NCBI RefSeq assembly: GCF_001510895.1 | Contig: NZ_LPWA01000120.1 | Location: 112,001-176,000 of the forward strand | DNA from: Mesorhizobium loti | Lineage (GTDB): Bacteria > Pseudomonadota > Alphaproteobacteria > Rhizobiales > Rhizobiaceae | DNA length: 64,000 nt | Direction of reading: 5' to 3' | In this document: positions 1 to 64,000 of the stretch, piece by piece | Position numbering within the stretch: position 1 is the stretch's first letter | How the letters are laid out: each line of letters starts with the position of its first letter | Position numbers and translations under genes: made by a program | The notes under the pieces: generated by a model | The model's input: only the letters and a program-made list of their open reading frames with translations | Told to the model about the DNA's origin: nothing | The model's database searches: none

Positions 1-694
<694 letters not shown>

Positions 695-706
695 TTTTCT
701 GTCTCC

Positions 707-1621
707 TTACTTTTCGGTCGCGATCAGGCCGCGCACGAACCAGCGCTGCATGGCCACCACGACGATCAGCGGCGGCAGCATGACGATCAGCGTGCCGGCC
801 ATGGCGATATGCCATTCCGGCGCGCCGCCGACATTGGGGATGAGCTGCTTGAGCTCGGTCACCGCCGTCGCATGCGACTGATCCGTGGTGATGAGCAGCG
901 GCCACAGATACTGGTTCCAGGCCCACAGGAACATGATGGTGCCGAGCGCCGCCATGTTGTTGCGCGACAGCGGCAAGAGGATGTCGATGAAGAAGCGCAA
1001 AGCGCCGGCGCCGTCCATGCGCGCGGCTTCCGTCAGCTCGTCCGGCACCGTCAGGAAGAACTGCCGGTAAAGGAAGGTGCCGGTGGCGGTCGCGATCAGC
1101 GGCATGATCAGGCCGGTGTAGGAGTTGAGCAGCCCAAGGCTGAGCGAGACCTGCACGCCCGATATCTTCTCGATCAGCCAGCTGATGCCGGTCACGTCCA
1201 TGATCGCCTGATAGGGCGACAGCACATTGGCGACGACCGCGTAGGTGGGCACGATGCGTACTTCGAGCGGCAGCATCAGTGTGACGAAGATCAGCCAGAA
1301 GATCAGCATCCGTCCCGGATAGCGGAAATAGACGATCGAGAAGGCGGTGAGCGCCGAGATGATCACTTTGCCGGCGGCAACGCCCGCCGCCATGATGAAG
1401 GAGTTGAAGAGCTTCGGGCCGAGGTCGGCCGTCGTCCAGGCGGTCTTGATGTTGACCCAGAAGTCGCTGCCCGGCAGCAGCGACATCGGCACGTCGTTGA
1501 CGTCCTTCAGATTGTGCGAGGCCGCGATCGCCACGATGACGAACGGTGCCACGCAGAAAACGAAGCCGACGAACAAAATCAGATGCGTGAAGAAGTTGAG
1601 GATCGGGGTGCGCTCGACCAT
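707..1621 (-). CDS. ugpE: Glycerol-3-phosphate ABC transporter permease UgpE
   Basis: Second integral-membrane subunit of the Ugp importer, 304 residues. The protein starts with a hydrophobic helix (residues ~10-35), has about six membrane segments, and carries the EAA loop that docks on the ATPase (EAARMDGAGA followed by ILLPLS, around residue 200), as in MalG/UgpE-type permeases. It starts 7 bases after the ugpA stop and ends 12 bases before ugpC, so the genes are co-transcribed and probably translationally coupled. The family is certain; the G3P specificity rests on UgpB and the gene order. Confidence 0.95.
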   Translation of the reverse strand: MVERTPILNFFTHLILFVGFVFCVAPFVIVAIAASHNLKDVNDVPMSLLPGSDFWVNIKTAWTTADLGPKLFNSFIMAAGVAAGKVIISALTAFSIVYFRYPGRMLIFWLIFVTLMLPLEVRIVPTYAVVANVLSPYQAIMDVTGISWLIEKISGVQVSLSLGLLNSYTGLIMPLIATATGTFLYRQFFLTVPDELTEAARMDGAGALRFFIDILLPLSRNNMAALGTIMFLWAWNQYLWPLLITTDQSHATAVTELKQLIPNVGGAPEWHIAMAGTLIVMLPPLIVVVAMQRWFVRGLIATEK

Positions 1622-1628
1622 GGCCGCC

Positions 1629-2513
1629 TCAGCGATAATGCACGCGCCGCTCGATGAAGCGGAACTGTACGATGGTCAGCAGGATGATGAGCAGCATCAG
1701 GATGATGCTCTGCGCGGCGGCGCCCGAATAGTCGAGGCCCCTGAAGCCGTCGGAATAGATCTTGTAGACCATCAGGTTGGTGGCGTTCGCAGGGCCGCCG
1801 GCGGTCATGATGTCGACGATGCCGAAGGAATCCTGAAAACTCTCGGTGATGTTGATGACCAAGAGGAAGAAGATCGTCGGCGTAATCAGCGGAAACTGGA
1901 TGTCCCAGAAGCGCCGGACGACGCCGGACCCGTCCATTGCGGCCGCCTCGATCAGCGAGCGCGGGATTGCCTGCAGGGCGGCGAGGAAGAAGATGAAATT
2001 ATAGCCGACATATTTCCAGGAGAACGCGATGATGACCGAGGCCATGGCGTCGGCGCCGTTGAGGCCGGGGTCCCAGAAGCCTGGCCAGAACTTGTTGACG
2101 GCGGCCATGAAACCGGCTTCCGGCGCCAGGATGAAGCGGAACGCCAGCGCCAGCGCGGGTGCCGCGATGCCGTAAGGCCAGATCAGCACGACGCGATAGA
2201 GACGTGAGCCGGCAAGCTGCCGGTCGGTCAGCGTGGCGAGCACCAGCGCGATAACCATGGCAAGCCCGGTGCTGATCGCGGCAAAGGTCAGGCTGGCGGT
2301 GATCGAATTCCAGTAGTCGGCGTTGGCGAGGATCGAGCGGAAATTGTCGAGCCCGACCCAGATGTTGCCGCCGCCCCAGGGCTGCTGCAGCGTCAGCGAC
2401 CAGTAGACCGCCTGTCCGGCCGGCCAGTAGAAGAATGTGAAGATAAGGATCAGCTGCGGCACCGCAAACAGGATGCCGATCGTCCATCTGCCGAAAGTGA
2501 CGCGTTTTTCCAT
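1629..2513 (-). CDS. ugpA: Glycerol-3-phosphate ABC transporter permease UgpA
   Basis: First permease subunit of the Ugp importer, 294 residues, MalF/UgpA type. There are about six transmembrane helices, beginning at residues ~12-32, and an EAA loop (IEAAAMDGSGVVRRFWDI, around residue 195) that contacts UgpC. The N-terminus MEKRVTFGRW is typical of rhizobial UgpA. A 167-base spacer with a palindromic repeat separates it from ugpB upstream, so the messenger may be processed or attenuated there, which would give more binding protein than permease. The next gene, ugpE, follows after 7 bases. Confidence 0.95.
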   Translation of the reverse strand: MEKRVTFGRWTIGILFAVPQLILIFTFFYWPAGQAVYWSLTLQQPWGGGNIWVGLDNFRSILANADYWNSITASLTFAAISTGLAMVIALVLATLTDRQLAGSRLYRVVLIWPYGIAAPALALAFRFILAPEAGFMAAVNKFWPGFWDPGLNGADAMASVIIAFSWKYVGYNFIFFLAALQAIPRSLIEAAAMDGSGVVRRFWDIQFPLITPTIFFLLVINITESFQDSFGIVDIMTAGGPANATNLMVYKIYSDGFRGLDYSGAAAQSIILMLLIILLTIVQFRFIERRVHYR

Positions 2514-2566
2514 CGATCCGCTGAGGCCGTTGAACCGCCAGCCCGCCTTGCCGTGAACAGACTAAG

Positions 2567-2611
2567 GCATGTCTCCCGAAAGTGGGAACCGGTTTCGGGA
2601 CAAAGACATGC
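2567..2611. repeat. Palindromic intergenic repeat (GCATGTC...GACATGC type)
   Basis: A 45-base imperfect palindrome between ugpB and ugpA. The outer arms are GCATGTC and GACATGC; the inner arms pair TCCCGAAA with TTTCGGGA around a GGGAACCGG centre. Similar short palindromes are scattered through mesorhizobial intergenic regions. In the minus-strand transcript it would form a stable stem-loop without a U-tract, so it is better placed as an mRNA-stabilising or processing element between ugpB and the permease genes than as a terminator. The role is inferred; the inverted repeat is seen directly. Confidence 0.7.
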
Positions 2612-2680
2612 GTAAAATCAAAACCTATGTGAAATGGCCGCCCGTCGATTCTCGGCGGACGGCCAGGCAAAAGCCCTAAA

Positions 2681-4033
2681 TCAGGGCAGCGTCTTGTTCG
2701 GATAGGTCTGCTGGAAGCGGTCGAGGATAGCGTCGCCGTTCTTGACCAGCGCGTCGATGCCGTCCTGCACGCTCTCCTTGTTGGCGAAGATCGCCTGCAT
2801 CTGCGTGCCGAACTCGGCGCGGATCTGGGTGAAGTTGCCGAGGCGGATGCCGCGGGTGATCTCGGTCGGCTCCGAGGCGGTCAGGCTGGCGATCGCCACT
2901 TCACGACCCTTGTAGGGCGCCTTGTCGTAGAAGCCGTTTGCCTTCATGTATTCGAAGCCCGACTTCGTCACCGGGATGTAGCCGGTGTTGGTCGACCAGA
3001 ACAAAGCGGTCTTGGGGTCGTGGATGAAGTTGAGGAAGGCCGCGGCACCTTTGTACTCAGCCTCCGACTTGCCGGAGAGCACCCACAGCGAGGCACCGCC
3101 GACCAGCGAGTTCTTGCGCTCGGTGCCGGCATAGACCGGCAGCTCGGCGACATCCCAGTTCATGCCTTCCTTCTGGGTCTTGCCGACCGTGCCGTGGTCG
3201 CCGACCGAGGTCATGATGACCTGGCAGGTGCCGGTGGCGAAGGCCTGCACCATATCCTGGCCGAGGTCCTTCGACTTGATCTTGATCAGGCCGTCGTCAT
3301 ACCACTTCTTCAGGTCGGTGACGTACTGGACGAACTTGGTCTTGTTCATTTCCAGGCGGGCGTCGAGGCCGTCATAGCCGTTGTTCTTGGTGGCGATCGG
3401 CTGGTTGTGGATGGCCGAGAACTGCTCCATCAGCTGCCAGCTTTCGTTGCCGGAGATGTTGATCGCCATCGGGCAATCATAGCCGGCGTCCTTCAGCGCC
3501 TTGAGGTCGGCGCCGACATCTTCCCAGGTCTTCGGCGCTTCGGTCTTGCCGATTTTGGCGAAGGCGTCCTTGTTCCAGTACATCAGCGCCGTCGACGAGT
3601 TGAACGGGAAGGACAGCATCTCGCCCTTCGACGTCGCATAGTAGCGGGCGATGCCGGGGAAATAGTCGCTGTAGTCGATCTTGTAGCCGTTTTCCTCCAT
3701 CAGCTTGTCGGCGGGCTTGTAGGCGCCCGACAGCATCATGGTGGCGGTACCGACGTCATAGACCTGGACGACGGTGGGCTGCTTGCCGGCGCGGAAGGCG
3801 GCAATCGTGTTCTGCAGCGTGGCGTCGTAATTGCCCTGGCTGGTGCAGACCACCTCATAGTCGGACTGCGAGGCGTTGAAGTTCTTGCACAGCGTGTCGA
3901 CGACGCGGGCGAGATCGCCCGACAGGCCGAACCAGAAATCGAACTTTACCGGCTCTGCAAAGGCAGGAACCGCGAGCGCGGTGCTGAGCGCGCCGGCGGC
4001 AAGGGCAGTGAGGCCCCGCTTGATGATGGTCAT
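2681..4033 (-). CDS. ugpB: Glycerol-3-phosphate-binding protein UgpB
   Basis: Periplasmic solute-binding protein of the Ugp importer, 450 residues. A Sec signal peptide (MTIIKRGLTALAAG through ...VPAFA-E, cleavage near residue 26) is followed by a type-1 extracellular-solute-binding fold. FWFGLSGDLARVVDTLC, QGNYDATLQN and FPFNSSTALMYWNKDAF are characteristic of UgpB, and the length matches E. coli UgpB (438). An AGAGGGA ribosome-binding site precedes the ATG. It is the first gene of the operon. In many bacteria ugp is phosphate-regulated by PhoB; only a poor PhoB-like half-site was seen in the 221-base upstream region, so regulation is left open. Confidence 0.95.
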   Translation of the reverse strand: MTIIKRGLTALAAGALSTALAVPAFAEPVKFDFWFGLSGDLARVVDTLCKNFNASQSDYEVVCTSQGNYDATLQNTIAAFRAGKQPTVVQVYDVGTATMMLSGAYKPADKLMEENGYKIDYSDYFPGIARYYATSKGEMLSFPFNSSTALMYWNKDAFAKIGKTEAPKTWEDVGADLKALKDAGYDCPMAINISGNESWQLMEQFSAIHNQPIATKNNGYDGLDARLEMNKTKFVQYVTDLKKWYDDGLIKIKSKDLGQDMVQAFATGTCQVIMTSVGDHGTVGKTQKEGMNWDVAELPVYAGTERKNSLVGGASLWVLSGKSEAEYKGAAAFLNFIHDPKTALFWSTNTGYIPVTKSGFEYMKANGFYDKAPYKGREVAIASLTASEPTEITRGIRLGNFTQIRAEFGTQMQAIFANKESVQDGIDALVKNGDAILDRFQQTYPNKTLP

Positions 4034-4254
4034 GGTTTTTCCCTCTTGAGTGGCTGTTAGACAAGGGTTTTGCGCAAGTCCTTGCCCGCTCTCTTAGAGA
4101 AGGTATGTGACAGTTCTGTTGTGGCCCCTGGACCGGTAAGTAGGGCCCTGTGGACAGCCAGTCTCTCCTCCCCCTCGGCGGTCGTGCCGGCATGAAAACG
4201 TCATATCGGCGGTCTAGGAAGCTAGGGTACCATTGGGCGGCGTAAAGACCACCC

Positions 4255-5325
4255 ATGCTTAACCGGCTAAATTGGACGAATGAAATGCTTGTCGCGCGAT
4301 TGACCCATGTGCCGATGGCTAACCGCCAGGCGATGCGGGAAGGCCCGCGCGACAGCGCCACCCATATGCGCCACGCGGCCGCCATTCCGGCACTCGGCGA
4401 GATCGAGATCGGCGGCAAGCCGTCCCGCGACGGCGCCGACGAGGGCCTGACGGTGATGGCCTGGAACGTCGAGCGGCTTCGCCATGTCGAGGCGATTGCC
4501 GCAACGATCGCCGGCCAGTCACCGGACGTGGTGCTGCTGACGGAGGTCGACAAGGGCATGGCCCGCTCCGGCAACGGTCATCCGCTGAGCCGGCTTGCCG
4601 ACCGGCTCGGCCACGCCTTTGCCTATGGTGTCGAATTCGTCGAGCTCGGCACCGGCAACGATGCGGAGCAGCTGGCAACCGGCGAAGCCGAGAATGAGGA
4701 AGGCTTCCACGGCAATGCCGTGACCAGCGCCGTGCCGCTCAAGCGTCCATTCCTCATTCGCCTCGATGCCGCCGGCGGCTGGTTCCGGCCGGAGCGCGGC
4801 CAGCCGCGCATCGGCGGGCGCATGGCGATCGGCGGCCAGGTACTGGTTGGCGAGCGCCGGGTGACCGTCGTTTCGGTGCACCTCGAAAACCGCACCGATC
4901 CCCCTGGTCGCGCCGACCAGACGCGCCACCTCCTCGACGCCATCGACAAATACGATGCGCAAGCGCCGGTGTTGATCGGCGGCGACTTCAACACGCTGAC
5001 CGCTACCCACGAAGAACGCCATGACGACCCGGCGGCATGGCGCGCACGCATTGCCGCCGAGCCGGACCGGCTGATCCGCGCCGAGCGCCACGAGCCGCTG
5101 TTCCAGGTGCTTGCCGAGCGCGGCTACAGCTGGCGTGATGCCAACTACCTCGACCGGCCGACCCAGCGGCGCGCCGCCGGCGATCCGACGCCGATCGGCC
5201 GCATCGACTGGTTCTTCACCCGCGGCCTTGCGGCCAGCGCGCCGGCGACCTTGCCGGCACTGTTGCCGGACGGCGGCCCGAGCGCGGATCACGACGCGAT
5301 CGTGGTGACTGTGCGCGTCGAATGA
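4255..5325 (+). CDS. Endonuclease/exonuclease/phosphatase-family protein
   Basis: A 356-residue protein with the EEP (DNase I-like) fold. After a poorly conserved ~60-residue N-terminus come the Mg-binding and catalytic blocks: MAWNVERLR (Asn), VVLLTEVDKG (Glu), SVHLENR (His), IGGDFNTL (Asp/Asn), GRIDWFF and the terminal SADHDAIVV (Asp-His). All expected catalytic residues are present, so it should be an active metal-dependent phosphodiesterase or phosphatase. The substrate cannot be read from the sequence. No signal peptide is evident. It diverges from ugpB and stands alone. Later ATGs at 4285 and 4315 are possible starts because the first residues resemble no domain. Confidence 0.85.
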   Translation: MLNRLNWTNEMLVARLTHVPMANRQAMREGPRDSATHMRHAAAIPALGEIEIGGKPSRDGADEGLTVMAWNVERLRHVEAIAATIAGQSPDVVLLTEVDKGMARSGNGHPLSRLADRLGHAFAYGVEFVELGTGNDAEQLATGEAENEEGFHGNAVTSAVPLKRPFLIRLDAAGGWFRPERGQPRIGGRMAIGGQVLVGERRVTVVSVHLENRTDPPGRADQTRHLLDAIDKYDAQAPVLIGGDFNTLTATHEERHDDPAAWRARIAAEPDRLIRAERHEPLFQVLAERGYSWRDANYLDRPTQRRAAGDPTPIGRIDWFFTRGLAASAPATLPALLPDGGPSADHDAIVVTVRVE

Positions 5326-5396
5326 CGGCCGCTACAACCTGAAAGGCACGCCCTGGTTGCGGGCGTACTAATCGATTCTTCAGCCGTCGGGCCTTA

Positions 5397-5417
5397 ATCA
5401 ATCTTAACTTGATTGAT
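5397..5417. promoter_or_regulatory. Inverted repeat upstream of the cyclic-di-GMP gene
   Basis: A perfect inverted repeat, ATCAATC-TTAACTT-GATTGAT (7-base arms, 7-base loop), ends 23 bases before the ATG at 5441. Its size and position suit a dimeric regulator operator overlapping the core promoter. It also contains TTAA-N6-TTAAC, one base short of the CtrA consensus spacing, so a degenerate CtrA site is a second reading. There is no U-tract, so a terminator is unlikely. The regulator is unknown. Confidence 0.4.
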
Positions 5418-5440
5418 GCGGGAAGATCAGGTGAAGCACG

Positions 5441-7882
5441 ATGTTGACCGTCTATAATTGCATCGTGCACGAGCACGATCTGAGATTGGTCGCGCTTGCG
5501 GCCCTCATCTGCGGAATTTCGTCTTTCTCGGCGGTCAATCTTCTTCGCCACGTCCAGCAATCGACCAGTCGAAACCGCTATGCATGGCTGTTGATCGCGG
5601 CCGCCGCGACCGGGTTCGGCATCTGGGCGACACATTTCATCGCCATGGTCGCCTTCACGCCGGGAATACCCAATGCCTACAACGCGGAGCTTTCCGCGCT
5701 GTCGCTGGCCGCTTCCGTCGCCCTGACGGCGGCGGGAATGTGGATCGCCACCCGGCGCGGCAGCATCGATCACACCCTTGTCGGCGGCGCCGTGCTCGGC
5801 GCCGGCATCGCCGTGATGCACTATGCCGGCATGGCGGCGTTCGAGGTCCAGGGCAGGATCGTGTGGAATGAGCTGCTGGTCGCTCTTTCGCTGGTGGCAG
5901 GCATCACGCTTGCCGCGCTTTCGCTGTTCGTCGTGCTGCGCCGCCCGTCGACCCTGGCGACGATCGTCGCCGCCATCCTGCTGACGCTGGCGATCTGCAC
6001 GCTGCATTTCATCGCCATGGCGGCGGTCTCGATCTACCCGGATTCCTCGATAGAGATCTCAAAATTCACCATCGCGCCGCTGTCACAGGCCTTTGCCGCC
6101 GCGGCGGCGAGCCTCGTCATCCTCGTGCTCTCGGCCGCTGCGCTGCGCATCGATCTGCGCTTCCGCCGCCACCGGGTCGAGGCCGAGCGCATGCATGGGC
6201 TGGCCAACGCCGCCGTGGAAGGGCTCATCGTCTGCGACGGCAGCCGCATCGTCAGCGCCAACGACAGCATCGCGGCGCTGAGCGGCGTCGCCGCCGGCAC
6301 GCTGAACACGATGACGCTCGGCGATCTTTTCGGCGAGAGCGTCGCCTTGAGCATCGCCGCCGGCAACGGCCAGGCGCAGGAAGCCGAGCTGCGCAGCCAG
6401 GACGGAAAGCCGATCCCCGTCGAGCTGATCGCCCGCAGCATCGACTATTGCGGCAAGCCTCACGACGTCGTCGCCGTCCGCGACATACGCGAGCGCAAGA
6501 AGGCCGAACAGGAGATCCTCCGCCTCGCGCATTTCGACCCGCTGACCGGGCTTGCCAATCGCCGCAGCTTCACCGGCCGGCTCGAGGCCGAGATCGCCGC
6601 CACAGGCAGCGGCGGCAAGGGCGGGCAGCTCGCGCTCATGCTTCTCGATCTCGACCGGTTCAAGGAAGTGAACGACCTCTTCGGTCATGCCGCCGGCGAC
6701 GCCGTGTTGCAAAAAGTGGCGCAATGCGCTTCGAGCGTGCTCCGCCAAGGGCAGATGCTGGCGCGGCTCGGCGGCGACGAGTTCGCCATCATTGCCCCTA
6801 ACCTTCCCGATCCGCAGGCCGCGGGCCGCATCGCCGAGGCGGTGCTCTCAAAACTGCGCCAGGAAAATCAGTTGTCACCCGGCGCCGAGCTGGTGTCGGC
6901 CAGCATCGGTATCGCCCTTTGCCCATTGGACGCCAATGAACAGGCGGCGCTGATCAGCCATGCCGACACCGCGCTCTATCGCGCCAAGGCCGAGGGCAAG
7001 GACACCTACCGCTACTTCGAGGCTTCGATGGGCGCCGAGGCGCGCGACCGGCGCGTCATGGAGCACGATCTGCGCCAGGCGGTGGCGCGCGGCGAGTTCC
7101 GGCTCGTCTACCAGCCGCAGAAGGAAATCAGCAGCGGCAAGATGATCGGGTTCGAAGCCCTGATCCGCTGGCAACATCCGGAGCGCGGCAACATCCCGCC
7201 GTCGGTTTTCATCCCGGTGGCCGAGGACAGCGGCGCCATCGCCCAGATCGGCGAATGGGTACTGGCGACGGCCTGCGAAGAGGCCGCGCGCTGGAAAAAT
7301 CCGCTGACGATCGCCGTCAATGTCTCGGCCGTGCAGCTGCACAATCCGAATTTCAGCCGCAAGGTGCATGAGGTCCTTCTCCGCACCGGCCTTGCACCCG
7401 GCCGGCTCGAGCTTGAAGTGACCGAGACGGCGCTTATCAAGGACATGCCGCGGGCGCTGGCGACCTTGCGGCAGGTCAAGGCGCTCGGTGTCCGCGTCGC
7501 GATGGACGATTTTGGAACCGGCTACTCCTCGCTGTCCAACCTGCGCGCCTTCCCCTTCGACAAGATCAAGATCGACGGCTCCTTCATCAAATCGGTCGAC
7601 AGGAACGGCCAGGTCGCGGCCATCGTGCGCGCCGTGCTGGGGCTGGGGCGCGGCCTCGGCCTGCCGGTTCTGGCCGAAGGCGTCGAGACGCTCGACGAAT
7701 TGCGCTTTCTCGACGCCGAGGACTGCGAGATCGGCCAGGGATACTATCTCGGCCGGCCGGGCCCGATCGAAACGTTCAGCGAGCTGACCGGCGTGCCGGC
7801 GCCGGCGGCCAACGATCGCGTCACGCCGCGCGGTAGCAGCATCCTGATGCTGGAGCCGGCCGCCGCGCTGCGCGCGAACTGA
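5441..7882 (+). CDS. MHYT-PAS-GGDEF-EAL cyclic-di-GMP protein
   Basis: An 813-residue membrane-bound signalling protein likely to make and/or degrade cyclic di-GMP. Residues ~1-240 form the seven-helix MHYT sensor, with repeated motifs THFIAM, MHYAGM and LHFIAM that are proposed to bind metal or diatomic gas ligands. A PAS-like region (~250-345) leads to a GGDEF domain with intact RLGGDEF near residue 443, then an EAL domain with FEALIRW near 570 and [10 protein letters not shown]. Both active sites look intact. The inhibitory I-site RxxD is absent (RQGQ at that place), so product inhibition of the cyclase is not expected. It is monocistronic. Which activity dominates in vivo cannot be told. 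Confidence 0.93.
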
Positions 7883-7914
7883 CCGCGCCCCAAACCGAAG
7901 TCAACGAAGCAGGA

Positions 7915-8598
7915 TCACGGTGCAAGTGCGGCTTCGACCAGCCGCTTGGCGTCGGGGCTCGACCATTCCGCAGGGCCGTTCATATGCGCGATCAGGCAGC
8001 CCTCACCGTCGATCAGCATGGTGACGGGAAGCCCGAGCGCCAGGCCGCGCGTCTTGACCTCGTTGAACAAGGCTATCGTCGGATCCCGGTAATAGCCGAG
8101 CGTCTCGACCCCGATCTCCTTGAGGAATTTCTTCGGCTTGGCGTCGTCGCCGGTGTCGACATTGACCGCGACGACCTCGAAAGCATTGCTGCCCTTTTCC
8201 TTCTGCAGCGCATCGAGTGCCGGCATTTCGGCGCGGCATGGCGCGCACCATGTCGCCCAGAGATTGAGCAGCACCGTCTTGCCGGCATGATCGGCAATCG
8301 TCATCGGCTTGCCGTCGGGCCCGTTGAAGGCGAGGCTTTTCAGCGACTGCGGCGGGTCTGCCGGCTGCAGCGCCGCGACCTGGCCGACGGCCTTTGCGGC
8401 GACCTGCTTTGCGCGCCCGGCCTTGGCCTTGCAGGCGACGTCGTCCTTGCCGCCTCCAGCGGCGGCAACTTGAGCCGGGGCATTGTTGCCAGAACCGCTC
8501 TCGCTGACATATACCGCCACCGCGCCCGCCAGCACGCCCGCCACCAGGGCGGCGAGGATGAGGCGCGGGGCCGGGAAGAATTTATTGCCGTCTGCCAT
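7915..8598 (-). CDS. tlpA: TlpA-family thiol:disulfide oxidoreductase
   Basis: Membrane-anchored periplasmic thioredoxin, 227 residues. The start is MADGNKFF at 8596-8598; a longer upstream reading would run into argH on the other strand. One membrane anchor (residues ~12-34) and a variable Ala-rich linker precede the thioredoxin fold with active site WCAPC (Cys118, Cys121) and a cis-Pro region GLPVTMLID. Rhizobial TlpA reduces copper-delivery partners and cytochrome oxidase subunit II for CuA assembly. It diverges from argH with only 36 bases between the two starts, so their promoters must overlap. Residues ~40-85 are low-complexity and less conserved. Confidence 0.9.
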
Positions 8599-8634
8599 TT
8601 TCGTAAAAACTGCTCCGGAGCACGGGTTATAGCG

Positions 8635-10034
8635 ATGAGCGACAAGAAGGCCAGCAACCAGATGTGGGGCGGACGTTTTGCCTCGGGTCCGGCCGCGATC
8701 ATGGAAGCGATCAACGCGTCGATCTCCTTCGACCGCAAACTCTACGCGCAGGACATCCGCGGATCGATCGCCCACAGCGAGATGCTGGCGCAAACGGGCA
8801 TTATTTCGGCGGCCGATCAAGAAAAAATCGCTCACGGCCTGAACACGATCCTGAAAGAGATCGAGGCCGGCAAATTCGAATTCTCGACCAAGCTCGAAGA
8901 CATCCACATGAATGTCGAGGCGCGCCTTGCCGACCTGATCGGTTCGGCCGCCGGCCGCCTACACACCGCCCGCTCGCGCAACGACCAGGTGGCGGTCGAC
9001 CTGAGGCTGTGGGTCAAGGAAGAGTGCCAGCGTGTCGCCCGGGCGCTGAAGGATTTGATCGCCGCGTTCCTCGAACGCGCCGAGGAGCACGCCGCGACGG
9101 TGATGCCCGGCTTCACCCATATGCAGGCGGCGCAGCCGGTGACCTTCGGCCACCATTGCATGGCTTATGTCGAGATGTTTGGCCGCGATCTCTCGCGTGT
9201 CAGGGACGCCATCGAGCGCATGGACGAAGCCCGCTGGGCGCCGCCGCCCTTGCCGGCACCAGTTTTTCCATCGACCGCCACATGACGGCGAAGGCGCTCG
9301 GCTTCCGCGAGCCGATGCGCAACTCCCTCGACAGCGTTTCGGACCGCGACTTCGCGCTCGAATTCCTCGCGATCGCCGCGATCTGCGGCACGCATCTGTC
9401 GCGGCTTGCCGAGGAGATCATCATCTGGTCGACGCCGCAATTCGGCTTCGTCCGGCTGTCGGACAGCTTCTCCACCGGCTCCTCTATCATGCCGCAGAAG
9501 AAGAACCCCGACGCCGCCGAGCTGGTGCGCGGCAAGACCGGCCGCATCAATGGCCACCTCGTCGGCCTGCTGACGGTGATGAAGGGGATGCCGCTGACCT
9601 ACGGCAAGGACATGCAGGAAGACAAGGAATCGGCCTTCGACACCGCCGAGACGCTCGACCTGATGCTGGCGGCGACCACCGGCATGGTTCGCGACATGAC
9701 CGTGAACTCGACCGTGATGAAAAAGGCCGCCGGCGCCGGTCATGCCACGGCGACCGACCTTGCCGACTGGTTGGTGCGCAATCTCGGCCTCCCATTCCGC
9801 GAGGCCCATCACGTCACCGGCCGCGCCGTCGCCCTCGCCGAGGAGAAGAAGGTCGGGCTGGAAAAGCTCTCGCTGGAGGACCTGCGCTCGATCCATTCCG
9901 GCATCACCGACGACATCTTCTCGGTGCTTGCGGTGCAGAATTCGGTGAAGAGCCGCACGAGTTTCGGCGGCACCGCGCCGTCGGAAGTGAGGAAGCAGAT
10001 CCGCTATTGGAAAAAGCGGCTGGCCAAGGCGTAA
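8635..10034 (+). CDS. argH: Argininosuccinate lyase ArgH (frameshifted)
   Basis: Last step of arginine synthesis: argininosuccinate to arginine plus fumarate. It starts [16 protein letters not shown]. The first ~200 residues are in one frame and the rest, from [10 protein letters not shown], in another; one base is missing near 9228-9230, right after RMDE. Corrected length is ~466 residues, as expected. Conserved blocks are present on both sides: [16 protein letters not shown], and the fumarase/lyase signature [12 protein letters not shown]. Conservation across the break points to a sequencing or assembly error rather than decay. It diverges from tlpA and is followed by a small lipoprotein gene and lysA, a conserved proteobacterial order. 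Confidence 0.9.
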
Positions 10035-10107
10035 TGCCGGGATGCAATGCGCCGAAAACTCGGCTAAAAGCGGCGGCTGGACAAAACAGTTTCGAACGGA
10101 TGGATCG

Positions 10108-10314
10108 ATGACCCGAGGCAGGATTTTGGTGACGCTTGCGCTGCTGGCGGCGGTTGTCACCGTCACGGCCTGCGGCAGGAGAGCCGGCCTCGATACGCCC
10201 TACGAGGCTGCCGTTCAGGCGCGCAAGGATGCGGAGAAGGCCAAGCAGCCGCTGCCGCCCGAGCCGGAGAAACCGGTCAAGGACAAGAAGTTCATTCTCG
10301 ACCCGTTGCTCTAG
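10108..10314 (+). CDS. Small lipoprotein between argH and lysA (LptM-like)
   Basis: A 68-residue lipoprotein. The signal peptide (MTRGRILVTLALLAAVVTVTAC) ends in a lipobox whose Cys is residue 22; the short mature part is rich in Lys and Pro and ends KKFILDPLL. A tiny lipoprotein just upstream of lysA is conserved in proteobacteria; in E. coli it is LptM (YifL), which helps mature the LptD/E LPS translocon. Position, size and lipobox support that family, but there is too little sequence to prove function, so no symbol is assigned. The ATG at 10108 is chosen because it gives a clean signal peptide. Confidence 0.8.
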   Translation: MTRGRILVTLALLAAVVTVTACGRRAGLDTPYEAAVQARKDAEKAKQPLPPEPEKPVKDKKFILDPLL

Positions 10315-10319
10315 AGCCC

Positions 10320-10339
10320 ATGAGATCGGCTGATCTCAT
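10320..10339. repeat. Inverted repeat between the lipoprotein gene and lysA
   Basis: ATGAGATC-GGCT-GATCTCAT, perfect 8-base arms around a 4-base loop, six bases after the lipoprotein stop and 27 before the lysA start, flanked by GAGCCC and GAGCTC that could lengthen the stem. There is no U-run, so an intrinsic terminator is unlikely. It may be an mRNA-stabilising hairpin or a partial dispersed palindrome. Confidence 0.5.
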
Positions 10340-10366
10340 CGAGCTCCAACTTTCGGACCATTTCCC

Positions 10367-11632
10367 GTGAACCATTTTGATTACCGCAACGGCGTGCTTC
10401 ACGCCGAGGGCGTCGAGATCCCCGACATCGCAAAGCAGGTCGGCACGCCGTTCTACTGCTATTCGACGGCGACGCTGACCAGGCATTTCCATGTCTTCAG
10501 GCAAGCCTTCGCCGGCCTCGACGCGCTGGTCTGCTACGCCATGAAGGCCAATTCCAACCAGGCCGTGCTGAAGACGCTTGCCAGGCAAGGCGCCGGCGCG
10601 ACGTGGTGTCGGAAGGCGAATTGCGCCGCGGTTTGGCCGCCGGCATCCCGGCCGGCAAGATCCTGTTTTCGGGCGTCGGCAAGACCGCGCGCGAGATGGA
10701 TTTCGCGCTTGCCGCCGGCATCCTCTGCTTCAACGTCGAATCCGAGCCGGAGCTGGAACTGCTCTCGGCGCGCGCCGTGGCCCTCGGCAAGGTTGCCCCT
10801 GTTTCGCTGCGCATCAATCCGGATGTCGACGCCAAGACCCACAAGAAGATCTCGACCGGCAAGGCGGAGAACAAGTTCGGCATCCCGTGGCAGCGCGCGC
10901 CAGGTCTATGCCCGCGCGGCGGAACTGCCTGGCATCAAGGTGACCGGCATCGACACCCATATCGGCAGCCAGATCACCGAGCTGCAGCCCTTCGACGACG
11001 CCTTCGCGCTGCTGGTTGATCTGGTCGGCACGCTGCGCGCCGACGGGCATGCGATCGAGCATATCGATCTCGGCGGCGGCCTCGGCATCCCGTACCGCGT
11101 CGACAACAGCCCGCCGCCGCTGCCTGACGCCTATGCCGAGATCGTCCGCAAGCATGTCACCAAGCTTGGCCTGAAGGTGATGTTCGAGCCCGGCCGGCTG
11201 ATCGTCGGCAATGCCGGCATCCTGGTCTCGGAAGTGATCTATGTGAAGGAAGGCGACGCCAAGAACTTCCTCGTCGTCGACGCCGCCATGAACGACCTGA
11301 TCCGGCCGACGCTCTACGACGCCTTTCACGACATCAAGCCGGTGGTGCAGCCGCCGGCCGCTACGCCGCGCATGAAGGTCGATATCGTCGGGCCGGTCTG
11401 CGAGACCGGCGATTTCCTCGGCCTCGACCGCGACTTGCCAAGGCTGAAGACCGGCGACCTCATCGCCGTCGCAACCGCCGGCGCCTACGGCGCGGTGCAG
11501 GCCGGCACCTACAACACCCGGCTCCTGGTGCCGGAAGTGCTGGTCGACGGCGACCGCTTTCACGTCGTGCGGCCGCGCCAGACCTATGAGGAACTGATCG
11601 GGCTGGATTCGATCCCGGATTGGCTGAAATAG
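10367..11632 (+). CDS. lysA: Diaminopimelate decarboxylase LysA (two frameshifts)
   Basis: PLP enzyme for the last step of lysine synthesis (meso-diaminopimelate to lysine). The two ends share one frame, but ~95 central residues ([11 protein letters not shown] to [11 protein letters not shown]) are in a second frame. A base is missing near 10600 (GAGAD expected; one G lost) and a compensating indel lies in the GCGCGC run near 10892-10901. Read through, the length is ~422 residues, normal for LysA. Motifs: YAMKANSN with the PLP lysine, [16 protein letters not shown], and the C-terminal CETGDFL and AGAYG. Full conservation in all three parts suggests base-calling errors. The chain as assembled would be scrambled in the middle. 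Confidence 0.88.
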
Positions 11633-11639
11633 CGAAGCG

Positions 11640-11942
11640 CTAGATCTTCTGTTGGATCAGCGCCTTTGCTTCGGCGATCCTCTCCTCGTCGCGGCGATAG
11701 AATATCCATTGCTTGGTGCGCTTGGCGCTGAGCAGCCCGGCCTGGGTCAGGACGCGCATGTGTTCGCTGAGCGTCGCCTGGGTGATGCCGAGCTTTTCGG
11801 CGATCAGCAGCGCGCAGACGCCGTCCTCGACCAGATCGCCATCAGCCTGGCGCGGGAAATGCGCGCGCGGATCCTTCAGCCAATCGAGGATCTGCAGCCT
11901 GCGCTCGTTGGCGATCGCCTTGAAGATGTCGACCTCTTGCAT
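11640..11942 (-). CDS. ArsR-family transcriptional regulator
   Basis: A 100-residue winged-helix regulator. It shows the ArsR helix-turn-helix (LGITQATLSEHMRVLTQAGL, residues ~53-72) and a wing containing KRTKQWIFYRRDE. The metal ligand motif ELCVCDL of arsenic sensors is missing; the single Cys (GVCALLIAEKLG) is in the equivalent helix, so the ligand is unknown. It diverges from the dehydratase gene at 11993, 50 bases apart, and that spacer contains an AT-rich tract (TTAGCCATTTTGCTAAGTTACTAA) split here as TTAG...CTAA arms, a plausible operator. Control of the dehydratase and of itself is the natural inference. Confidence 0.85.
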   Translation of the reverse strand: MQEVDIFKAIANERRLQILDWLKDPRAHFPRQADGDLVEDGVCALLIAEKLGITQATLSEHMRVLTQAGLLSAKRTKQWIFYRRDEERIAEAKALIQQKI

Positions 11943-11992
11943 TTAGCCATTTTGCTAAGTTACTAATTGATGTCAATCCCAGGGAGCCTCGC

Positions 11993-12934
11993 ATGCTGAA
12001 CAGTAGGACGATCACGCGCGAACGCATTGCCGCCGTGGAGCCGCGCATCCGCCCATATGTCCGCCACACGCCGGTGATGCGCGTCGACATGGCTGACTTC
12101 GGCCGGCCGGCCTTTCCGGTCGACCTGAAGCTCGAATGCCTGCAACATTCCGGTTCGTTCAAGGCGCGCGGCGCCTTCACCAACCTGCTCGAGCGGCAGG
12201 TGCCCGAAGCCGGTGTCGTCGCTGCTTCCGGCGGCAACCATGGCGCCGCCGTCGCCTATGCCGCCATGACGCTCGGGCACAAGGCGACGATCTTCGTGCC
12301 CGAGGTCAGCCCGCCGGCGAAGCTCGAACGCATCCGCGGCTATGGCGCCGAGCTGGTCGTCGGCGGCGCGCGCTATGCCGAAGCGCTGGCCGCCAGCGAG
12401 GATTTTGCCCAAAAGACCGGCGCCTTGCAGATCCATGCCTTCAACCAGGAAGAGACCCTCATCGGCCAGGGCACGCTCGGCCTCGAGATCGAGGCGGACC
12501 TGCCCGAGATCGACACGCTTCTCGTCGCCGTCGGCGGCGGAGGCCTGATCGGCGGCATCGCCGCCTGGTTCTCGGGGCGCATCCGCATCATCGCCATCGA
12601 GCCCGAGGGCGCGCCGACGCTCTACTGCGCCTTCGAGGCCGGCAAGCCGGTCGATGCGCCGGCCGAGGGGATCGCCGCCGATTCGCTCGCGCCGAAGCGC
12701 GTCGGCGAGATGATGTTCCCCATTGCCGAAGCCTTTGTCGAGCGCTCGATCCTGGTCGGCGACGACGGCATCGTGGCCGCCCAGAAAGCGCTCTGGGACC
12801 GGGTGCGAATCATCGCCGAGCCCGGCGGCGCCGCCGCCTTCGCCGCGATGCTTTCGGGCCGCTACGAGCCCTCGCCGGACGAGCGCGTGGCCGTTCTGGT
12901 CTGCGGTTCCAACACAAATCCCGCGAATTTCTGA
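11993..12934 (+). CDS. Threonine/serine dehydratase-like PLP enzyme
   Basis: A 313-residue fold-type II PLP enzyme. The PLP Lys is in SGSFKARGA (Lys57), the substrate loop is ASGGNHG, and the glycine loop that holds the PLP phosphate is VGGGGLIGG (~residue 180). There is no C-terminal ACT domain, so it is the catabolic or racemase-like class (threonine/serine dehydratase, serine racemase, hydroxyaspartate dehydratase), not biosynthetic IlvA. The exact substrate is not determinable. Its neighbour on the other strand is an ArsR regulator, which probably controls it. Confidence 0.85.
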   Translation: MLNSRTITRERIAAVEPRIRPYVRHTPVMRVDMADFGRPAFPVDLKLECLQHSGSFKARGAFTNLLERQVPEAGVVAASGGNHGAAVAYAAMTLGHKATIFVPEVSPPAKLERIRGYGAELVVGGARYAEALAASEDFAQKTGALQIHAFNQEETLIGQGTLGLEIEADLPEIDTLLVAVGGGGLIGGIAAWFSGRIRIIAIEPEGAPTLYCAFEAGKPVDAPAEGIAADSLAPKRVGEMMFPIAEAFVERSILVGDDGIVAAQKALWDRVRIIAEPGGAAAFAAMLSGRYEPSPDERVAVLVCGSNTNPANF

Positions 12935-13049
12935 CCATAAACCGGGGCGAAGCTCTTCACGATTTTGGAACCCGCCTCGCCTTTGCCGTGTTTGCTGGTA
13001 TTCTTCTGCTCATGAGGCTCGGGCTATCCTGCCCGGGCAGGAAGGGCCG

Positions 13050-15659
13050 ATGACGGAACGACCCATTTCCAGCGGCGAACGCGGCCTGGCCGGGCGACTA
13101 GCCTTGAGCCGGCTGGCGACGCGGGCCTCGATGATCCTCGAGCGTGGCTGGCCGTTGCTGCTGCCGCTGGCGGTGGTCGCCGGCCTGTTCCTCAGCGTCT
13201 CGTGGCTGGGCCTGTTCCAGCGCTTGCCGGATCCGGCGCGGATCGGTTTCCTGATCCTGTTCTCCATCTCGGCGCTGGCGGCGCTCTATCCGCTGCGCTT
13301 CTTCCGCATTCCCTCCACCACCGAGGTCGACCGGCGCATCGAGGCCGCGAACGAGCTGCTGCACAGCCCCGTGCAGGTGCAGACCGACCGGCCGAGCGGC
13401 GCGGAAAGCCTTTTCTCGCAGGCTCTGTGGCGCGAGCACCAGAAGCGCATGGCCGAGCGGCTCTACAGCCTCGGCGCCGACCGACCGCGCACAAGCGTGC
13501 CGGACTACGACCGCTGGGGCTTGCGGGCCCTGGTCGGGCTGCTGTTCGTCACCGCCTTTGCCTTCTCGTTCGGGCCTTTCGGCGGCAGGATCGGCGACGG
13601 CTTCGTCGCCAGCGCCGCGCGCGATACCGTGCCGCCGCGCATCGATGCCTGGGTGACGCCGCCCGCCTATACCGGCAAGCCGCCGCTGTTTTTGACCGCC
13701 GACGTCAATCACGCCGCGCAGACCTTCAGCGTTCCGCAGGGCAGCGACGTCTCGCTGCGCGTCACCGGCGGCTCGGGTGAGGAAACGTTGAGCTATGCCG
13801 ATACAAGCGGCAATGCCCGCGCCATCGAGCCGGCCGCGCCGAAGAGTCTCACGCCCGACGCCGGCCAGCCGGAGGCCCCAGCCGCTGCCCAGCTCAAGGT
13901 GCGCCAGTTCTCCGGCAAGCTGAACTCCGACGGCACGCTGACGCTCAAGTCTGGCGAGGACGATCTCGGCCGCTGGGCGTTCGCCATCATTCCGGACAAG
14001 CCGCCCACGATCCGTTTCGTCGGCGAGCCGAAGCGCGCCGTCAACGGCGCCATCGAGCTCAACTACCAGATCGACGACGACTATGGCGCAGCCTCCGCCA
14101 AGGCTGTCTTCGAGCTGTCGGATCCGCCGCCGGCCAATGCCCATCCGCTCTATGGCCCGCCCGACATGCCGCTGAGCCTGCCGCGCCGCGGCGGCAAGGC
14201 GAACGCGGCCAAGACGACCAAGGACCTGACCGAGCATGTCTGGGCCGGCAGCACCATCAAGCTGAGGCTCACCGCCACCGACGACGCCGGCCATACCGCC
14301 ACCAGCGAAACCAAGACGCTAGTGATGCCGGAGCGGCCCTTCGCCAACCCGCTGGCCCGTGCCGTGATCGAGCAGCGCCGGCTGCTGGCGCTCGACACCA
14401 ACGCCAAGCCGCGCGTGCTCGACCTGATGGACGCGATCACGCTGCGCCCCGAAGACACCTTCGACAGCATGTCGCACTATCTCGCGATCATGAGCGCGAG
14501 GAGCCGGTTGAAGCTCGCGGAGACCGACGACCAGCTGCGCAACGAGGTGTCCTATCTGTGGGAGATCGCGCTCGGCATCGAGGATGGCAATCTGTCGGCC
14601 GCCGAGCGGCGGCTGCGCCAGGCGCAGCAGGCGCTGCAGGACGCCATCAAGAACGGCGCCAGCGATGAAGAGCTCAACAAGGCGATGAAGGAACTGCGCG
14701 AGGCGATGAACCAGTTCCTGCAGGAATTCGCCCAGCGCGCGCAGCAGAACCCAAACGCGCCGCAGATGCAGCAGAACGGCCGGGAACTGCGCCAGAGCGA
14801 CATCAACCGGATGATGGACGAGATCGAGAACCTCGCCAAATCCGGTGACCGCGATCGGGCGCAGCAGCTCCTGTCGGAGCTGCAGGACATGATGAACAAC
14901 CTGCAGGCCGGCCGCCAGCAGCAGGGCGGCGAGCAGGACAGCGAGATGCGCCAGCAGATGGACAAGCTGGGCGAGATCATGCGCCGTCAGCAGGAGATGA
15001 TGAACGACACCTTCCGCCTCGACCAGATGCAGCGTGGCCAGCGCGGTCAGAATGGCGACCAGCAGATGGGCGAGGATGGCGAGCAGGGCCAGTCGCAGGA
15101 CGGACAGAGGCCCGGCCCAGGCGACGACCGCGACCCGCTCGGCCGGCAGAAGCCGATGACGCCGCAGGAATTCTCCGATGCGCTGAAGCAGTTGCAGGAG
15201 GGCCAGGGCCAGTTGCAGAGCGAGCTCGACAAGCTGAAGAAGGGGCTCGAAGGCATGGGCATGCAGCCCAATGAGGGCTTCGGCGAGGCCGGCAAGTCCA
15301 TGGGCGACGCCGAGCATGCGCTTGGCGAAGGCGAAGGCGACCAGGCGGTCGGCCATCAGGGCCGGGCGCTGGAGGCGCTGCGCCGCGGCGCCAAGGACAT
15401 GATGAAGCAGATGCAGGCCATGCAGGGCGACCAGGGCGGCAGCGAGCAGGGCGGGCGTCAGCAGGATGCCGACCGCGACCCGCTCGGCCGGCCGCGCGCC
15501 ACCAAGGGTCCCGACGACGGCAACTCGGTCAAGGTGCCGGACGAGATCGATGTGCAGCGCGCCCGTCAGATCCTCGAGGCGATCCGCAAGCGCCTGGGCA
15601 ACGCGCTGAGCCCCGATATCGAGCGCAGCTACCTCGAACGGCTGCTCGAGCTGAAATAG
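13050..15659 (+). CDS. TIGR02302/DUF4175-family membrane protein
   Basis: An 869-residue protein of a family confined mainly to alphaproteobacteria. The start is MTERPISSG at 13050; the longer reading from 12723 would overlap the dehydratase. Two N-terminal membrane helices (residues ~33-55 and ~64-80) and a third (~155-175) precede a large extracytoplasmic beta-rich part with DTVPPRIDAWVTPPAYTG and PPTIRFVGEP. From ~520 on the chain is helical and then very rich in Gln, Gly, Met and Asp, with the motif DRDPLGR twice. The C-terminus (VPDEIDVQRARQILEAIR...) is the best conserved part. The function is unknown; the architecture suggests an envelope scaffold. Confidence 0.88.
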   Translation: MTERPISSGERGLAGRLALSRLATRASMILERGWPLLLPLAVVAGLFLSVSWLGLFQRLPDPARIGFLILFSISALAALYPLRFFRIPSTTEVDRRIEAANELLHSPVQVQTDRPSGAESLFSQALWREHQKRMAERLYSLGADRPRTSVPDYDRWGLRALVGLLFVTAFAFSFGPFGGRIGDGFVASAARDTVPPRIDAWVTPPAYTGKPPLFLTADVNHAAQTFSVPQGSDVSLRVTGGSGEETLSYADTSGNARAIEPAAPKSLTPDAGQPEAPAAAQLKVRQFSGKLNSDGTLTLKSGEDDLGRWAFAIIPDKPPTIRFVGEPKRAVNGAIELNYQIDDDYGAASAKAVFELSDPPPANAHPLYGPPDMPLSLPRRGGKANAAKTTKDLTEHVWAGSTIKLRLTATDDAGHTATSETKTLVMPERPFANPLARAVIEQRRLLALDTNAKPRVLDLMDAITLRPEDTFDSMSHYLAIMSARSRLKLAETDDQLRNEVSYLWEIALGIEDGNLSAAERRLRQAQQALQDAIKNGASDEELNKAMKELREAMNQFLQEFAQRAQQNPNAPQMQQNGRELRQSDINRMMDEIENLAKSGDRDRAQQLLSELQDMMNNLQAGRQQQGGEQDSEMRQQMDKLGEIMRRQQEMMNDTFRLDQMQRGQRGQNGDQQMGEDGEQGQSQDGQRPGPGDDRDPLGRQKPMTPQEFSDALKQLQEGQGQLQSELDKLKKGLEGMGMQPNEGFGEAGKSMGDAEHALGEGEGDQAVGHQGRALEALRRGAKDMMKQMQAMQGDQGGSEQGGRQQDADRDPLGRPRATKGPDDGNSVKVPDEIDVQRARQILEAIRKRLGNALSPDIERSYLERLLELK

Positions 15660-15694
15660 CCTGCCCCAAACCATTTCGGGTCACCGCTGCCGTC

Positions 15695-16047
15695 ATGCCG
15701 AAGCTTGGAACCGTCACCCCGATCCTACGCATGTTCGACATCGCCAAGGCGCGGGAATTCTATCTCGACTTCCTCGGTTTCGAGCTCCGCTTCGACGACA
15801 ACGCGCCGCTCTACATGGGCATCGCCCGCGACGGCTGCGAGCTGCATTTGAGCGAGCACCACGCGACGGCTCACCCGGCGCCAATGTCCGCATTGAGGTG
15901 GTCGGTATCGTCGACCTGCACCGCGAGTTCAAGGCCAAGCACTACCGCTTCAACAGGCCGGGCCTGGAGACGACGCCGTGGGAGACGAGGGAAGTCACGG
16001 TCATCGATCCTTTCGGCAACCGCCTGACTTTCTACGAAAGCGCTTGA
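15695..16047 (+). CDS. Glyoxalase/bleomycin-resistance fold protein (frameshifted)
   Basis: Small vicinal-oxygen-chelate protein, ~118 residues when corrected. The first frame reads MPKLGTVTPILRMFDIAKAREFYLDFLGFELRFD to ELHLSEHH; one base is missing near 15862-15864, after which the second frame gives VRIEVVGIVDLHREF and ends VIDPFGNRLTFYES. Those halves are the two beta-alpha modules of the fold, and the final Glu is a usual metal ligand. It resembles the bleomycin-binding/glyoxalase superfamily protein found singly in many rhizobia. The substrate is unknown. A palindromic repeat follows immediately downstream. Confidence 0.8.
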
Positions 16048-16060
16048 GGCGCTGCAGCCT

Positions 16061-16160
16061 AAAGCAATTCCAGGAAAAGTGTGAAACGGTTTTCCGTTCG
16101 GAATTGCGTAAAACAAAGAGATAGAGCGGTTCGCCGTTTCCGTGAAACGGTGAAACGCTC
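16061..16160. repeat. Compound palindromic repeat, two modules
   Basis: Two adjacent imperfect palindromes between convergent genes. Module 1 (16061-16117) has arms GCAATTCC and GGAATTGC around a core AGGAAAAGTG...CGGTTTTCCG. Module 2 (~16124-16160) begins GAGCGGTTCG and ends GAAACGCTC around GTTTC/GAAAC arms. The same pair recurs in opposite order and orientation at 60877-60976, and module 1 alone occurs twice at 42585-42701. This is a dispersed intergenic family of the REP/RIME kind. Confidence 0.85.
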
Positions 16161-16184
16161 CAAGGCAAATGCGACTGGCGGCCG

Positions 16185-17104
16185 TCAAAGACTGGCCGTT
16201 GCTTGCGCCTGCCTGGTCAGCATGAAGGCCTCGCGGATCGCGTCCTCCATGCCGTCGATCGCTTCGCCGGCCGCCAGCGGATTGCGGTGCAGCACCACAT
16301 TGGAGGAATCGATGTCGCCGAAGCCGTCGGCGGCCGTCAGCTCGCGGCAGTCGGGCGGGATGTTGCTGCGCGAGATCGGCGCGATCGCCAGGCCCGACGT
16401 GACCGCGAGCGTCAGGCCGCCATTGGTGTCGCTGGTATAGGCGACGCGATAGTCGAGGCCGCGCTGCTGCAGCGACTTGATCGCGAAGTCGCGGCACCAG
16501 CCGTCGCGGCTGTAGAGCGCGATCGGCACCGGCCGCTCCTCATGCATGTGGTGCAGCGTCGATGTCACCCACACCGTCGGATCGTGCATCAGCACCTCGC
16601 CGCCGGAAAAGCCTTCCCATTCGAACACCACGCGAGGTCGAGCTCGCCAGCTGCCAGCGCCCTCACCTGCGAGGCCGAATGGGCGTAGCGCACCGTGACC
16701 TCCACGCGCGGATGGCGTTTGGCGAATTCGCCGAGCGCTCGCGACAGGATCGAGCGGCCGTATTCGGCAGGGATCCCGATGCGCACCAGCCCGCCGAGCG
16801 GCGGCGCCACCAGCGAGGCCGCCGTCTCGTCGAGCAGCGAAACGATCCGCCGGGCATTGGCGATGAGCTCGCCGCCGCGCCGCGTCAGCGCCACCCCGCG
16901 CGAGCCGCGTTCGAACAGGCTGTCGCCGACCATGTCCTCCAGCTTCTTCATCTGCATGGAAACGGCCGACTGCGTGCGACCGGCCTTTTCGGCAGCCTTG
17001 GTGAAATTGCCCGTCTCGGCCACCGCCACGAAGGTGCGCAGGAGGTCGCTGTCGAGGGTGGCTTCATGGAAGTCGCCATAAGAAATTTTGATTGCTGGTA
17101 TCAT
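16185..17104 (-). CDS. LysR-family transcriptional regulator (frameshifted)
   Basis: LysR-type regulator of ~307 residues once one missing base near 16630-16633 is restored. The N-terminal part (MIPAIKISYGDF start at 17102-17104) has the winged HTH: LLRTFVAVAETGNFTKAAEKAG and RTQSAVSMQMKKLED; the C-terminal part is the effector domain (VFEWEGFSGGEVL to AFMLTRQAQ). The break falls in the effector domain after GELDLA. It diverges from an EamA exporter gene 152 bases away, so it probably senses a small molecule and controls that exporter. The C-terminal half as assembled could not be translated, but both halves look well conserved. Confidence 0.85.
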
Positions 17105-17114
17105 TCCAATTCGT

Positions 17115-17143
17115 TTGCAACATGTCAAACGCCGCAGGATAGT
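17115..17143 (+). promoter_or_regulatory. Sigma-70-like promoter for the exporter leader
   Basis: TTGCAA (17115-17120), a 17-base spacer, then GATAGT (17138-17143): near-consensus spacing with moderate hexamers. It would start transcription near 17150, giving a ~95-base leader that ends in the intrinsic terminator before the EamA gene. The site lies 10 bases from the divergent LysR start, where a LysR regulator would be expected to bind. This is a reading by eye and is untested. Confidence 0.45.
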
Positions 17144-17149
17144 CACCTC

Positions 17150-17243
17150 ACCCATTGGATATGCGGCCGCGAGATTCGGCCGCGGACCAATTCGAAGAGT
17201 CCTCACTCGTGCCCGCTGCCCGAAACGGTAGCGGGCTCTTTTT
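17150..17243 (+). ncRNA. Structured leader RNA upstream of the EamA exporter
   Basis: The transcript predicted from 17115-17143 would contain, in order: an outer helix ATTGG (17154-17158) with CCAAT (17187-17191) enclosing a GCGGCCG/CGGCCGC stem-loop (17163-17183); a small GAGT/ACTC hairpin (17197-17208); then a 10-bp terminator hairpin with a T-tract. The EamA start codon lies 13 bases after the T-tract. This layout suits a transcription attenuator or riboswitch, or a free-standing small RNA between two divergent genes. It matches no riboswitch class I recognise. The pairing is seen in the sequence; function is inferred. Confidence 0.45.
17211..17243 (+). terminator. Intrinsic terminator in the EamA leader
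   Basis: GCCCGCTGCC pairs with GGTAGCGGGC (10 bp, one G-T pair) around a 6-base CGAAAC loop, followed by TCTTTTT (17237-17243). It has the full form of a Rho-independent terminator, yet it lies directly in front of the exporter gene and on its strand, so it must be bypassed or regulated for the gene to be expressed from the upstream promoter. Confidence 0.75.
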
Positions 17244-17256
17244 CGCTGGAACGACG

Positions 17257-18207
17257 ATGCAGAACCGGATGGTGCTTGGCATTCTGAGCCTATGCCTGGG
17301 CGTTCTCGTGTTTTCGTTGCAGGACCCGCTGGTGAAGGCGGTTTCGGGCAGCTATCCGGTGACGGAAGTGATAGCGATCCGCGCCATCGTCGCGCTGCCG
17401 ATCCTGATCGTCATCGTCCACGCCGATGTCGGCTTGAAAGCCCTGCTGTCGAAGCGGGCAGGCATGCTGACGCTGCGCGCCTTCATGCAATTCAGCTCTT
17501 ATACCGTCTACTATCTGGCGATCGCCGCTCTATCGCTGGCCGACGCGATAGCGCTTTATTTCATGGCGCCGCTCTTCATCATGGCGCTCGCCGGGCCCTA
17601 TCTCGGTGAGCGCGTCTCCTGGCGCACGCTGACGACGGTGCTGATCGGCCTAGTCGGGGTGATCGTGATGCTGCGGCCGGGCGCCGGAGTGTTCGACTGG
17701 GCGGCACTACTGTCGCTCGGCTCGGCATTTCTTTACGGCTCTTCGCAGCTGATGGCGCGCCGGATCGGCGATACCGAATCATCGACGGTCATGGCCTTTT
17801 ACCAGAACGGTGCCTACCTCACCGGCGCGTTGGCGGTCGCCACCCTATTCCATCTTGCCGGCATCACCCACGCGGGCCATCCGAGCCTCGACTTCCTAGT
17901 GCGGCCATGGGTGTGGCCGGCGCTGCCGGACTTTCTCAAGATGGCCGCCTGCGGCTTCGTCGCCTCCGCCGGCATGATTTTGCTGTCGCAGGCTTACAGG
18001 ATGGCGCCCGCCAACCGCGTCGCCACCTTCGAATATACCGGCATCCTCTGGTCGCCGCTGTGGGGCTTCCTGTTCTTCGCCGAAGTGCCGCGCATAACGA
18101 CGGTGCTTGGCGCGGCACTGATCATCGGCGCTGGCCTAGTCGCGCTCAACGGCGAGCGGCGTCGAAGCGCCATTCCGGCGCTCGCGGCAACCGGCGATGC
18201 GGTGTGA
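17257..18207 (+). CDS. EamA-family (DMT) transporter
   Basis: A 316-residue inner-membrane transporter with about ten helices arranged as two EamA repeats (each five helices; boundary near residue 150), typical of drug/metabolite exporters. The start is MQNRMVLGIL at 17257; the longer in-frame reading from 17155 would translate through the leader terminator hairpin, so it is rejected. The substrate is unknown. The divergent LysR gene and the structured leader with terminator suggest ligand-controlled expression. The C-terminus is short, charged and cytoplasmic. Confidence 0.88.
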   Translation: MQNRMVLGILSLCLGVLVFSLQDPLVKAVSGSYPVTEVIAIRAIVALPILIVIVHADVGLKALLSKRAGMLTLRAFMQFSSYTVYYLAIAALSLADAIALYFMAPLFIMALAGPYLGERVSWRTLTTVLIGLVGVIVMLRPGAGVFDWAALLSLGSAFLYGSSQLMARRIGDTESSTVMAFYQNGAYLTGALAVATLFHLAGITHAGHPSLDFLVRPWVWPALPDFLKMAACGFVASAGMILLSQAYRMAPANRVATFEYTGILWSPLWGFLFFAEVPRITTVLGAALIIGAGLVALNGERRRSAIPALAATGDAV

Positions 18208-18213
18208 AAGAGA

Positions 18214-18585
18214 TCAGACCAAGCAGCTGAGTGCCCGACCGACGCGGGCGCGGATCTCGGCCAGCGTGAACGGTTTCTGCACGACGTCGAGGATGATGCC
18301 ATTCAGTTCCTCGGCGCGCTCGCGCTGGTCGGCATAGCCGGTCATCAGCATGATCTTTATCGCCGGGAACTGTTTTGCCGCCGCCGTCGCCATCTCGATG
18401 CCGTCCATCTCAGGCATGCGGATATCGGACACCACGAGATCGTAGCCGCCGCGGTTCTGCTGGATCAGCGCCAGCCCCTGCGCGCCGTCGGCGGCGATGG
18501 CCACATTATGCCCATCGCGCTCCAGCGCGCGGGCGGCGAGGGTGCGGACGGACTCATCGTCCTCGACGATCAGAAGCTTTGCCAT
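18214..18585 (-). CDS. Single-domain response regulator
   Basis: A 123-residue stand-alone receiver domain. The start is MAKLLIVEDDES at 18583-18585, which gives a standard receiver. The acidic pair is EDD (residues ~8-10), the phospho-acceptor Asp is in LVVSDIRMPEMDG (Asp ~53), the switch Thr is in LMTGYAD and the conserved Lys is in VQKPF. With no output domain it acts by protein contact, as in CpdR- or DivK-like regulators of alphaproteobacterial cell-cycle control; which one cannot be decided. It lies next to hpt and close to ftsEX. Confidence 0.88.
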   Translation of the reverse strand: MAKLLIVEDDESVRTLAARALERDGHNVAIAADGAQGLALIQQNRGGYDLVVSDIRMPEMDGIEMATAAAKQFPAIKIMLMTGYADQRERAEELNGIILDVVQKPFTLAEIRARVGRALSCLV

Positions 18586-18669
18586 GGCGAAATACATGGC
18601 GGGGAAACGTTGACTTTTTCTGAAAATTCGAATGGTCGACGAAATCCTCTCGGATTTCACTCCGACGGA

Positions 18670-19212
18670 TCAAGCGTCACCCTTGACGACGCCGACAAAC
18701 GGCAGCTCGCGAAAAGCGTGCGCGACGTCCATGCCGTAGCCGACGACGAAATAGTCGGGGCAGTCGAAACCGACATAGTCGGCGTTGAGCGTGGTCTGGC
18801 GGCGCATGCGTTTGTCGAGCAGCACCGCGATGGCGCAGCTCCTGGCGCCGCGCGACAGCATGAGGTCGCGGGTGAAGGAAAGCGTCTTGCCGGATTCGAG
18901 GATGTCGTCGATCAAAAGCACGTCGCGGCCGGCGACTTCGTTGTCGATGTCGCGCAGCACCTTGACCTCGCCGCTGGTGGTGCCGGCGCCGTAGCTGGAG
19001 ATGAAGATGAACTCGACCTCGGGCGACAGGCCGACATCATGCATGGCGCGGATCAGATCGGCAGCGAAGACAAACGAGCCCTTGAGGATCGAGATCACAA
19101 GCAGGTCGTGGTAGTCGCGCCCGGCGATCTCCTTGGCGAGCTCGAGATTGCGGCGGGCAATCGCCGATGCCGAAAACAGGACCTCGATATCCTTGCCGCG
19201 CACAACTGGCAT
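18670..19212 (-). CDS. hpt: Hypoxanthine phosphoribosyltransferase
   Basis: Purine salvage enzyme, 180 residues: hypoxanthine (and guanine) plus PRPP to IMP (GMP). Seen are the PRPP-binding loop VLLIDDILESGKTL (residues ~98-111), the early LKGSFVFAADL loop and the C-terminal DYVGFDCPDYFVVGYGMD block that holds the purine base, all typical of bacterial Hpt. Length and start (MPVVRGKDIEVLF) match the family. The cytosolic enzyme is encoded upstream of the response-regulator gene on the same strand, 84 bases away. Confidence 0.93.
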   Translation of the reverse strand: MPVVRGKDIEVLFSASAIARRNLELAKEIAGRDYHDLLVISILKGSFVFAADLIRAMHDVGLSPEVEFIFISSYGAGTTSGEVKVLRDIDNEVAGRDVLLIDDILESGKTLSFTRDLMLSRGARSCAIAVLLDKRMRRQTTLNADYVGFDCPDYFVVGYGMDVAHAFRELPFVGVVKGDA

Positions 19213-19251
19213 GCTTCTTCCTTCAGAATCGCCTGCAACGCCGCAGGCGTT

Positions 19252-19305
19252 TAGGTGTGGTGAGATTCAGGTCAGGCCGGCATCACCTGAATATCGACGC
19301 ACCTA
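19252..19305. repeat. Nested inverted repeat downstream of the ftsE-divergent gene
   Basis: Outer arms TAGGTG (19252-19257) and CACCTA (19300-19305), inner arms ATTCAGGT (19265-19272) and ACCTGAAT (19285-19292). The right end overlaps the stop codon of the gene at 19303-19947. The right half, CATCACCTGAA-TATCGAC, recurs at 60851-60870 beside another palindrome, so this is a second dispersed element family. Confidence 0.65.
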
Positions 19306-19947
19306 GCCGGCGAAGACTACAGAGACGGTCTTCACGCCGTTTCTAGGCACATCGAGCCGGCTGGAAAAGCCGAATCTTTCGCCGGGCGCCAGCGAGCGGT
19401 TGGATGTCCCCAGCCTGTAGCGGATGACGTTGCTGGCCTTGTCGGTGACGCGGATCTCGAGCGGCGGCAGCGACTCCGCCCTTGCGCCGTCATTGGCCGC
19501 CTCGCCGTCGACGAACAGGACGGGCTTCAATCCCGAGGCATCGATTCGCGACGTCACGCCGGAAATGCTGAGCGCGCTTGCCGGCTGCGCAGTCGCCCAG
19601 AAGGGGCTCTGACGCACCAACGCATGTCCGCCCGACACCCAGAAAGCGACGAGTGCCACGCCCACCCCGGCAGTCCAGAAGATCGGACCGCCACGCGAGG
19701 CCGGGCGCGCGGGCGCGGCCTCCGGTTTGCGCAGCATCCCCATGCCTTCGATGGATGGCGTCGAAGGCGTTTGCGGCGGCGGCGCCGCCATCGGTTCCGA
19801 ACGGGCCGCGAATCGCGGCAGCACCACATAGTCGGCATCGACGATGTCGGCCGGCGCGTCGAGCATGACCCGCTCCGGCGCGGCATTTGCCGCCGGGCCG
19901 GTCATGATTTCGCCGGAAACAGGGCGCGCGGTTCTGTCCTCAGCCAT
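19303..19947 (-). CDS. Conserved membrane protein divergent from ftsE
   Basis: A 214-residue protein without a recognised domain. The start is MAEDRTARPV (19945-19947). Residues 1-85 are Pro/Ala-rich and cytoplasmic; one membrane helix follows (~88-106, GPIFWTAGVGVALVAFWVSGG); residues ~115-214 form a likely extracytoplasmic beta domain (FVDGEA..., LEIRVTDKA, RFGFSSRLDVP). In related rhizobia the gene opposite ftsE encodes a zinc-ribbon protein with this layout, but no N-terminal Cys pairs are seen here. It shares its promoter region, including a CtrA box, with ftsEX, so a role in envelope or division is possible but unproven. Confidence 0.75.
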   Translation of the reverse strand: MAEDRTARPVSGEIMTGPAANAAPERVMLDAPADIVDADYVVLPRFAARSEPMAAPPPQTPSTPSIEGMGMLRKPEAAPARPASRGGPIFWTAGVGVALVAFWVSGGHALVRQSPFWATAQPASALSISGVTSRIDASGLKPVLFVDGEAANDGARAESLPPLEIRVTDKASNVIRYRLGTSNRSLAPGERFGFSSRLDVPRNGVKTVSVVFAG

Positions 19948-20043
19948 TACGGCCCCAGTGCAATCTTCGTTTGTTTTGGGTAAACGCAAATGGTTAACGC
20001 TTCCCCACCGGAACCGCTGTGAAACGTCGAAAACGAACCGAAA

Positions 20044-20059
20044 TTAACCAACGATTAAC
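20044..20059. promoter_or_regulatory. CtrA-binding box upstream of ftsE
   Basis: TTAA-N7-TTAAC, an exact match to the full CtrA consensus, lies 70-85 bases before the ftsE GTG and ~100 bases before the divergent gene at 19947. CtrA is the master cell-cycle regulator of alphaproteobacteria and controls division genes. The match is exact, but short sites also occur by chance; its place in the one intergenic region of a division operon raises its value. Confidence 0.6.
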
Positions 20060-20128
20060 CATGCCGGCCGATGGTCTTGGCAGAGAACAGGCTGGCAGGA
20101 CGCCGCCTAAGGTTTCAGGTCGCCGAAA

Positions 20129-20788
20129 GTGATCCGCTTCGAAAATGTCGGCCTCCGCTATGGCATGGGTCCGGAGATCCTCCGCGACATTTCCCTGCAC
20201 ATTCCGGAGCGCTCCTTTCAGTTCCTGAGCGGCCCCTCCGGCGCCGGCAAGACGACCTTGCTGCGCCTGCTCTTCATGTCGCTGAAGCCCACACGCGGGT
20301 TGATCACCATTTTCGGCAAGGATCGCTCGCGCATCTCGCGCGGCGAACTGCCGCTGCTCAGGCGCCGCATCGGCGTGGTGTTTCAGGATTTCCGCCTGCT
20401 CGACCACATGACGACCTACGAGAACGTCGCCCTGCCCTTGCGCGTGCGCGGGCGCGAGGAGGCAAGCTATCGCACCGACGTCACCGAACTGCTGAAATGG
20501 GTCGGCCTCGGCGACCGCATGCACGTGCTGCCGCCGGTGCTGTCCGGCGGCGAGAAGCAGCGCGCCGCTATCGCGCGCGCGCTGATCGAGCAGCCCGAGA
20601 TCCTGCTTGCCGACGAGCCGACGGGCAATGTCGATCCGCCGCTGGCGCGCCGGCTGCTGAGGCTGTTCATCGAGCTCAACCGTCTAGGCACCGCCGTGGT
20701 GATCGCCACCCACGATCTCGGCCTGATGGAGCAGGTCGATGCGCGGCGCATGATTCTCGCCGGCGGAAGGCTGGACGTCTATGACTGA
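20129..20788 (+). CDS. ftsE: Cell-division ATPase FtsE
   Basis: ATPase of the FtsEX complex, which couples the division ring to peptidoglycan hydrolases in the periplasm; 219 residues. The start is a GTG at 20129 (MIRFENVGLRYG). Walker A is GPSGAGKT (35-42), Q-loop VFQDFRLLDHMT, signature VLSGGEKQRAAIARAL, Walker B LLADEPTGNVD and switch His VIATHDLGLM. VFQDFRLL is a hallmark of FtsE. It overlaps ftsX by 8 bases (translational coupling). A CtrA box lies upstream. Confidence 0.95.
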   Translation: MIRFENVGLRYGMGPEILRDISLHIPERSFQFLSGPSGAGKTTLLRLLFMSLKPTRGLITIFGKDRSRISRGELPLLRRRIGVVFQDFRLLDHMTTYENVALPLRVRGREEASYRTDVTELLKWVGLGDRMHVLPPVLSGGEKQRAAIARALIEQPEILLADEPTGNVDPPLARRLLRLFIELNRLGTAVVIATHDLGLMEQVDARRMILAGGRLDVYD

Positions 20789-21766
20789 TCTTCCGGCCGA
20801 TCACCTGCACGACGAAGCTACCGAGACGACGACGGCGCGGCGCGTCCAGCGCAAGATGGCGCCGATCGTGCCGGCGCAGAACATCGCCGGCCGGGCGCTG
20901 GTGCTGGTCATCGCCATCATGACCTTCCTGTCCTGCCTGACCTTCGGCGCCGTGACGCTGGTGCGCGACACAGCTTCGGTGTGGGAGAACCAGATCTCGC
21001 GCGAGGCGACGATCCAGATCAAGCCGGTCGAGGGCCTCGACATGGAAGCAGCCCTTGCGCAGGCCTCGCAGGTCGCCAGCGAGTTCCCGGGTGTGAAAGG
21101 CACCAAGATCGTCGATCGCGATGCGACGGCGCGCCTCCTGGAACCATGGCTGGGAACCGGCCTCAACATCGACGAGTTGCCGGTGCCGCGCCTCATCGTC
21201 GTCACCATCGACGAGGCCAATCCGCCCGACTTCGCCGCCATGCGCGCCGCGATCACGCCCAAGCTGCCGAGCGCGGCGCTCGACGATCACCGCACTTGGG
21301 TCGACCGGCTGGTCGCCATGGCGCATACGACGGTGACGATCGGCTTTGCCGTTCTGGCGCTGATATTGTCGGCGACGGTGCTGACGGTGGTGTTCGCCAC
21401 GCGCGGCGCCATGGCCGGCAACGGCCACATCATCGAGGTGCTGCACTTCGTCGGCGCCGAGGCCCGCTTCATCGCGCGCGAATTCCGCTGGCATTTCCTA
21501 GTCACCGGAATGAAGGGCGCCGCCGCCGGAGGTGCTGCCGCCATTCTCGTCTTCATCGTCTTTTCCTGGTGGTCGTCGCGCAACATGGCGACGCCTGAGG
21601 CCGACCAGGCGACCGCGCTGTTCGGCAATTTCACCATCGGTTCCACCGGCTATCTCGCGTCGGCCTGATGGTGATGGTGATCGGCGCGCTGACGGCGGCG
21701 ACCTCGCACGCCACGGTCGTCGCCTATCTCAGTGATATCGATATCCGCCAGCCGGACGCGGGCTGA
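20781..21766 (+). CDS. ftsX: Cell-division protein FtsX (frameshifted near the end)
   Basis: Permease-like partner of FtsE. The main frame gives 295 residues: a cytoplasmic N-terminus, a helix (~35-60), an extracytoplasmic loop with DTASVWENQISREATIQI and three C-terminal helices, stopping just after STGYLASA. One base is missing at 21655-21657 (CTCGCGTCGG, where CTCGGCGTCGG is expected); restoring it continues GVGLMVMVIGALTAATSHATVVAYL and ends at 21764-21766, for ~328 residues. The lost part is the fourth helix, so as assembled the protein would be defective. A sequencing error is likeliest since the gene is otherwise intact. Confidence 0.88.
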
Positions 21767-21936
21767 TCATGGCGCGATTCCGGTGGGACGAGATGAACGC
21801 CGGCTTGAAACCGTTATGTTCGGGAAGGAAAACGATCACGGACCGAGCAGCTGCCGTAACGCAATGTGCGCCGCCTTATCTATCAAAGGCCGCATTTCAG
21901 AGTTAACCATAGGACGTTTTCAGGATTAACCTGGGG

Positions 21937-22662
21937 ATGATGGACGCGCGGGATTCGATCGGAACGGCTGGACGGATGCCAGCGGTGCTTGCGCGCGGCG
22001 CGGTGCCTGCAAGGCCCGGGCGTCTGAGATTTGCGCTTCGTATCTGCTCCTTCTTCGTGCTTGCCCTGCTGGCGCTTTTCGCCGGCGGCTTCGGATGGTT
22101 TGCCGACAAGGTCAGCAACATGACGACGCCGGCCAATCCGGCCAAGGCCGATGCCATCATCGTGCTTACCGGCGGCCAGTCGCGGCTCGACGCCGCCATG
22201 GATCTGCTGGCCTCGGGCAAGGGCGAACGGCTGCTGATCAGCGGCGTTCATCCCTCGGCCAGCCGCCGCCAGCTGCAAGTGGCGATGGGCGGCGACAAGC
22301 AGCTGTTCTCCTGCTGCGTCGACATCGACCGCGCCGCGCTCGACACGATCGGCAATGCCGAGGAGAGCGCCAAATGGGTGGAAAGCCACGCCTATGGCAG
22401 CATCATCCTTGTCACCAACAATTATCACATGCCGCGCAGCCTGCTCGAGATGGGCCGGCTGCTGCATGGCGCGCGGCTTGAGCCCTATCCGGTCGTCAAC
22501 ACCAATCTCGGCAACGGCAGCTGGCTGACCAAGCCGGAGGCGCTGCGCGTGCTGCTCACCGAATACAGCAAATATGTGCTGGCGCTGGCGCGCGGCATTG
22601 TCCCGCTTCGCCCGAGCGCCGAGGGCCTCACGATCGCCGAAGCCTCCGCGGTGAAGAACTAG
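21937..22662 (+). CDS. YdcF/DUF218-family membrane protein
   Basis: A 241-residue protein of the YdcF (ElyC/SanA-like) family. One membrane helix near residues 33-53 is followed by a Rossmann-like domain: ADAIIVLTGGQSRLDAAMDLL, LLISGVHP, NAEESAKWVE and VTNNYHMPRSLLEM, the conserved DUF218 blocks. Relatives act in envelope metabolism (enterobacterial common antigen, lipid carrier recycling), but the reaction is not known. In related genomes plsC commonly follows; here a PNPOx gene and a LysR gene lie between. Confidence 0.85.
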   Translation: MMDARDSIGTAGRMPAVLARGAVPARPGRLRFALRICSFFVLALLALFAGGFGWFADKVSNMTTPANPAKADAIIVLTGGQSRLDAAMDLLASGKGERLLISGVHPSASRRQLQVAMGGDKQLFSCCVDIDRAALDTIGNAEESAKWVESHAYGSIILVTNNYHMPRSLLEMGRLLHGARLEPYPVVNTNLGNGSWLTKPEALRVLLTEYSKYVLALARGIVPLRPSAEGLTIAEASAVKN

Positions 22663-22664
22663 GC

Positions 22665-23288
22665 TTAGCCGCGCCCCTTATCGGCATCCCCGCGCAACCG
22701 CACGATCTCCTGTTCGAGGCTCTGGATACGCCGGTCGCGTTCGGCAAGCGCCGCGGCCACGTCCGCCGCTTCGAAGCGTTGCGGGATGTGCTGTGGGCAA
22801 TTGGCGTCCCAGGCCGTGACGGTGAACAGGATCGCCTGCTCCGGCCGTGCCTTATAGTTTGCCGGCATCAGCCTTGCGGTCAGCTCCGCATCGTCCTCGA
22901 CGACGCGCGCCCTGCCCCAGATCTTGATACGCTGCCGAAGCATGTAATCGATCAGGAACAGGAAGGCCTGGGCGTTGTCTTGAAGATTGCCCTGGGTGAT
23001 GAACTGCCGGTTGCCTGAGAAATCCGCAAAGCCGATCGTGTGCTCGTCGAGCACCTTGAGGAAGCCGGCCGGGCCGCCGCGGTGCTGGATACAGGGCTGG
23101 CCCTCGGCATTGGCCGTCGCCAGGAACACGCTGGTCTGCGCTTCGATGAAGGTGGCGAGGTCGGGCGTGATCGCGGCGCGCCAGCCGCCGCGCTCCTCGA
23201 CACGAGCATAGGACTCGCGCGAACCCTTGCGGGACTGGATGGCCTTGACCGTGGGTGTGAAGGCGACATCGCTGGTGAAGGCGTTCAT
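22665..23288 (-). CDS. Pyridoxamine 5'-phosphate oxidase-like flavoprotein
   Basis: A 207-residue member of the PNPOx-like split-barrel family that binds FMN or F420. The start is MNAFTSDVAFTPTV at 23286-23288. The core reads SVFLATANAEGQPCIQHRGGPAGFLKVLDEHTIGFADFSGNRQF, the usual split-barrel strands and phosphate-binding part, and a terminal coiled-coil segment (AALAERDRRIQSLEQEIVRL, ~residues 178-197) is a feature of this subgroup. The enzyme activity is unknown. It diverges from the LysR gene at 23387, 98 bases away, which is likely its regulator. Confidence 0.82.
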   Translation of the reverse strand: MNAFTSDVAFTPTVKAIQSRKGSRESYARVEERGGWRAAITPDLATFIEAQTSVFLATANAEGQPCIQHRGGPAGFLKVLDEHTIGFADFSGNRQFITQGNLQDNAQAFLFLIDYMLRQRIKIWGRARVVEDDAELTARLMPANYKARPEQAILFTVTAWDANCPQHIPQRFEAADVAAALAERDRRIQSLEQEIVRLRGDADKGRG

Positions 23289-23386
23289 GCGGTGCTCCTC
23301 GAACCGAAGACCACATTTAACCCCTTCCGAAATCCGGGAGTAGAAGGCATATTTGCAATCCATCCTTCCACTTTCTGGAAGAAAGA

Positions 23387-24289
23387 ATGGATCGCCTCGA
23401 CGCTATGTCCCTGTTCGTCGCCACCGTGGACGCCGGCAGCCTCTCCGCCGCCGCGCGGCGCGCCGGCATGCCGCTGGCGACCGTCAGCCGCAAGCTCTCC
23501 GAACTGGAGAAACATTTGAAGACGCGGCTGCTCAACCGCTCGACCCGGCGCCTGACGCTGACCGACGCCGGCCAATCCTATCTCGCCGCCTGCCGCCGTA
23601 TCCTGGATGAGGTGAGCGAGGCCGAGCGCGCCGCCGCAGGCGAATATTTGAGCCCGACCGGCGAGCTGGTCATCACCGCGCCGGTCGTTTTCGGCCGCCT
23701 GCATGTGCTGCCCGTGGTCACCGCCTTCCTCGCCGCCTATCCCGACGTCGATATCCGCCTGACGCTGTCCGACCGGATCACGCAGCTGGTGGAGGAGCAT
23801 ATCGACCTCGCGGTGCGCATCGGCGAGCTGCCGGATTCGGCCATGGTCGCAACGCGCGTCGGTGCGATCCGCCGCATCGTCTGCGCCAGCCCGGCCTATC
23901 TCGCCGAGCACGGCACGCCGGCCGAACCACAAGACCTCATCGGCCACAACTGCATCACCTTCGAAGGGCTTGCCTCTCCGGCAACATGGAGTTTCGTCAG
24001 CGGCAAAAGCGAAATCACGATCCCGGTCCGCTCACGGCTGCAGGTCAACACCGCGGAGGCGGCAATCGATGCCGCGATCGCCGGTCTCGGCCTGACGAAG
24101 GTGCTCTCCTACCAGGCTGACGCCGCGGTGCGCGCGGGCACGCTTCGTGTGGTGCTCGAGCCGTTCGAGCCGCCGCCCTGGCCGGTCAGCCTCGTGCATG
24201 CCGGCCGGGGCCTGCTGCCGGTGAAGCTGCGCGCCTTCCTCGATTTCGCCGCGCCGCGCCTGAAGGAGCGGCTGGCGCGGTCGTTATGA
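23387..24289 (+). CDS. LysR-family transcriptional regulator
   Basis: A 300-residue LysR-type regulator. The winged HTH reads LFVATVDAGSLSAAARR, MPLATVSRKLSELEKHL (residues ~7-45), followed by LLNRSTRRLTLTDAG, the typical CrgA/DmlR-type subgroup. The effector domain contains GELVITAPVVFGRLHVLPVV and DIRLTLSDR. It lies 98 bases from the divergent PNPOx-like gene, the usual arrangement for a LysR regulator and its target. The inducer is unknown. Confidence 0.88.
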   Translation: MDRLDAMSLFVATVDAGSLSAAARRAGMPLATVSRKLSELEKHLKTRLLNRSTRRLTLTDAGQSYLAACRRILDEVSEAERAAAGEYLSPTGELVITAPVVFGRLHVLPVVTAFLAAYPDVDIRLTLSDRITQLVEEHIDLAVRIGELPDSAMVATRVGAIRRIVCASPAYLAEHGTPAEPQDLIGHNCITFEGLASPATWSFVSGKSEITIPVRSRLQVNTAEAAIDAAIAGLGLTKVLSYQADAAVRAGTLRVVLEPFEPPPWPVSLVHAGRGLLPVKLRAFLDFAAPRLKERLARSL

Positions 24290-24371
24290 CGAAGTTCAAC
24301 CGCCGCGCCGTTTCCTTTTTGCCCACGCTTGGTGTAACCAACGCACACTTCCACACCGGGCGCTTTCCCGC

Positions 24372-25166
24372 ATGCTCATTATCCGCTCGCTGGCGTTCAA
24401 CCTCGCCTTCTATCTCAGCCTGATCGCCCAGATGATCTTCTGGACGCCCTATTATTTCCTGTCGCCGCGCCACCGCGCCTGGTTCGTGCCGAAATTCTGG
24501 TCGCGCAGCTCGATGTGGCTTTACGACAAGATCGCCGGCACCAGGAACGAGATCACGGGGATCGAGAACCTGCCTGAGGGATCCTTCATCCTGGCGCCCA
24601 AGCATCAATCCTTCTGGGACGCGATCGCCTTCTTCCCCTACCTCAAGGACCCGCTCTACATCCTGAAGCGGGAACTGACCTGGATCCCCTTCTTCGGCTG
24701 GTACATCATGAAGATGCGCATGATCCCGGTCGACCGCGGCAGCCGCTCGAAGGCGCTGAAAGCGGTGGTCGCCGCGACCAGGCAGGAGATGGCGCGCAAT
24801 CCGCGCCAGCTCATCATCTATCCGGAAGGCACCCGCCGCCCGCCGGGCGCCGAGCCGTCCTACAAATACGGCATCGTCGAGCTCTACACCCAGTTGGGCG
24901 TTCCGGTGGTGCCGGTCGCCCATGTCGCCGGCCTCTACTGGCCGCGCCGCAAGTTCATGCGCTATCCCGGCACCATCAAGGCCCGCTTCCTGCCGTCGAT
25001 TCCGCCTGGGCTCGACAAGGAGGAATTCATGCAGCGCCTGATCGGCGAGACGGAAGCCGCCTGTGATGAGCTGCTGGTCGAAGCCGCGCGCGCGCCGAAC
25101 CCGCCGCCCATGCCGCCGACGGCGGCGAAGCGGCTGGCGGAGCTTGGCGCGGCAGCGAAGGCCTGA
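24372..25166 (+). CDS. plsC: 1-acyl-glycerol-3-phosphate acyltransferase
   Basis: A 264-residue membrane acyltransferase of the PlsC family, which makes phosphatidic acid from lysophosphatidic acid. The N-terminal hydrophobic segment (~5-28) anchors it. The acyltransferase motifs are APKHQSFWDA (the HX4D catalytic pair, here HQSFWD) and YPEGTRRPPGA, both complete. The start MLIIRSLAFNL follows the LysR gene with an 82-base gap. It is very likely a housekeeping phospholipid enzyme, though acyltransferases of hopanoid or ornithine lipids share this fold. Confidence 0.88.
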   Translation: MLIIRSLAFNLAFYLSLIAQMIFWTPYYFLSPRHRAWFVPKFWSRSSMWLYDKIAGTRNEITGIENLPEGSFILAPKHQSFWDAIAFFPYLKDPLYILKRELTWIPFFGWYIMKMRMIPVDRGSRSKALKAVVAATRQEMARNPRQLIIYPEGTRRPPGAEPSYKYGIVELYTQLGVPVVPVAHVAGLYWPRRKFMRYPGTIKARFLPSIPPGLDKEEFMQRLIGETEAACDELLVEAARAPNPPPMPPTAAKRLAELGAAAKA

Positions 25167-25172
25167 GCTTTC

Positions 25173-25793
25173 CTACGGCAGGGCCGCCAAAGCGGTGGTC
25201 AGCACCAGCGTCGCCGCGAAAGCCAGGTTGATCACCCGAGACGCCAGCGGATTGCGCAGCAACCGCGCGAAAACAGTTCCGGCGAGAAGCCAGAGCACGT
25301 GGATGGCGACGATCATCGCGGCCAATACCAGCAGCCTGGTCGGCAGGCCTAGGATATCGGCCTGTACCGAAGCCCCGGCAAACACGGCGCCGATCGCCAC
25401 ATAGGCTTTCGGGTTGGCGATGGCGAGCATGAAGCCGCCGAGAAAATTGGGCTTCGTAGCCGCGCCGCCGCGTTCGGCCAACGGCGGCGCGGTCGCAATC
25501 TTGAAAGCGAGATACACAATGTAGGCCGCCGAGGCGAGCGCCAGCACCGGCGCCAACCCCGGCACCGAGGCGAGCGCGCCGAAGATACCGGCCGCCACCA
25601 CCAGAAGCACCGCGACCGTGCCAAGCACGACGCCTGAGGTGTAGCGCAGCGAGGGCCGCAGGCCAAAGGCGGCGCCAACAGCCGTGACGCTGATTGTCGC
25701 CGGACCCGGACTGCCCATGACGACAGTCGAAGCAATAATCAGGGCCAGCAATTGCTGCCAGGGCTGCGCTTCCGCCAGAACTCCGCCGGCCAT
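25173..25793 (-). CDS. LysE-family amino-acid exporter
   Basis: A 206-residue inner-membrane protein with six predicted helices of the LysE/RhtB exporter family. The signature near the start is STVVMGSPGPATISVTAVGAAFGLRPSL (a GPG motif) and the loop GFMLAIANPKAYVAIGA (an NPK motif) is present. These exporters remove excess basic amino acids, threonine or homoserine; the substrate cannot be told. It converges with plsC, whose stop is six bases away. Confidence 0.85.
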   Translation of the reverse strand: MAGGVLAEAQPWQQLLALIIASTVVMGSPGPATISVTAVGAAFGLRPSLRYTSGVVLGTVAVLLVVAAGIFGALASVPGLAPVLALASAAYIVYLAFKIATAPPLAERGGAATKPNFLGGFMLAIANPKAYVAIGAVFAGASVQADILGLPTRLLVLAAMIVAIHVLWLLAGTVFARLLRNPLASRVINLAFAATLVLTTALAALP

Positions 25794-25872
25794 GCCGGAC
25801 CCTCCTCCTGCCGCATTGCGGCAGGACTTACGAGGGATTTGTCATGGTAGTCTTGGACGATCGTGCGGCTTG

Positions 25873-26820
25873 TCAGGCGCTGGCACGGTCGAGCGCTGCG
25901 ATGTCGTCCGCGGAAAGTTTCAGCGATGCAGCGCGGATCAGGCTGTCCATCTGGGCGGCTGTCGTGGCGCTGGCTATCGGTGCGGTGACGCCCGGTCGCG
26001 CCATGATCCACGCCAGCGCCACTTCTGCCTGTCTGGCCGAATGGCGTCCCGCCGCGGCATCGAGTGCCGAGAGGATGCGCATGCCGCGCTCGTTGAGATA
26101 CTCGGCCACGTCTTCGCCGCGCTCGCTCTGGCCGAGATCGGCCTTGGAGCGATATTTGCCGCTCAAGAAACCCTTGGCGAGGCTGAAATAGGTGATGACG
26201 CCGAGGCCCTCCGCCTTGCAGAGATCGAGCAGCGGGCCGTCCAGCGAAGCGCGGTCGTACAAATTGTATTCCGGCTGCAGGACCTCATAACGCGGCAGGC
26301 TCCGCAGGCTGGCGACGTCGAGCGCCGCGCGCAATTGCCCCGCATCGAGGTTGGAACAGCCCGGATAGCGGATCTTGCCTTTCTCCAGCAGGCGCTGATA
26401 AGCGCCGAGCGTTTCCTCGTAAGGCGTTGTCGGGTCCGGCCAATGCGACAGATAGAGGTCGATGACATCGGTCTGCAGCCGTTTGAGCGATTGATCGACG
26501 GCTTTCTCGATATAGGCCGCGGAGAGGTCCTTCCTGCCCTGCCCCATGTCGGAGCCGACCTTGGTGATGACTATGATCTTGTCGCGGTTGCCGCGGCTCT
26601 TCATCCAGTTGCCGATGATGGTCTCGGATTCGCCGCCCTTGTTGCCCGCTGCCCAGCGCGAATAGGCGTCCGCCGTGTCGACGGCATTGAAGCCGGCCTC
26701 GGCAAAGCGGTCGAGCAGGTCGAAGGAGGTCTTCTCGTCGGCGGTCCAGCCGAAGACGTTGCCGCCGAGAACCAGCGGCGCGATGGAAAGGTCGGTGCGA
26801 CCGAGACGGCGTTTGTGCAA
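25873..26820 (-). CDS. Aldo/keto reductase
   Basis: A 315-residue NADPH-dependent AKR barrel. The tetrad is present: Asp and Tyr in NAVDTADAYSRW, Lys in IVITKVG and His in YLSHWPDP; the C-terminal cofactor motif is PIASATTAAQ. I start it at the TTG at 26818-26820 (MHKRRLGRTDLSIAPL) because a GGAGAT ribosome-binding site sits 8 bases upstream and AKRs of this class begin with a related segment; the longer reading has unrelated N-terminal residues. The substrate is unknown (general oxidoreductase class, YajO/AKR11-like). Neighbours give no hint. Confidence 0.85.
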   Translation of the reverse strand: MHKRRLGRTDLSIAPLVLGGNVFGWTADEKTSFDLLDRFAEAGFNAVDTADAYSRWAAGNKGGESETIIGNWMKSRGNRDKIIVITKVGSDMGQGRKDLSAAYIEKAVDQSLKRLQTDVIDLYLSHWPDPTTPYEETLGAYQRLLEKGKIRYPGCSNLDAGQLRAALDVASLRSLPRYEVLQPEYNLYDRASLDGPLLDLCKAEGLGVITYFSLAKGFLSGKYRSKADLGQSERGEDVAEYLNERGMRILSALDAAAGRHSARQAEVALAWIMARPGVTAPIASATTAAQMDSLIRAASLKLSADDIAALDRASA

Positions 26821-26938
26821 GATTGATCTCCGATGCTGGGATGGGCCGCGATGCTGCCCAAGGATGGATTGCCGGTAAGCTAGGTCGTGCCTCGCCGAGG
26901 TCAAAGGCATGGTTTTGCTTTTTGATCGGGCCAGGCCT

Positions 26939-27469
26939 TCACGTAGGCGCGACCTGCCGCCCCACCTCTTCCAGCCAGTGGTCGCGAATGCCGAGCGCCT
27001 TCAGGTGTTCCACCGTGCTGCGCACATAATCCTCGTTCCTGCCCGACTGGCCGACGGCGCCGCGAACGACCGCCGCGGCATGGCCGGCGTCGAGCCCGCC
27101 GGCATATTGCTCATGCGCGCGGTCGACGATGTAGGCGACCGCCTCGACGGTTCGGCCTTCTCCCGCCCCGTCGAGCCGGACGTCGAGCATGCGCTCGAGA
27201 TAGACGCTGGTCACCAGCTCGCGTTCGCGCAGATAGGAAAGCACCTCGTCCCGCAAATCGCCGGGCACGCGAAAGGCAAGGCCGATGCAGGAGCCGCCGC
27301 GGTCGAGGCCCAGCACCAGTCCCGGCCTCTCGCGTGTGCCGCGATGCACGAAGGAATAGACGCAAAGCGACCGGCGATAGCCGTAGAGACGGGCGCGCCG
27401 CGTCTCGACATGTGCGAATCCGGGACGCCAGATCAGCGACCCATAGCCAAAAACCCAAAAATCGCCCAT
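26939..27469 (-). CDS. ChaC-like gamma-glutamylcyclotransferase
   Basis: A 176-residue protein of the ChaC/GGCT superfamily, which cleaves glutathione or gamma-glutamyl peptides to 5-oxoproline. The start MGDFWVFGYGSLIWRPGF carries the hallmark GYGSLIW substrate loop; the later RELVTSVYLERM and AYIVDRAHEQYAG blocks match the ChaC branch, including a Glu in a position suited to be the catalytic acid. It is cytosolic and stands alone. ChaC was once annotated as a cation transport regulator; the enzyme activity is the better reading. Confidence 0.87.
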   Translation of the reverse strand: MGDFWVFGYGSLIWRPGFAHVETRRARLYGYRRSLCVYSFVHRGTRERPGLVLGLDRGGSCIGLAFRVPGDLRDEVLSYLRERELVTSVYLERMLDVRLDGAGEGRTVEAVAYIVDRAHEQYAGGLDAGHAAAVVRGAVGQSGRNEDYVRSTVEHLKALGIRDHWLEEVGRQVAPT

Positions 27470-27592
27470 ATCGCCAAGCCTGATCGCACTCGAGTGACGA
27501 CATCGCACCGGTAAGGTGTTTCTTCTGTCCCAGCTTGTTGTGCGTGAGATTAACAGCCCGCTCGCCGTACGAGGGTTAACGAGAGCCGCAGC

Positions 27593-28591
27593 ATGACGTC
27601 AAGTGACGAGCGATCGCGCAAACCTCGCCGCCGGCTGTTCTGGCTTGCCGCATTCATCCTGGTGCTGTTCGCGCTCTACAGCGGTGGATGGTTCTATCTT
27701 GCCGGGCGGCTCAAGACAGAGGCCGACCAGGCGGTGGCCAAGCTCGGCACCAAAGGCATCGCCGCCGGCTGCGCCAATCTTGCCGTCAGCGGCTATCCGC
27801 TGAGCTTTGCCGTTTCCTGCGACAGCCTGGCCTATCAGGACGATACCAAGAACATCGCCGCCTCCACCGGCAGCTTCAACGCGGTCGCCGGGATCACGCA
27901 GCCTTTGTCGCCCGTGGCCGACGTTCGAGGCCCGCTCAGAACCTCGGCGCCGGGCATGCCGCCGCTTTGGATCGACTGGGACAAGCTGAACGCTACGGTC
28001 AAACTGTCCTGGCCGCTGCCCAGGCGCGTGTCGCTGCAGGCTGAAGGCCTGTCGGGGCAGACCGACCCGGCTGACGATTCCGATCCGGCCGAATTGTTCT
28101 ACGCCGCAAGCGCGGCCGGACAGTTGGCGCCCAAGGACCAGGACGTCGTCTATACCGGCAGCTTCAGCGATCTCGAGATCGATGCCGACGCGATCGGCGG
28201 CCGCGTGCTGCCGGCGCTCGACGGCGGCGGTGAGGCGACGCTGAGGAACGGCGTTGCGCTGATTGCGGCCCCGCCGAAAAGCCTGCGCGGCCAGTCGGTC
28301 GATATCGCCAAGCTCGACCTGTCGTCGGGAACGGCGCGCGTGACGGTGTCCGGACCGGTCTCGGTGGACGCGGACGGCCTGATCGATGCCAATCTGACGA
28401 TCAAGCTCAAGGATCCGAAGGCGGTGGCCGCCATCCTCGCCGGTGCCATCCCCGAGCACAAAAACGAGATCGAGCAGGGTTTTGCCGGCCTGGCGATGCT
28501 CGGCAACGAGCCGTCGATGCCGCTCAAGGTCGTCAAGGGCAAGGCCTCGCTGGGGTTCATCCCGCTCGGCAAGATCAAGCCGGTCGACTAG
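27593..28591 (+). CDS. DUF2125-containing protein
   Basis: A 332-residue protein of a family found in alphaproteobacteria. An N-terminal hydrophobic helix (~14-34, FWLAAFILVLFALYSGGWFYLAG) anchors the chain; the rest is beta-rich and extracytoplasmic, with a conserved GCANLAVSGYPLSFAVSCD segment just after the anchor (Cys residues ~62 and ~76 could pair) and LDLSSGTARVTVSGP later. The fold resembles AsmA/DUF945-like envelope proteins, but no function is known. It is followed after 4 bases by the PfkB kinase gene, so the two are co-transcribed. Confidence 0.82.
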   Translation: MTSSDERSRKPRRRLFWLAAFILVLFALYSGGWFYLAGRLKTEADQAVAKLGTKGIAAGCANLAVSGYPLSFAVSCDSLAYQDDTKNIAASTGSFNAVAGITQPLSPVADVRGPLRTSAPGMPPLWIDWDKLNATVKLSWPLPRRVSLQAEGLSGQTDPADDSDPAELFYAASAAGQLAPKDQDVVYTGSFSDLEIDADAIGGRVLPALDGGGEATLRNGVALIAAPPKSLRGQSVDIAKLDLSSGTARVTVSGPVSVDADGLIDANLTIKLKDPKAVAAILAGAIPEHKNEIEQGFAGLAMLGNEPSMPLKVVKGKASLGFIPLGKIKPVD

Positions 28592-28595
28592 CACT

Positions 28596-29522
28596 ATGAC
28601 AGCAAAGCCGGTCAGACTGCTCAGCGTCGGCGCATTCACCCTGGACACGATCCTTCGTGTCGAGACGCTTCCTGTCCATCAGGGCAAGTTCATCGCCAGC
28701 GACGGTGTCCAGATCGCCTCTGGCATGGCGACGAGCGCCGCCTACGCCGCGCACCGCCTCGGCGCCGAAGTCTCGCTCTGGGCAAGCGCGGGAGATGATG
28801 CGGTCGGCGACCGGCTGATCGCCGAGATCGAAGCGGAAGGCGTCGACTGCAGTCTGGTCCGCCGTGTCGCCGGCGCGCGCTCGGCGCTGGCCGCGATCCT
28901 GGTGGATGCCCATGGCGAGCGCGTCATCGTGCCGTTCTACGATCGCGAAGCGCAGGCCGACCCCGACAGGCTGCCGCTGGCCGATCTTTCCGCCTTCGAC
29001 GCCGTGCTGGTGGATGTGCGCTGGCCGGGCGCCGCCGCGCTCGCCTTGACAGCCGCGCGGGACGCTGGCCGTCCGGCGATCCTCGACGCCGACACCGCGC
29101 CGGTCGAGGTGCTGGAGCGGCTGCTGCCTTTAGCCTCGCACATCGTCGCCTCGGAGCCGGCGGCGCGCGTCGTCTGCGGCCACGCGCTCGACCCTCAAAG
29201 CGCTTGCGCCGACCTCGCCTCGCGCACCGACGCCTTCGTCGCGGTGACGGGAGGCGCTGCCGGCACCTGGTGGCATGACCGGGGGGCCGGCCGGGTGCGC
29301 CATGTCGAGGCGCCTAAGGTCAAGGCGGTCGACACGCTCGCCGCCGGCGACGTCTTCCATGGCGCCTTTGCCGTCGGCCTTGCCGAAGCGATGCCGCCCG
29401 AGCAGGCGTTGCGCTTTGCCAGCGCCGCCGCCGCGCTCAAATGCCTGCGCTTCGGTGGCCGGCTCGGCGCTCCGGACAGGGCGGAGACATTGACGATGAT
29501 GGCGGCGCACTGGCCGTCATAG
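28596..29522 (+). CDS. PfkB-family sugar kinase
   Basis: A 308-residue ribokinase-type kinase. The start is MTAKPVRLLSVGAFTLDTILR at 28596. Signature 1 lies near GAFTLDTILRVE; signature 2 is DTLAAGDVFHGAF (residues ~245-257), where the Asp of GD is the catalytic base. The substrate is a sugar or nucleoside and cannot be named. It follows DUF2125 by 4 bases and converges with tyrC across a terminator-like hairpin. Confidence 0.85.
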   Translation: MTAKPVRLLSVGAFTLDTILRVETLPVHQGKFIASDGVQIASGMATSAAYAAHRLGAEVSLWASAGDDAVGDRLIAEIEAEGVDCSLVRRVAGARSALAAILVDAHGERVIVPFYDREAQADPDRLPLADLSAFDAVLVDVRWPGAAALALTAARDAGRPAILDADTAPVEVLERLLPLASHIVASEPAARVVCGHALDPQSACADLASRTDAFVAVTGGAAGTWWHDRGAGRVRHVEAPKVKAVDTLAAGDVFHGAFAVGLAEAMPPEQALRFASAAAALKCLRFGGRLGAPDRAETLTMMAAHWPS

Positions 29523-29529
29523 GAACAGG

Positions 29530-29546
29530 AAAAAGCCTACGGCTTT
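29530..29546 (-). terminator. Terminator-like hairpin at the end of tyrC
   Basis: On the minus strand AAAGCC-GTA-GGCTTT (6-bp stem, 3-base loop) is followed by a run of five U (29534-29530). It overlaps the tyrC stop codon (29537-29539). The stem is short, so efficiency may be modest. The same stem faces the PfkB kinase gene, whose stop is just before it. Confidence 0.5.
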
Positions 29547-30475
29547 GCGTCCGGGTGCTCGACCACCTGTCTTCCGAAATCCGGCACGTCGATGTCCTGG
29601 CCGGCCTCGATGATCGAGCGGCGGATGGCCCGCGTGCGGGTGAAGAGGTCGAACAGCTTTTCGCCGTCGCCCCAGCGGATCGCCCGCTGCAGCGAGGCCA
29701 GATCCTCCGAGAAACGCGCCAGCATTTCCAGGATCGCGTCCTTGTTGTGCAGGCACACGTCCCGCCACATGGTCGGGTCGGACGCCGCCAGTCGGGTGAA
29801 ATCGCGGAAGCCGGAAGCGGAATATTTGATGACTTCCGTCTTGGTCACCGATTCCAGGTCATCGGCGGTGCCGACGATGTTGTAGGCGATGATGTGCGGC
29901 AGGTGCGAGACGATGGCCAAGGTCATGTCGTGATGCTGCGGGTCCATCGTGTCGATGTTCGAGCCGCAGCGCCGCCAGAATTCCGACAGCTTCTCCAGCG
30001 CGTCCGGATCGGTCCCCGGCAGCGGCGTGAAGATGCACCAGCGGTTGTCGAAGAGATCGGCGAAGCCGGCATCGGGACCCGACTTTTCCGTGCCCGCCAG
30101 CGGATGTCCAGGGATGAAATGCACGCCGTCGGGCACATGCGGCTCAACCTGTGCTATGACCGAGGCCTTGGTCGAGCCGACGTCGGTCAGAATCGCGCCT
30201 TTCTTCAGCGCCGGCGCAATCTCGGCGGCGACCTCGCCGGACGATCCGACCGGAACCGAGACGATGACGAGATCCGCGCCGCGCACCGCGTCGCTGGCAC
30301 TGGTCGAGTAGGAATCGCCGAGACCGAGCCCCTCGGCCCGCTTGAGCGTCGATTGGCTGCGCGTCGCGATGGCGATGTGGCGGGCAAGGTTCTCGCGGCG
30401 GATGACGCGGGCGAGCGACGAGCCGATCAGGCCGATGCCGACCAGCGCTATTCTTTCGAACATCGGTGATGTCAT
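29537..30475 (-). CDS. tyrC: Prephenate/arogenate dehydrogenase
   Basis: A 312-residue NAD-dependent enzyme of tyrosine synthesis (prephenate or arogenate oxidative decarboxylation). The Rossmann motif is GIGLIGSSLARV (~residues 13-24), then VGSTKASVI, the catalytic HPLAGTEKSG and the helical C-terminal domain with SHLPHIIAYNIVG. The TyrC/TyrA(p) alphaproteobacterial form has no chorismate mutase domain, as here. It is the second gene after hisC with a 6-base gap; hisC aminotransferases of this group also act on aromatic acids, so the pair forms a tyrosine/histidine aminotransfer operon. Confidence 0.92.
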   Translation of the reverse strand: MTSPMFERIALVGIGLIGSSLARVIRRENLARHIAIATRSQSTLKRAEGLGLGDSYSTSASDAVRGADLVIVSVPVGSSGEVAAEIAPALKKGAILTDVGSTKASVIAQVEPHVPDGVHFIPGHPLAGTEKSGPDAGFADLFDNRWCIFTPLPGTDPDALEKLSEFWRRCGSNIDTMDPQHHDMTLAIVSHLPHIIAYNIVGTADDLESVTKTEVIKYSASGFRDFTRLAASDPTMWRDVCLHNKDAILEMLARFSEDLASLQRAIRWGDGEKLFDLFTRTRAIRRSIIEAGQDIDVPDFGRQVVEHPDAKP

Positions 30476-30481
30476 GGTGCT

Positions 30482-31584
30482 TTAGCTTTTCAGGAAACTC
30501 GTCAGCGCTTCGACGACGCCGCGATTGGCCTCTTCGGTGCCGATGCTCATGCGCAGCGCGTTGGGGAAGCCGTAACCGGTGACGCGACGCAGGATGTAGC
30601 CCCTTGCGCTGAGATAGTCGTCCGCCGCCGCCGCCGAATGCCGCTTGTCGTCGGGGAAGTGGATCAGCACGAAATTGCCGACGCTCGGCGTCACGCGCAG
30701 CCCGAGCAGGGTCACCTGTTCGCTGACCCAGACCAGCCATTTCTCGTTGTGCGCCACGCTGCGCTCGACATGGGCGCGGTCGCGGATGGCCGCGATGCCG
30801 GCCTCGATCGCGGTCGCATTGACGTTGAACGGCCCACGCACCCGGTTGATCGCATCGACGATATGCGCCGGCCCGTACATCCAGCCGATGCGCGCGCCGC
30901 CGAGGCCGAGCTTGGAGAAGGTGCGGGTCATGACCACGTTCTCGGAGCTGCCCGCCAGCTCGATGCCGGCTTCATAGTCGTTGCGCCGCACATATTCGGC
31001 ATAGGCCGCGTCGAGCACCAGGAGCACGTTTTTCGGCAGTCCGGCATGCAGGCGGCGCACCTCCTGGAAAGGCACGTAAGTGCCGGTCGGATTGTTGGGA
31101 TTGGCAAGGAACAGATCCGCGTCGCCGGCGTCACCGCGGCCAGGATCGCGTCGATGTCCGCGCGCTCGTCGGTTTCCTTGACCGCGACCGGCTTGGCGCC
31201 GGCGGCCTGGATGTAGATCTTGTAGACCATGAAGGCGTGTTCGGTGAACACGGCCTCGTCGCCCGGCGCGAGATAGGTTTGCGCCAAAAGCCCCAGGATC
31301 TCGTCGGAGCCGTTGGAGCAGATGATGTTTGCCGGATTGAGGCCATGCACATCGCCGATCGCCTCGCGCAGCCGGCGGGCGGAGCCGTCGGGATAGACGT
31401 CGAGCTTTGCCGCCACCTCACGCGCGGCCTCGATCGCCTTCGGCGACGGCCCGAGCGGATTCTCGTTGGACGACAGCTTATGGACCTTGGTCACGCCGGC
31501 GGGCGCCGTGCTCTTGCCCGGCACGTAGGCCTCGATGTCCATGATGCCCGCGCGGGGCGTCGGACGTGGCTGATCCTGCTTCAT
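30482..31584 (-). CDS. hisC: Histidinol-phosphate/aromatic aminotransferase HisC (frameshifted)
   Basis: Fold-type I PLP aminotransferase, ~367 residues when corrected. The N-terminal frame runs from [13 protein letters not shown] (start at 31582-31584) to VTPATRI; one base is missing near 31110-31116, after which [14 protein letters not shown] continues in the other frame to the end. The PLP lysine is in [22 protein letters not shown] and NPNNPTGT are class markers. The enzyme transaminates imidazole-acetol phosphate or prephenate; next to tyrC the aromatic role is attractive. Both parts are well conserved, so a base-calling error is likely. Confidence 0.88.
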
Positions 31585-31773
31585 GTCACAAATCCGTCGA
31601 GAAGGCCTCCGTCCAGAGGCTGCGGCGGAAATACAGGCCGTGGCCCGGAATGTCGAGTGCCGGCGCGTGCGCCAGCCAGCAGGCCCCAAAGATGCCAACC
31701 CCAAGATGCTGGCCCCAAGATGCTAACCGTTGACGAAGCGCGGCGCTGGTCCTAGAAGAGCAGCCGGACTTCC

Positions 31774-31826
31774 CGTGGTGATTTGGCCGGTCGGCTTGCA
31801 GCCACGTTAAACAATTCGCTAAAGGG
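31774..31826 (+). promoter_or_regulatory. SAM-II riboswitch
   Basis: The S-adenosylmethionine riboswitch class II (metA motif), known upstream of methionine genes in alphaproteobacteria. The P1 stem is CGTGGT (31774-31779) with GCCACG (31801-31806); the loop has GATTTGG and GGCTTGCA, and the 3' pseudoknot strand GCTAAAGGG (31818-31826) pairs back into the loop, all as in the conserved class. It lies ~100 bases before metX and is followed by an intrinsic terminator, so binding of SAM should stop transcription. Confidence 0.9.
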
Positions 31827-31841
31827 CCGTTTGCAACCTGT

Positions 31842-31873
31842 AACCGGCTTTGCGAAGGCAAGCCGGTTTTTTA
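31842..31873 (+). terminator. Intrinsic terminator after the SAM-II riboswitch
   Basis: AACCGGCTT (31842-31850) pairs with AAGCCGGTT (31860-31868), a perfect 9-bp stem with a 9-base loop, followed by TTTTTT. It is 16 bases downstream of the riboswitch and 50 bases upstream of metX, the position expected for a SAM-controlled attenuator. The pairing is seen directly; the on/off sense (SAM favours termination) follows from what is known of met genes. Confidence 0.8.
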
Positions 31874-31922
31874 TTGTCCGCTGCCGGCCGGATACCGCGT
31901 CCGTGAAATCGATGCGGACTGG

Positions 31923-33104
31923 ATGGGGACTGCGATGGCCGCTCAGCGCGCTCTAAGGACGAACAACGAGGCCGACAATCCGTCGAGCCCGGTGTTGCAG
32001 TTCGGTCCCGACAAGCCGCTGAAGCTCGATGCGGGCACGGTGCTGTCGCCATTCCAGGTCGCTTACCAGACCTACGGCAGCCTTAACGACGCCCGCTCCA
32101 ACGCCATCCTCGTCTGCCACGCGCTGACCGGCGACCATCATGTCGCCAGTACCAATCCGGTGACCGGCAAGCCGGGCTGGTGGGAAGTGCTGATCGGCCC
32201 CGGCAAGATCATCGACACCAATCGCTTTTTCGTCATCTGCTCCAACGTCGTCGGCGGCTGCCTCGGCTCTACCGGCCCGGCCTCGACCAACCCGGCGACA
32301 GGCAGGCCCTATGGCCTCGACCTGCCGATCATCACCATCCGCGACATGGTCCGCGCGCAGCTGATGCTGGTCGACCATTTCGGCATCGAGAAGCTGTTTT
32401 GCGTGCTCGGCGGCTCGATGGGCGGCATGCAGGTGCTGGAGTGGGCCGCCAGCCATTCGGAGCGCGTCTTCTCGGTGCTGCCGATCGCCACCGGCGCCCG
32501 CCATTCCTCGCAGAACATCGCCTTCCACGAGGTCGGGCGGCAGGCCGTCATGGCCGATCCGGACTGGCACGGCGGCAAATATCTCGATTTCGGAAGGCGC
32601 CCGGAAAAGGGGCTCGCCGTGGCGCGCATGGCCGCCCACATCACCTATTTGTCGGAGGCGGCCCTCCACCGCAAGTTCGGCCGCAACCTGCAGGATCGCG
32701 ACGCGCTCACCTTCGGTTTCGACGCCGATTTCCAGATCGAAAGCTATCTGCGCCACCAGGGCATGACTTTCGTCGACCGCTTCGACGCCAACTCCTACCT
32801 CTATCTGACCCGCGCGATGGACTATTTCGACCTCGCCGCCGACCATGGCGGACGGCTGGCCGATGCCTTCGCCGGCACCAAGACGCGGTTTTGCCTGGTG
32901 TCCTTTACATCCGACTGGCTGTTCCCGACCGAGGAAAGCCGCTCGATCGTGCATGCGCTGAACGCCGCCGGCGCCTCCGTCTCCTTTGTCGAGATCGAGA
33001 CCGATCGCGGCCACGACGCGTTCCTGCTCGACGAGCCGGAACTGTTCGCGGCCATCAACGGCTTCATCGCCTCGGCTGCCCGCGCCAGGGGGCTCAGCCT
33101 GTGA
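31923..33104 (+). CDS. metX: Homoserine O-acetyltransferase MetX
   Basis: Alpha/beta-hydrolase enzyme that acetylates (or succinylates) homoserine to enter methionine synthesis; 393 residues. Seen are the early [10 protein letters not shown] block, the nucleophile elbow [12 protein letters not shown] (Ser ~161), the catalytic Asp in SFTSDWLFP and His in [10 protein letters not shown], the full triad. The start at 31923 or the ATG at 31935 (MAAQRAL) are both possible; GGATGGGGA upstream suits 31935. It is controlled by a SAM-II riboswitch with terminator and followed by metW, a classic pair. Confidence 0.95.
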
Positions 33105-33131
33105 GCGGCTTTCGATCTCTTTGTTTTAGGC

Positions 33132-33173
33132 GCATTTCTGCGACGCCAAGCGATTCCGCTTGGCTGCAAATGC
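33132..33173. repeat. Palindromic repeat between metX and metW
   Basis: Outer arms GCATTT (33132-33137) and AAATGC (33168-33173), inner arms CGCCAAGCG and CGCTTGGC. It resembles the short intergenic palindromes of mesorhizobia and is flanked by TTTTAG on the left and CTCTAA on the right. In the metX-metW transcript it would form a stem-loop with no U-tract, so it should not stop transcription, and metW 22 bases on can be read. Confidence 0.6.
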
Positions 33174-33194
33174 TCTAAGGCCGCAGGTGTTCCC

Positions 33195-33809
33195 ATGAGC
33201 GTCAATCGTGCCCAACGCGTCGATCTCGAAGTCGTCACCGGTCTCATCCCGGCCCATTCGCGCGTGCTCGATGTCGGTTCGGGCGACGGCCTGCTGCTGG
33301 AACTGCTGCAGGAGACCAAACAGGTCGACGGCCGGGGGCTGGAGCTGTCGCAGCGCGGCGTCAACGAATGCGTGGCGCGCGGCCTTTCCGTCGTCCAGGG
33401 CGATGCCGACAAGGACCTCGAATTCTATCCCGACAAGGGCTTCGACTTCGTCGTTCTGTCGCAGACCCTGCAGGCGACCCGCAATCCCAAGCTGGTGCTC
33501 GACGAGCTGCTTCGGATCGGCAACCGCGCCATCGTCTCCTTCCCCAATTTCGGCCATTGGCGCGTGCGCTTCTCGCTGCTGATCAAGGGCAGGATGCCGG
33601 TCACCAAGGATCTGCCTTATTCCTGGTACGACACGCCGAACATCCACTTCTGCACCATCCGCGACTTCGTCAATCTGTGCGAGGAGCTTGGCGCGACGGT
33701 CGAGAAAGCGACCGCGCTCGACGACAACGGCCAGAAGATCGGCCTGTCGATGCCCTGGTGGTTCTGGAATTTCTTCGGCCAGCAGGCGGTGTTTTTGCTG
33801 AAACGATAG
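33195..33809 (+). CDS. metW: Methionine biosynthesis protein MetW
   Basis: A 204-residue methyltransferase-fold protein paired with MetX in methionine synthesis. The SAM-binding motif is VLDVGSGDGLLLELL (residues ~24-38); later blocks VLSQTLQATRNP and YDTPNIHFCTIRDF are specific to MetW, and MPWWFWNFFGQQAVFLL is the usual end. MetW is reported to assist MetX in alphaproteobacteria. It is in the metX operon, 90 bases on, with a palindrome between, and thus probably under the same riboswitch. Confidence 0.92.
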   Translation: MSVNRAQRVDLEVVTGLIPAHSRVLDVGSGDGLLLELLQETKQVDGRGLELSQRGVNECVARGLSVVQGDADKDLEFYPDKGFDFVVLSQTLQATRNPKLVLDELLRIGNRAIVSFPNFGHWRVRFSLLIKGRMPVTKDLPYSWYDTPNIHFCTIRDFVNLCEELGATVEKATALDDNGQKIGLSMPWWFWNFFGQQAVFLLKR

Positions 33810-33876
33810 GCTCGGTCGTTTGACAGCAGGTTTCGGGCCTTGTAGCGACACGCTGTGGCGAACTAATTGTGCAACG

Positions 33877-34869
33877 ATGGTCGACAAAAATCCAACCTAT
33901 TCAATTGTCGTAGAAATGGAAAACGCCCAGTTCATAGACTGGGACGAGATGAGCATTGGACTGACCGCCTTGGCGCGCGAGATCGCTGCGGTTTCCTCAG
34001 CCGGCTTCGCCAAACCGAAAGTTGTTATCTCTCACGCCGGGCAAAATGCGGAAGGCCCATCGCTGCGAAGCCGCATCGAGACCGAGGCGCCACAGCTGAA
34101 GCAGGTGGCCGAGCTGAGCTTCACGGCCTGTCCCGGAGGACGATACTACGAACTCAAGAACAATGGCATCTCGGCAACTGACGGAAAACTCGTGGTCTTC
34201 ATGGATTCTGACACGGTTCCGGAACCGGGCTGGCTTGCAACCCTCCTGGGCCCATTTCAGGATCCCGAAATTGTCTGCGTAAATGGCTATACATATCTTT
34301 TGTGCGACGATTTCTTTTCAAAAACCTTTGCTTTGATCTGGTTCTTCCCGTTGGCCCAGGGAGACCAGAGATTCGCCGAGAAGCGAGCAATCAACGCCAA
34401 CAACGTAGCCTTTCGGCGCGACTGGATTTCTAGCCACCCCTTCCCGGACCACAACGGCTTCAAGGTTTCCTGCACCTTGCTGCTACATCAGCTGCGAGGC
34501 GAGGGCCACGAGCTCGTCAGTGTCAATGCTCGGGTTCATCATTACTGCCCGCGTGGCTGGAGGTTTTTCGGCTGGCGCGCCCTAGTATCGGGCAGGGATG
34601 CCGATAGAAAGTTTGTCGAGCTCCATTCCCCCGACCGCGTTCAGCGCGTCGTGAAATCATTCACCCGTTGGGGAACAATGTCCTGGCGCACGATACGGCG
34701 CGTCATACGGCTCGCGCCGCAAACGGGCATGCCGATCTGGCAGATTCCGTTTTCACTGGCGGTCGGCCTCGCCTTTTACACTCTGGCATTTTTCGGCCAT
34801 TTCAGCCTCGCGGCCGGCCTCGTTCGCGACGAGATCGAGATCGTGCCGGACTATGTCGGCCACAGTTGA
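33877..34869 (+). CDS. Glycosyltransferase family 2 protein
   Basis: A 330-residue GT-A fold glycosyltransferase. Start MVDKNPTYSIVVEMENAQ at 33877 (a longer reading from 33820 adds 19 unlike residues). The nucleotide-sugar region has ELKNNGISATDGKLVVFMDSDTVPEPGWL with a DSD metal motif (~residue 110), and a HYCPRGWRFFGWRALV block; two hydrophobic helices near 285-320 suggest membrane association. Codon use looks more A/T-rich than in flanking genes (e.g. AAT, CAA, ATA codons near the start), hinting at transfer. Acceptor and donor are unknown. Confidence 0.82.
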   Translation: MVDKNPTYSIVVEMENAQFIDWDEMSIGLTALAREIAAVSSAGFAKPKVVISHAGQNAEGPSLRSRIETEAPQLKQVAELSFTACPGGRYYELKNNGISATDGKLVVFMDSDTVPEPGWLATLLGPFQDPEIVCVNGYTYLLCDDFFSKTFALIWFFPLAQGDQRFAEKRAINANNVAFRRDWISSHPFPDHNGFKVSCTLLLHQLRGEGHELVSVNARVHHYCPRGWRFFGWRALVSGRDADRKFVELHSPDRVQRVVKSFTRWGTMSWRTIRRVIRLAPQTGMPIWQIPFSLAVGLAFYTLAFFGHFSLAAGLVRDEIEIVPDYVGHS

Positions 34870-35071
34870 GCACAAGTCGCCCGCAAAGTGTTGCTTTCAA
34901 ACCGCATGACTTTGAAGAAATACGCTCAGAACTTGATCCTGACGCGACGCTTCAGGTGACATAGACGCCTCTTTTCTGTAGCGTTTTGTCGAATTCATCC
35001 GGGGGCGGATACGGAAGGGCAGGTACGAGATCAGTTCGATCATCGCTTATCCGCCCCACAACGAAAGTTAG

Positions 35072-36007
35072 ATGCCGGCTGCTTCCGACACAGCTCCGCT
35101 GATCACCGTGATCACGCCAACGCACGACCGGCGCAGCCAGGTCGTGCGCGCCGTGGAAAGTGTTCTTGCCCAGACATTTGCGCGCTTCGAGCACATCGTG
35201 GTCGACGATGGCTCGACCGATGGGACGGCCGCTGCCCTGGCCGAAATTCACGACTCAAGGCTGATCTATGTCGGGGCGAAATGGCGAGGCGCCAATGCCG
35301 CGCGCAACGCGGGCATCGAGCGCGCGCGGGCGCCGATCGTGACCTTCCTTGATTCGGACGATGTCTATCTGCCGGACCGGCTGGAGCGGACGCTAACGCA
35401 CTTCGGCAAGGACCCCTCGCTCGAAGTGCTGATCAGTTCCTTCGTGTCGGTGAAGGGCAGCCGCAGCACCAAATGCATCAATCGCCAGGCCTTTCTCGAC
35501 AAGAGCACGCTGCAGCGCGCCCTGGTCTCGCAGACGATCTTCATTGCCGGCTCGGCGATCACGGCTCGCCACGGTTCGCTGATGGCGATCGGCGGCTATG
35601 ACAGCGACATTACCCGTATGCAGGACCGCGAACTGCTGCTGCGTTTTGCCCATCGCAGCGGCGCCTTGCTGTCCGAAGATATCGACTGGAAGAAGTACAA
35701 TTCGGAGAACTCGATCTCCGGCCGCCGCGACGGCTATGTCGAGGCCTATGCCAACCTGATCGGCAAGCACCCTTATATCGCCGACCGCTATCCCGACGTG
35801 CCGCCCTATATGATCGCGCGCCAGATCATCGCCGATACCCTGAAAGGCCGGCTGCCTCAGGCTTTCTCGGGCTATCTGGCCAACCGGTCGTCCAAGGCTC
35901 TCGGCTATTCGCTGCCGCAACTGCTGCGCGGCTATGTTGTCGGCCGTCGCTGGCGCCGCGATTGCTATGACGAATTCCGCGCCAAATACGGCGCCCGGGC
36001 AGTCTGA
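35072..36007 (+). CDS. Glycosyltransferase family 2 protein
   Basis: A 311-residue GT2 enzyme. The N-terminal GT-A domain reads ITVITPTHDRRSQVVRAVESVLAQTF, IVVDDGSTDGT, then ARNAGIERARAPIVTFLDSDDVYLPDRL (DSDD metal motif, ~residue 93-96). The C-terminal ~140 residues, including ITRMQDRELLLRFAHR, shape the acceptor site. It is 202 bases after the first GT2 gene; no motif is seen in that gap. The two may act together in a surface polysaccharide or glycan; the substrate is not known. Confidence 0.85.
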   Translation: MPAASDTAPLITVITPTHDRRSQVVRAVESVLAQTFARFEHIVVDDGSTDGTAAALAEIHDSRLIYVGAKWRGANAARNAGIERARAPIVTFLDSDDVYLPDRLERTLTHFGKDPSLEVLISSFVSVKGSRSTKCINRQAFLDKSTLQRALVSQTIFIAGSAITARHGSLMAIGGYDSDITRMQDRELLLRFAHRSGALLSEDIDWKKYNSENSISGRRDGYVEAYANLIGKHPYIADRYPDVPPYMIARQIIADTLKGRLPQAFSGYLANRSSKALGYSLPQLLRGYVVGRRWRRDCYDEFRAKYGARAV

Positions 36008-36022
36008 CCGAGCAAGTGCCGG

Positions 36023-36823
36023 CTACCTGTCGAGTTCCGGAAAATAGGGATCGGAAAACCGCTGCCGCAGCCGCTCGCCGAGCAGGCAGTCGGTCGGCGC
36101 CTCCGCATCGACGCGGATCCTTCCGGCATCGCCTAAGCCACTCACCTCCTGGATCAGCTTGCGGCGGATCGCGGTCGAGAATTCGGACGCCGCATAGATC
36201 GGCAGCACGAACGAGCCGGGGCCGCCGATGACGCAATCGGCATAGTAGCGATCGAGACGGCTGACGCTCGGCGACGGACTGATCAGGATCGGCAGGCCGT
36301 TGATGATTATGCCGCTGGCCATGGCGGCATCACGGGTCAGGGCGACAGGCAGCCCGGCATTGTTGGGCCCGTCCCCGGATATGTCGATGACCCGCCGCGG
36401 CGCCGAAAAGCTATTCTTCTCCAAAAGCCCGGCGCCGAAGCCGAGAGCGCCGGAAATCGAGGTGCCGCGAAAGCTCCGGAACGGCCGGCCCGCGATCTTG
36501 TCGGCAAAGGCGTTGGCGCTGTCTGCGCCGTCGATGACCTGCCAGACGATCACGCCGTCGTCGCGCACGACGCCCGCCCATTCGAAATAGGCGAGCGCGA
36601 TGCGGCCCTTCGGACCCGACCGCGCCGCGCTGATGAAGTCGGGATGGCGCAGCGCCTCGACATAGCCGGCACGCTGCAGGGCGAACTCCCCTTCGTCCAT
36701 CGACTGCGAGATGTCGACAGCCAGCACGAGCTCGACATCGACGGGCGTACCGCCGCCGATTGCAGGCATTGGCGCCGCCTCGGCGCAGGCAAGGCAGGCA
36801 AGCAGGCTGAGCAGCTTGAGCAT
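36023..36823 (-). CDS. DUF1194 (von Willebrand A-like) secreted protein
   Basis: A 266-residue exported protein. A signal peptide (residues 1-16, cleavage near CAEA-APMPA) is followed by a vWA fold with an intact metal site (MIDAS): DISQSMDEGEF (DxSxS), a Thr in FRGTSISGAL and Asp in VIDISGDGPNN. Such proteins bind a ligand through a divalent metal; the partner is unknown. It converges on the GT2 gene (35072-36007) with a 15-base gap. Confidence 0.85.
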   Translation of the reverse strand: MLKLLSLLACLACAEAAPMPAIGGGTPVDVELVLAVDISQSMDEGEFALQRAGYVEALRHPDFISAARSGPKGRIALAYFEWAGVVRDDGVIVWQVIDGADSANAFADKIAGRPFRSFRGTSISGALGFGAGLLEKNSFSAPRRVIDISGDGPNNAGLPVALTRDAAMASGIIINGLPILISPSPSVSRLDRYYADCVIGGPGSFVLPIYAASEFSTAIRRKLIQEVSGLGDAGRIRVDAEAPTDCLLGERLRQRFSDPYFPELDR

Positions 36824-36875
36824 GGCAAGCTCCGACCACGCCGGGATTCTTCCCGGCGATCGCGGCGAAATAAAG

Positions 36876-38702
36876 CTATTTCTTGGCTCTCGTCGCGGCC
36901 GGTGGCGGTTCGATCGCCCCGGCGCGCAAGCGGGCCGGCTTGAGCGCCGATCCGCCGCTGTCCTTGACGATGGTAAGCGCGCGCGGGAAGAACTGGTTGT
37001 TGTGCAGGCCGCGCCCGATATTGAGGATCGCAGCGTCCGGCAATCTCGCCTGCAGCATGGCCAGCACGCGCCGCAACGTGGCGCCGTCGAACGTATCCAG
37101 CGCTTCGTCGATGATCACCCATTTCGGCTTCCTCAGCGCAAGCCGGGCAAAGGCGAGCAGCCGCTGCTCGTCGTCGGCCAGCTCATGCTCCCAGCGCGCC
37201 GAGCGGTCGAGTTGGGACGACAGGCGCTCCAGGCCGACTTCGTTCAGCACCGCTGAAATCTCGGCATCGTCTATCTTGGCGCCTTCGGCATGGTTGAGAG
37301 CGTCGCGCAGCGTGCCGAGCGGGAAATAGGGCGTGCGCGGCACGAAGAATGGCGTCTCCCCGGCCGGCATGCCGATGCGGCCGCGTCCCCATGGCCAGAG
37401 GCCGGCGATGGCACGGAAGAACAGCGTCTTGCCGGCGCGAGGATCGCCGGTGATCATGACGCGCTCACCGGCCTTTATCTCGACGTTCGCCTCGGCAAGC
37501 TTGGTGCAGCCGTCGGGCGACGCGACTTCGAGCTTGTCGAATGTCAGCCTGCCATTTGCGTTCTCGCCGAACTCGATGCGCTTTTCCTTGGCATGCAGGA
37601 TGTCCGTTTCGCCGAGCGCGATGCGGAAGTCGGCGACGCGCATCAGCGTTGCCCGCCAATCGGCGATGGCGCCGATATTGTTGATGAACCAGCGCAGCGA
37701 GGAATTCACCTGGTTGAAGGCGCCGACCGCCATCATCAATCCGCCGAAGCTGATGTCGCCAGCGAAATAGACAGGCGCCGCGACCAGGATCGGCGCCACC
37801 ACGGTGATCCAGCCATAGGCGTCTGTGACCCAGGACAGGTTGATCTGCGCGCCGTAGATGCGCCGCATGGCGCCAAGCACGCTGCCGAGGTCGACATCGA
37901 GCCGCCGACTGGCGTCGGCCTCGCCATGGGCCAGCGCGATGGCGTCGATGTTCTCGTTGATGCGGACCATGGAGGAGCGCAGCTCCGCCTCCCGCGTATA
38001 GCGATCGCTGTTGAAGCGGATCAGCGGCCGGCCAACCAGCCAGCTCAACCACGAGGCGATGCCGGCATAGAGGATCGCCGCCCAGACCATGTAGCCGGGT
38101 ATGGCCAGCGAATGGCCGCCGACATGGAAGACGAAGCCGGAAGAGAGCTCCCAAAGAACGCCGATGAAGGACACAAGAAGGATGAAGGATTGCAAGAGAC
38201 CCACGCTGAGATCGGTCGACAGATCCGACAAATGGCCGGCATCCTGCTGCATGCGCTGGTCGGGGTTGACGCCGATGGCTCCGGCGTGGGTGAGCCGGAA
38301 GGCGCGCGCCGGCCGCATCCATTCATCGATGAGGTCCAGCGTCAGCGCCTCGCGCAGCCTCAGCCGGATCATCTGGTTGAGCCACGTCTGGCCGACATTG
38401 AGCACCAGGAGGCTGCCGGCGATTACGGCAAAAACCATCAGCTGGTGCAGGAAACCCGGCAAGTCGCGCCGCGCCAGGGCATCGTAGAAAGGCTGGTTCC
38501 AGCGATTGAGCAGGACCTGCCCGACCGATGTCGCGATGATGACGCCGACAATGCCGATCGATACCCAGGAAAGCTGCCTGCGAACCGGCGACGTCTTCAG
38601 CGCCTGCCTGATTGTCGTCAGCTGGTCACGCAGGCTGCTGGCCTCGACCGCGACAGTCTGTTCGGCTTCGGGCTTGTGAACCGTTTGGTAGTCCATGTGC
38701 AA
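36876..38702 (-). CDS. YddA/SbmA-like ABC transporter (fused permease-ATPase)
   Basis: A 608-residue ABC protein with an N-terminal SbmA/BacA-like membrane domain (ABC_membrane_2, residues ~40-330, about six helices) and an ATPase domain. Walker A is GDPRAGKT (~residue 415), and the family block GLWPWGRGRIGMP follows. Walker B is KWVIIDEALDTF. The signature LSGGQ is replaced by LADDEQRL, and the switch His is not at its usual place (ILNIGRGLHNN). Related proteins export or import peptides, fatty acids or cobalamin; the substrate is unknown. The two sites deviate from textbook ABC proteins but the rest is normal. Confidence 0.87.
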   Translation of the reverse strand: MHMDYQTVHKPEAEQTVAVEASSLRDQLTTIRQALKTSPVRRQLSWVSIGIVGVIIATSVGQVLLNRWNQPFYDALARRDLPGFLHQLMVFAVIAGSLLVLNVGQTWLNQMIRLRLREALTLDLIDEWMRPARAFRLTHAGAIGVNPDQRMQQDAGHLSDLSTDLSVGLLQSFILLVSFIGVLWELSSGFVFHVGGHSLAIPGYMVWAAILYAGIASWLSWLVGRPLIRFNSDRYTREAELRSSMVRINENIDAIALAHGEADASRRLDVDLGSVLGAMRRIYGAQINLSWVTDAYGWITVVAPILVAAPVYFAGDISFGGLMMAVGAFNQVNSSLRWFINNIGAIADWRATLMRVADFRIALGETDILHAKEKRIEFGENANGRLTFDKLEVASPDGCTKLAEANVEIKAGERVMITGDPRAGKTLFFRAIAGLWPWGRGRIGMPAGETPFFVPRTPYFPLGTLRDALNHAEGAKIDDAEISAVLNEVGLERLSSQLDRSARWEHELADDEQRLLAFARLALRKPKWVIIDEALDTFDGATLRRVLAMLQARLPDAAILNIGRGLHNNQFFPRALTIVKDSGGSALKPARLRAGAIEPPPAATRAKK

Positions 38703-38803
38703 AATCCCTGCTTTCGGGAATGGTCATCGACGCCGATGCCGCGCCGTGTCCCCGTCCCTGAGATAGGGCGACGATTGCCGTGCGGCGCAAGGCCTGATCC
38801 CGA

Positions 38804-39586
38804 TCACGAACGCGTCACTTGCCCGGTCCGGGTCATTACATCGGCCGTCTTTCGCCCAAGCCGCGTCGCGCCCTGCGGCGAGAACACCGGCACGAAGACG
38901 CGTCGCGAAGCGCGCTGCGCGGCAGGCACGCCCTGGTATAGCCGCTTCTGCGCCTCGACGACGATGACGCCGGAAAAGATCGGCCAGAGCCGCCGGCCGG
39001 CACGCTCCAGCACGTTGTGGAACTGCATCATGAAGCGCCGCGGCGAAGGTGGGAAGAACAGCGCGTCGGACCATGCGGCGGGCGTGAAATTCGCCTCGCG
39101 CAGCAATTCGGTGAGCTGGCCGCGCGAAAACGGCCGGCCATTGCCGAAGGGCGTATGCTCGAAGCGCGCCCAGACGCCGCGCCGGTTGGGCACGACGATG
39201 ACGACTCTGCCCGCCGGCGACAGCACGCGCCAGATCTCGTTCAGCGTCTCGCGCGGATTTTCGACATGTTCGAGCGAGTGTACGAGCAGCATGCGGTCGA
39301 TGCAGGAATCGACCAGCGGTAGTTCCTCATCGAAGACCAGCGCCGTCGCCGTCGGTCCCGTCGCCGGCCAGACCACCGCCCCTTGAGTCGCCGGCATGAA
39401 GGCGAAGACGCGCTCGGCATCGGTGCCGAACCGCTCCAGCCAAGGCAGCGTGTAGCCGAGCCCAACCAGACGCTCGTTGGGAACGCTTGCCCATATCGAC
39501 GAGAGCGCCATGGTGATCGCGCGCTCGGCCAGGCGCCCAAGCGTGGTCGAATAGAAGGAACGGAGGTCGACGATGTCCGAATGCAT
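38804..39586 (-). CDS. SAM-dependent methyltransferase next to gloB
   Basis: A 260-residue class I methyltransferase-like protein. The start is MHSDIVDLRSFYSTTLGRLA at 39584-39586. The expected domain follows: VDSCIDRMLLVHSLEHVENPRETLNEIWRVLSPAGRVVIVVPNRRGVWARFEHT, with the acidic-Ser region in place of a canonical glycine-rich motif I, which is weak here. This protein is often encoded beside gloB in rhizobia, as here, divergent by ~200 bases. The substrate is unknown. Confidence 0.82.
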   Translation of the reverse strand: MHSDIVDLRSFYSTTLGRLAERAITMALSSIWASVPNERLVGLGYTLPWLERFGTDAERVFAFMPATQGAVVWPATGPTATALVFDEELPLVDSCIDRMLLVHSLEHVENPRETLNEIWRVLSPAGRVVIVVPNRRGVWARFEHTPFGNGRPFSRGQLTELLREANFTPAAWSDALFFPPSPRRFMMQFHNVLERAGRRLWPIFSGVIVVEAQKRLYQGVPAAQRASRRVFVPVFSPQGATRLGRKTADVMTRTGQVTRS

Positions 39587-39789
39587 GCGGGCGACGGTAG
39601 CCGTGATAAATGCCGAGTTCAACAAAGGCCGATGACATCGGCCGCCGGCCGCCCTATGTCTGCGGCGACTCCTGCATCGGCCCGAAATCGGTTTCGGTTT
39701 CGGAAAGCACGATGCAGCGGATACCAAATGTTAGAGCGCCCTTTTGTGCGTCCACCTGGACGCGCGGCGCTCCAGTGGAGAGCGACGGG

Positions 39790-40557
39790 ATGCCGGTGGA
39801 AATCGAACAGTTCATGTGCCGCACCGACAATTTCGGCGTGCTGGTGCACGACCCCGAAAGCGGGCAGACGGCAATCATCGATGCTCCGGAGGAAACCCCG
39901 ATCCTGGCCGCGATCAAGCGCACCGGCTGGACGCCGACGATGATCCTTACCACGCATCACCATGGCGACCATGTCGAGGCCAACCTGGCCCTGAAAGAGC
40001 GCTTCAAGCTCACCATCTTCGGGCCGGAAGCGGAAAAGGCGAAGATCCCCGGCATCGACGAGACGGTCCGGCAAGGCTCCGTCATCCGCCTCGGCGAGGA
40101 AAGGATCGACGTCATCGAGACGCCCGGCCACACCGCCGGTCATGTTTCCTACCATTTGCCGGCCTCGAAAGTGGCCTTCACCGCCGACACGCTGTTTGCG
40201 CTGGGCTGCGGCCGGCTGTTCGAATGCAAGCCGCCGGTGATGCACGACTCGCTGAAGAAGCTTGCCGCCCTTCCGGCCGAGACCGTCATCTACTGCGGCC
40301 ACGAATACACTTTGGCCAACGCGCGCTTCGCGCTGACCGTCGACCCCAGCAATTCGGCCTTGAAGGAGCGCGCCGCAAGGATCGAGGCGTTGCGCGCCGA
40401 TAACAAGCCGACCCTGCCGACGACGATCGGCGAGGAACTGTCGACCAACCCGTTCCTGCGCTGGCACGACCCGGCGATCCGCAGGCATCTTGGCATGGAA
40501 CGGGCGAGCGATGCCGAGGTGTTCGCCGAGATCCGCAAGCGCAAGGATCATTTCTGA
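39790..40557 (+). CDS. gloB: Hydroxyacylglutathione hydrolase (glyoxalase II)
   Basis: A 255-residue metallo-beta-lactamase-fold enzyme that hydrolyses S-lactoylglutathione to lactate in methylglyoxal detoxification. The start MPVEIEQFMCRTDNFGVL is at 39790. The metal motif TTHHHGDH (~residues 56-61 HHHGDH) and later GHTAGHVSYH, ADTLFALGCGRLFE and YCGHEYT are the GloB set, including both metal sites. The cytosolic gene is followed 11 bases on by the cupin gene. Confidence 0.92.
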   Translation: MPVEIEQFMCRTDNFGVLVHDPESGQTAIIDAPEETPILAAIKRTGWTPTMILTTHHHGDHVEANLALKERFKLTIFGPEAEKAKIPGIDETVRQGSVIRLGEERIDVIETPGHTAGHVSYHLPASKVAFTADTLFALGCGRLFECKPPVMHDSLKKLAALPAETVIYCGHEYTLANARFALTVDPSNSALKERAARIEALRADNKPTLPTTIGEELSTNPFLRWHDPAIRRHLGMERASDAEVFAEIRKRKDHF

Positions 40558-40568
40558 GCACTTTTCTC

Positions 40569-41000
40569 ATGACCAGCGCTGCCGAAATCATCGCCACACT
40601 CGACCTTAAGCCGCATCCCGAGGGCGGCTGGTATGCCGAGACTTTTCGCGACGGCTCGGGAGGCGCGCGCGGCCATTCGACCGCGATCTATTTCCTTTTG
40701 GAGGAAGGCCAGCTTTCGGCTTGGCATCGGGTGAAGGATGCCGCGGAAGTCTGGCACTTCTATGCCGGCGCGCCGCTGGCGCTCGCCATGCATGAGGAAG
40801 GCTCCGGCACCGTCATCGAACAGGTGCTGGGCGCAGCCCTTGCCGCCGGCGAGCGGCCGCAGACCGTCGTTCCCGCCGGCTGGTGGCAGTCGGCGCGCAG
40901 CCTCGGCGAATGGACGCTGGTCGGCTGCACGGTGGCGCCGGGCTTTGACTTCGCCGCCTTCGAGCTGGCCGACCTGGGCTGGCACCCGCAAACCGACTGA
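40569..41000 (+). CDS. DUF985 cupin protein
   Basis: A 143-residue single-domain cupin. The family N-terminus LKPHPEGGWYAETFRD and the core AWHRVKDAAEVWHFYAG are seen; FEL...LGWHP ends it. The His-rich set suggests metal binding, but the activity is not known. It starts 11 bases after gloB, so the genes are co-transcribed. The end overlaps on the other strand with the C-terminal extension of the YhhN-type gene. Confidence 0.85.
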   Translation: MTSAAEIIATLDLKPHPEGGWYAETFRDGSGGARGHSTAIYFLLEEGQLSAWHRVKDAAEVWHFYAGAPLALAMHEEGSGTVIEQVLGAALAAGERPQTVVPAGWWQSARSLGEWTLVGCTVAPGFDFAAFELADLGWHPQTD

Positions 41001-41668
41001 GCCAACAAGAACCCCAGGGTAATTGCCAACTGGGCGACATAGTAGAACCCCCAGACGGCGTAGCGCATCCAGACTCGATGCGGCGAGATCGCCGCAAGTA
41101 GGAAGCGCTCCGCCGCCAGCAGCCCGTCCGAGGCGATGAACAGCACGGCGCCGGCGATAACCCAGGGATAGCCCGTGGTGATCGCCGAGATACCCATGGC
41201 GAGGATCGCCGCGACATAGACTGCGATCGGGATACGCAGGGAGGGGCCGACGCGGCGCCACAACGCGGCGAGCATCACGATGACGAACGCCGCCAACGCC
41301 AAAGCGAGAGCGCCACGCCAGGATTCCGCCGTGAACAGCCCGATCCCGCCGCCTGCCTCAAGGAACAGGGCGACATAGGCGATATGCGCGGCAAGAAAGC
41401 TCGCCAGCCCACCGAGGAAGGCCTTTTCGCCGTCCTGCGAGAGGAACGCATCGCCGACGGCGCTGAGCGCCAACGCCGCGACGAGCAGCAGCGGACCGCC
41501 CTGCATGACGGCGAGCGCCGCCAGCAAGGCGACGGCCAGCGTCTTGGCGGCGGAGCGGGCGAGCCGCGGCGACAGCTCGAGGGCAAAGGCGTAGATCGCA
41601 GCGGCTGCGATCGAAAACAAAAGCGTCGCATTCGGGTTGGCGTCGATGCCGCCCGGAAACGGCATCAT
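40760..41668 (-). CDS. YhhN-family lysoplasmalogenase-like membrane protein, long C-terminus
   Basis: A 302-residue open frame. The first ~220 residues are a YhhN/TMEM86 membrane protein with about eight helices (LALSAVGDAFLSQDGEKAFLGGLASFLAAH is the conserved block with catalytic-type Asp residues), a lysoplasmalogenase-like hydrolase. Family members usually end near LAITLGFLLA; here ~80 unlike, Ser/Ala/Pro-rich residues continue antisense to the cupin gene, so the normal stop may be lost to an indel near 41000-41030. The ATG at 41666-41668 overlaps the TGA of the EamA gene upstream (ATGA), so the two are coupled. Confidence 0.8.
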   Translation of the reverse strand: MMPFPGGIDANPNATLLFSIAAAAIYAFALELSPRLARSAAKTLAVALLAALAVMQGGPLLLVAALALSAVGDAFLSQDGEKAFLGGLASFLAAHIAYVALFLEAGGGIGLFTAESWRGALALALAAFVIVMLAALWRRVGPSLRIPIAVYVAAILAMGISAITTGYPWVIAGAVLFIASDGLLAAERFLLAAISPHRVWMRYAVWGFYYVAQLAITLGFLLAQSVCGCQPRSASSKAAKSKPGATVQPTSVHSPRLRADCHQPAGTTVCGRSPAARAAPSTCSMTVPEPSSCMASASGAPA

Positions 41669-42552
41669 GCGCTTGCCCCGCCGGTCGCCGGCTTGCGCAG
41701 CAAGGGCGACCTGACCGCGAGTGCCGCTCCGCCGGTGATGAGCACGCAGGCCGCCAGGATGCGCAGCGACGGCTCCGCCACGCCGGCTGCGATCAGCACC
41801 AGCGTCGACAACAGCGGCGCGGCATAGCTTGCCGCCCCCAGCACCTGGATATTGCCGCGCTTGACGCCGATGTCCCAGGCATAGAAGGCGGCCCCCACCG
41901 GCATCAGGCCGAGCCCGACGACCGCCAGCCATTGGCCGGGGCCGTCAGGCAGCACGGTTTTTTCGAGCAGCAGATGGCAGAGAAGCGAAAGCACCGAGGT
42001 CGCCGCGCAGAACCACGTGACGATCGAGGTCGGCACCGACGGAAAGCGCCGCGACAGGAGCGAATAGGACGACCACAGAAGCGCGCAGACGCCGGCCATC
42101 GCATAGCCGAAGGCATAGCGCGCATCGAAAGCGAGCCCGCCGCCCTTGGTGACGATGAGGAAAGTGCCGGCGAGCCCGAGCAGCGCGCCGACGACATGGT
42201 TCCACGCCAGCCGCTCGCCCGGCATCAGCGCCGAGCCGAGCACGATCAAGAGCGGCCACAGATAGGCGATCAGGCTCGCCTCGACCGCCGGCGCGTTGCG
42301 CAGTGCGGTGAAGTAGAAAAAGTGGTAGCCGAACAGGCCGGCAATGCCGATCAGCCAGACCTGCGGCGGTACCTTCCGGCTCTTGTCCGGAGCCGGCATC
42401 GCCAGCCTGGCGGCTAGCCCGACGCAGGTGCCTATGGCGAAGGTGATGGCCGACAGCAGGAACGGCGGCACCTGCCCGGAGGCGTCGGTGAGCAGTGCAA
42501 GCAGCGCCCACATGGCGACCGCCGAGAAGCCGATCAGTGTTGCGCGCCCCAT
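41665..42552 (-). CDS. EamA-family transporter (aromatic amino-acid exporter-like)
   Basis: A 295-residue DMT exporter with about ten helices as two EamA repeats (GYHFFYFTALRNAPAVEASLIAYLWPLLIV ends repeat 1; GNIQVLGAASYAAPLLSTLVLI is in repeat 2). The sequence resembles YddG-type exporters (LIGFSAVAMWALLALL). The substrate is uncertain: aromatic amino acids or similar. The stop overlaps the start of the YhhN-type gene by 4 bases. A tandem palindromic repeat lies just upstream at 42585-42701. Confidence 0.86.
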   Translation of the reverse strand: MGRATLIGFSAVAMWALLALLTDASGQVPPFLLSAITFAIGTCVGLAARLAMPAPDKSRKVPPQVWLIGIAGLFGYHFFYFTALRNAPAVEASLIAYLWPLLIVLGSALMPGERLAWNHVVGALLGLAGTFLIVTKGGGLAFDARYAFGYAMAGVCALLWSSYSLLSRRFPSVPTSIVTWFCAATSVLSLLCHLLLEKTVLPDGPGQWLAVVGLGLMPVGAAFYAWDIGVKRGNIQVLGAASYAAPLLSTLVLIAAGVAEPSLRILAACVLITGGAALAVRSPLLRKPATGGASA

Positions 42553-42584
42553 ACCTGTCCCCGGCGGCGCGCCGCGGCGCCTCT

Positions 42585-42701
42585 AAAGCAATTCCAGGAA
42601 AAGTGTGTAACGTTTTTCCGTCCGGAATTGCGCAAAAAATAGTCAAAGCAATTCCAGGAAAAGTGCCTGGCGGTCTTCCCGCCGGAATTGCGGAAAAAAT
42701 A
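42585..42701. repeat. Tandem pair of AATTCC palindromes
   Basis: Two copies of the GCAATTCC...GGAATTGC palindrome, with a period of exactly 60 bases (copy 1 ~42585-42640, copy 2 ~42645-42701), separated by TAGTC. Each has AGGAAAAGTG and then a CGG/CCG core. Copy cores differ, so the duplication is not recent. It lies between the start of the EamA gene and the stop of the DUF3108 gene. Same family as at 16061 and 60877. Confidence 0.85.
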
Positions 42702-42703
42702 AA

Positions 42704-43495
42704 TCACTCGACTGCTTCGAACCGTCTCGCGCTTATGGTGAGCGGACCGATCTGGGTCCCGACCGTGGCGCGGATCGGCGCATATACGCCGGATTGGCCG
42801 ACGGGCGCAAATGTCACCATCATGCGGCTCTTGTTCTTGAGGAACTCCAGCGCCTTGCGGCCCTTGCGATAGCCCGCGACCGGCTCGAAGCCCATCTTGC
42901 AGGTGACGGTATCGCCCTTGTAGCCGGGCACCGAGATCGAGCCTTTCGAGGCATAGGTCAGCGACAGGTTGGCGCGCATCTCGCCATCATAGAACTTGAC
43001 GGTCCGCCCGCAGACCTTATCCAGGCTGTCGGCGTGGATGACGGTCGCCGCCATCGGATCGAGCACCGCCCTCAGGTCGCCGTCGCCGACCGGCACCCAG
43101 CTCTTGGGATCGCGCTTGCCGGGTTCCGGAACGACCTTGGTCGAGGCGACACCGCCATTGGTGAAGCGTATGTCGACCACCGAGGCCTTCTTGCCGGAGG
43201 TGTAGTCCGCTCGGAAGGCCTGCGGCCGCATCTGCTGGCCCGAAATCGTGCCTTTCGACGAGATCGTGCCCTTCGTGTCGTCGAACAGCTTGGCAATGCC
43301 GGCGGCGGAGACAGTGCCGTTGATGGCATAGGTATCGCCGTCGTAACGGCTCGAAAACGTCGCCCTTGCGACCGAAAGGCCAAGGAACGACACCGTGTAT
43401 TCACCCTTGAAGGACTGCGGCGAGGTTGCGGCAAAACCCGTTGTCGGCAGGGCGACGGCGAGCAGGGTGGCAAGGGCATGGGATGGTCGAAGCAT
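42704..43495 (-). CDS. DUF3108 periplasmic protein
   Basis: A 263-residue exported protein. The start MLRPSHALATLLAVALPTTGFAA at 43493-43495 gives a signal peptide cleaved near residue 23. The mature part has TFSSRYDGDTYAINGTVSAAGIAKLFDD, RAVLDPMAATV and CGRTVKFYDGEMRANLSLTY, the usual DUF3108 blocks; it is a beta-barrel-like envelope protein without known activity. Two Cys (CGRTV and VTCKMGF) could form a bridge. The stop lies just after the tandem palindrome. Confidence 0.83.
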   Translation of the reverse strand: MLRPSHALATLLAVALPTTGFAATSPQSFKGEYTVSFLGLSVARATFSSRYDGDTYAINGTVSAAGIAKLFDDTKGTISSKGTISGQQMRPQAFRADYTSGKKASVVDIRFTNGGVASTKVVPEPGKRDPKSWVPVGDGDLRAVLDPMAATVIHADSLDKVCGRTVKFYDGEMRANLSLTYASKGSISVPGYKGDTVTCKMGFEPVAGYRKGRKALEFLKNKSRMMVTFAPVGQSGVYAPIRATVGTQIGPLTISARRFEAVE

Positions 43496-43627
43496 GGCGG
43501 GCGGCGAGTCCTTGATACTGGCCGGAAACGCATCGGTTCCAGCCTGGCAATCCCTTCGCGAAGGGCTTATAGGGCGAAATCCGGCCTTTATATGGAGTGC
43601 GCGCCATCGTTGGCCACGTGCCGGAGC

Positions 43628-43656
43628 TTGACGTAGTGGCGAAATGCAACTATGGA
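43628..43656 (+). promoter_or_regulatory. Sigma-70-like promoter for rpmB
   Basis: TTGACG (43628-43633), a 17-base spacer and TATGGA (43651-43656), 95 bases before the rpmB start and pointing at it. The -35 box matches the consensus in five of six bases; the spacing is ideal. No other strong site is seen in the 255-base gap between the DUF3108 and rpmB genes. Confidence 0.5.
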
Positions 43657-43750
43657 ACGCCAACTTTTCCAAAGGCCGCCTGACCGAGACCGCGCGCCGC
43701 CTGGCGCGGGCAGAATGGTTTGGCAGGTTTAGAACTGAAGGTTAGACAAG

Positions 43751-44047
43751 ATGTCCCGTACCTGCGAGCTCACTGCCAAGGCAGTCCAGACCGGCAACAA
43801 TGTGAGCCATGCCAACAACAAGACCAAGCGCCGCTTCCTGCCGAACCTGGTCAATGTGACGCTGATTTCCGAAGTGCTGAACCAGAACGTGCGCCTGCGC
43901 ATTTCGGCCAACGCGCTGCGTTCGGTCGAGCATCGCGGCGGCCTCGACGCCTTCCTGGCCAAGGCCGACGCCAAGGACCTGTCGCAGCGCGCGCGCCTGC
44001 TCAAGAAGCAGATCGCCAAGAAGCTCGCCGAGCAGCCGGCCGCCTAA
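43751..44047 (+). CDS. rpmB: Ribosomal protein L28
   Basis: 50S subunit protein L28, 98 residues, essential for ribosome assembly. It begins [32 protein letters not shown], the strongly conserved L28 segment. The alphaproteobacterial form has a longer C-terminus (KKLAEQPAA) as here. It is transcribed from its own promoter and followed by an inverted repeat and the YhhQ-type gene. Confidence 0.97.
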
Positions 44048-44081
44048 GACCGCTTTCAGGCGGGGACGAACCGCCTTCCAA

Positions 44082-44112
44082 GGAATGTCGTGCGGATTCG
44101 GCATGACATTCC
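44082..44112. repeat. Inverted repeat between rpmB and the YhhQ-type gene
   Basis: GGAATGTC (44082-44089) and GACATTCC (44105-44112), perfect 8-base arms with a G/C-rich loop that can extend the stem (TGC...GCA). No U-tract follows, so it is not a standard terminator; it may be a palindromic repeat or a stabiliser of the rpmB 3' end. It ends at the very first base of the candidate preQ1 riboswitch. Confidence 0.6.
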
Positions 44113-44145
44113 GCTGGTTCCATTACCCAGGATAAAAAAATGAAC
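44113..44145 (+). promoter_or_regulatory. Candidate preQ1-I riboswitch over the YhhQ start
   Basis: CTGG (44114-44117) pairs with CCAG (44127-44130) around TTCCATTAC; this is followed by GATAAAAAAATGAA. The order GG-TTC...CC-stem-ATAAAAAA matches the preQ1-I (type 1) layout, and the loop CATT can pair with AATG (44139-44142), which contains the start codon. The AGGA ribosome-binding site lies partly in the stem. Ligand binding would then hide the start codon. Pairing is by eye; the class match is a guess with no alignment. Confidence 0.4.
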
Positions 44146-44817
44146 TTCCTCACACGATACCTGCCCTTCGTGGCCGCCATGGCGCTTGTCGTCGTGGCGT
44201 CGAACATCCTCGTCCAGTTCCCGATGCAGGGTCAGATCGGCGGCCTGTCGCTGGCCGACCTGCTCACCTGGGGCGCCTTCACCTATCCCTTCTCCTTCCT
44301 GGTCACCGACCTTGCCAACCGCCGTTACGGCCCGGCCGTGGCACGCAAGGTGGTGTTCGTCGGCTTCATGACGGCGGTGATCTGCTCGATCCTCGTTCCG
44401 CCCTTCCTGTTCCGCCACGGCCTGATCGAATTCGAGACCGCCGCCGACCGGCTGGTGCGCATCGCGGCTGCTTCCGGCGCCGCCTTCCTCACCGCGCAAC
44501 TGCTTGACGTGACCGTGTTCAACCGGCTGCGCCGGCAAAGCTGGTGGCGCGCGCCGATCGTCGGCACGCTGGTCGGCTCCATCTTCGACACGGTCGTGTT
44601 CTTCGGCGTCGCCTTCTCCGCCGCCTTCGCCTTTGCCGGACCGAACGACAGCTTCGCGCTGGAGACGGCGCCGCTGATGGGCGTGCTGCCTGTCGAGACG
44701 ATGCGCTGGGTGTCCTGGGCGTTGGGCGATCTCTCGGTCAAGCTGATCATCGCGGTGGTGGCACTGATCCCGTACCGGCTGCTTGCCGTCCGCTGGAGCC
44801 AGCCAGCGATCGCTTGA
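44140..44817 (+). CDS. Queuosine-precursor transporter (YhhQ/VUT family)
   Basis: A 225-residue inner-membrane protein of the VUT/YhhQ family (COG1738), which takes up the queuosine precursors preQ0/preQ1. About six helices are seen; the block LSLADLLTWGAFTYPFSFLVTDLANRRYG is the family signature and WWRAPIVGTLVGSIFDTVVFFGVAFSAAFAF follows. The candidate preQ1-I riboswitch at its start supports this reading. It is the next gene after rpmB on the same strand, 92 bases on. Confidence 0.88.
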   Translation: MNFLTRYLPFVAAMALVVVASNILVQFPMQGQIGGLSLADLLTWGAFTYPFSFLVTDLANRRYGPAVARKVVFVGFMTAVICSILVPPFLFRHGLIEFETAADRLVRIAAASGAAFLTAQLLDVTVFNRLRRQSWWRAPIVGTLVGSIFDTVVFFGVAFSAAFAFAGPNDSFALETAPLMGVLPVETMRWVSWALGDLSVKLIIAVVALIPYRLLAVRWSQPAIA

Positions 44818-44925
44818 CGATCCCGGGATCGATGGCGATCCCGGTTATCCGCCTTCATCGGCTTTACGCTTTGTTACGGCCATTGGTGCAGGATCGCGAA
44901 AACGATCCAGGACCTCGCCATCAGC

Positions 44926-46704
44926 ATGACCATCCAGGGCACCGGTTGGAAACATGATCTCCTGCTTGCGCTTTGCGCGACGCTGGTCGTGCTGGCGATC
45001 AATGCGGTCTCCGGCTTCCCGACGATCGCCGACCTTGGCGAAGACAACGACAGCATGCTGAGGCTGGTCGAGGTTCGCGACCTGCTGGCAGGACAGGGCT
45101 GGTTCGATCTTCACCAATACAGGATGGGCCTGACCGGCGGCTTCGTCATGCATTGGTCGCGGCTGGTCGACGCGCCGATCGCGCTGATCATCCTCGCCTT
45201 CCAGACGCTGGGCGCCGGCACCGCCGCCGCTGAAAGAGCCGCGCAGATCATCTGGCCGCTCTTCCTTTTTGGGCTCACCATATTCGTCATCCTGCGCGCC
45301 TCGCGGCGCTTTGCCGGCACGGACGTGGCGATGCCGTCACTGGTGCTTGCGACCGCAGCGCTGTTCTTTCTCGGCATTTTCAGCCCCGGCACGCTCGACC
45401 ACCACAATATTCAGCTCCTTTTGACGGCGGCCAGTCTCTGGCTTCTGATGGAGGCTCCCTCTTGGCGGCCCGCAGCCCCTCTGTCGGGCCTGTGCGCGGG
45501 CCTCACGCTGGCCGTCGGCATGGAGACCGCTCCTTATGTGGCCGCACTTGGCGCCTGTGCTGCCGTGCTTTTCATCCTCGATGAAAAGGAGCGCATGACC
45601 GCGCGCGGCTTCGGCATCGGATTTGCCGCAACAGCCTCGTTGGTCCTTGTCGCCACCATACCGCCGGCGGCCTGGGGCGTAGCCCAGTGCGACGCCTTCT
45701 CGACCTTTCAGTTCGTCATCGCGGCGCTGTCCGGCTTCGGCCTGGCGGCGATTGCCGGCCTGCCCGGGCAATCGGCGGCCAGGGCGCGGCTCGTCTCGAT
45801 GTCGGCATTGGCCCTGGTGGTCGCGGCCGTTGCGATCCTGTTCTTTCCGCAATGCCTGGCAGCGCCCTATGCCGGCATCGACGAGCGCGTTCGCACCTAT
45901 TGGCTGAACGACGTCGTCGAGGCGCAGCCCTTCCTCAGCGTCGCCGTGAATCAGCCGAAGTTGATGGCGGCGCGCTATGTGACGCCCTTCATCGCGATCC
46001 TGTTGATCGGCCTTCAGCTGCGCAGCCGCCGCCTGCGTCGCGAGGAAGCCCTTGCCGCAGTGCTGCTGGTCGCCGCTTTCGTCGTCAGCCTCTGGCAGGT
46101 GCGCGGCTCGACCTTCTCGGTCGCCTTCGCGGTGCTGCCGCTCTCGACCTGGGTCGCCGGGATTCGCCTGCAGGCGAGCGCCGCCCGCTCATGGCGCGTC
46201 TCCTCCCGCATCGCGGCGGCATGGCTGGTGTCGCTCAACACGACCTGGGCCGGCGTCGCGGTGGCGGCACAGTCCGTGGTCCAGAAGGCACCCACGGGGG
46301 TCAATTCCGATGCGGACCATGCGCTGACCTGCAGCAAGGCCGCAGATTTCAGCGAGCTGGCCGCCATGCCGGCGACGACGGTGCTGGCGTCGTCCAATCT
46401 CGGCTCGGCCATAGTGATGTTCACTGGCCACAGGGCGTTGGCCGGCCCCTACCATCGCAATGTCGGCGGCAACCTTGCCATGCTCGACGCCTTCATGGGA
46501 ATGCCGGACGCCGCCCGCGCCGTCGTCGAGCGCGAGCATGTCGGCCTGATCGCCATATGCCGCGGCAATTCGGAAGAGATGTCGCTCGCCGCCGAAGCTC
46601 CCGCAGGCTTGGCCGCGCGGTTGTTGAAGCGAGACGTTCCCGACTGGCTGGAATTGGACAGCTCGACGGCGGACAAGCCGGTCGAGATCTACAAGGTCCG
46701 CTAA
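44926..46704 (+). CDS. STT3-like GT-C membrane protein of unknown function
   Basis: A 592-residue integral-membrane protein with about eleven helices. Near the N-terminus, residues ~40-60, is EDNDSMLRLVEVRDLLAGQ, followed by HQYRMGLTGGFVMHWSRLVDAPIALII and, at ~150, FSPGTLDHHNIQLLL. This order (an acidic DND motif, HW, then LDHH) resembles STT3/PglB/AglB oligosaccharyltransferases of the GT-C fold. The WWD motif of the soluble domain is not seen, and the C-terminal ~150 residues resemble nothing I know. It may be a lipid-linked-glycan transferase or a PMT-like enzyme. It stands alone. Confidence 0.65.
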   Translation: MTIQGTGWKHDLLLALCATLVVLAINAVSGFPTIADLGEDNDSMLRLVEVRDLLAGQGWFDLHQYRMGLTGGFVMHWSRLVDAPIALIILAFQTLGAGTAAAERAAQIIWPLFLFGLTIFVILRASRRFAGTDVAMPSLVLATAALFFLGIFSPGTLDHHNIQLLLTAASLWLLMEAPSWRPAAPLSGLCAGLTLAVGMETAPYVAALGACAAVLFILDEKERMTARGFGIGFAATASLVLVATIPPAAWGVAQCDAFSTFQFVIAALSGFGLAAIAGLPGQSAARARLVSMSALALVVAAVAILFFPQCLAAPYAGIDERVRTYWLNDVVEAQPFLSVAVNQPKLMAARYVTPFIAILLIGLQLRSRRLRREEALAAVLLVAAFVVSLWQVRGSTFSVAFAVLPLSTWVAGIRLQASAARSWRVSSRIAAAWLVSLNTTWAGVAVAAQSVVQKAPTGVNSDADHALTCSKAADFSELAAMPATTVLASSNLGSAIVMFTGHRALAGPYHRNVGGNLAMLDAFMGMPDAARAVVEREHVGLIAICRGNSEEMSLAAEAPAGLAARLLKRDVPDWLELDSSTADKPVEIYKVR

Positions 46705-46745
46705 CGCAATTCCAAGGAACGGTGCATGGGCCGCCGAGGCGCCGT

Positions 46746-47767
46746 TCAGTCTTCGTGCAGGATGAATTCCAGGTAGAGATTGCGCTGCAGGATCGAGTGG
46801 TTGTCGTCCGACACCAGCGACACCATCAGCGCGCCGTCGTCGTGGGTCCAGACGTCGAGCCCTTCCATATTGTCGATCTGGTAGCCCATGTCGGCTTCCA
46901 TCAGCACCGGGCCATCGGCGACCGCGCCCTTCTCGACGCTCTCGCCATGGATACGCCGCAGCCGCATCTTCACCCCGCGCGCCATCGAGAAGCTGCGTTC
47001 GAGCAGAAGCAGGTCGCGTCCGGCAGGAAGGCGCCATCGGTGATGTCGAAATCGCCATTGCGCTTGACGCTGAAGACGCCCTTCTTCGGTCCCTCGATGA
47101 TGGCGGCATAGATGTTGCCGGCCTTGTCGAGGCTCTTTTCCGAAACGACGACCAGGCCGCCTTCGTGCTGGCCATGGGGATTGGCGTGGGTGACCGTCTC
47201 GAAGCCGCGGTTCTGGCGCAGCTCCTGGGCCGGGACCAGATAATCGAGCGTCTTGAACGGCGCCTTCATATTGTTCGGATCGATCCTGAACTGGACGACT
47301 CGCTGTTCGCGCTCGAAACCGACGGTGGCGATGCCGTCCTTGACCGCGAGGCCTTCGGCGTCGACCTCCCATTTCTTGTCGATCGGCCGCCCCGAAGCGT
47401 CGACCATTTGCTGCATGCGGAAATTCGACACGCCCGAGGGGCGCTTGTCGGCATCGTGGGTGATGGTGCCGAAAAACCAGAAGCCGGTATCGGCGACGCC
47501 GATGAAATCGCTGCCGGGCTTGAGAAAGCGAAGAGCCGACAGGGCGCCGAAATCGCGCGACGGCGAGGTCATCTCCAACCCGCCGACGAATTCCAGCGGT
47601 CCGAACAGTTTCTGGTCGCGGCCGATGTGGAACTCGGTGATGGGTCGCGCCGAAACCTCGGCCGGCTCGACCGGGGCACGTTCCTCGGCGAGTGCCGGCG
47701 AAACCGCCGCACAGGCTAGCACGCAGGCGAAAACCGTCCGCCCGATCCCGCCCCCCGAAAAGATCAT
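46746..47767 (-). CDS. Phytase-like esterase, exported (frameshifted)
   Basis: A ~340-residue exported beta-propeller of the phytase-like esterase family (PF13449) when one missing base at 47013-47020 is restored. A signal peptide (residues ~1-27, ...[10 protein letters not shown]) precedes [42 protein letters not shown] and GFETVTHAN in one frame, and [46 protein letters not shown] in the next. The ATG (47765-47767) overlaps the cobT TGA by 4 bases, so it is coupled to cobT. The role near cobalt insertion is unclear. Confidence 0.82.
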
Positions 47768-49677
47768 CCGGTGCGCCGCAGGCCACCGCGCCGCAGGCCA
47801 CCGCGCCGCATGTCGCGCGCGCTCTCCTCGTCAAACAGCGAAGCCAGTTGCTCGGTCATGGCGCCGGCCAGTTCCTCGGCGTCGACGATGGTGACGGCGC
47901 GGCGATAGTAACGGGTCACGTCGTGGCCGATGCCGATGGCCAAAAGCTCGACCGGCGAGCGCGTCTCGATGAGGTCTATCACCGCGCGCAGGTGACGCTC
48001 CAGATAGTTGCCGGGATTGACCGACAAGGTGGAATCGTCGACCGGCGCGCCGTCCGAGATCATCATCAGGATCTTGCGCTGCTCCGGCCGGCCGATCAGC
48101 CGGTTATGAGCCCAAAGCAGCGCCTCGCCGTCGATGTTCTCCTTGAGCAGGCCCTCGCGCATCATCAGCCCGAGGTTGCGGCGCGCCCGCCGCCACGGAT
48201 GGTCGGCGGACTTGTAGATGATGTGGCGCAGATCGTTGAGCCGGCCGGGATTGGGCGGCTTGCCGTCCTTCAGCCATTTCTCGCGTGCCTGGCCGCCTTT
48301 CCAGGCGCGGGTGGTGAAGCCGAGTATCTCGACGGAAACGCCGCAACGCTCCAGCGTGCGCGCCAGTATGTCGGCGCAGGTCGCGGCGACGGTGATTGGC
48401 CGGCCGCGCATCGAGCCCGAATTGTCGAGCACCAGCGACACCACCGTGTCGCGGAACTTCGTGTCGCGCTCCTGCTTGAAGGACAGCGGCTGCATCGGAT
48501 CGATGACGACGCGCACCAGCCGCGCCGGATCGAGATAGCCTTCCTCGAGGTCGAAATCCCAGGAGCGGTTCTGCTGCGCCATCAGCCGGCGCTGCAGCCG
48601 GTTGGCCAGGCGCCCGACGACGCCGGAAAGATTGGCGAGCTGCTTGTCGAGGAAGGCGCGCAGCCGATCGAGTTCCTCTTCCTCGCATAGGTCCTCGGCG
48701 CCGACCGTCTCGTCGAAGGCTGTGGAGAAGACCTTGTAGTCTATCTCCTTCGGCAGGTTGAGGAACGGATTGTCGTTGCGGCGCGCCTCGCCGGGCGTCT
48801 CGGCGTCGGAATCGTCCTCGTCGGAGAGGTCGTCGGAGGTGGCGTCTGTCGCCTCCGTCTCGGCCGAGTCTTCCTCGTCGGCCGACGCCTCGGCATCCTC
48901 CGACTGCGACTGATCGGAGCCGGAATCGTCCTCGCCGCCCTCCTCGCTCTGTTCCTCGCCTTGCTGCTCGTTCTCCTCGTTGTCCTCGGTATCCTCGGTC
49001 TCCTGGTCGTCGCCGAGCTCCTCGGCCATTTCCATGGAGACGAGCATGTCGCGCACGATGCGCGCGAAAGCCTGCTGGTCGTCGAGCTTGGACGACAGGC
49101 CGTCGAGATCGGCGCTCGCCTTCTCCTCGACCCAGGGGCGCCACAGATCGACCAGCCGCTCGCCGCTTTTCGGCACGGCACGGCCGGTGAGCTTCTCGCG
49201 CACCATCAGCGCCACCGCTTCCTCGAGCGGCGCGTCGGCCTTGTCCCTGACGTCGACGAGGTTTGCCTTGGCGTATTTGTCCTCGAGCATCGAGCCGATA
49301 TTGTCGGCCACGCCCTGCATGGCGCGGCTGCCGATCGCCTCGACGCGCGCCTGCTCCACGGCGTCGAAAATAGCCCGCGCGAGCTTGCCTTCCGGCGCCA
49401 GCTTCGTGTGGATGCGCTGATCGTGGCAGGCGCGCTTCAGCGCCATGGAATCGCCGATGCCGCGGGTGATGGCGATGTCGTTGCGGTAAGCCTTTTTCGG
49501 CAGTTCGGGCAGGCGGGCGCGGTTTCCCGCCAGCGCTGGCCGGTCCTTGGCGAAGCCGACCTCAAGGTCCTTGTCGCCGGCGACCGCGCGCATGCATACC
49601 GTGACGGCGCGCTTGAAGCTGTCCGCTTCAGACCCGTTCTTCGGCTTGTTGCGCGTGTTGTCGCCCGGACCCGCCAT
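47764..49677 (-). CDS. cobT: Cobaltochelatase subunit CobT
   Basis: Subunit of the aerobic cobaltochelatase (CobNST), which inserts Co2+ into hydrogenobyrinic acid diamide with ATP; 637 residues. The N-terminal part ([23 protein letters not shown]) and the C-terminal vWA domain with [13 protein letters not shown] (~residue 416) are seen, with a strongly acidic low-complexity region between (~218-310). The C-terminus ends [14 protein letters not shown] from a 15-base tandem duplication (~47771-47805). It forms a chaperone-like complex with CobS. It follows cobS with a 52-base gap on the minus strand and runs into the esterase gene. Confidence 0.95.
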
Positions 49678-49729
49678 CGATCATTCCCTGCGCGATTTGG
49701 CCCGAAAGGCTGAGCCTTCCGGCACGCGC

Positions 49730-50716
49730 TTACCCCAGCACAACGTTGGCGGCGCTCTCCGGCAGATCCTCGCCGAAGGCGCGCTGGTAGAATTCGGCGA
49801 CCACCGAACGCTCCAGCTCGTCGCATTTGTTGAGGAAGGTCAGCCGGAACGCCATGCCGATGTCGCCGAAGATCTCGGCGTTCTCGGCCCAGGTGATGAC
49901 GGTACGCGGGCTCATCACGGTCGACAGGTCGCCATTGATGAAGGCCGAGCGCGTCATGTCGGCGACGCGCACCATCTTGTTGACGATCTCCTTGCCCTTG
50001 CTGTCGCGGTAGTGCTTGGCCTTGGCCAGCACGATCGAGACCTCGTTGTCATGCGGCAGGTAGTTGAGCGTGGTGACGATCGACCAGCGGTCCATCTGCG
50101 CCTGGTTGATCTGCTGCGTGCCGTGATAGAGGCCGGTGGTGTCGCCCAGCCCAACCGTGTTGGCGGTGGCGAACAGCCGGAAGGCCGGGTGCGGGCGGAT
50201 GACCCGGCTCTGGTCGAGCAGCGTCAGCCGGCCCGACGATTCCAGCACGCGCTGGATGACGAACATCACGTCCGGGCGGCCGGCATCGTACTCGTCGAAG
50301 CAGAGCGCCACATTGTGCTGATAGGCCCAGGGCAGGATGCCGTCGCGGAATTCGGTGATCTGCAGGCCTTCCTTGACGACGATCGCGTCCTTACCGACGA
50401 GGTCGATGCGGCTGACATGGCTGTCGAGATTGACGCGCACGCAGGGCCAGTTGAGCCGCGCGGCGACCTGCTCGATATGCGTCGACTTGCCGGTGCCGTG
50501 ATAGCCCGACACCATGACGCGGCGGTTGTAGGCGAAGCCGGCCAAGATCGCCAATGTCGTCGCCTTGTCGAACAGATAGTCCGGGTCGATGTCGGGCACA
50601 TGCTCGGTCGAGACCGAGTAGGCGGGAACCACCATCTTGGAATCGAAGCCGAATTTCTCCTTCACCGGCACCGTCGTGTCGGGCAGGTTGGCGATGTCGC
50701 GATCGACCTTGTTCAT
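49730..50716 (-). CDS. cobS: Cobaltochelatase subunit CobS
   Basis: AAA+ ATPase of the aerobic cobaltochelatase, 328 residues (family ~330). The start [18 protein letters not shown] is at 50714-50716. Walker [14 protein letters not shown] (~69-77), Walker [10 protein letters not shown], and [29 protein letters not shown] are the MoxR-like CobS pattern. It works with CobT and CobN in cobalamin synthesis. It is the first gene of the cobS-cobT-esterase minus-strand run. Confidence 0.95.
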
Positions 50717-50791
50717 CACTATCAACGTCTCCACGGGCGAAACGCCGCGTTTCGCCGGCAATCGATTTTGTTCGGGGGCGGTCTTAGAGCC

Positions 50792-50818
50792 TTTTCCAAC
50801 CTTATGAAAGTTGGAAAA
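50792..50818. repeat. Perfect inverted repeat upstream of cobS
   Basis: TTTTCCAAC (50792-50800) and GTTGGAAAA (50810-50818), perfect 9-base arms with a 9-base loop CTTATGAAA. It lies between the J-domain gene stop and the cobS start, in the path of transcription. It may be a dispersed mesorhizobial palindrome or an operator for cobS. On the minus strand, reading TTTTCCAAC last, there is no following U-run. Confidence 0.6.
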
Positions 50819-50839
50819 CGACACGGACCGTAGGGCCGC

Positions 50840-51463
50840 TCAGCACAATCCTGCTTGCTTGAGCACGCGATAGGCCTGCAGCACATCGCGGAACCGGTCT
50901 TCCGAACCCCTGTCGCCGCCATTCGCATCGGGATGGTGGCGCTTTACGAGTTCCTTATAGCGCGCCTTGATATCCTTGCCAGTCGCCTTTGTATCAAGGC
51001 CAAGCGTTTCCAACGCCTTGGCCTCAAGCGGCTTTGCCTTGCGTTCGCGCACCTCCCGCGAGCCGCCGCCAAAGAGGTTGAAGGGATCGCGCATGCGATT
51101 GTAGTAGCCGGCGCGCCCCGAACGCTGTTGCGCGAAATCGGGCGCCGAACGCATCCCGCCGCCATTGGCGCCCATCCGCCAGGTCGGCCGGTGGCCGGTC
51201 AGCGCCTCCTTCTGGAAGCGGGCGATCTCGCTGTCCGACACGCCCGAGAAATAGTTGAAACCCTTGTTGTATTCGCGCACATGCTCGAAGCAGAAGCGGA
51301 AATACTCGCCCTCCTTCAGGCGCCCGACCGGAGCGCGATGCGTGCCGGCCTCGCTGCAACCGTCCCACTGGCAGATCGGGGCGCGCGACTTCAGCTCCGC
51401 GTCCTTTTCCGGCCGGATGCGGATTTTCTCGAAATATTTGGGATACGGTTTCATCTCACCCAT
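50840..51463 (-). CDS. J-domain (DnaJ-like) protein with a Cys-rich N-terminus
   Basis: A 207-residue protein. The C-terminal ~60 residues form a J domain with HPD (KRHHPDANGGD, ~174-178), so it should stimulate a DnaK-type ATPase. The N-terminal part has Cys31, Cys36, Cys58 and His61 (CQWDGCSEAG and FRFCFEH), a possible zinc site typical of this alphaproteobacterial family. It is cytosolic and sits beside cobS and bolA in a common rhizobial order. The client is not known. A second ATG at 51454 is a possible start. Confidence 0.88.
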   Translation of the reverse strand: MGEMKPYPKYFEKIRIRPEKDAELKSRAPICQWDGCSEAGTHRAPVGRLKEGEYFRFCFEHVREYNKGFNYFSGVSDSEIARFQKEALTGHRPTWRMGANGGGMRSAPDFAQQRSGRAGYYNRMRDPFNLFGGGSREVRERKAKPLEAKALETLGLDTKATGKDIKARYKELVKRHHPDANGGDRGSEDRFRDVLQAYRVLKQAGLC

Positions 51464-51599
51464 TTATGGGCTGTTCGCTATTGCGAAACAAGAATTGACA
51501 TTTCGCCGATGATCGCTCCAACCGCTGAATCGCGGCTTAAAAGCGGTCGAAAATTGAGATTTTGCGGCTGTGCCGCAGATGTGGTGAAGGGAAGCCCCG

Positions 51600-51902
51600 A
51601 TGTCCATACAGTCGACGATGGAAAACAAGCTGAAGGCGGCATTTTCGCCGGAAAGGCTCACCGTCATCAACGAAAGCCACCTTCACGCCGGCCATCATCA
51701 CGTCGAGCACGGCCACGAGGCCGTCTTCGACGGCAGCGGCGAGACGCATTTCCGCGTCCGCATCGTCTCGCCGGATTTTGCCGGCATGAGCCGCATCGAC
51801 CGCCACCGCGCCGTCAACCAACTGCTTGCCGAAGAACTGAAAGCCGGCGTGCACGCGCTGGCGATCGAGCCGGCCGCGCCCGGCGAGAAGACCCGCTGGT
51901 AA
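51600..51902 (+). CDS. bolA: BolA-family protein
   Basis: A 100-residue BolA/YrbA-type protein. BolA proteins act with monothiol glutaredoxins in iron-sulfur cluster and iron signalling, or as regulators. The family core is present: INESHLHAGHHHVEHGHEAVFDGSGETHFRVRIVSPDFAGMSRIDRHRAVN, with the conserved H-x-GH and the ETHFxV strand. A GAAGGGAAG ribosome-binding site precedes the ATG. It diverges from the J-domain gene. The symbol names the family; the subtype is not certain. Confidence 0.88.
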   Translation: MSIQSTMENKLKAAFSPERLTVINESHLHAGHHHVEHGHEAVFDGSGETHFRVRIVSPDFAGMSRIDRHRAVNQLLAEELKAGVHALAIEPAAPGEKTRW

Positions 51903-51914
51903 GTGCAGCGAGCC

Positions 51915-52982
51915 CTATCGTTGGGGCTTCGGGACAGACGCGGCAAGCTGCGTCGGCCGTTCGATCGTAAAGTACAGCACGATCGACAGGGCAATTGAAA
52001 GCACGCAGGCGGCACCGCCTAGCAGGACTTGCGTGGCGGTCCCCGCGTGGTCCGGCACCAGTTTGACGGCGAGTTGAAGCACGTAGGGATGCGAGAGATA
52101 GAGCGGATAGGACACGTTCCCCAGCAGGACCATGAACAGGACGATTGGCGTCGGGGCCGGCGCCCATGGCAGGACGGCGGCGACCAGCAGCACCGCCGGA
52201 ATGCCGTTGGCCACCAGCCAATGGATTTCGAGCAGCGGCGCACGCAACGCCATGGACGCCACGAACATGAGGAATATCGGCAACGATCGCCCGTGAAAGA
52301 TCGCGGGACTGCGCCTGTAAAGAAGGTAAAGGCCGATGCCAAGCACGAATTCGAGCATCAAAGGATTGGTATAGAACCGCCACGGGACGTAATCCAACTT
52401 CACAAGACGCACGGCGGCGACGAGAAGTACGATGATTGCGGCCGGCACGAGCGGGCTGCGCAGGCCGAGTGCCAGGCATGCGGCATAGATGCCGTAGAAG
52501 AACATCTCGTAATTGAGCGTCCAACCCAGAAACAGGATCGGTTGCACGGCTCCGCTCGCTTTTGCGAACGGGATGAAGAACAGGGACTTGATCAAGGTCT
52601 CGCCGTTGACCAGGGTCGAATTCAGCAGACCGGGCTTCAGCATTGCCAGCACCGCAATGCCCGCCGTCAGCGTCCAGTAGAGTGGGACGATGCGCACAAG
52701 CCGACGCCCGACGAAATACAGAGCGCCTTTTTTGGGATCGGTGGTGTAGGCGATGATGAAGCCGCTGATGACAAAGAAGATGTCGACCCCAACCGCTCCG
52801 TTGTGAAAGACGTTGGTCCGGTTTCCAAATTCGATCTGCAAACTGACGCCAAGATGAAACAGGACCACGAAAAAGGCGGCCGCAAACCGCAGCACCTGCA
52901 GGCCGAGCAGTTTAGGAGGGACGGCCTGCCCGCGCAGAGACGCGCTGGCGTCTTGCAAGCCAGCCGCGGATGCTGCCTTCAT
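51915..52982 (-). CDS. Acyltransferase family 3 membrane protein
   Basis: A 355-residue membrane protein with about ten helices of the Acyl_transf_3/OafA-NodX class, which adds acetyl or similar groups to sugars, lipids or polysaccharides. Family blocks: LQVLRFAAAFFVVLFHLGVSL (catalytic His in FH), AVGVDIFFVISGFIIAY and VNGETLIKSLFFIPFAK. Its ATG (52980-52982) overlaps the SGNH gene stop (52979-52981, ATGA), so they are co-translated. It resembles polysaccharide O-acetyltransferases. The acceptor is unknown. Confidence 0.85.
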   Translation of the reverse strand: MKAASAAGLQDASASLRGQAVPPKLLGLQVLRFAAAFFVVLFHLGVSLQIEFGNRTNVFHNGAVGVDIFFVISGFIIAYTTDPKKGALYFVGRRLVRIVPLYWTLTAGIAVLAMLKPGLLNSTLVNGETLIKSLFFIPFAKASGAVQPILFLGWTLNYEMFFYGIYAACLALGLRSPLVPAAIIVLLVAAVRLVKLDYVPWRFYTNPLMLEFVLGIGLYLLYRRSPAIFHGRSLPIFLMFVASMALRAPLLEIHWLVANGIPAVLLVAAVLPWAPAPTPIVLFMVLLGNVSYPLYLSHPYVLQLAVKLVPDHAGTATQVLLGGAACVLSIALSIVLYFTIERPTQLAASVPKPQR

Positions 52983-54043
52983 TGGGCTTGGGTCCAGCCG
53001 AGGTCCGCCTCGATCCGGTCTTCAAGCTGATTAGCCATGCGTTGCTGGCCGGCCTCGTTGGGATGCCAGTCGCAGCCGCGCAACGACGCCCCAGGCGGTT
53101 CGGTGAAGCGGATCATCGCCGTCTTGCTGTCGCCGGCATCACGCCGCTGCTTGACCAGGTCGTCCACTGCCTTGTCCGCCGCGGCGAAGTCCTCCCCCGT
53201 TAGCAATGGCCCGATCCCGGCGTAGATCATCGCATCAGGTGCATTGGCGCGCAGTTTCGCCAGCAATTCGGCATAGCTGGCGGCAAAATTGGCAGGCCGG
53301 GCACCGCCGCTGAAATCGTTCGTCCCGAGATGAACGATGATGACGTCGGTTTTGGGCAGCGTTTCGCGATCCCGCCGCGAGGGCAGAACCCGGTCATACA
53401 AATCCGTCATTGTGCGCCCATTGGCTCCCTGAAAGTTGCGAACGAGCCCCTTTCCCGAAGCGGCCAAGGTGATTACGTCCGCATCGAAGCGCCGTGCCGC
53501 GATCGCGGCATAGGTCAGGTACTGATTTTCCGTATCGGCGCTGAACTTGCATTTCGCGTCCTTGCCCTCGATGCCGTAACCGGCGGAAATCGAGTCGCCG
53601 ATCACCAACAGGCTGCGCTTCTTCGGCTCCGGCCGCAGAAGCGTGCCATCGGTGCGCACATCCTTGAGACTGGTGGTTCCGAAAAGCGCCTCGGTACGGC
53701 GCACGAGCCGGACGGAGTGGCGATCCGCGCCCTGCGTCGCGACGAGACGGTAGGTGTTGGAGCCCTTCTTCAGATCGATCCGGGACAGTTTGCCGTCGAC
53801 ATCCAGCACCAGGCTGTTCTTGCCGCGATCGTCAAGCACGACATCCAGCCAACTGCCCTCGAACGCGAACTCGATCGCGCTGCCGGGCCACTCGAAAACC
53901 GCCTGATCGCCGGCGTCGAGAAACCGTCCGATCAGCCGGACATTCTTCAAGGCTGGCTCGGCAGCATATGTTGGCCAGGCAGCGGCCCCGACGACAAGCA
54001 ACAATGCGGCCATCAGGGTTGCCTGCGCGCGTCTATCCATCAT
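52979..54043 (-). CDS. SGNH/GDSL esterase with a CE2-like N-terminal domain
   Basis: A 354-residue exported esterase. A signal peptide (1-27, ...WPTYAAEPA) precedes a beta-sandwich domain (residues ~30-130) and an SGNH hydrolase: GDSISAGYG (Ser block I), GTNDFSGG (block III) and DWHPNEAG (Asp-His block V), all catalytic residues intact. The two-domain layout matches carbohydrate-esterase family 2 deacetylases. It overlaps the acyltransferase gene by 4 bases, which suggests paired addition and removal of acetyl groups on a glycan. The substrate is inferred. Confidence 0.85.
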   Translation of the reverse strand: MMDRRAQATLMAALLLVVGAAAWPTYAAEPALKNVRLIGRFLDAGDQAVFEWPGSAIEFAFEGSWLDVVLDDRGKNSLVLDVDGKLSRIDLKKGSNTYRLVATQGADRHSVRLVRRTEALFGTTSLKDVRTDGTLLRPEPKKRSLLVIGDSISAGYGIEGKDAKCKFSADTENQYLTYAAIAARRFDADVITLAASGKGLVRNFQGANGRTMTDLYDRVLPSRRDRETLPKTDVIIVHLGTNDFSGGARPANFAASYAELLAKLRANAPDAMIYAGIGPLLTGEDFAAADKAVDDLVKQRRDAGDSKTAMIRFTEPPGASLRGCDWHPNEAGQQRMANQLEDRIEADLGWTQAQ

Positions 54044-54280
54044 CTCGGGCAGGACCTTTCAGGGGCGACGTTCAACTAGGACGCGAACGTCCGTTCTCCC
54101 CAAAGGTTGCACCGCCTCGCCCACAATTGGTCGCGGCATGCCTGGCCAATAATCAAGATGGATCGACAGGAATCCAAACCATGCTGGCGAACTCCTCGGC
54201 GGAGCTTTCCCGCGCCTGGGTCCACAGCCCCTGCACCGTGTCCGGTCACCGACTTTGACGTGATCCAGTTTCGCCGGCGA

Positions 54281-55093
54281 TCAGGCGACCGTTGCCTTCA
54301 GGAAAGCGATGACCGCGGCGGTCAGTGCATCGCCGTCCTCGCCGACGCGGCGGTTGATCGCCATATGCGAATAGGCGCTTCCGTCGAACAGCGTGACCTT
54401 GGTGCCCCCTGCCCGCAGCCGGTCCGCGAGATCATGGGCCACCGCCGCGCGGATCGACGCGTTCGAATAAGCAATGAACACGGGCGGATGCTTGGCCTTG
54501 CCGATATAGGTTGCGGGTGACAGCGCCCGCCATTGGCTCGGATCCGAGAACGCCTGCGCATAGGTCGGCCGCAGCGTGCCGCCCTGCGCCTTGGCCAGGG
54601 CCTCGATGTCATAGGCTTCGGTGTCGTCGAGCACCAGCCCGGCGACATCGGGCAAGCCGCCGCGAAACCCCGTCAGTGCCGCGAGATGGCAGCCGGCCGA
54701 GTGGCCCATCACCACGATGCGGTCGGGATCGCCGCCATATTTGGCGATATTGGCCCGCACATAGGCATAGGCCTTCTCGACGTCGCTCGCCTGGGTGGCG
54801 ACATCGGCCTTGGGCAGCATGCGGTAGTCGATAGAGACGAACAGGAAGCCGTTGGCGAGCAGGAAGCCTGGCTTGGCGTTGACATTGTTGCGATTGCCGA
54901 GCCGCCAGGCGCCGCCATGGATGAACAAGACGACCGGATCGCCCTTGGCGCCATCGCGTGCGTAGATGTCGAGCTTGGCCGGCCCATAGTCGAGCGTCCG
55001 CGGCGCCGGCTGGCGGAGGCGCCAGGCTGTCTGCGCACCTGTCGGCAACAGCGCGGCAACGGACGCTAGGACAAAATGTCGCCGATCGATCAT
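54281..55093 (-). CDS. Exported alpha/beta-hydrolase (BD-FAE/HSL-like)
   Basis: A 270-residue hydrolase. The start MIDRRHFVLASVAALLPTG at 55091-55093 has a twin-arginine-like export signal (DRRHFVL). The fold blocks are LFIHGGAWRLGNRN (oxyanion HGG), VVMGHSAGCHLAALTG (nucleophile Ser), and a C-terminal Asp/His pair (SAYSHMAIN). This fits hormone-sensitive-lipase or feruloyl/acetyl-xylan esterases. It stands alone between the SGNH and the Cys-rich genes; the 237-base gap 54044-54280 on one side and the 296-base gap on the other contain no recognised element. Confidence 0.83.
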   Translation of the reverse strand: MIDRRHFVLASVAALLPTGAQTAWRLRQPAPRTLDYGPAKLDIYARDGAKGDPVVLFIHGGAWRLGNRNNVNAKPGFLLANGFLFVSIDYRMLPKADVATQASDVEKAYAYVRANIAKYGGDPDRIVVMGHSAGCHLAALTGFRGGLPDVAGLVLDDTEAYDIEALAKAQGGTLRPTYAQAFSDPSQWRALSPATYIGKAKHPPVFIAYSNASIRAAVAHDLADRLRAGGTKVTLFDGSAYSHMAINRRVGEDGDALTAAVIAFLKATVA

Positions 55094-55389
55094 CGTCACC
55101 TCCTGACCCCCATTCCGCCCTGACCGCCCCGGCCCCGACCGCGCCGGCAAAGAGTGCATGCGAGTACGACGGGCGTCCAGTTAAAGGATTGTCCGTCGGC
55201 CGCGCGCTCGGCTTGTCAACGATGGGCCAGCACCCCTTTCGCGCCATCAAATGCGCAGGCGCGCAACTCGACCGCCTGAGGACGACCATGGAACATTTCC
55301 CTGGTCTGGCAGTTTTGATTGCCGGGCGGATTGCTAGTCAGACCGGAGAGCCGATGCACTCGGCCGGCGCCTCTGAACGGTGACCACCA

Positions 55390-55755
55390 ATGATGAAGAC
55401 TTATCGAGTTCCAGCCGCGCATAGCAACAGGCGCCCAGGCAGTTTGCGGTTTCTGCGGCTGCTTCCAGCAATTGCGCTCGCGGCTTTCCTTTCGGTTCCG
55501 GCTGCCGCGCATCAGGCGCCCAAGGGCTGGCAATACGACAGCTCATGCTGCTCGGGAATGGACTGCTACCAGGCACCCACGGCCGATGTGAAGGAAACGA
55601 AGTATGGCTATCAGCTCTCCACCGGAGAGCTCATTCCCTACTCCGACAGCCGGATCAAGCGCTCGCGTGACGAGTTCTTTCACGAGTGCAAGCCCGGCGG
55701 CGACGCGAACTCTCGGCACTCGTTCTGCCTCTATGTTCCCGACCACGACATGTAA
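55390..55755 (+). CDS. Small Cys-rich exported protein of unknown function
   Basis: A 121-residue protein. The ATG at 55390 starts MMKTYRVPAAHSNRRPG; a hydrophobic signal segment (~22-40, RLLPAIALAAFLSVPAAA) predicts export. The mature part has GWQYDSSCCSGMDCYQAP and HECKPGGDANSRHSFCLYVPD, five or six cysteines suited to disulfide bonds. The same CCSGxDC pattern occurs in conserved rhizobial hypotheticals. No enzyme motif is seen. It lies just before the prkA operon on the same strand, 219 bases away. Confidence 0.78.
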   Translation: MMKTYRVPAAHSNRRPGSLRFLRLLPAIALAAFLSVPAAAHQAPKGWQYDSSCCSGMDCYQAPTADVKETKYGYQLSTGELIPYSDSRIKRSRDEFFHECKPGGDANSRHSFCLYVPDHDM

Positions 55756-55974
55756 GTGGGGGAAAAACCAAGATTCTCCTTGAAGCTCTCCCGGCTATCA
55801 CCACCTAAATATCATAGGTGAGCATTCCGTCTGAGTCGGGTGCTTTGAGACGTCGATGCCCGATTGTAGACGCTCTCCTTCATGTGAGGGAACCACAATG
55901 CTTTCCGGCAGTTGAATACGAGACGAGCCGACTTGGCCGACTGGAAGCCAGAGCGGCTCTGAGGGCAAAATATC

Positions 55975-57924
55975 ATGCGAGAGAACCAATCCGACGTCTT
56001 CGATCTGTTTTCGGAGATTTATTCCAACGCGGCCCAGGAAGAGTTGAGCCTCCAGCAATATCTGCTTGGCTGCCGAGAGGACAAGTCGATGTATGCCTCG
56101 GCACCCGAACGGATGGTCGAGGCTATCGGCGAGCCGAACCTGGTCGACACCAGCAAGGACGAGCGGCTCGGGCGCATTTTCTCGAATCGCACCGTGAAGG
56201 TGTACCCCTCCTTTTCCGACTTCTACGGAATGGAGGACACGATCGAGCGCATCGCCGGCTATTTCCGCTACGCCTCGCAGGGGCTCGAGGAGCGCAAGCA
56301 GATCCTCTATCTCCTCGGCCCGGTCGGCGGCGGCAAGTCCTCGCTCGCCGAACGGCTGAAGAAGCTGATGGAGCAGCGCCCGATCTACACGCTGAAGGTC
56401 GGCAACCAGATCAGTCCCGTTTTCGAATCGCCGCTCGGTCTTTTCCACCCCGACCGGATGGGCGATTTGCTGGAAGACAAATACGGGATAGGTCGCCGCC
56501 GTCTCAATGGGCTCATCTCGCCCTGGGCGGCCAAGCGCCTGGACGAGCTTTCCGGCGACATTTCCAAATTCAGCGTGGTCAAGCTCTTGCCGTCGCGGCT
56601 TCGCCAGATCGCGATCGCCAAGACCGAGCCTGGCGACGAGAACAATCAGGACGTCTCGGCCCTCGTCGGCAAGGTCGACATCAGGCAATTGGAAAATTTC
56701 AGCCAGTCCGATCCGGATGCCTATTCCTACAGCGGCGGCTTGAACCGCACCACGCAGGGCCTGCTCGAATTCGTCGAAATGTTCAAGGCGCCCATCAAGG
56801 TCCTGCACCCGTTGCTGACGGCAACCCAGGAAGGCAGCTACAACGGCACCGAGAATTTCGGCTCCTTCCCCTATCAGGGCATCGTCGTCGCCCACTCCAA
56901 CGAATCGGAATGGCAGCAGTTCAAGAACAACAAGAACAATGAGGCTTTCCTCGACCGCATCCTCGTGGTCAAGGTTCCGTATTGCCTTCGCATCACCGAA
57001 GAAAGGCATATCTACGAGAAGCTGCTGCGCGAAAGCGAGCTTGCCAACAGCCCCTGCGCGCCCGAAGTGCTGGACATTCTCAGCCGCTTCACCGTCTCGA
57101 CCCGCCTTGCGGAGCACGAGAACTCGCCGCTCTACACCAAAATGCGCGCCTATGACGGCGAGAACCTCAAGGAAGTCGACCCGAAGGCGAAGTCGGTCCA
57201 GGAATATCGCGATGCCGCAGGCGTCGACGAAGGCATGACCGGGGTCAGCACGCGCTTCGCCTTCAAGATCCTGTCGCAGACTTTCAACTACGACACCAAG
57301 GAGGTGGCCGCCGATCCCGTGCATCTGATGTACATCCTCGAGGAGGCGATCAAACGCGAGCAATTTCCGAAGGAGACGGAAGCCGCCTATCTCGATTTCA
57401 TCAAGTCGGAGCTCACCACGCGTTACGCCGAGTTCATCGGCCACGAGATCCAGAAGGCCTATCTGGAATCGTATAGCGAGTACGGCCAGAACCTCTTCGA
57501 CCGCTACATCGCCTATGCCGACGCCTGGATCGAGGACCAGGACTACAAGGACCCCGATACCGGGCAGATCCTCAATCGCGAGGTCCTGGACAAGGAATTG
57601 TCACAGGTCGAGAAGCCGGCCGGCATAGCCAATCCCAAGGACTTCCGCAACGAAGTGGTCAAATTCACCTTGCGTGCCCGGGCACGCAACCATGGCCGCA
57701 ACCCGTCCTGGACAAGCTATGAAAAGCTTCGCGAGGTCATCGAAAAGCGCATGTTCGGCCAGGTCGAGGATCTGTTGCCGGTGATCAGTTTCGGCTCCAA
57801 GCAGGACAGCGTCACGGAAAAGCGGCACAATGAATTCGTGCAGCGCATGGTGGAGCGCGGCTACACCGAGCGGCAGGTGCGCCGGCTGGTCGACTGGTAC
57901 ATGCGCGTGAACAAGGCGGGCTGA
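55975..57924 (+). CDS. prkA: PrkA-type serine protein kinase (YeaG)
   Basis: A 649-residue AAA+ protein/kinase of the PrkA/YeaG family, a stress and stationary-phase regulator. The AAA+ module has Walker A GPVGGGKSSLAERL (~residues 114-122) and the family segments FSDFYGMEDTIERIAGYFRYASQG and EGSYNGTENFGSFPYQGIVVAHSNESEWQ; the C-terminal kinase-like part ends RLVDWYMRVNKAG. Start MRENQSDVFDLF. It opens the three-gene prkA-yeaH-spoVR operon (20-base gaps). A GGAAC-N16-AGTT sequence at 55889-55913 might be a stress-sigma promoter. Confidence 0.93.
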   Translation: MRENQSDVFDLFSEIYSNAAQEELSLQQYLLGCREDKSMYASAPERMVEAIGEPNLVDTSKDERLGRIFSNRTVKVYPSFSDFYGMEDTIERIAGYFRYASQGLEERKQILYLLGPVGGGKSSLAERLKKLMEQRPIYTLKVGNQISPVFESPLGLFHPDRMGDLLEDKYGIGRRRLNGLISPWAAKRLDELSGDISKFSVVKLLPSRLRQIAIAKTEPGDENNQDVSALVGKVDIRQLENFSQSDPDAYSYSGGLNRTTQGLLEFVEMFKAPIKVLHPLLTATQEGSYNGTENFGSFPYQGIVVAHSNESEWQQFKNNKNNEAFLDRILVVKVPYCLRITEERHIYEKLLRESELANSPCAPEVLDILSRFTVSTRLAEHENSPLYTKMRAYDGENLKEVDPKAKSVQEYRDAAGVDEGMTGVSTRFAFKILSQTFNYDTKEVAADPVHLMYILEEAIKREQFPKETEAAYLDFIKSELTTRYAEFIGHEIQKAYLESYSEYGQNLFDRYIAYADAWIEDQDYKDPDTGQILNREVLDKELSQVEKPAGIANPKDFRNEVVKFTLRARARNHGRNPSWTSYEKLREVIEKRMFGQVEDLLPVISFGSKQDSVTEKRHNEFVQRMVERGYTERQVRRLVDWYMRVNKAG

Positions 57925-57943
57925 GCAAAATCGGGACGGTTCC

Positions 57944-59254
57944 ATGCCGATCTTCATCGACCGCCGCCTGAACCCGAAGGACAAAAGCCTGGGAAACCGT
58001 CAGCGCTTCCTGAGGCGCGCTCGGGAAGAGCTCAAGCGCAATATCCGCGACCACGTCCGCACGGGCCGCATCGGCGAGCTCGACCGGGAGCATGCCGTGC
58101 CGATGCCTCGCAAGGGCACCAGCGAACCGACCTTCAGCGACGCCAAGGACAGCGGACGGCGCCAGCACATCCTGCCCGGCAACAGGTCGTTCAGCCCCGG
58201 TGATCTGATCCCCAAACCCAGCGGCGGGGGCACTGGCCCTTCGGGTCCGGGGACTGCCGAATCCGAAGACGACTTCCGCTTTGTGCTGTCGCGCGAGGAA
58301 GTGCTCGACCTCTTCTTCGAGGATCTCGAATTGCCCGATCTGGTCAAGCTCAGCTTGAAGCAGATACTCAGCTTCAAGCCGAGGCGGGCGGGCTTCACGG
58401 CAAGCGGTGCGCCCACCAACATCAATGTCGGGCGCACGATGCGCAACAGCCACGGGCGCCGCATCGCGCTCAAGCGACCCAAGCAAGAGGAGCTGGACGC
58501 GGTTGCCAGGCAGATCGCCGAACTGGAATCTAAGCCGCCAAAAGCGGCAACACGCGACCGCCTAGCGGCCCTGCGCAAGGAATTTGAACGGCTTGAGCGG
58601 CGGCGCAGGCGAATTGCCTATGTCGATCCGGTCGACATTCGGTTCAATCGCTTCGACCCCCAGCCGGTGCCGAACGCCAGCGCGGTCATGTTCTGCCTGA
58701 TGGACGTGTCGGGATCGATGGGGGAGCGCGAGAAGGATCTGGCCAAACGCTTTTTCGTGCTGCTGCATCTGTTCCTGACGCGGCGCTACGATCGCACCGA
58801 GATCGTCTTCATTCGCCACACCCACGAGGCTCAGGAGGTGGACGAGCACACATTCTTCTACCACACGCAAAGCGGCGGCACCGTGGTTTCCACGGCGCTA
58901 GAGGAAATGCACCGCATCATCGAGCAGCGCTATCCGGCCTCCGAATGGAACATCTACGCCGCCCAGGCATCCGACGGCGACAACTTCGCCACCGATTCGG
59001 AACGCTGCATAGAACTGCTCGACCGCAGGCTGATGCGCCTTTGCCAGTATTTCGCCTATGTGGAGATCATCGACGAACGGGAAAGCCACATTTTCGGCTC
59101 GACCGAAAACGGGACGTCGCTGTGGCGCGCCTACAGCGCCATCGATGAGCAATGGCCGAACTTCCAGATGCGGCGCATCGCTGCTCCGGCCGATATCTAC
59201 CCGGTCTTTCGCGAGCTTTTCGCCAGGCAGCCTGCCCTGCGCAAGAGCGCGTGA
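57944..59254 (+). CDS. YeaH/YhbH (DUF444) family protein
   Basis: A 436-residue protein, partner of PrkA/YeaG. Start MPIFIDRRLNPKDKSLGNRQRFL; a flexible linker with SGGGTGPSGPGT lies near 95-105, and the C-terminal half carries a vWA-like fold with MDVSGSMGE (~residue 254-261) and FIRHTHEAQEVDEHTFFYHTQSGGT. E. coli yeaG and yeaH are co-transcribed and act together under nitrogen and other stress. It is 20 bases after prkA and 20 before spoVR. Confidence 0.9.
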   Translation: MPIFIDRRLNPKDKSLGNRQRFLRRAREELKRNIRDHVRTGRIGELDREHAVPMPRKGTSEPTFSDAKDSGRRQHILPGNRSFSPGDLIPKPSGGGTGPSGPGTAESEDDFRFVLSREEVLDLFFEDLELPDLVKLSLKQILSFKPRRAGFTASGAPTNINVGRTMRNSHGRRIALKRPKQEELDAVARQIAELESKPPKAATRDRLAALRKEFERLERRRRRIAYVDPVDIRFNRFDPQPVPNASAVMFCLMDVSGSMGEREKDLAKRFFVLLHLFLTRRYDRTEIVFIRHTHEAQEVDEHTFFYHTQSGGTVVSTALEEMHRIIEQRYPASEWNIYAAQASDGDNFATDSERCIELLDRRLMRLCQYFAYVEIIDERESHIFGSTENGTSLWRAYSAIDEQWPNFQMRRIAAPADIYPVFRELFARQPALRKSA

Positions 59255-59274
59255 GGACAGGGGGACAGGGGCCG

Positions 59275-60818
59275 ATGGTCAGTCAGGCGCGCAAATCCGA
59301 TCTGCTTTTTTCTGGGGCCGACTGGGATTTCAAGAAACTGTCGCGGGTCTACGATGAGATCGAACGGATCGGGGTCGAAGAACTTCGCCTCGATATCTAT
59401 CCCGTGCAGATGGAGGTCATTTCCTCCGAGCAGATGCTCGACGCCTATTCCTCGGTAGGCATGCCGCTGATGTATCGCCATTGGTCGTTCGGCAAGCGTT
59501 TCCTCTATGACGAGCTTCTCTACCGCAAGGGGGCGCGCGGTTTGGCCTACGAACTGGTCATCAACTCCAACCCCTGCATCGTCTACCTCATGGAAGAGAA
59601 CACCATGGCCCTGCAGGCCCTGGTGACCGCCCATGCCGCGCTTGGACACAATCATTTCTTCAAGAACAATCACCTCTTCCGGCAATGGACCGACGCCGGG
59701 GGCATCCTGAGCTATCTGGATTTTGCCAAGAGCTACATCTCCAAATGCGAGGAACGGCATGGCCTGGCGGCCGTGGAGGCAGTCATCGATTCCGCCCACG
59801 CGCTGATGGAGCAGGGCGTCTTCCGCTACCATCGGCCGCCGAAGCTGTCGTCGGAGCAGCAACGCGAAGGGCTTCGCGAGCGCCTCGAATATGAGGAGCG
59901 TTCCTTCAACGATCTCTGGCGGACGTTGCCGCCCTCGCAGGGAAAGAGCAAGCCGGAAGCAGGAGACGAAAGCCTTGCGGAGCGGAAGAAATCGCTCAAA
60001 CTGCCCGAGGAGAACCTCCTCTATTTTCTTGAGAAAAACAGTCTCGTCCTTCAGCCCTGGCAGCGCGAGATCGTCAGGATCGTGCGTGTCATCGCGCAAT
60101 ATTTTTATCCGCAGCGGCAAACCCAGGTGATGAACGAGGCTGCGCCACCTTCGTGCACTATACGCTCATGAACACGCTTTTCGACCGTGGCCGCATCAGC
60201 GAAGGCGCCATGCTCGAGATCCTGCGCAACCATTCGAACGTGGTCTTCCAGCCGGCCTTCGATGACCCACGCTTTTCCGGCATCAATCCCTATGCCCTCG
60301 GACTCGACATGATGCAGGACATCCAGCGCATCTCGACCGAGCCGACCGCGGAGGACCGCGACTGGTTTCCGGACATCGCCGGCCGCGGCGACTGGCGCGA
60401 CACCCTGCTCGATGCCTGGGCCAACCACCGTGACGAATCCTTCATTCGCCAGTATCTGAGCCCGACCCTGATCCGGAAATGGCGGCTCTTTGTGCTGGCC
60501 GACGGCGCCGACGAGCCGCACTACGAAGTCGCCTCGATCCACAATGAGCGTGGCTACGGCAAGATACGGTCCGCGCTGGCCCAAAGCTACGACGTGGGCG
60601 CGCGCCGGCCCGACGTCCAGGTGGTTGACGTTGACTTGTTGGGCGACCGGCATCTGCGGCTGCAACACAATGTGAAGGACGGCATCCTGCTCGAGGACGA
60701 AAGCCGCGACGCGACGCTGCGCCATATCCGAAGCCTGTGGGGCTACGATGTCAGTCTGGCGGCGATCGACGCGGGGACCGGCGCGATGCTCAGCGAGCGC
60801 TCGACAAAGGAAATTTGA
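59275..60818 (+). CDS. spoVR: SpoVR-family protein (frameshifted)
   Basis: A ~514-residue SpoVR/YcgB-family protein when one missing base at 60137-60139 is restored. The start MVSQARKSDLLFSGADWDF is at 59275. Typical blocks: YPVQMEVISSEQMLDAYSSVGMPLMYRHWSFGKRF, NPCIVYLMEENTMALQALV, GHNHFFKNNHLFRQW, then in the other frame HYTLMNTLFDRG, PYALGLDMMQDIQRI and the C-terminal LRHIRSLWGYDVSL. The break is in the family's NEGCATFVHY motif. The role is unclear, but this group runs with PrkA/YeaH in stress responses. It ends the operon. Confidence 0.88.
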
Positions 60819-60876
60819 AATCCGAGAGCACCGGAAGCGCAGGAAGCCGCCATCACCTGAAATATCGACACGCCTG

Positions 60877-60976
60877 GAGCGGTTCGGCGTTTGGTAGAAT
60901 CGCTGAGCCGCTTTAACCCTTTGTTTGATCGCAATTCCGGGCGGAAAACCGTTACACTTTTCCTGGAATTGCTCTA
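60877..60976. repeat. Compound palindromic repeat, reverse of 16061-16160
   Basis: Module 2-like palindrome (GAGCGGTTCGGCG...GAGCCGCTTT, ~60877-60913) followed by the AATTCC palindrome in reverse (GCAATTCCGG 60931 to GGAATTGC 60965-60972). The order and orientation are the reverse of the element at 16061-16160. The right end overlaps the TAG stop (60974-60976) of the CorC-like gene. Just left lies CATCACCTGAA at 60851, a relic of the 19252-19305 repeat. Confidence 0.8.
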
Positions 60977-61864
60977 GCCCTCGCCGGCAGGCCTGATCCT
61001 CAACCTCGCGATGCGGTTCTTGTCGCGCTTCATCACGACAAAGCGCTTGCCGTGGAAGGTGAAGGCCTGCTTCTCCTCGGGGATCGTCTGCGTCTCGTGG
61101 ATGACGAGGCCGGCGATCGTCGTGGCCTCCTCGTCCGGCAGATCCCAGTCGAGCGCACGATTGAGATCACGGATCGGCACCGTGCCGTCGACCACGACCG
61201 AGCCGTCGGCCTCCTGCTTGACGCCCTGCATGTCGACATCGTGCTCGTCGGCGATCTCGCCGACGATCTCCTCGATGATGTCCTCCAGCGTCACCAGCCC
61301 TTCCATCTCGCCATATTCGTCGACGACGATGGCGAAATGCGCTTTGCGGCGCAGGAAGGCGTTGAGCTGGTCCTGCAAGGTGGTGGTGTCGGGCACGAAC
61401 CATGGCTTGGACGCGATTTTTGTCACGTCGATTCTGGAAAAGTCGTTGCCGACCTCGTTGAGGGCTCTGAGCAGATCCTTGGCGTGCAGCACGCCGACAA
61501 TGTTGTCGAGCGAGCCTTTCCAGAGCGGCATGCGGGTATGCGGGCTCTGCAAGATCTCGCGCACCACCATTTCCGGCGGATCGTCGGCGTTGACCGAGCG
61601 CATGTTGGTGCGATGGACCATCACATCCGACACTTCGAGTTCCTCGAGCTCGAAAAGCTCGCCCAGCCGGTTGCGGTCCTCGCGCGCCTGCCCGTTGCGG
61701 CGAGGGTCGTCGCCGTTCTCGTCCGATTCATCGTCGTCGGGCGCCATCGGCTCGATCGGCTGCAGACTGTAGCCGAGCGCCGCGAAGAGGGGCGTGCGGA
61801 AGGCAAGCGCCAGCACGACGATGGCGGCGAGGACGGCTGCGGCGATCCAGCCGGCGTCGATCAT
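60974..61864 (-). CDS. CorC/HlyC-family CBS protein, single N-terminal helix
   Basis: A 296-residue protein. One membrane helix (residues ~4-26) and an acidic linker (~40-60, [11 protein letters not shown]) lead to the CorC-type core: [16 protein letters not shown] and [23 protein letters not shown] (CBS 1), [29 protein letters not shown] (CBS 2), and a CorC_HlyC C-terminal domain with [19 protein letters not shown]. The DUF21 four-helix channel domain usual in rhizobial homologues is not found. The ATG (61862-61864) overlaps the aroB TGA by 4 bases. Role: magnesium/cobalt efflux-related or a regulator; uncertain. Confidence 0.85.
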
Positions 61865-63005
61865 CTGGAATGGCTCATCTTGAGCCTTTCGGGATGGCTC
61901 GCCTTGAGGAAGGATAGCACTTCCGAAGGCGGTACATCCTTGGCGATGAAGGCCTGGCCGACGCCGCGCGTCAGGATGAAGGTGAGCGCGCCGCGCGACA
62001 CCTTCTTGTCCTGGGTGATGAAGCCAAGCAGCGCCTCGGCATCGGGCAACTCGCCTGGAATGTCGGCCATGCGCCAGGGCAGGCCGACGGCGCGAAGATG
62101 CGCTTCCACGCGCTCCGCGTCGTCCGGGCTCGCCAGGTTGAGGCGCGCCGAAAAACGGTGCGCCAGCGCCATGCCGATGGCGACGCCCTCGCCATGGACG
62201 AGGCGGGAGCCGTCATAATTCGTGGCGGCTTCGAGCGCATGGCCGAACGTGTGGCCGAGATTGAGCAGCGCCCGGTCGCCGGTCTCGAACTCGTCGCGGG
62301 CCACCACATCGGCCTTGGCGCGGCAGGCCTCGGCGATGGCTTCGGTCCGCTGCTCGCCGCCGGCGAATACTTTTTGCCAGTTTTCCTCCAGCCAGGCGAA
62401 GAAGCCGGGACGGTCGATCAGGCCGTATTTGGCAAGCTCGGCATAGCCGGCGCGGAACTCGCGGATCGGCAGCGTGTCGAGCACGCCGGTGTCGGCCAGC
62501 ACCAGCTTTGGCTGGTTGAAGACACCGACTAGGTTCTTGCCGCGGGCGCTGTTGATGCCGGTCTTGCCGCCGACGGAAGAATCGACCTGTGCCAGCAGCG
62601 AGGTCGGCACCTGCACGAAATTCATCCCGCGGCGCACGATGCCGGCGGCGAAGCCGGCAAGGTCGCCGATGACGCCGCCGCCAAGGGCCACGACAACATC
62701 GCGGCGTTCGAGCTTGGCGGCAAGCACGCCGTCGACGACCTCTTCGAGATGAGCAAAGCTCTTGGTCTTTTCGCCGGCCGGCAGCGTGATGACGGCCGCC
62801 GGGATGCCGCCTTTTCCAGGCCGGCCTTCAGCGTTGCAAGATGCGCGGCGGCGACATTATCGTCGGTGACGATGGCCGCGCGCGTGCCGGGAAGGCGGCC
62901 TGCGATTTCCGTTCCAGCGCCGGAGAGCAGGCCGGGGCCGATCAAAATGTCATAGGCGCGGTCGCCGAGCCCGACCTCGACCTTCACCGCTTCGGTATTG
63001 CTCAC
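61861..63005 (-). CDS. aroB: 3-dehydroquinate synthase AroB (frameshifted)
   Basis: Second step of the shikimate pathway (DAHP to 3-dehydroquinate, NAD and a divalent metal), ~381 residues when corrected. The start is a GTG (63003-63005) overlapping the aroK TGA. One base is missing near 62808-62814 (GCCGCCTTTTCC, one C expected more). The N-terminal part, [25 protein letters not shown], is in one frame; LPAGEKT-like and [21 protein letters not shown] (NAD loop GGGVIGD), [11 protein letters not shown] and [11 protein letters not shown] (metal His) are in the other. The N-terminal domain before the break is conserved, so error is likelier than decay. Confidence 0.9.
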
Positions 63006-63613
63006 GGCTCCACCTCGTCGCTGGTGGTGATCGCGGCGATCCCGAGATGGGAACAAAGCGCGCACACCACCTCGCCGGCAATGATTTCCTTGCGGTCGTC
63101 GCGGGTCGGAACCGTGATGTCGGCCGTGGCATAGACCGGATAGCGCTCGCTCATCAGCCGCTCCAGCACACCGCGCGGATCGGGATTCTTCAGAAGCGGC
63201 CGGTTCTGCTTCTTCGAGACCCGCTCCATCAGGAGATCGAGATCGGCCTTCAGCCAGACCGAGATGCCGTGACCGGCGATCGCCTCGCGCGTCTGCGCGT
63301 TCATGAAGGCGCCGCCGCCGGTCGACAGCACCTGCGGGCCGTTTTCGAGCAGGCGCAGGATCACCCGCTGCTCCAGCGCCCGGAACTCGGGCTCGCCATA
63401 GCGCTCGAACAGCTCCGGCACGGTCATGCGCGAAACGCTCTCGATCTCCTGGTCGCTGTCGATGAAGGGCAGCGAAAGCATCGTCGCCACCTTGCGGCCG
63501 ATCGCCGTCTTGCCGGCACCCATCAGGCCGACAAAAACGATCGAGCGGCTGCCGAGCTGCTCGAGCAGCGCGACACGGCCTTCGTCCGGCGGATTTGCTG
63601 GCAGCGCGTTCAT
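63002..63613 (-). CDS. aroK: Shikimate kinase
   Basis: P-loop kinase of the shikimate pathway (shikimate to shikimate-3-phosphate), 203 residues. Seen are Walker [15 protein letters not shown] (~residues 28-41), FIDSDQEIE (the shikimate-binding Asp), [13 protein letters not shown] and the lid [10 protein letters not shown]. The stop overlaps the aroB GTG (GTGA), so they are translationally coupled; order aroK-aroB-CorC-like is a common rhizobial cluster. Start [12 protein letters not shown]. Confidence 0.95.
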
Positions 63614-63807
63614 GCGGAACCCTCTTTGCGCCGTATCGACATCAAAAGCCTGTTTGCGTCAAGCACGACGCCGCAAACCGGCCGGATCGCGCAGCTTTCC
63701 CTTGAGAACCTTCGTCGACAAATCCTTCGACCTTGAATTGGCCGGATTGGCGTCCCATAAGGGCACAGGGTTTGGAATCGCAGAACAAGAAGACGGGCGA
63801 AGACTGA

Positions 63808-63960
63808 ATGCCGACATTGTTTCGCTTTGTCGTGACGCTGGCGGTTCTTGCAGGCATTGCCTATGGCGCGATGTTCGCGCTGGCGATGTTCGTGGAGCCG
63901 AAAAAGGCGGAAATGAGCGTGCGCATTCCCGCCGAAAAGCTCAATCCCAAGAAAAACTAA
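63808..63960 (+). CDS. 50-residue membrane peptide upstream of xerD
   Basis: A 50-residue open frame, MPTLFRFVVTLAVLAG... ending EKLNPKKN. Residues ~5-29 form one membrane helix; the rest is a short charged tail (EPKKAEMSVRIPAEK). Such a small membrane protein lies between aroK and xerD in many rhizobia, where it is often mis-labelled a histidine kinase. It is too short to give a function. The frame continues past nothing else, the stop TAA is at 63958-63960, and a probable xerD start follows 24 bases on. Confidence 0.7.
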   Translation: MPTLFRFVVTLAVLAGIAYGAMFALAMFVEPKKAEMSVRIPAEKLNPKKN

Positions 63961-63984
63961 TAGAGAAGAACTGATCCCGGCCAG

Positions 63985-64000
63985 ATGAACAGCGCGGCCC
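63985..64000 (+). CDS. xerD: Probable start of tyrosine recombinase XerD (partial)
   Basis: ATGAACAGCGCGGCCC reads MNSAA before the window ends. In rhizobia the gene after aroK and the small membrane peptide is xerD, whose protein begins with a similar MN-x-A segment. Only five codons are visible, so this is inferred from gene order. Confidence 0.3.

Follow-up and report, generated by a model that had tools for sequence, protein, structure and literature searches.

Expression of the small RNA (sRNA) AbcR1 needs LsrB, and AbcR acts through anti-Shine-Dalgarno motifs, as stated in passages of PMC8844928. In Brucella, VtlR controls AbcR2 and activates three DUF1127 proteins (passages of PMC12595884), whereas in Rhodobacter sphaeroides the sRNAs CcsR1-4 derive from the 3' UTR of ccaF1, a DUF1127 gene (passages of PMC8625941). 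Here we analyzed a stretch of 64,000 nt of the Mesorhizobium loti genome (the window), in which a structured element with an intrinsic terminator lies between a divergent LysR gene and an exporter gene. We propose, with a probability of about three in four and by comparison of related genomes, that positions 17150-17243 encode a trans-acting sRNA as a unit of its own, which is divergent from a LrhA-like LysR gene, would share an operator with it and may have replaced a DUF1127-like mRNA. The data suggest that the association of LysR, DUF1127 and sRNA known from Brucella VtlR occurs again with a different LysR.

Results

Layout of the locus

The features of the locus are collected in Table 1, where the 5' end of the predicted sRNA was placed from the -10 box and its 3' end from the terminator. 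A preliminary description of this interval had named a sigma-70-like promoter, TTGCAA-N17-GATAGT, which is found there with 8 of 12 consensus bases and a GATAG that is well conserved in the genus; a promoter scan did not list this plus-strand site and listed instead the divergent lysR promoter, whose -35 box faces that of the sRNA promoter. The 10-bp terminator of the same description was recovered by scan; the last base of its T-run is 17243, and 13 nt separate it from the exporter ATG. The segment 17139-17256 folds more stably than 200 out of 200 shuffled versions (z = -3.22).

The divergent LysR gene that had been described is present, with Pfam support, but its frame is disrupted in this assembly: it was matched in two overlapping frames with two frameshifts in 16185-17079, and one base is missing near the start compared to relatives. 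Its best NCBIfam model was LrhA, with a match far below the cut-off. A glyoxalase-like gene at 15695-16047 carries one probable frameshift, and in relatives the frames of this gene and of lysR are intact; the frameshifts in both genes thus reflect either assembly errors or decay. The window also contains a palindromic intergenic repeat around GCAATTCCAGGAAAAG at 16064, 42588, 42648 and 60957 (the last on the opposite strand), and a SAM_alpha riboswitch at 31765-31842.

Table 1. Features of the lysR-sRNA-exporter locus, in window positions.
Feature	Position	Strand	Basis
LysR-type regulator, LrhA-like, divergent	16185..17079	-	Pfam HTH_1 and LysR_substrate
lysR start codon (ATG)	17079-17077, or alternatively 17067-17065	-	
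lysR promoter-like site TTGACA-N17-AATGAT	17100..17128	-	promoter scan; site conserved in alignments
Operator-like block AATTCGTTTG-N4-ATGTCAAAC, common to lysR and sRNA promoters	17108..17130		near-invariant in genus
GTTTG-N8-CAAAC dyad within operator-like block	17113-17130		
Predicted sRNA promoter TTGCAA-N17-GATAGT	17115..17143	+	sequence; GATAG conserved in genus
-35 TTGCAA; 17-nt spacer; -10 GATAGT	17115-17120; 17138-17143	+	read directly
Candidate small RNA gene, ~94 nt	17150..17243	+	alignment ends, alignment, covariation
Stem-loop 1	17154..17191	+	outer ATTGG/CCAAT, inner covarying GCGGCCG/CGGCCGC
Outer helix, ATTGG with CCAAT	17154-17158 with 17187-17191	+	
Inner stem, GCGGCCG with CGGCCGC	17163-17169 with 17177-17183	+	
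GAGT; ACTC	17197-17200; 17205-17208	+	
AGUCCUCACUC, proposed anti-Shine-Dalgarno seed, largely unpaired	17198..17208	+	
Intrinsic terminator	17211..17243	+	10-bp stem 17211-17236, T-run to 17243; scan
EamA/DMT-family exporter, ATG at 17257	17257..18207	+	Pfam EamA 8e-21

Conservation and boundaries within the genus

Alignment of the interval from relatives, proposed in the preliminary description together with a covariation analysis and a scan with all Rfam models, was carried out with positions 17061-17300 as query in a DNA search against 146 genomes of the genus, and the element was matched in 131 of them. The best alignment ended at query positions 183-199 in 93 of these 131 genomes, in 77 of them exactly at position 183, corresponding to the final T of the terminator at 17243. 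In the other 38 it continued to the query end on the exporter side. Loci were fetched from 129 of the matching genomes (G007 and G016 were left out) and, with the second copy of the genome under study, made a set of 130. LysR was divergent from the element in all 130, and EamA lay downstream on the same strand in 128, at a distance from the terminator that ranged from 12 to 213 nt (median 48) and was exactly 13 nt in 25 loci. In L032 and L033 a response regulator gene in convergent orientation comes next in place of the exporter, the element being retained with matched changes in its terminator. An sRNA ending at the exporter had been one of the options in the preliminary description, and the stop of the alignments at the terminator, the variable gap and the persistence of the element without the exporter all agree with it.

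Several of the long gaps between terminator and EamA in relatives hold the palindromic repeat around GCAATTCCAGGAAAAG that also occurs elsewhere in the window. The second LysR-sRNA-EamA set of the genome under study (L031, G000:C141:9000-13500) lies on a 35-kb contig and has an exporter that is 83% identical; its LysR groups with a LysR of G368, a genome from a different genus (g86), pointing to transfer. When the 15 genus genomes lacking a DNA match were searched with a covariance model of the element, weak matches were obtained in four, and as neither LysR nor the exporter was nearby, these were taken as chance.

RNA structure and covariation

Elements were extracted by pattern from 128 of the 130 loci (L037 and L056 were missed); 120 were distinct, and 70 of these, hand-picked for diversity, made up alignment A1. 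The motifs CCCATTGGA, GGACC and GTCCTCACTC are constant across the 70 aligned elements, GTCCTCACTC being preceded by a nearly invariant A, and outside this set L056 (CCCACTGG) and L129 (GGACAAT) each break CCCATTGGA or GGACC. Double-sided changes were found in 8 of 24 pairs (41 cells), with 98.8% paired; on each of five measures all 500 shuffled controls stayed below the observed value, and sliding the structure along the alignment lowered pairing to 22-45%. Such a conserved secondary structure with compensatory changes is expected of a trans-acting sRNA.

The ATTGG/CCAAT helix around a GCGGCCG stem, already pointed out in the preliminary description, is in place, and six of the seven pairs of the inner stem GCGGCCG/CGGCCGC have double changes, as do two of the ten terminator pairs (99.6% of cells paired). 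The outer pairs TTGG/CCAA are nearly invariant in A1; because these and AGT/ACT are near-constant, covariation argues neither for nor against both helices. An alternative helix, GGAC/GUCC, is invariant in the 70 aligned elements and appears extended in genus g52. It is possible but ranks second by energy in Mesorhizobium, ATTGG/CCAAT being the more stable helix in 118 of 128 genus elements; covariation does not favor either.

As regards the GAGT/ACTC hairpin described earlier, the sequence is there, but it does not form a conserved helix. The GAGT position reads GAGT in 105 of the 128 genus elements, AAGT in 19, CAGT in three and GTGT in one, and genus g52 lacks the hairpin. CCTC and ACTC, on the other hand, are kept in 128/128, and CCUCAC has a mean unpaired probability of 0.76 over the same elements.

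Occurrence beyond the genus

A pattern for the 3' module, consisting of GTCCTCACT, a CCCGC stem and a T-run, was scanned against 84,980 species, each represented by one genome, and gave 111 stretches. The module lies between divergent LysR and EamA in 98 of them; five adjoin EamA, with the stretch ending before LysR, five adjoin only LysR, one of these being truncated where the stretch ends, and three adjoin neither. In L180 and L268 the element is kept without EamA. Names were listed for 80 stretches: Mesorhizobium accounts for most of them, and the others come from Aminobacter, Pseudaminobacter, unclassified Hyphomicrobiales and a single Promicromonospora, which has neither LysR nor EamA as neighbor. 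With the covariance model of the element, matches at E<=0.01, weak ones among them, were obtained in 40 of 394 family genomes; the same LysR was present in 19 and the exporter in 14 of the 24 other-genus loci that it provided, and the five loci without LysR were not counted as evidence.

The LysR ortholog as anchor

To avoid selecting for the RNA, the LysR ortholog was used as anchor, and was found in 72 of 247 genomes from 36 genera. After exclusion of G211 and G307 (both at 41% identity), G176 (truncated contig) and the broken copy of the window, 70 loci remained for the survey, drawn from 69 genomes of 33 genera. The strict operator pattern was found at 56 of the 70. A DUF1127-like small-protein ORF occupies the divergent slot at 45 loci, at 35 as ORF only and at 10 with CCUCAC and a terminator ending its 3' UTR, whereas 18 loci (Mesorhizobium, g52, g80, g86, g104 and g108) have the module without the ORF and seven have neither. 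These module counts come from the less strict of two detections, the stricter one having missed several modules; as a control, CCTYAC occurs within 22 nt upstream in 4 of 145 terminator-like sites of the window. The DUF1127-like ORFs were called with a custom profile for which 14 of them served as seed; Pfam DUF1127 matched 6/6 ORFs tested, only one above the cut-off, and NCBIfam gave no match for them. No DUF1127-like ORF was found upstream of the module in the four g1 loci of this set.

EamA is downstream in 14 of the 18 module-only loci and absent in L331, L340, L341 and L394, with a diacylglycerol-kinase-like gene (named from sequence alone) downstream in L341 (g80) and L394 (g86). In three of four g86 loci CCUCACUC stands only ~40 nt past the operator start, so the predicted transcript would be only ~50 nt, little beyond CCUCACUC and the terminator. 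On the midpoint-rooted LysR tree the loci with the module and without the ORF form one group among the DUF1127-like loci, though with a weak support of 18, and need one change; a single clade for all module-bearing loci was rejected (p-value: 1.35e-5).

Conservation of the 5' domain of the element does not extend from one genus to another. Of 21 loci compared across genera, 7 have a promoter-like sequence with 8 or more of the 12 consensus bases where one would be expected, including TTGAAA-N17-GATAAT, and none of these 7 is a DUF1127-like locus; what the genera share is therefore the operator, not a recognizable promoter. The operator block precedes both types of unit, the sRNA and the DUF1127-like ORF.

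L357 (g88) and L370 (g30) have LysR divergent from a gene resembling an EamA transporter of another subgroup, so named from its sequence, which in L357 comes after a DUF1127-like ORF; a LysR of this kind would appear to be repeatedly associated with EamA-like genes. Other RNA matches seen in the survey loci are an FMN riboswitch at L149 1314-1458 (minus strand), near the g31 locus, and chrB-b RNA matches just under the cut-off, past the lysR 3' end, at L149 2837-2883 and L159 170-217.

Search for described RNAs

The Rfam scan gave no match to the element in the whole window (gathering cut-offs), in the region (E<=5) or in ten related loci (E<=1). RF02424 in the region and RF02837 in the g52 copy overlap the element and were discarded, both being far below the cut-offs. 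No paper on this RNA appeared among the open-access full-text matches listed, so within Rfam and the open-access papers searched the earlier view of an undescribed regulatory RNA holds.

In the parts available of an RNA-seq-backed survey of M. huakuii 7653R with 40 candidates (PMC5596092), Table 1 lists SAM_alpha at 4,780,322 and no candidate between 4,681,810 and that position. All 14 complete genus genomes tested have a SAM_alpha copy 13.8-19.0 kb downstream of the element and on its strand. Each of these 14 genomes has a second SAM_alpha copy elsewhere, and where 6S RNA stands in three genomes helps to tell to which copy the table refers. From the gap in the 7653R table before SAM_alpha, the element would be outside that table, its position there being given by synteny alone (PMC5596092, parts available); this absence speaks against the sRNA reading.

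Discussion

A conserved, previously unmodelled sRNA gene candidate, for which being a leader is not the main function, is the most likely nature of the element. Its 3' end, its structure, its promoter within the genus and its persistence without the exporter are supported by the genome comparisons, which give it, as judged in this way, an own promoter, a discrete 3' end and independence from the flanking genes, as expected of a trans-acting sRNA. The operator-like block is probably the LysR site: LysR bound at AATTCGTTTG-N4-ATGTCAA would control both the lysR and the sRNA promoters, and transcription from a housekeeping promoter would yield an RNA of ~94 nt that stops at the terminator. The motif GUCCUCACUC directly before the terminator is probably an anti-Shine-Dalgarno seed, which while unpaired could pair with GUGAGG-type Shine-Dalgarno sequences of mRNAs and lower their translation, as AbcR and NfeR1 do. 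A search for GTGAGGA near ATG gave 102 places in the genome under study and 19 for the reversed pattern, and was set aside as uninformative, as such an excess is expected for any Shine-Dalgarno word. EamA would be a neighbor and no fixed partner, and transcripts would extend into it past the terminator at short distances; read-through into the exporter is possible in general and likely where the gap is 13 nt.

The order of features in the window, with promoter, structured leader, terminator and EamA 13 nt further on, is that of a cis-acting attenuator or riboswitch, as the preliminary description had remarked, in which a signal would decide whether RNA polymerase passes through the terminator into EamA. 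The same 13-nt gap occurs in 25 of 128 loci, a same-strand EamA follows in 128 of 130 genus loci, and a DUF1127 gene of S. meliloti is under uORF-dependent attenuation, albeit without an intrinsic terminator (passages of PMC12218461), so that attenuation has a precedent among genes like those that occupy this slot elsewhere. Against this, the element exists without EamA in L032, L033, L331, L340, L341, L394, L180 and L268, it matches no Rfam riboswitch, and no consistent antiterminator was apparent, the 5' arm of the terminator being more than 50% paired upstream in 32 of 128 truncated folds. Unlike an aptamer, the 5' domain is unconserved between genera and almost gone in three of four g86 loci. 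Attenuation as the main function of the element thus found no support, and we regard it as improbable. A translated leader was also rejected, as the longest ORF starting inside the element gives 85 different start/length outcomes over 128 elements. In 64 of 126 cases the exporter frame can be followed upstream across the element without a stop, which says little, because 57 of 128 elements are free of stops in all three frames.

Both activities could also be combined in an explanation that overlaps with ours, the terminated product being a 5'-UTR-derived sRNA that acts in trans and the read-through product the exporter mRNA. It would account for the 25 of 128 loci that are too tight for a separate exporter promoter and for the retention of the exporter downstream in most of the genus, but it fits poorly with spacers that reach 213 nt, several of them with palindromic intergenic repeats, and with the loci that have no exporter; we consider it possible, though rather doubtful. 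The operator block is conserved more widely than any other part, as would in turn be expected if the locus were just a divergent promoter/operator followed by a terminator insulating the exporter, with a functionless RNA in between. Compensatory changes in six of seven inner-stem pairs, the invariance of GTCCTCACTC in 70/70 elements at a place outside both the promoter and the terminator stem, and the presence of this module in 3' UTRs of DUF1127-like genes from other genera make this very improbable.

Concerning the origin of the proposed trans-acting sRNA, it may have replaced the DUF1127-like small-protein mRNA that occupies the slot in other genera. The 3' UTR of such an mRNA would already have carried CCUCAC and a terminator, and the frame would then have been lost while the operator and the 3' module were kept. 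A DUF1127-like ORF in the slot, with the 3' module in ten loci and the module alone in 18, makes descent of the sRNA from a DUF1127 mRNA possible, whereas the lack of a promoter match at DUF1127-like loci lowers its odds. Our proposal that the LysR operator was kept while its product went from a DUF1127-like protein, through a 3'-UTR CCUCAC-terminator module and loss of the frame, to a family of RNAs is accordingly tentative, at slightly less than even odds, and so is its extension that these RNAs have a rapidly changing 5' half, reduced in one genus to little beyond the module. If the main reading is true, Mesorhizobium, Aminobacter and Pseudaminobacter would have an sRNA family without an Rfam model, beside a dedicated LysR and often an exporter, and the series of mRNA, mRNA with 3' module, RNA alone and minimal RNA would allow experiments on how an sRNA can arise from a small-protein gene.

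Attenuators and riboswitches of the SAM_alpha type likewise have a structured RNA with a terminator ahead of a gene, but here the element is retained without the downstream gene, no aptamer matches and no leader peptide is conserved. The CcsR RNAs carry the motif CCUCCUCCC, whereas the motif here is CCUCAC, and the two are set apart by description. With CcsR1-4, the 3' UTR of a DUF1127 gene contains an sRNA module (passages of PMC8625941), as proposed here for loci of g31, g8, g105, g65, g69 and g32, whereas the Mesorhizobium RNA is preceded by a predicted promoter of its own and lacks an ORF; a LysR partner is absent from the passages on CcsR in that source. AbcR1 and AbcR2 of the Rhizobiales (ar15, RF02345) resemble the present case in that a LysR-type regulator adjoins an sRNA, of ~115 nt, that has CU-rich anti-Shine-Dalgarno motifs and an intrinsic terminator (passages of PMC8844928 and PMC3712013). 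There was no RF02345 match over 16900-17400 at E<=5, the ar15 copies of the same genome are elsewhere, at C106 and C97, and the LysR of L033, which is of the present kind, had no tblastn match in 3.1-kb loci around the ar15 copies. The operator is also unlike the VtlR motif quoted in the passages of PMC12595884. Finally, NfeR1 (ar14) of Sinorhizobium meliloti is, like the element, a short RNA with anti-Shine-Dalgarno motifs, and no Rfam model matches the element; NfeR1 has three hairpins with the motif in every loop (passages of PMC7143759), whereas here a single motif lies in the linker before the terminator.
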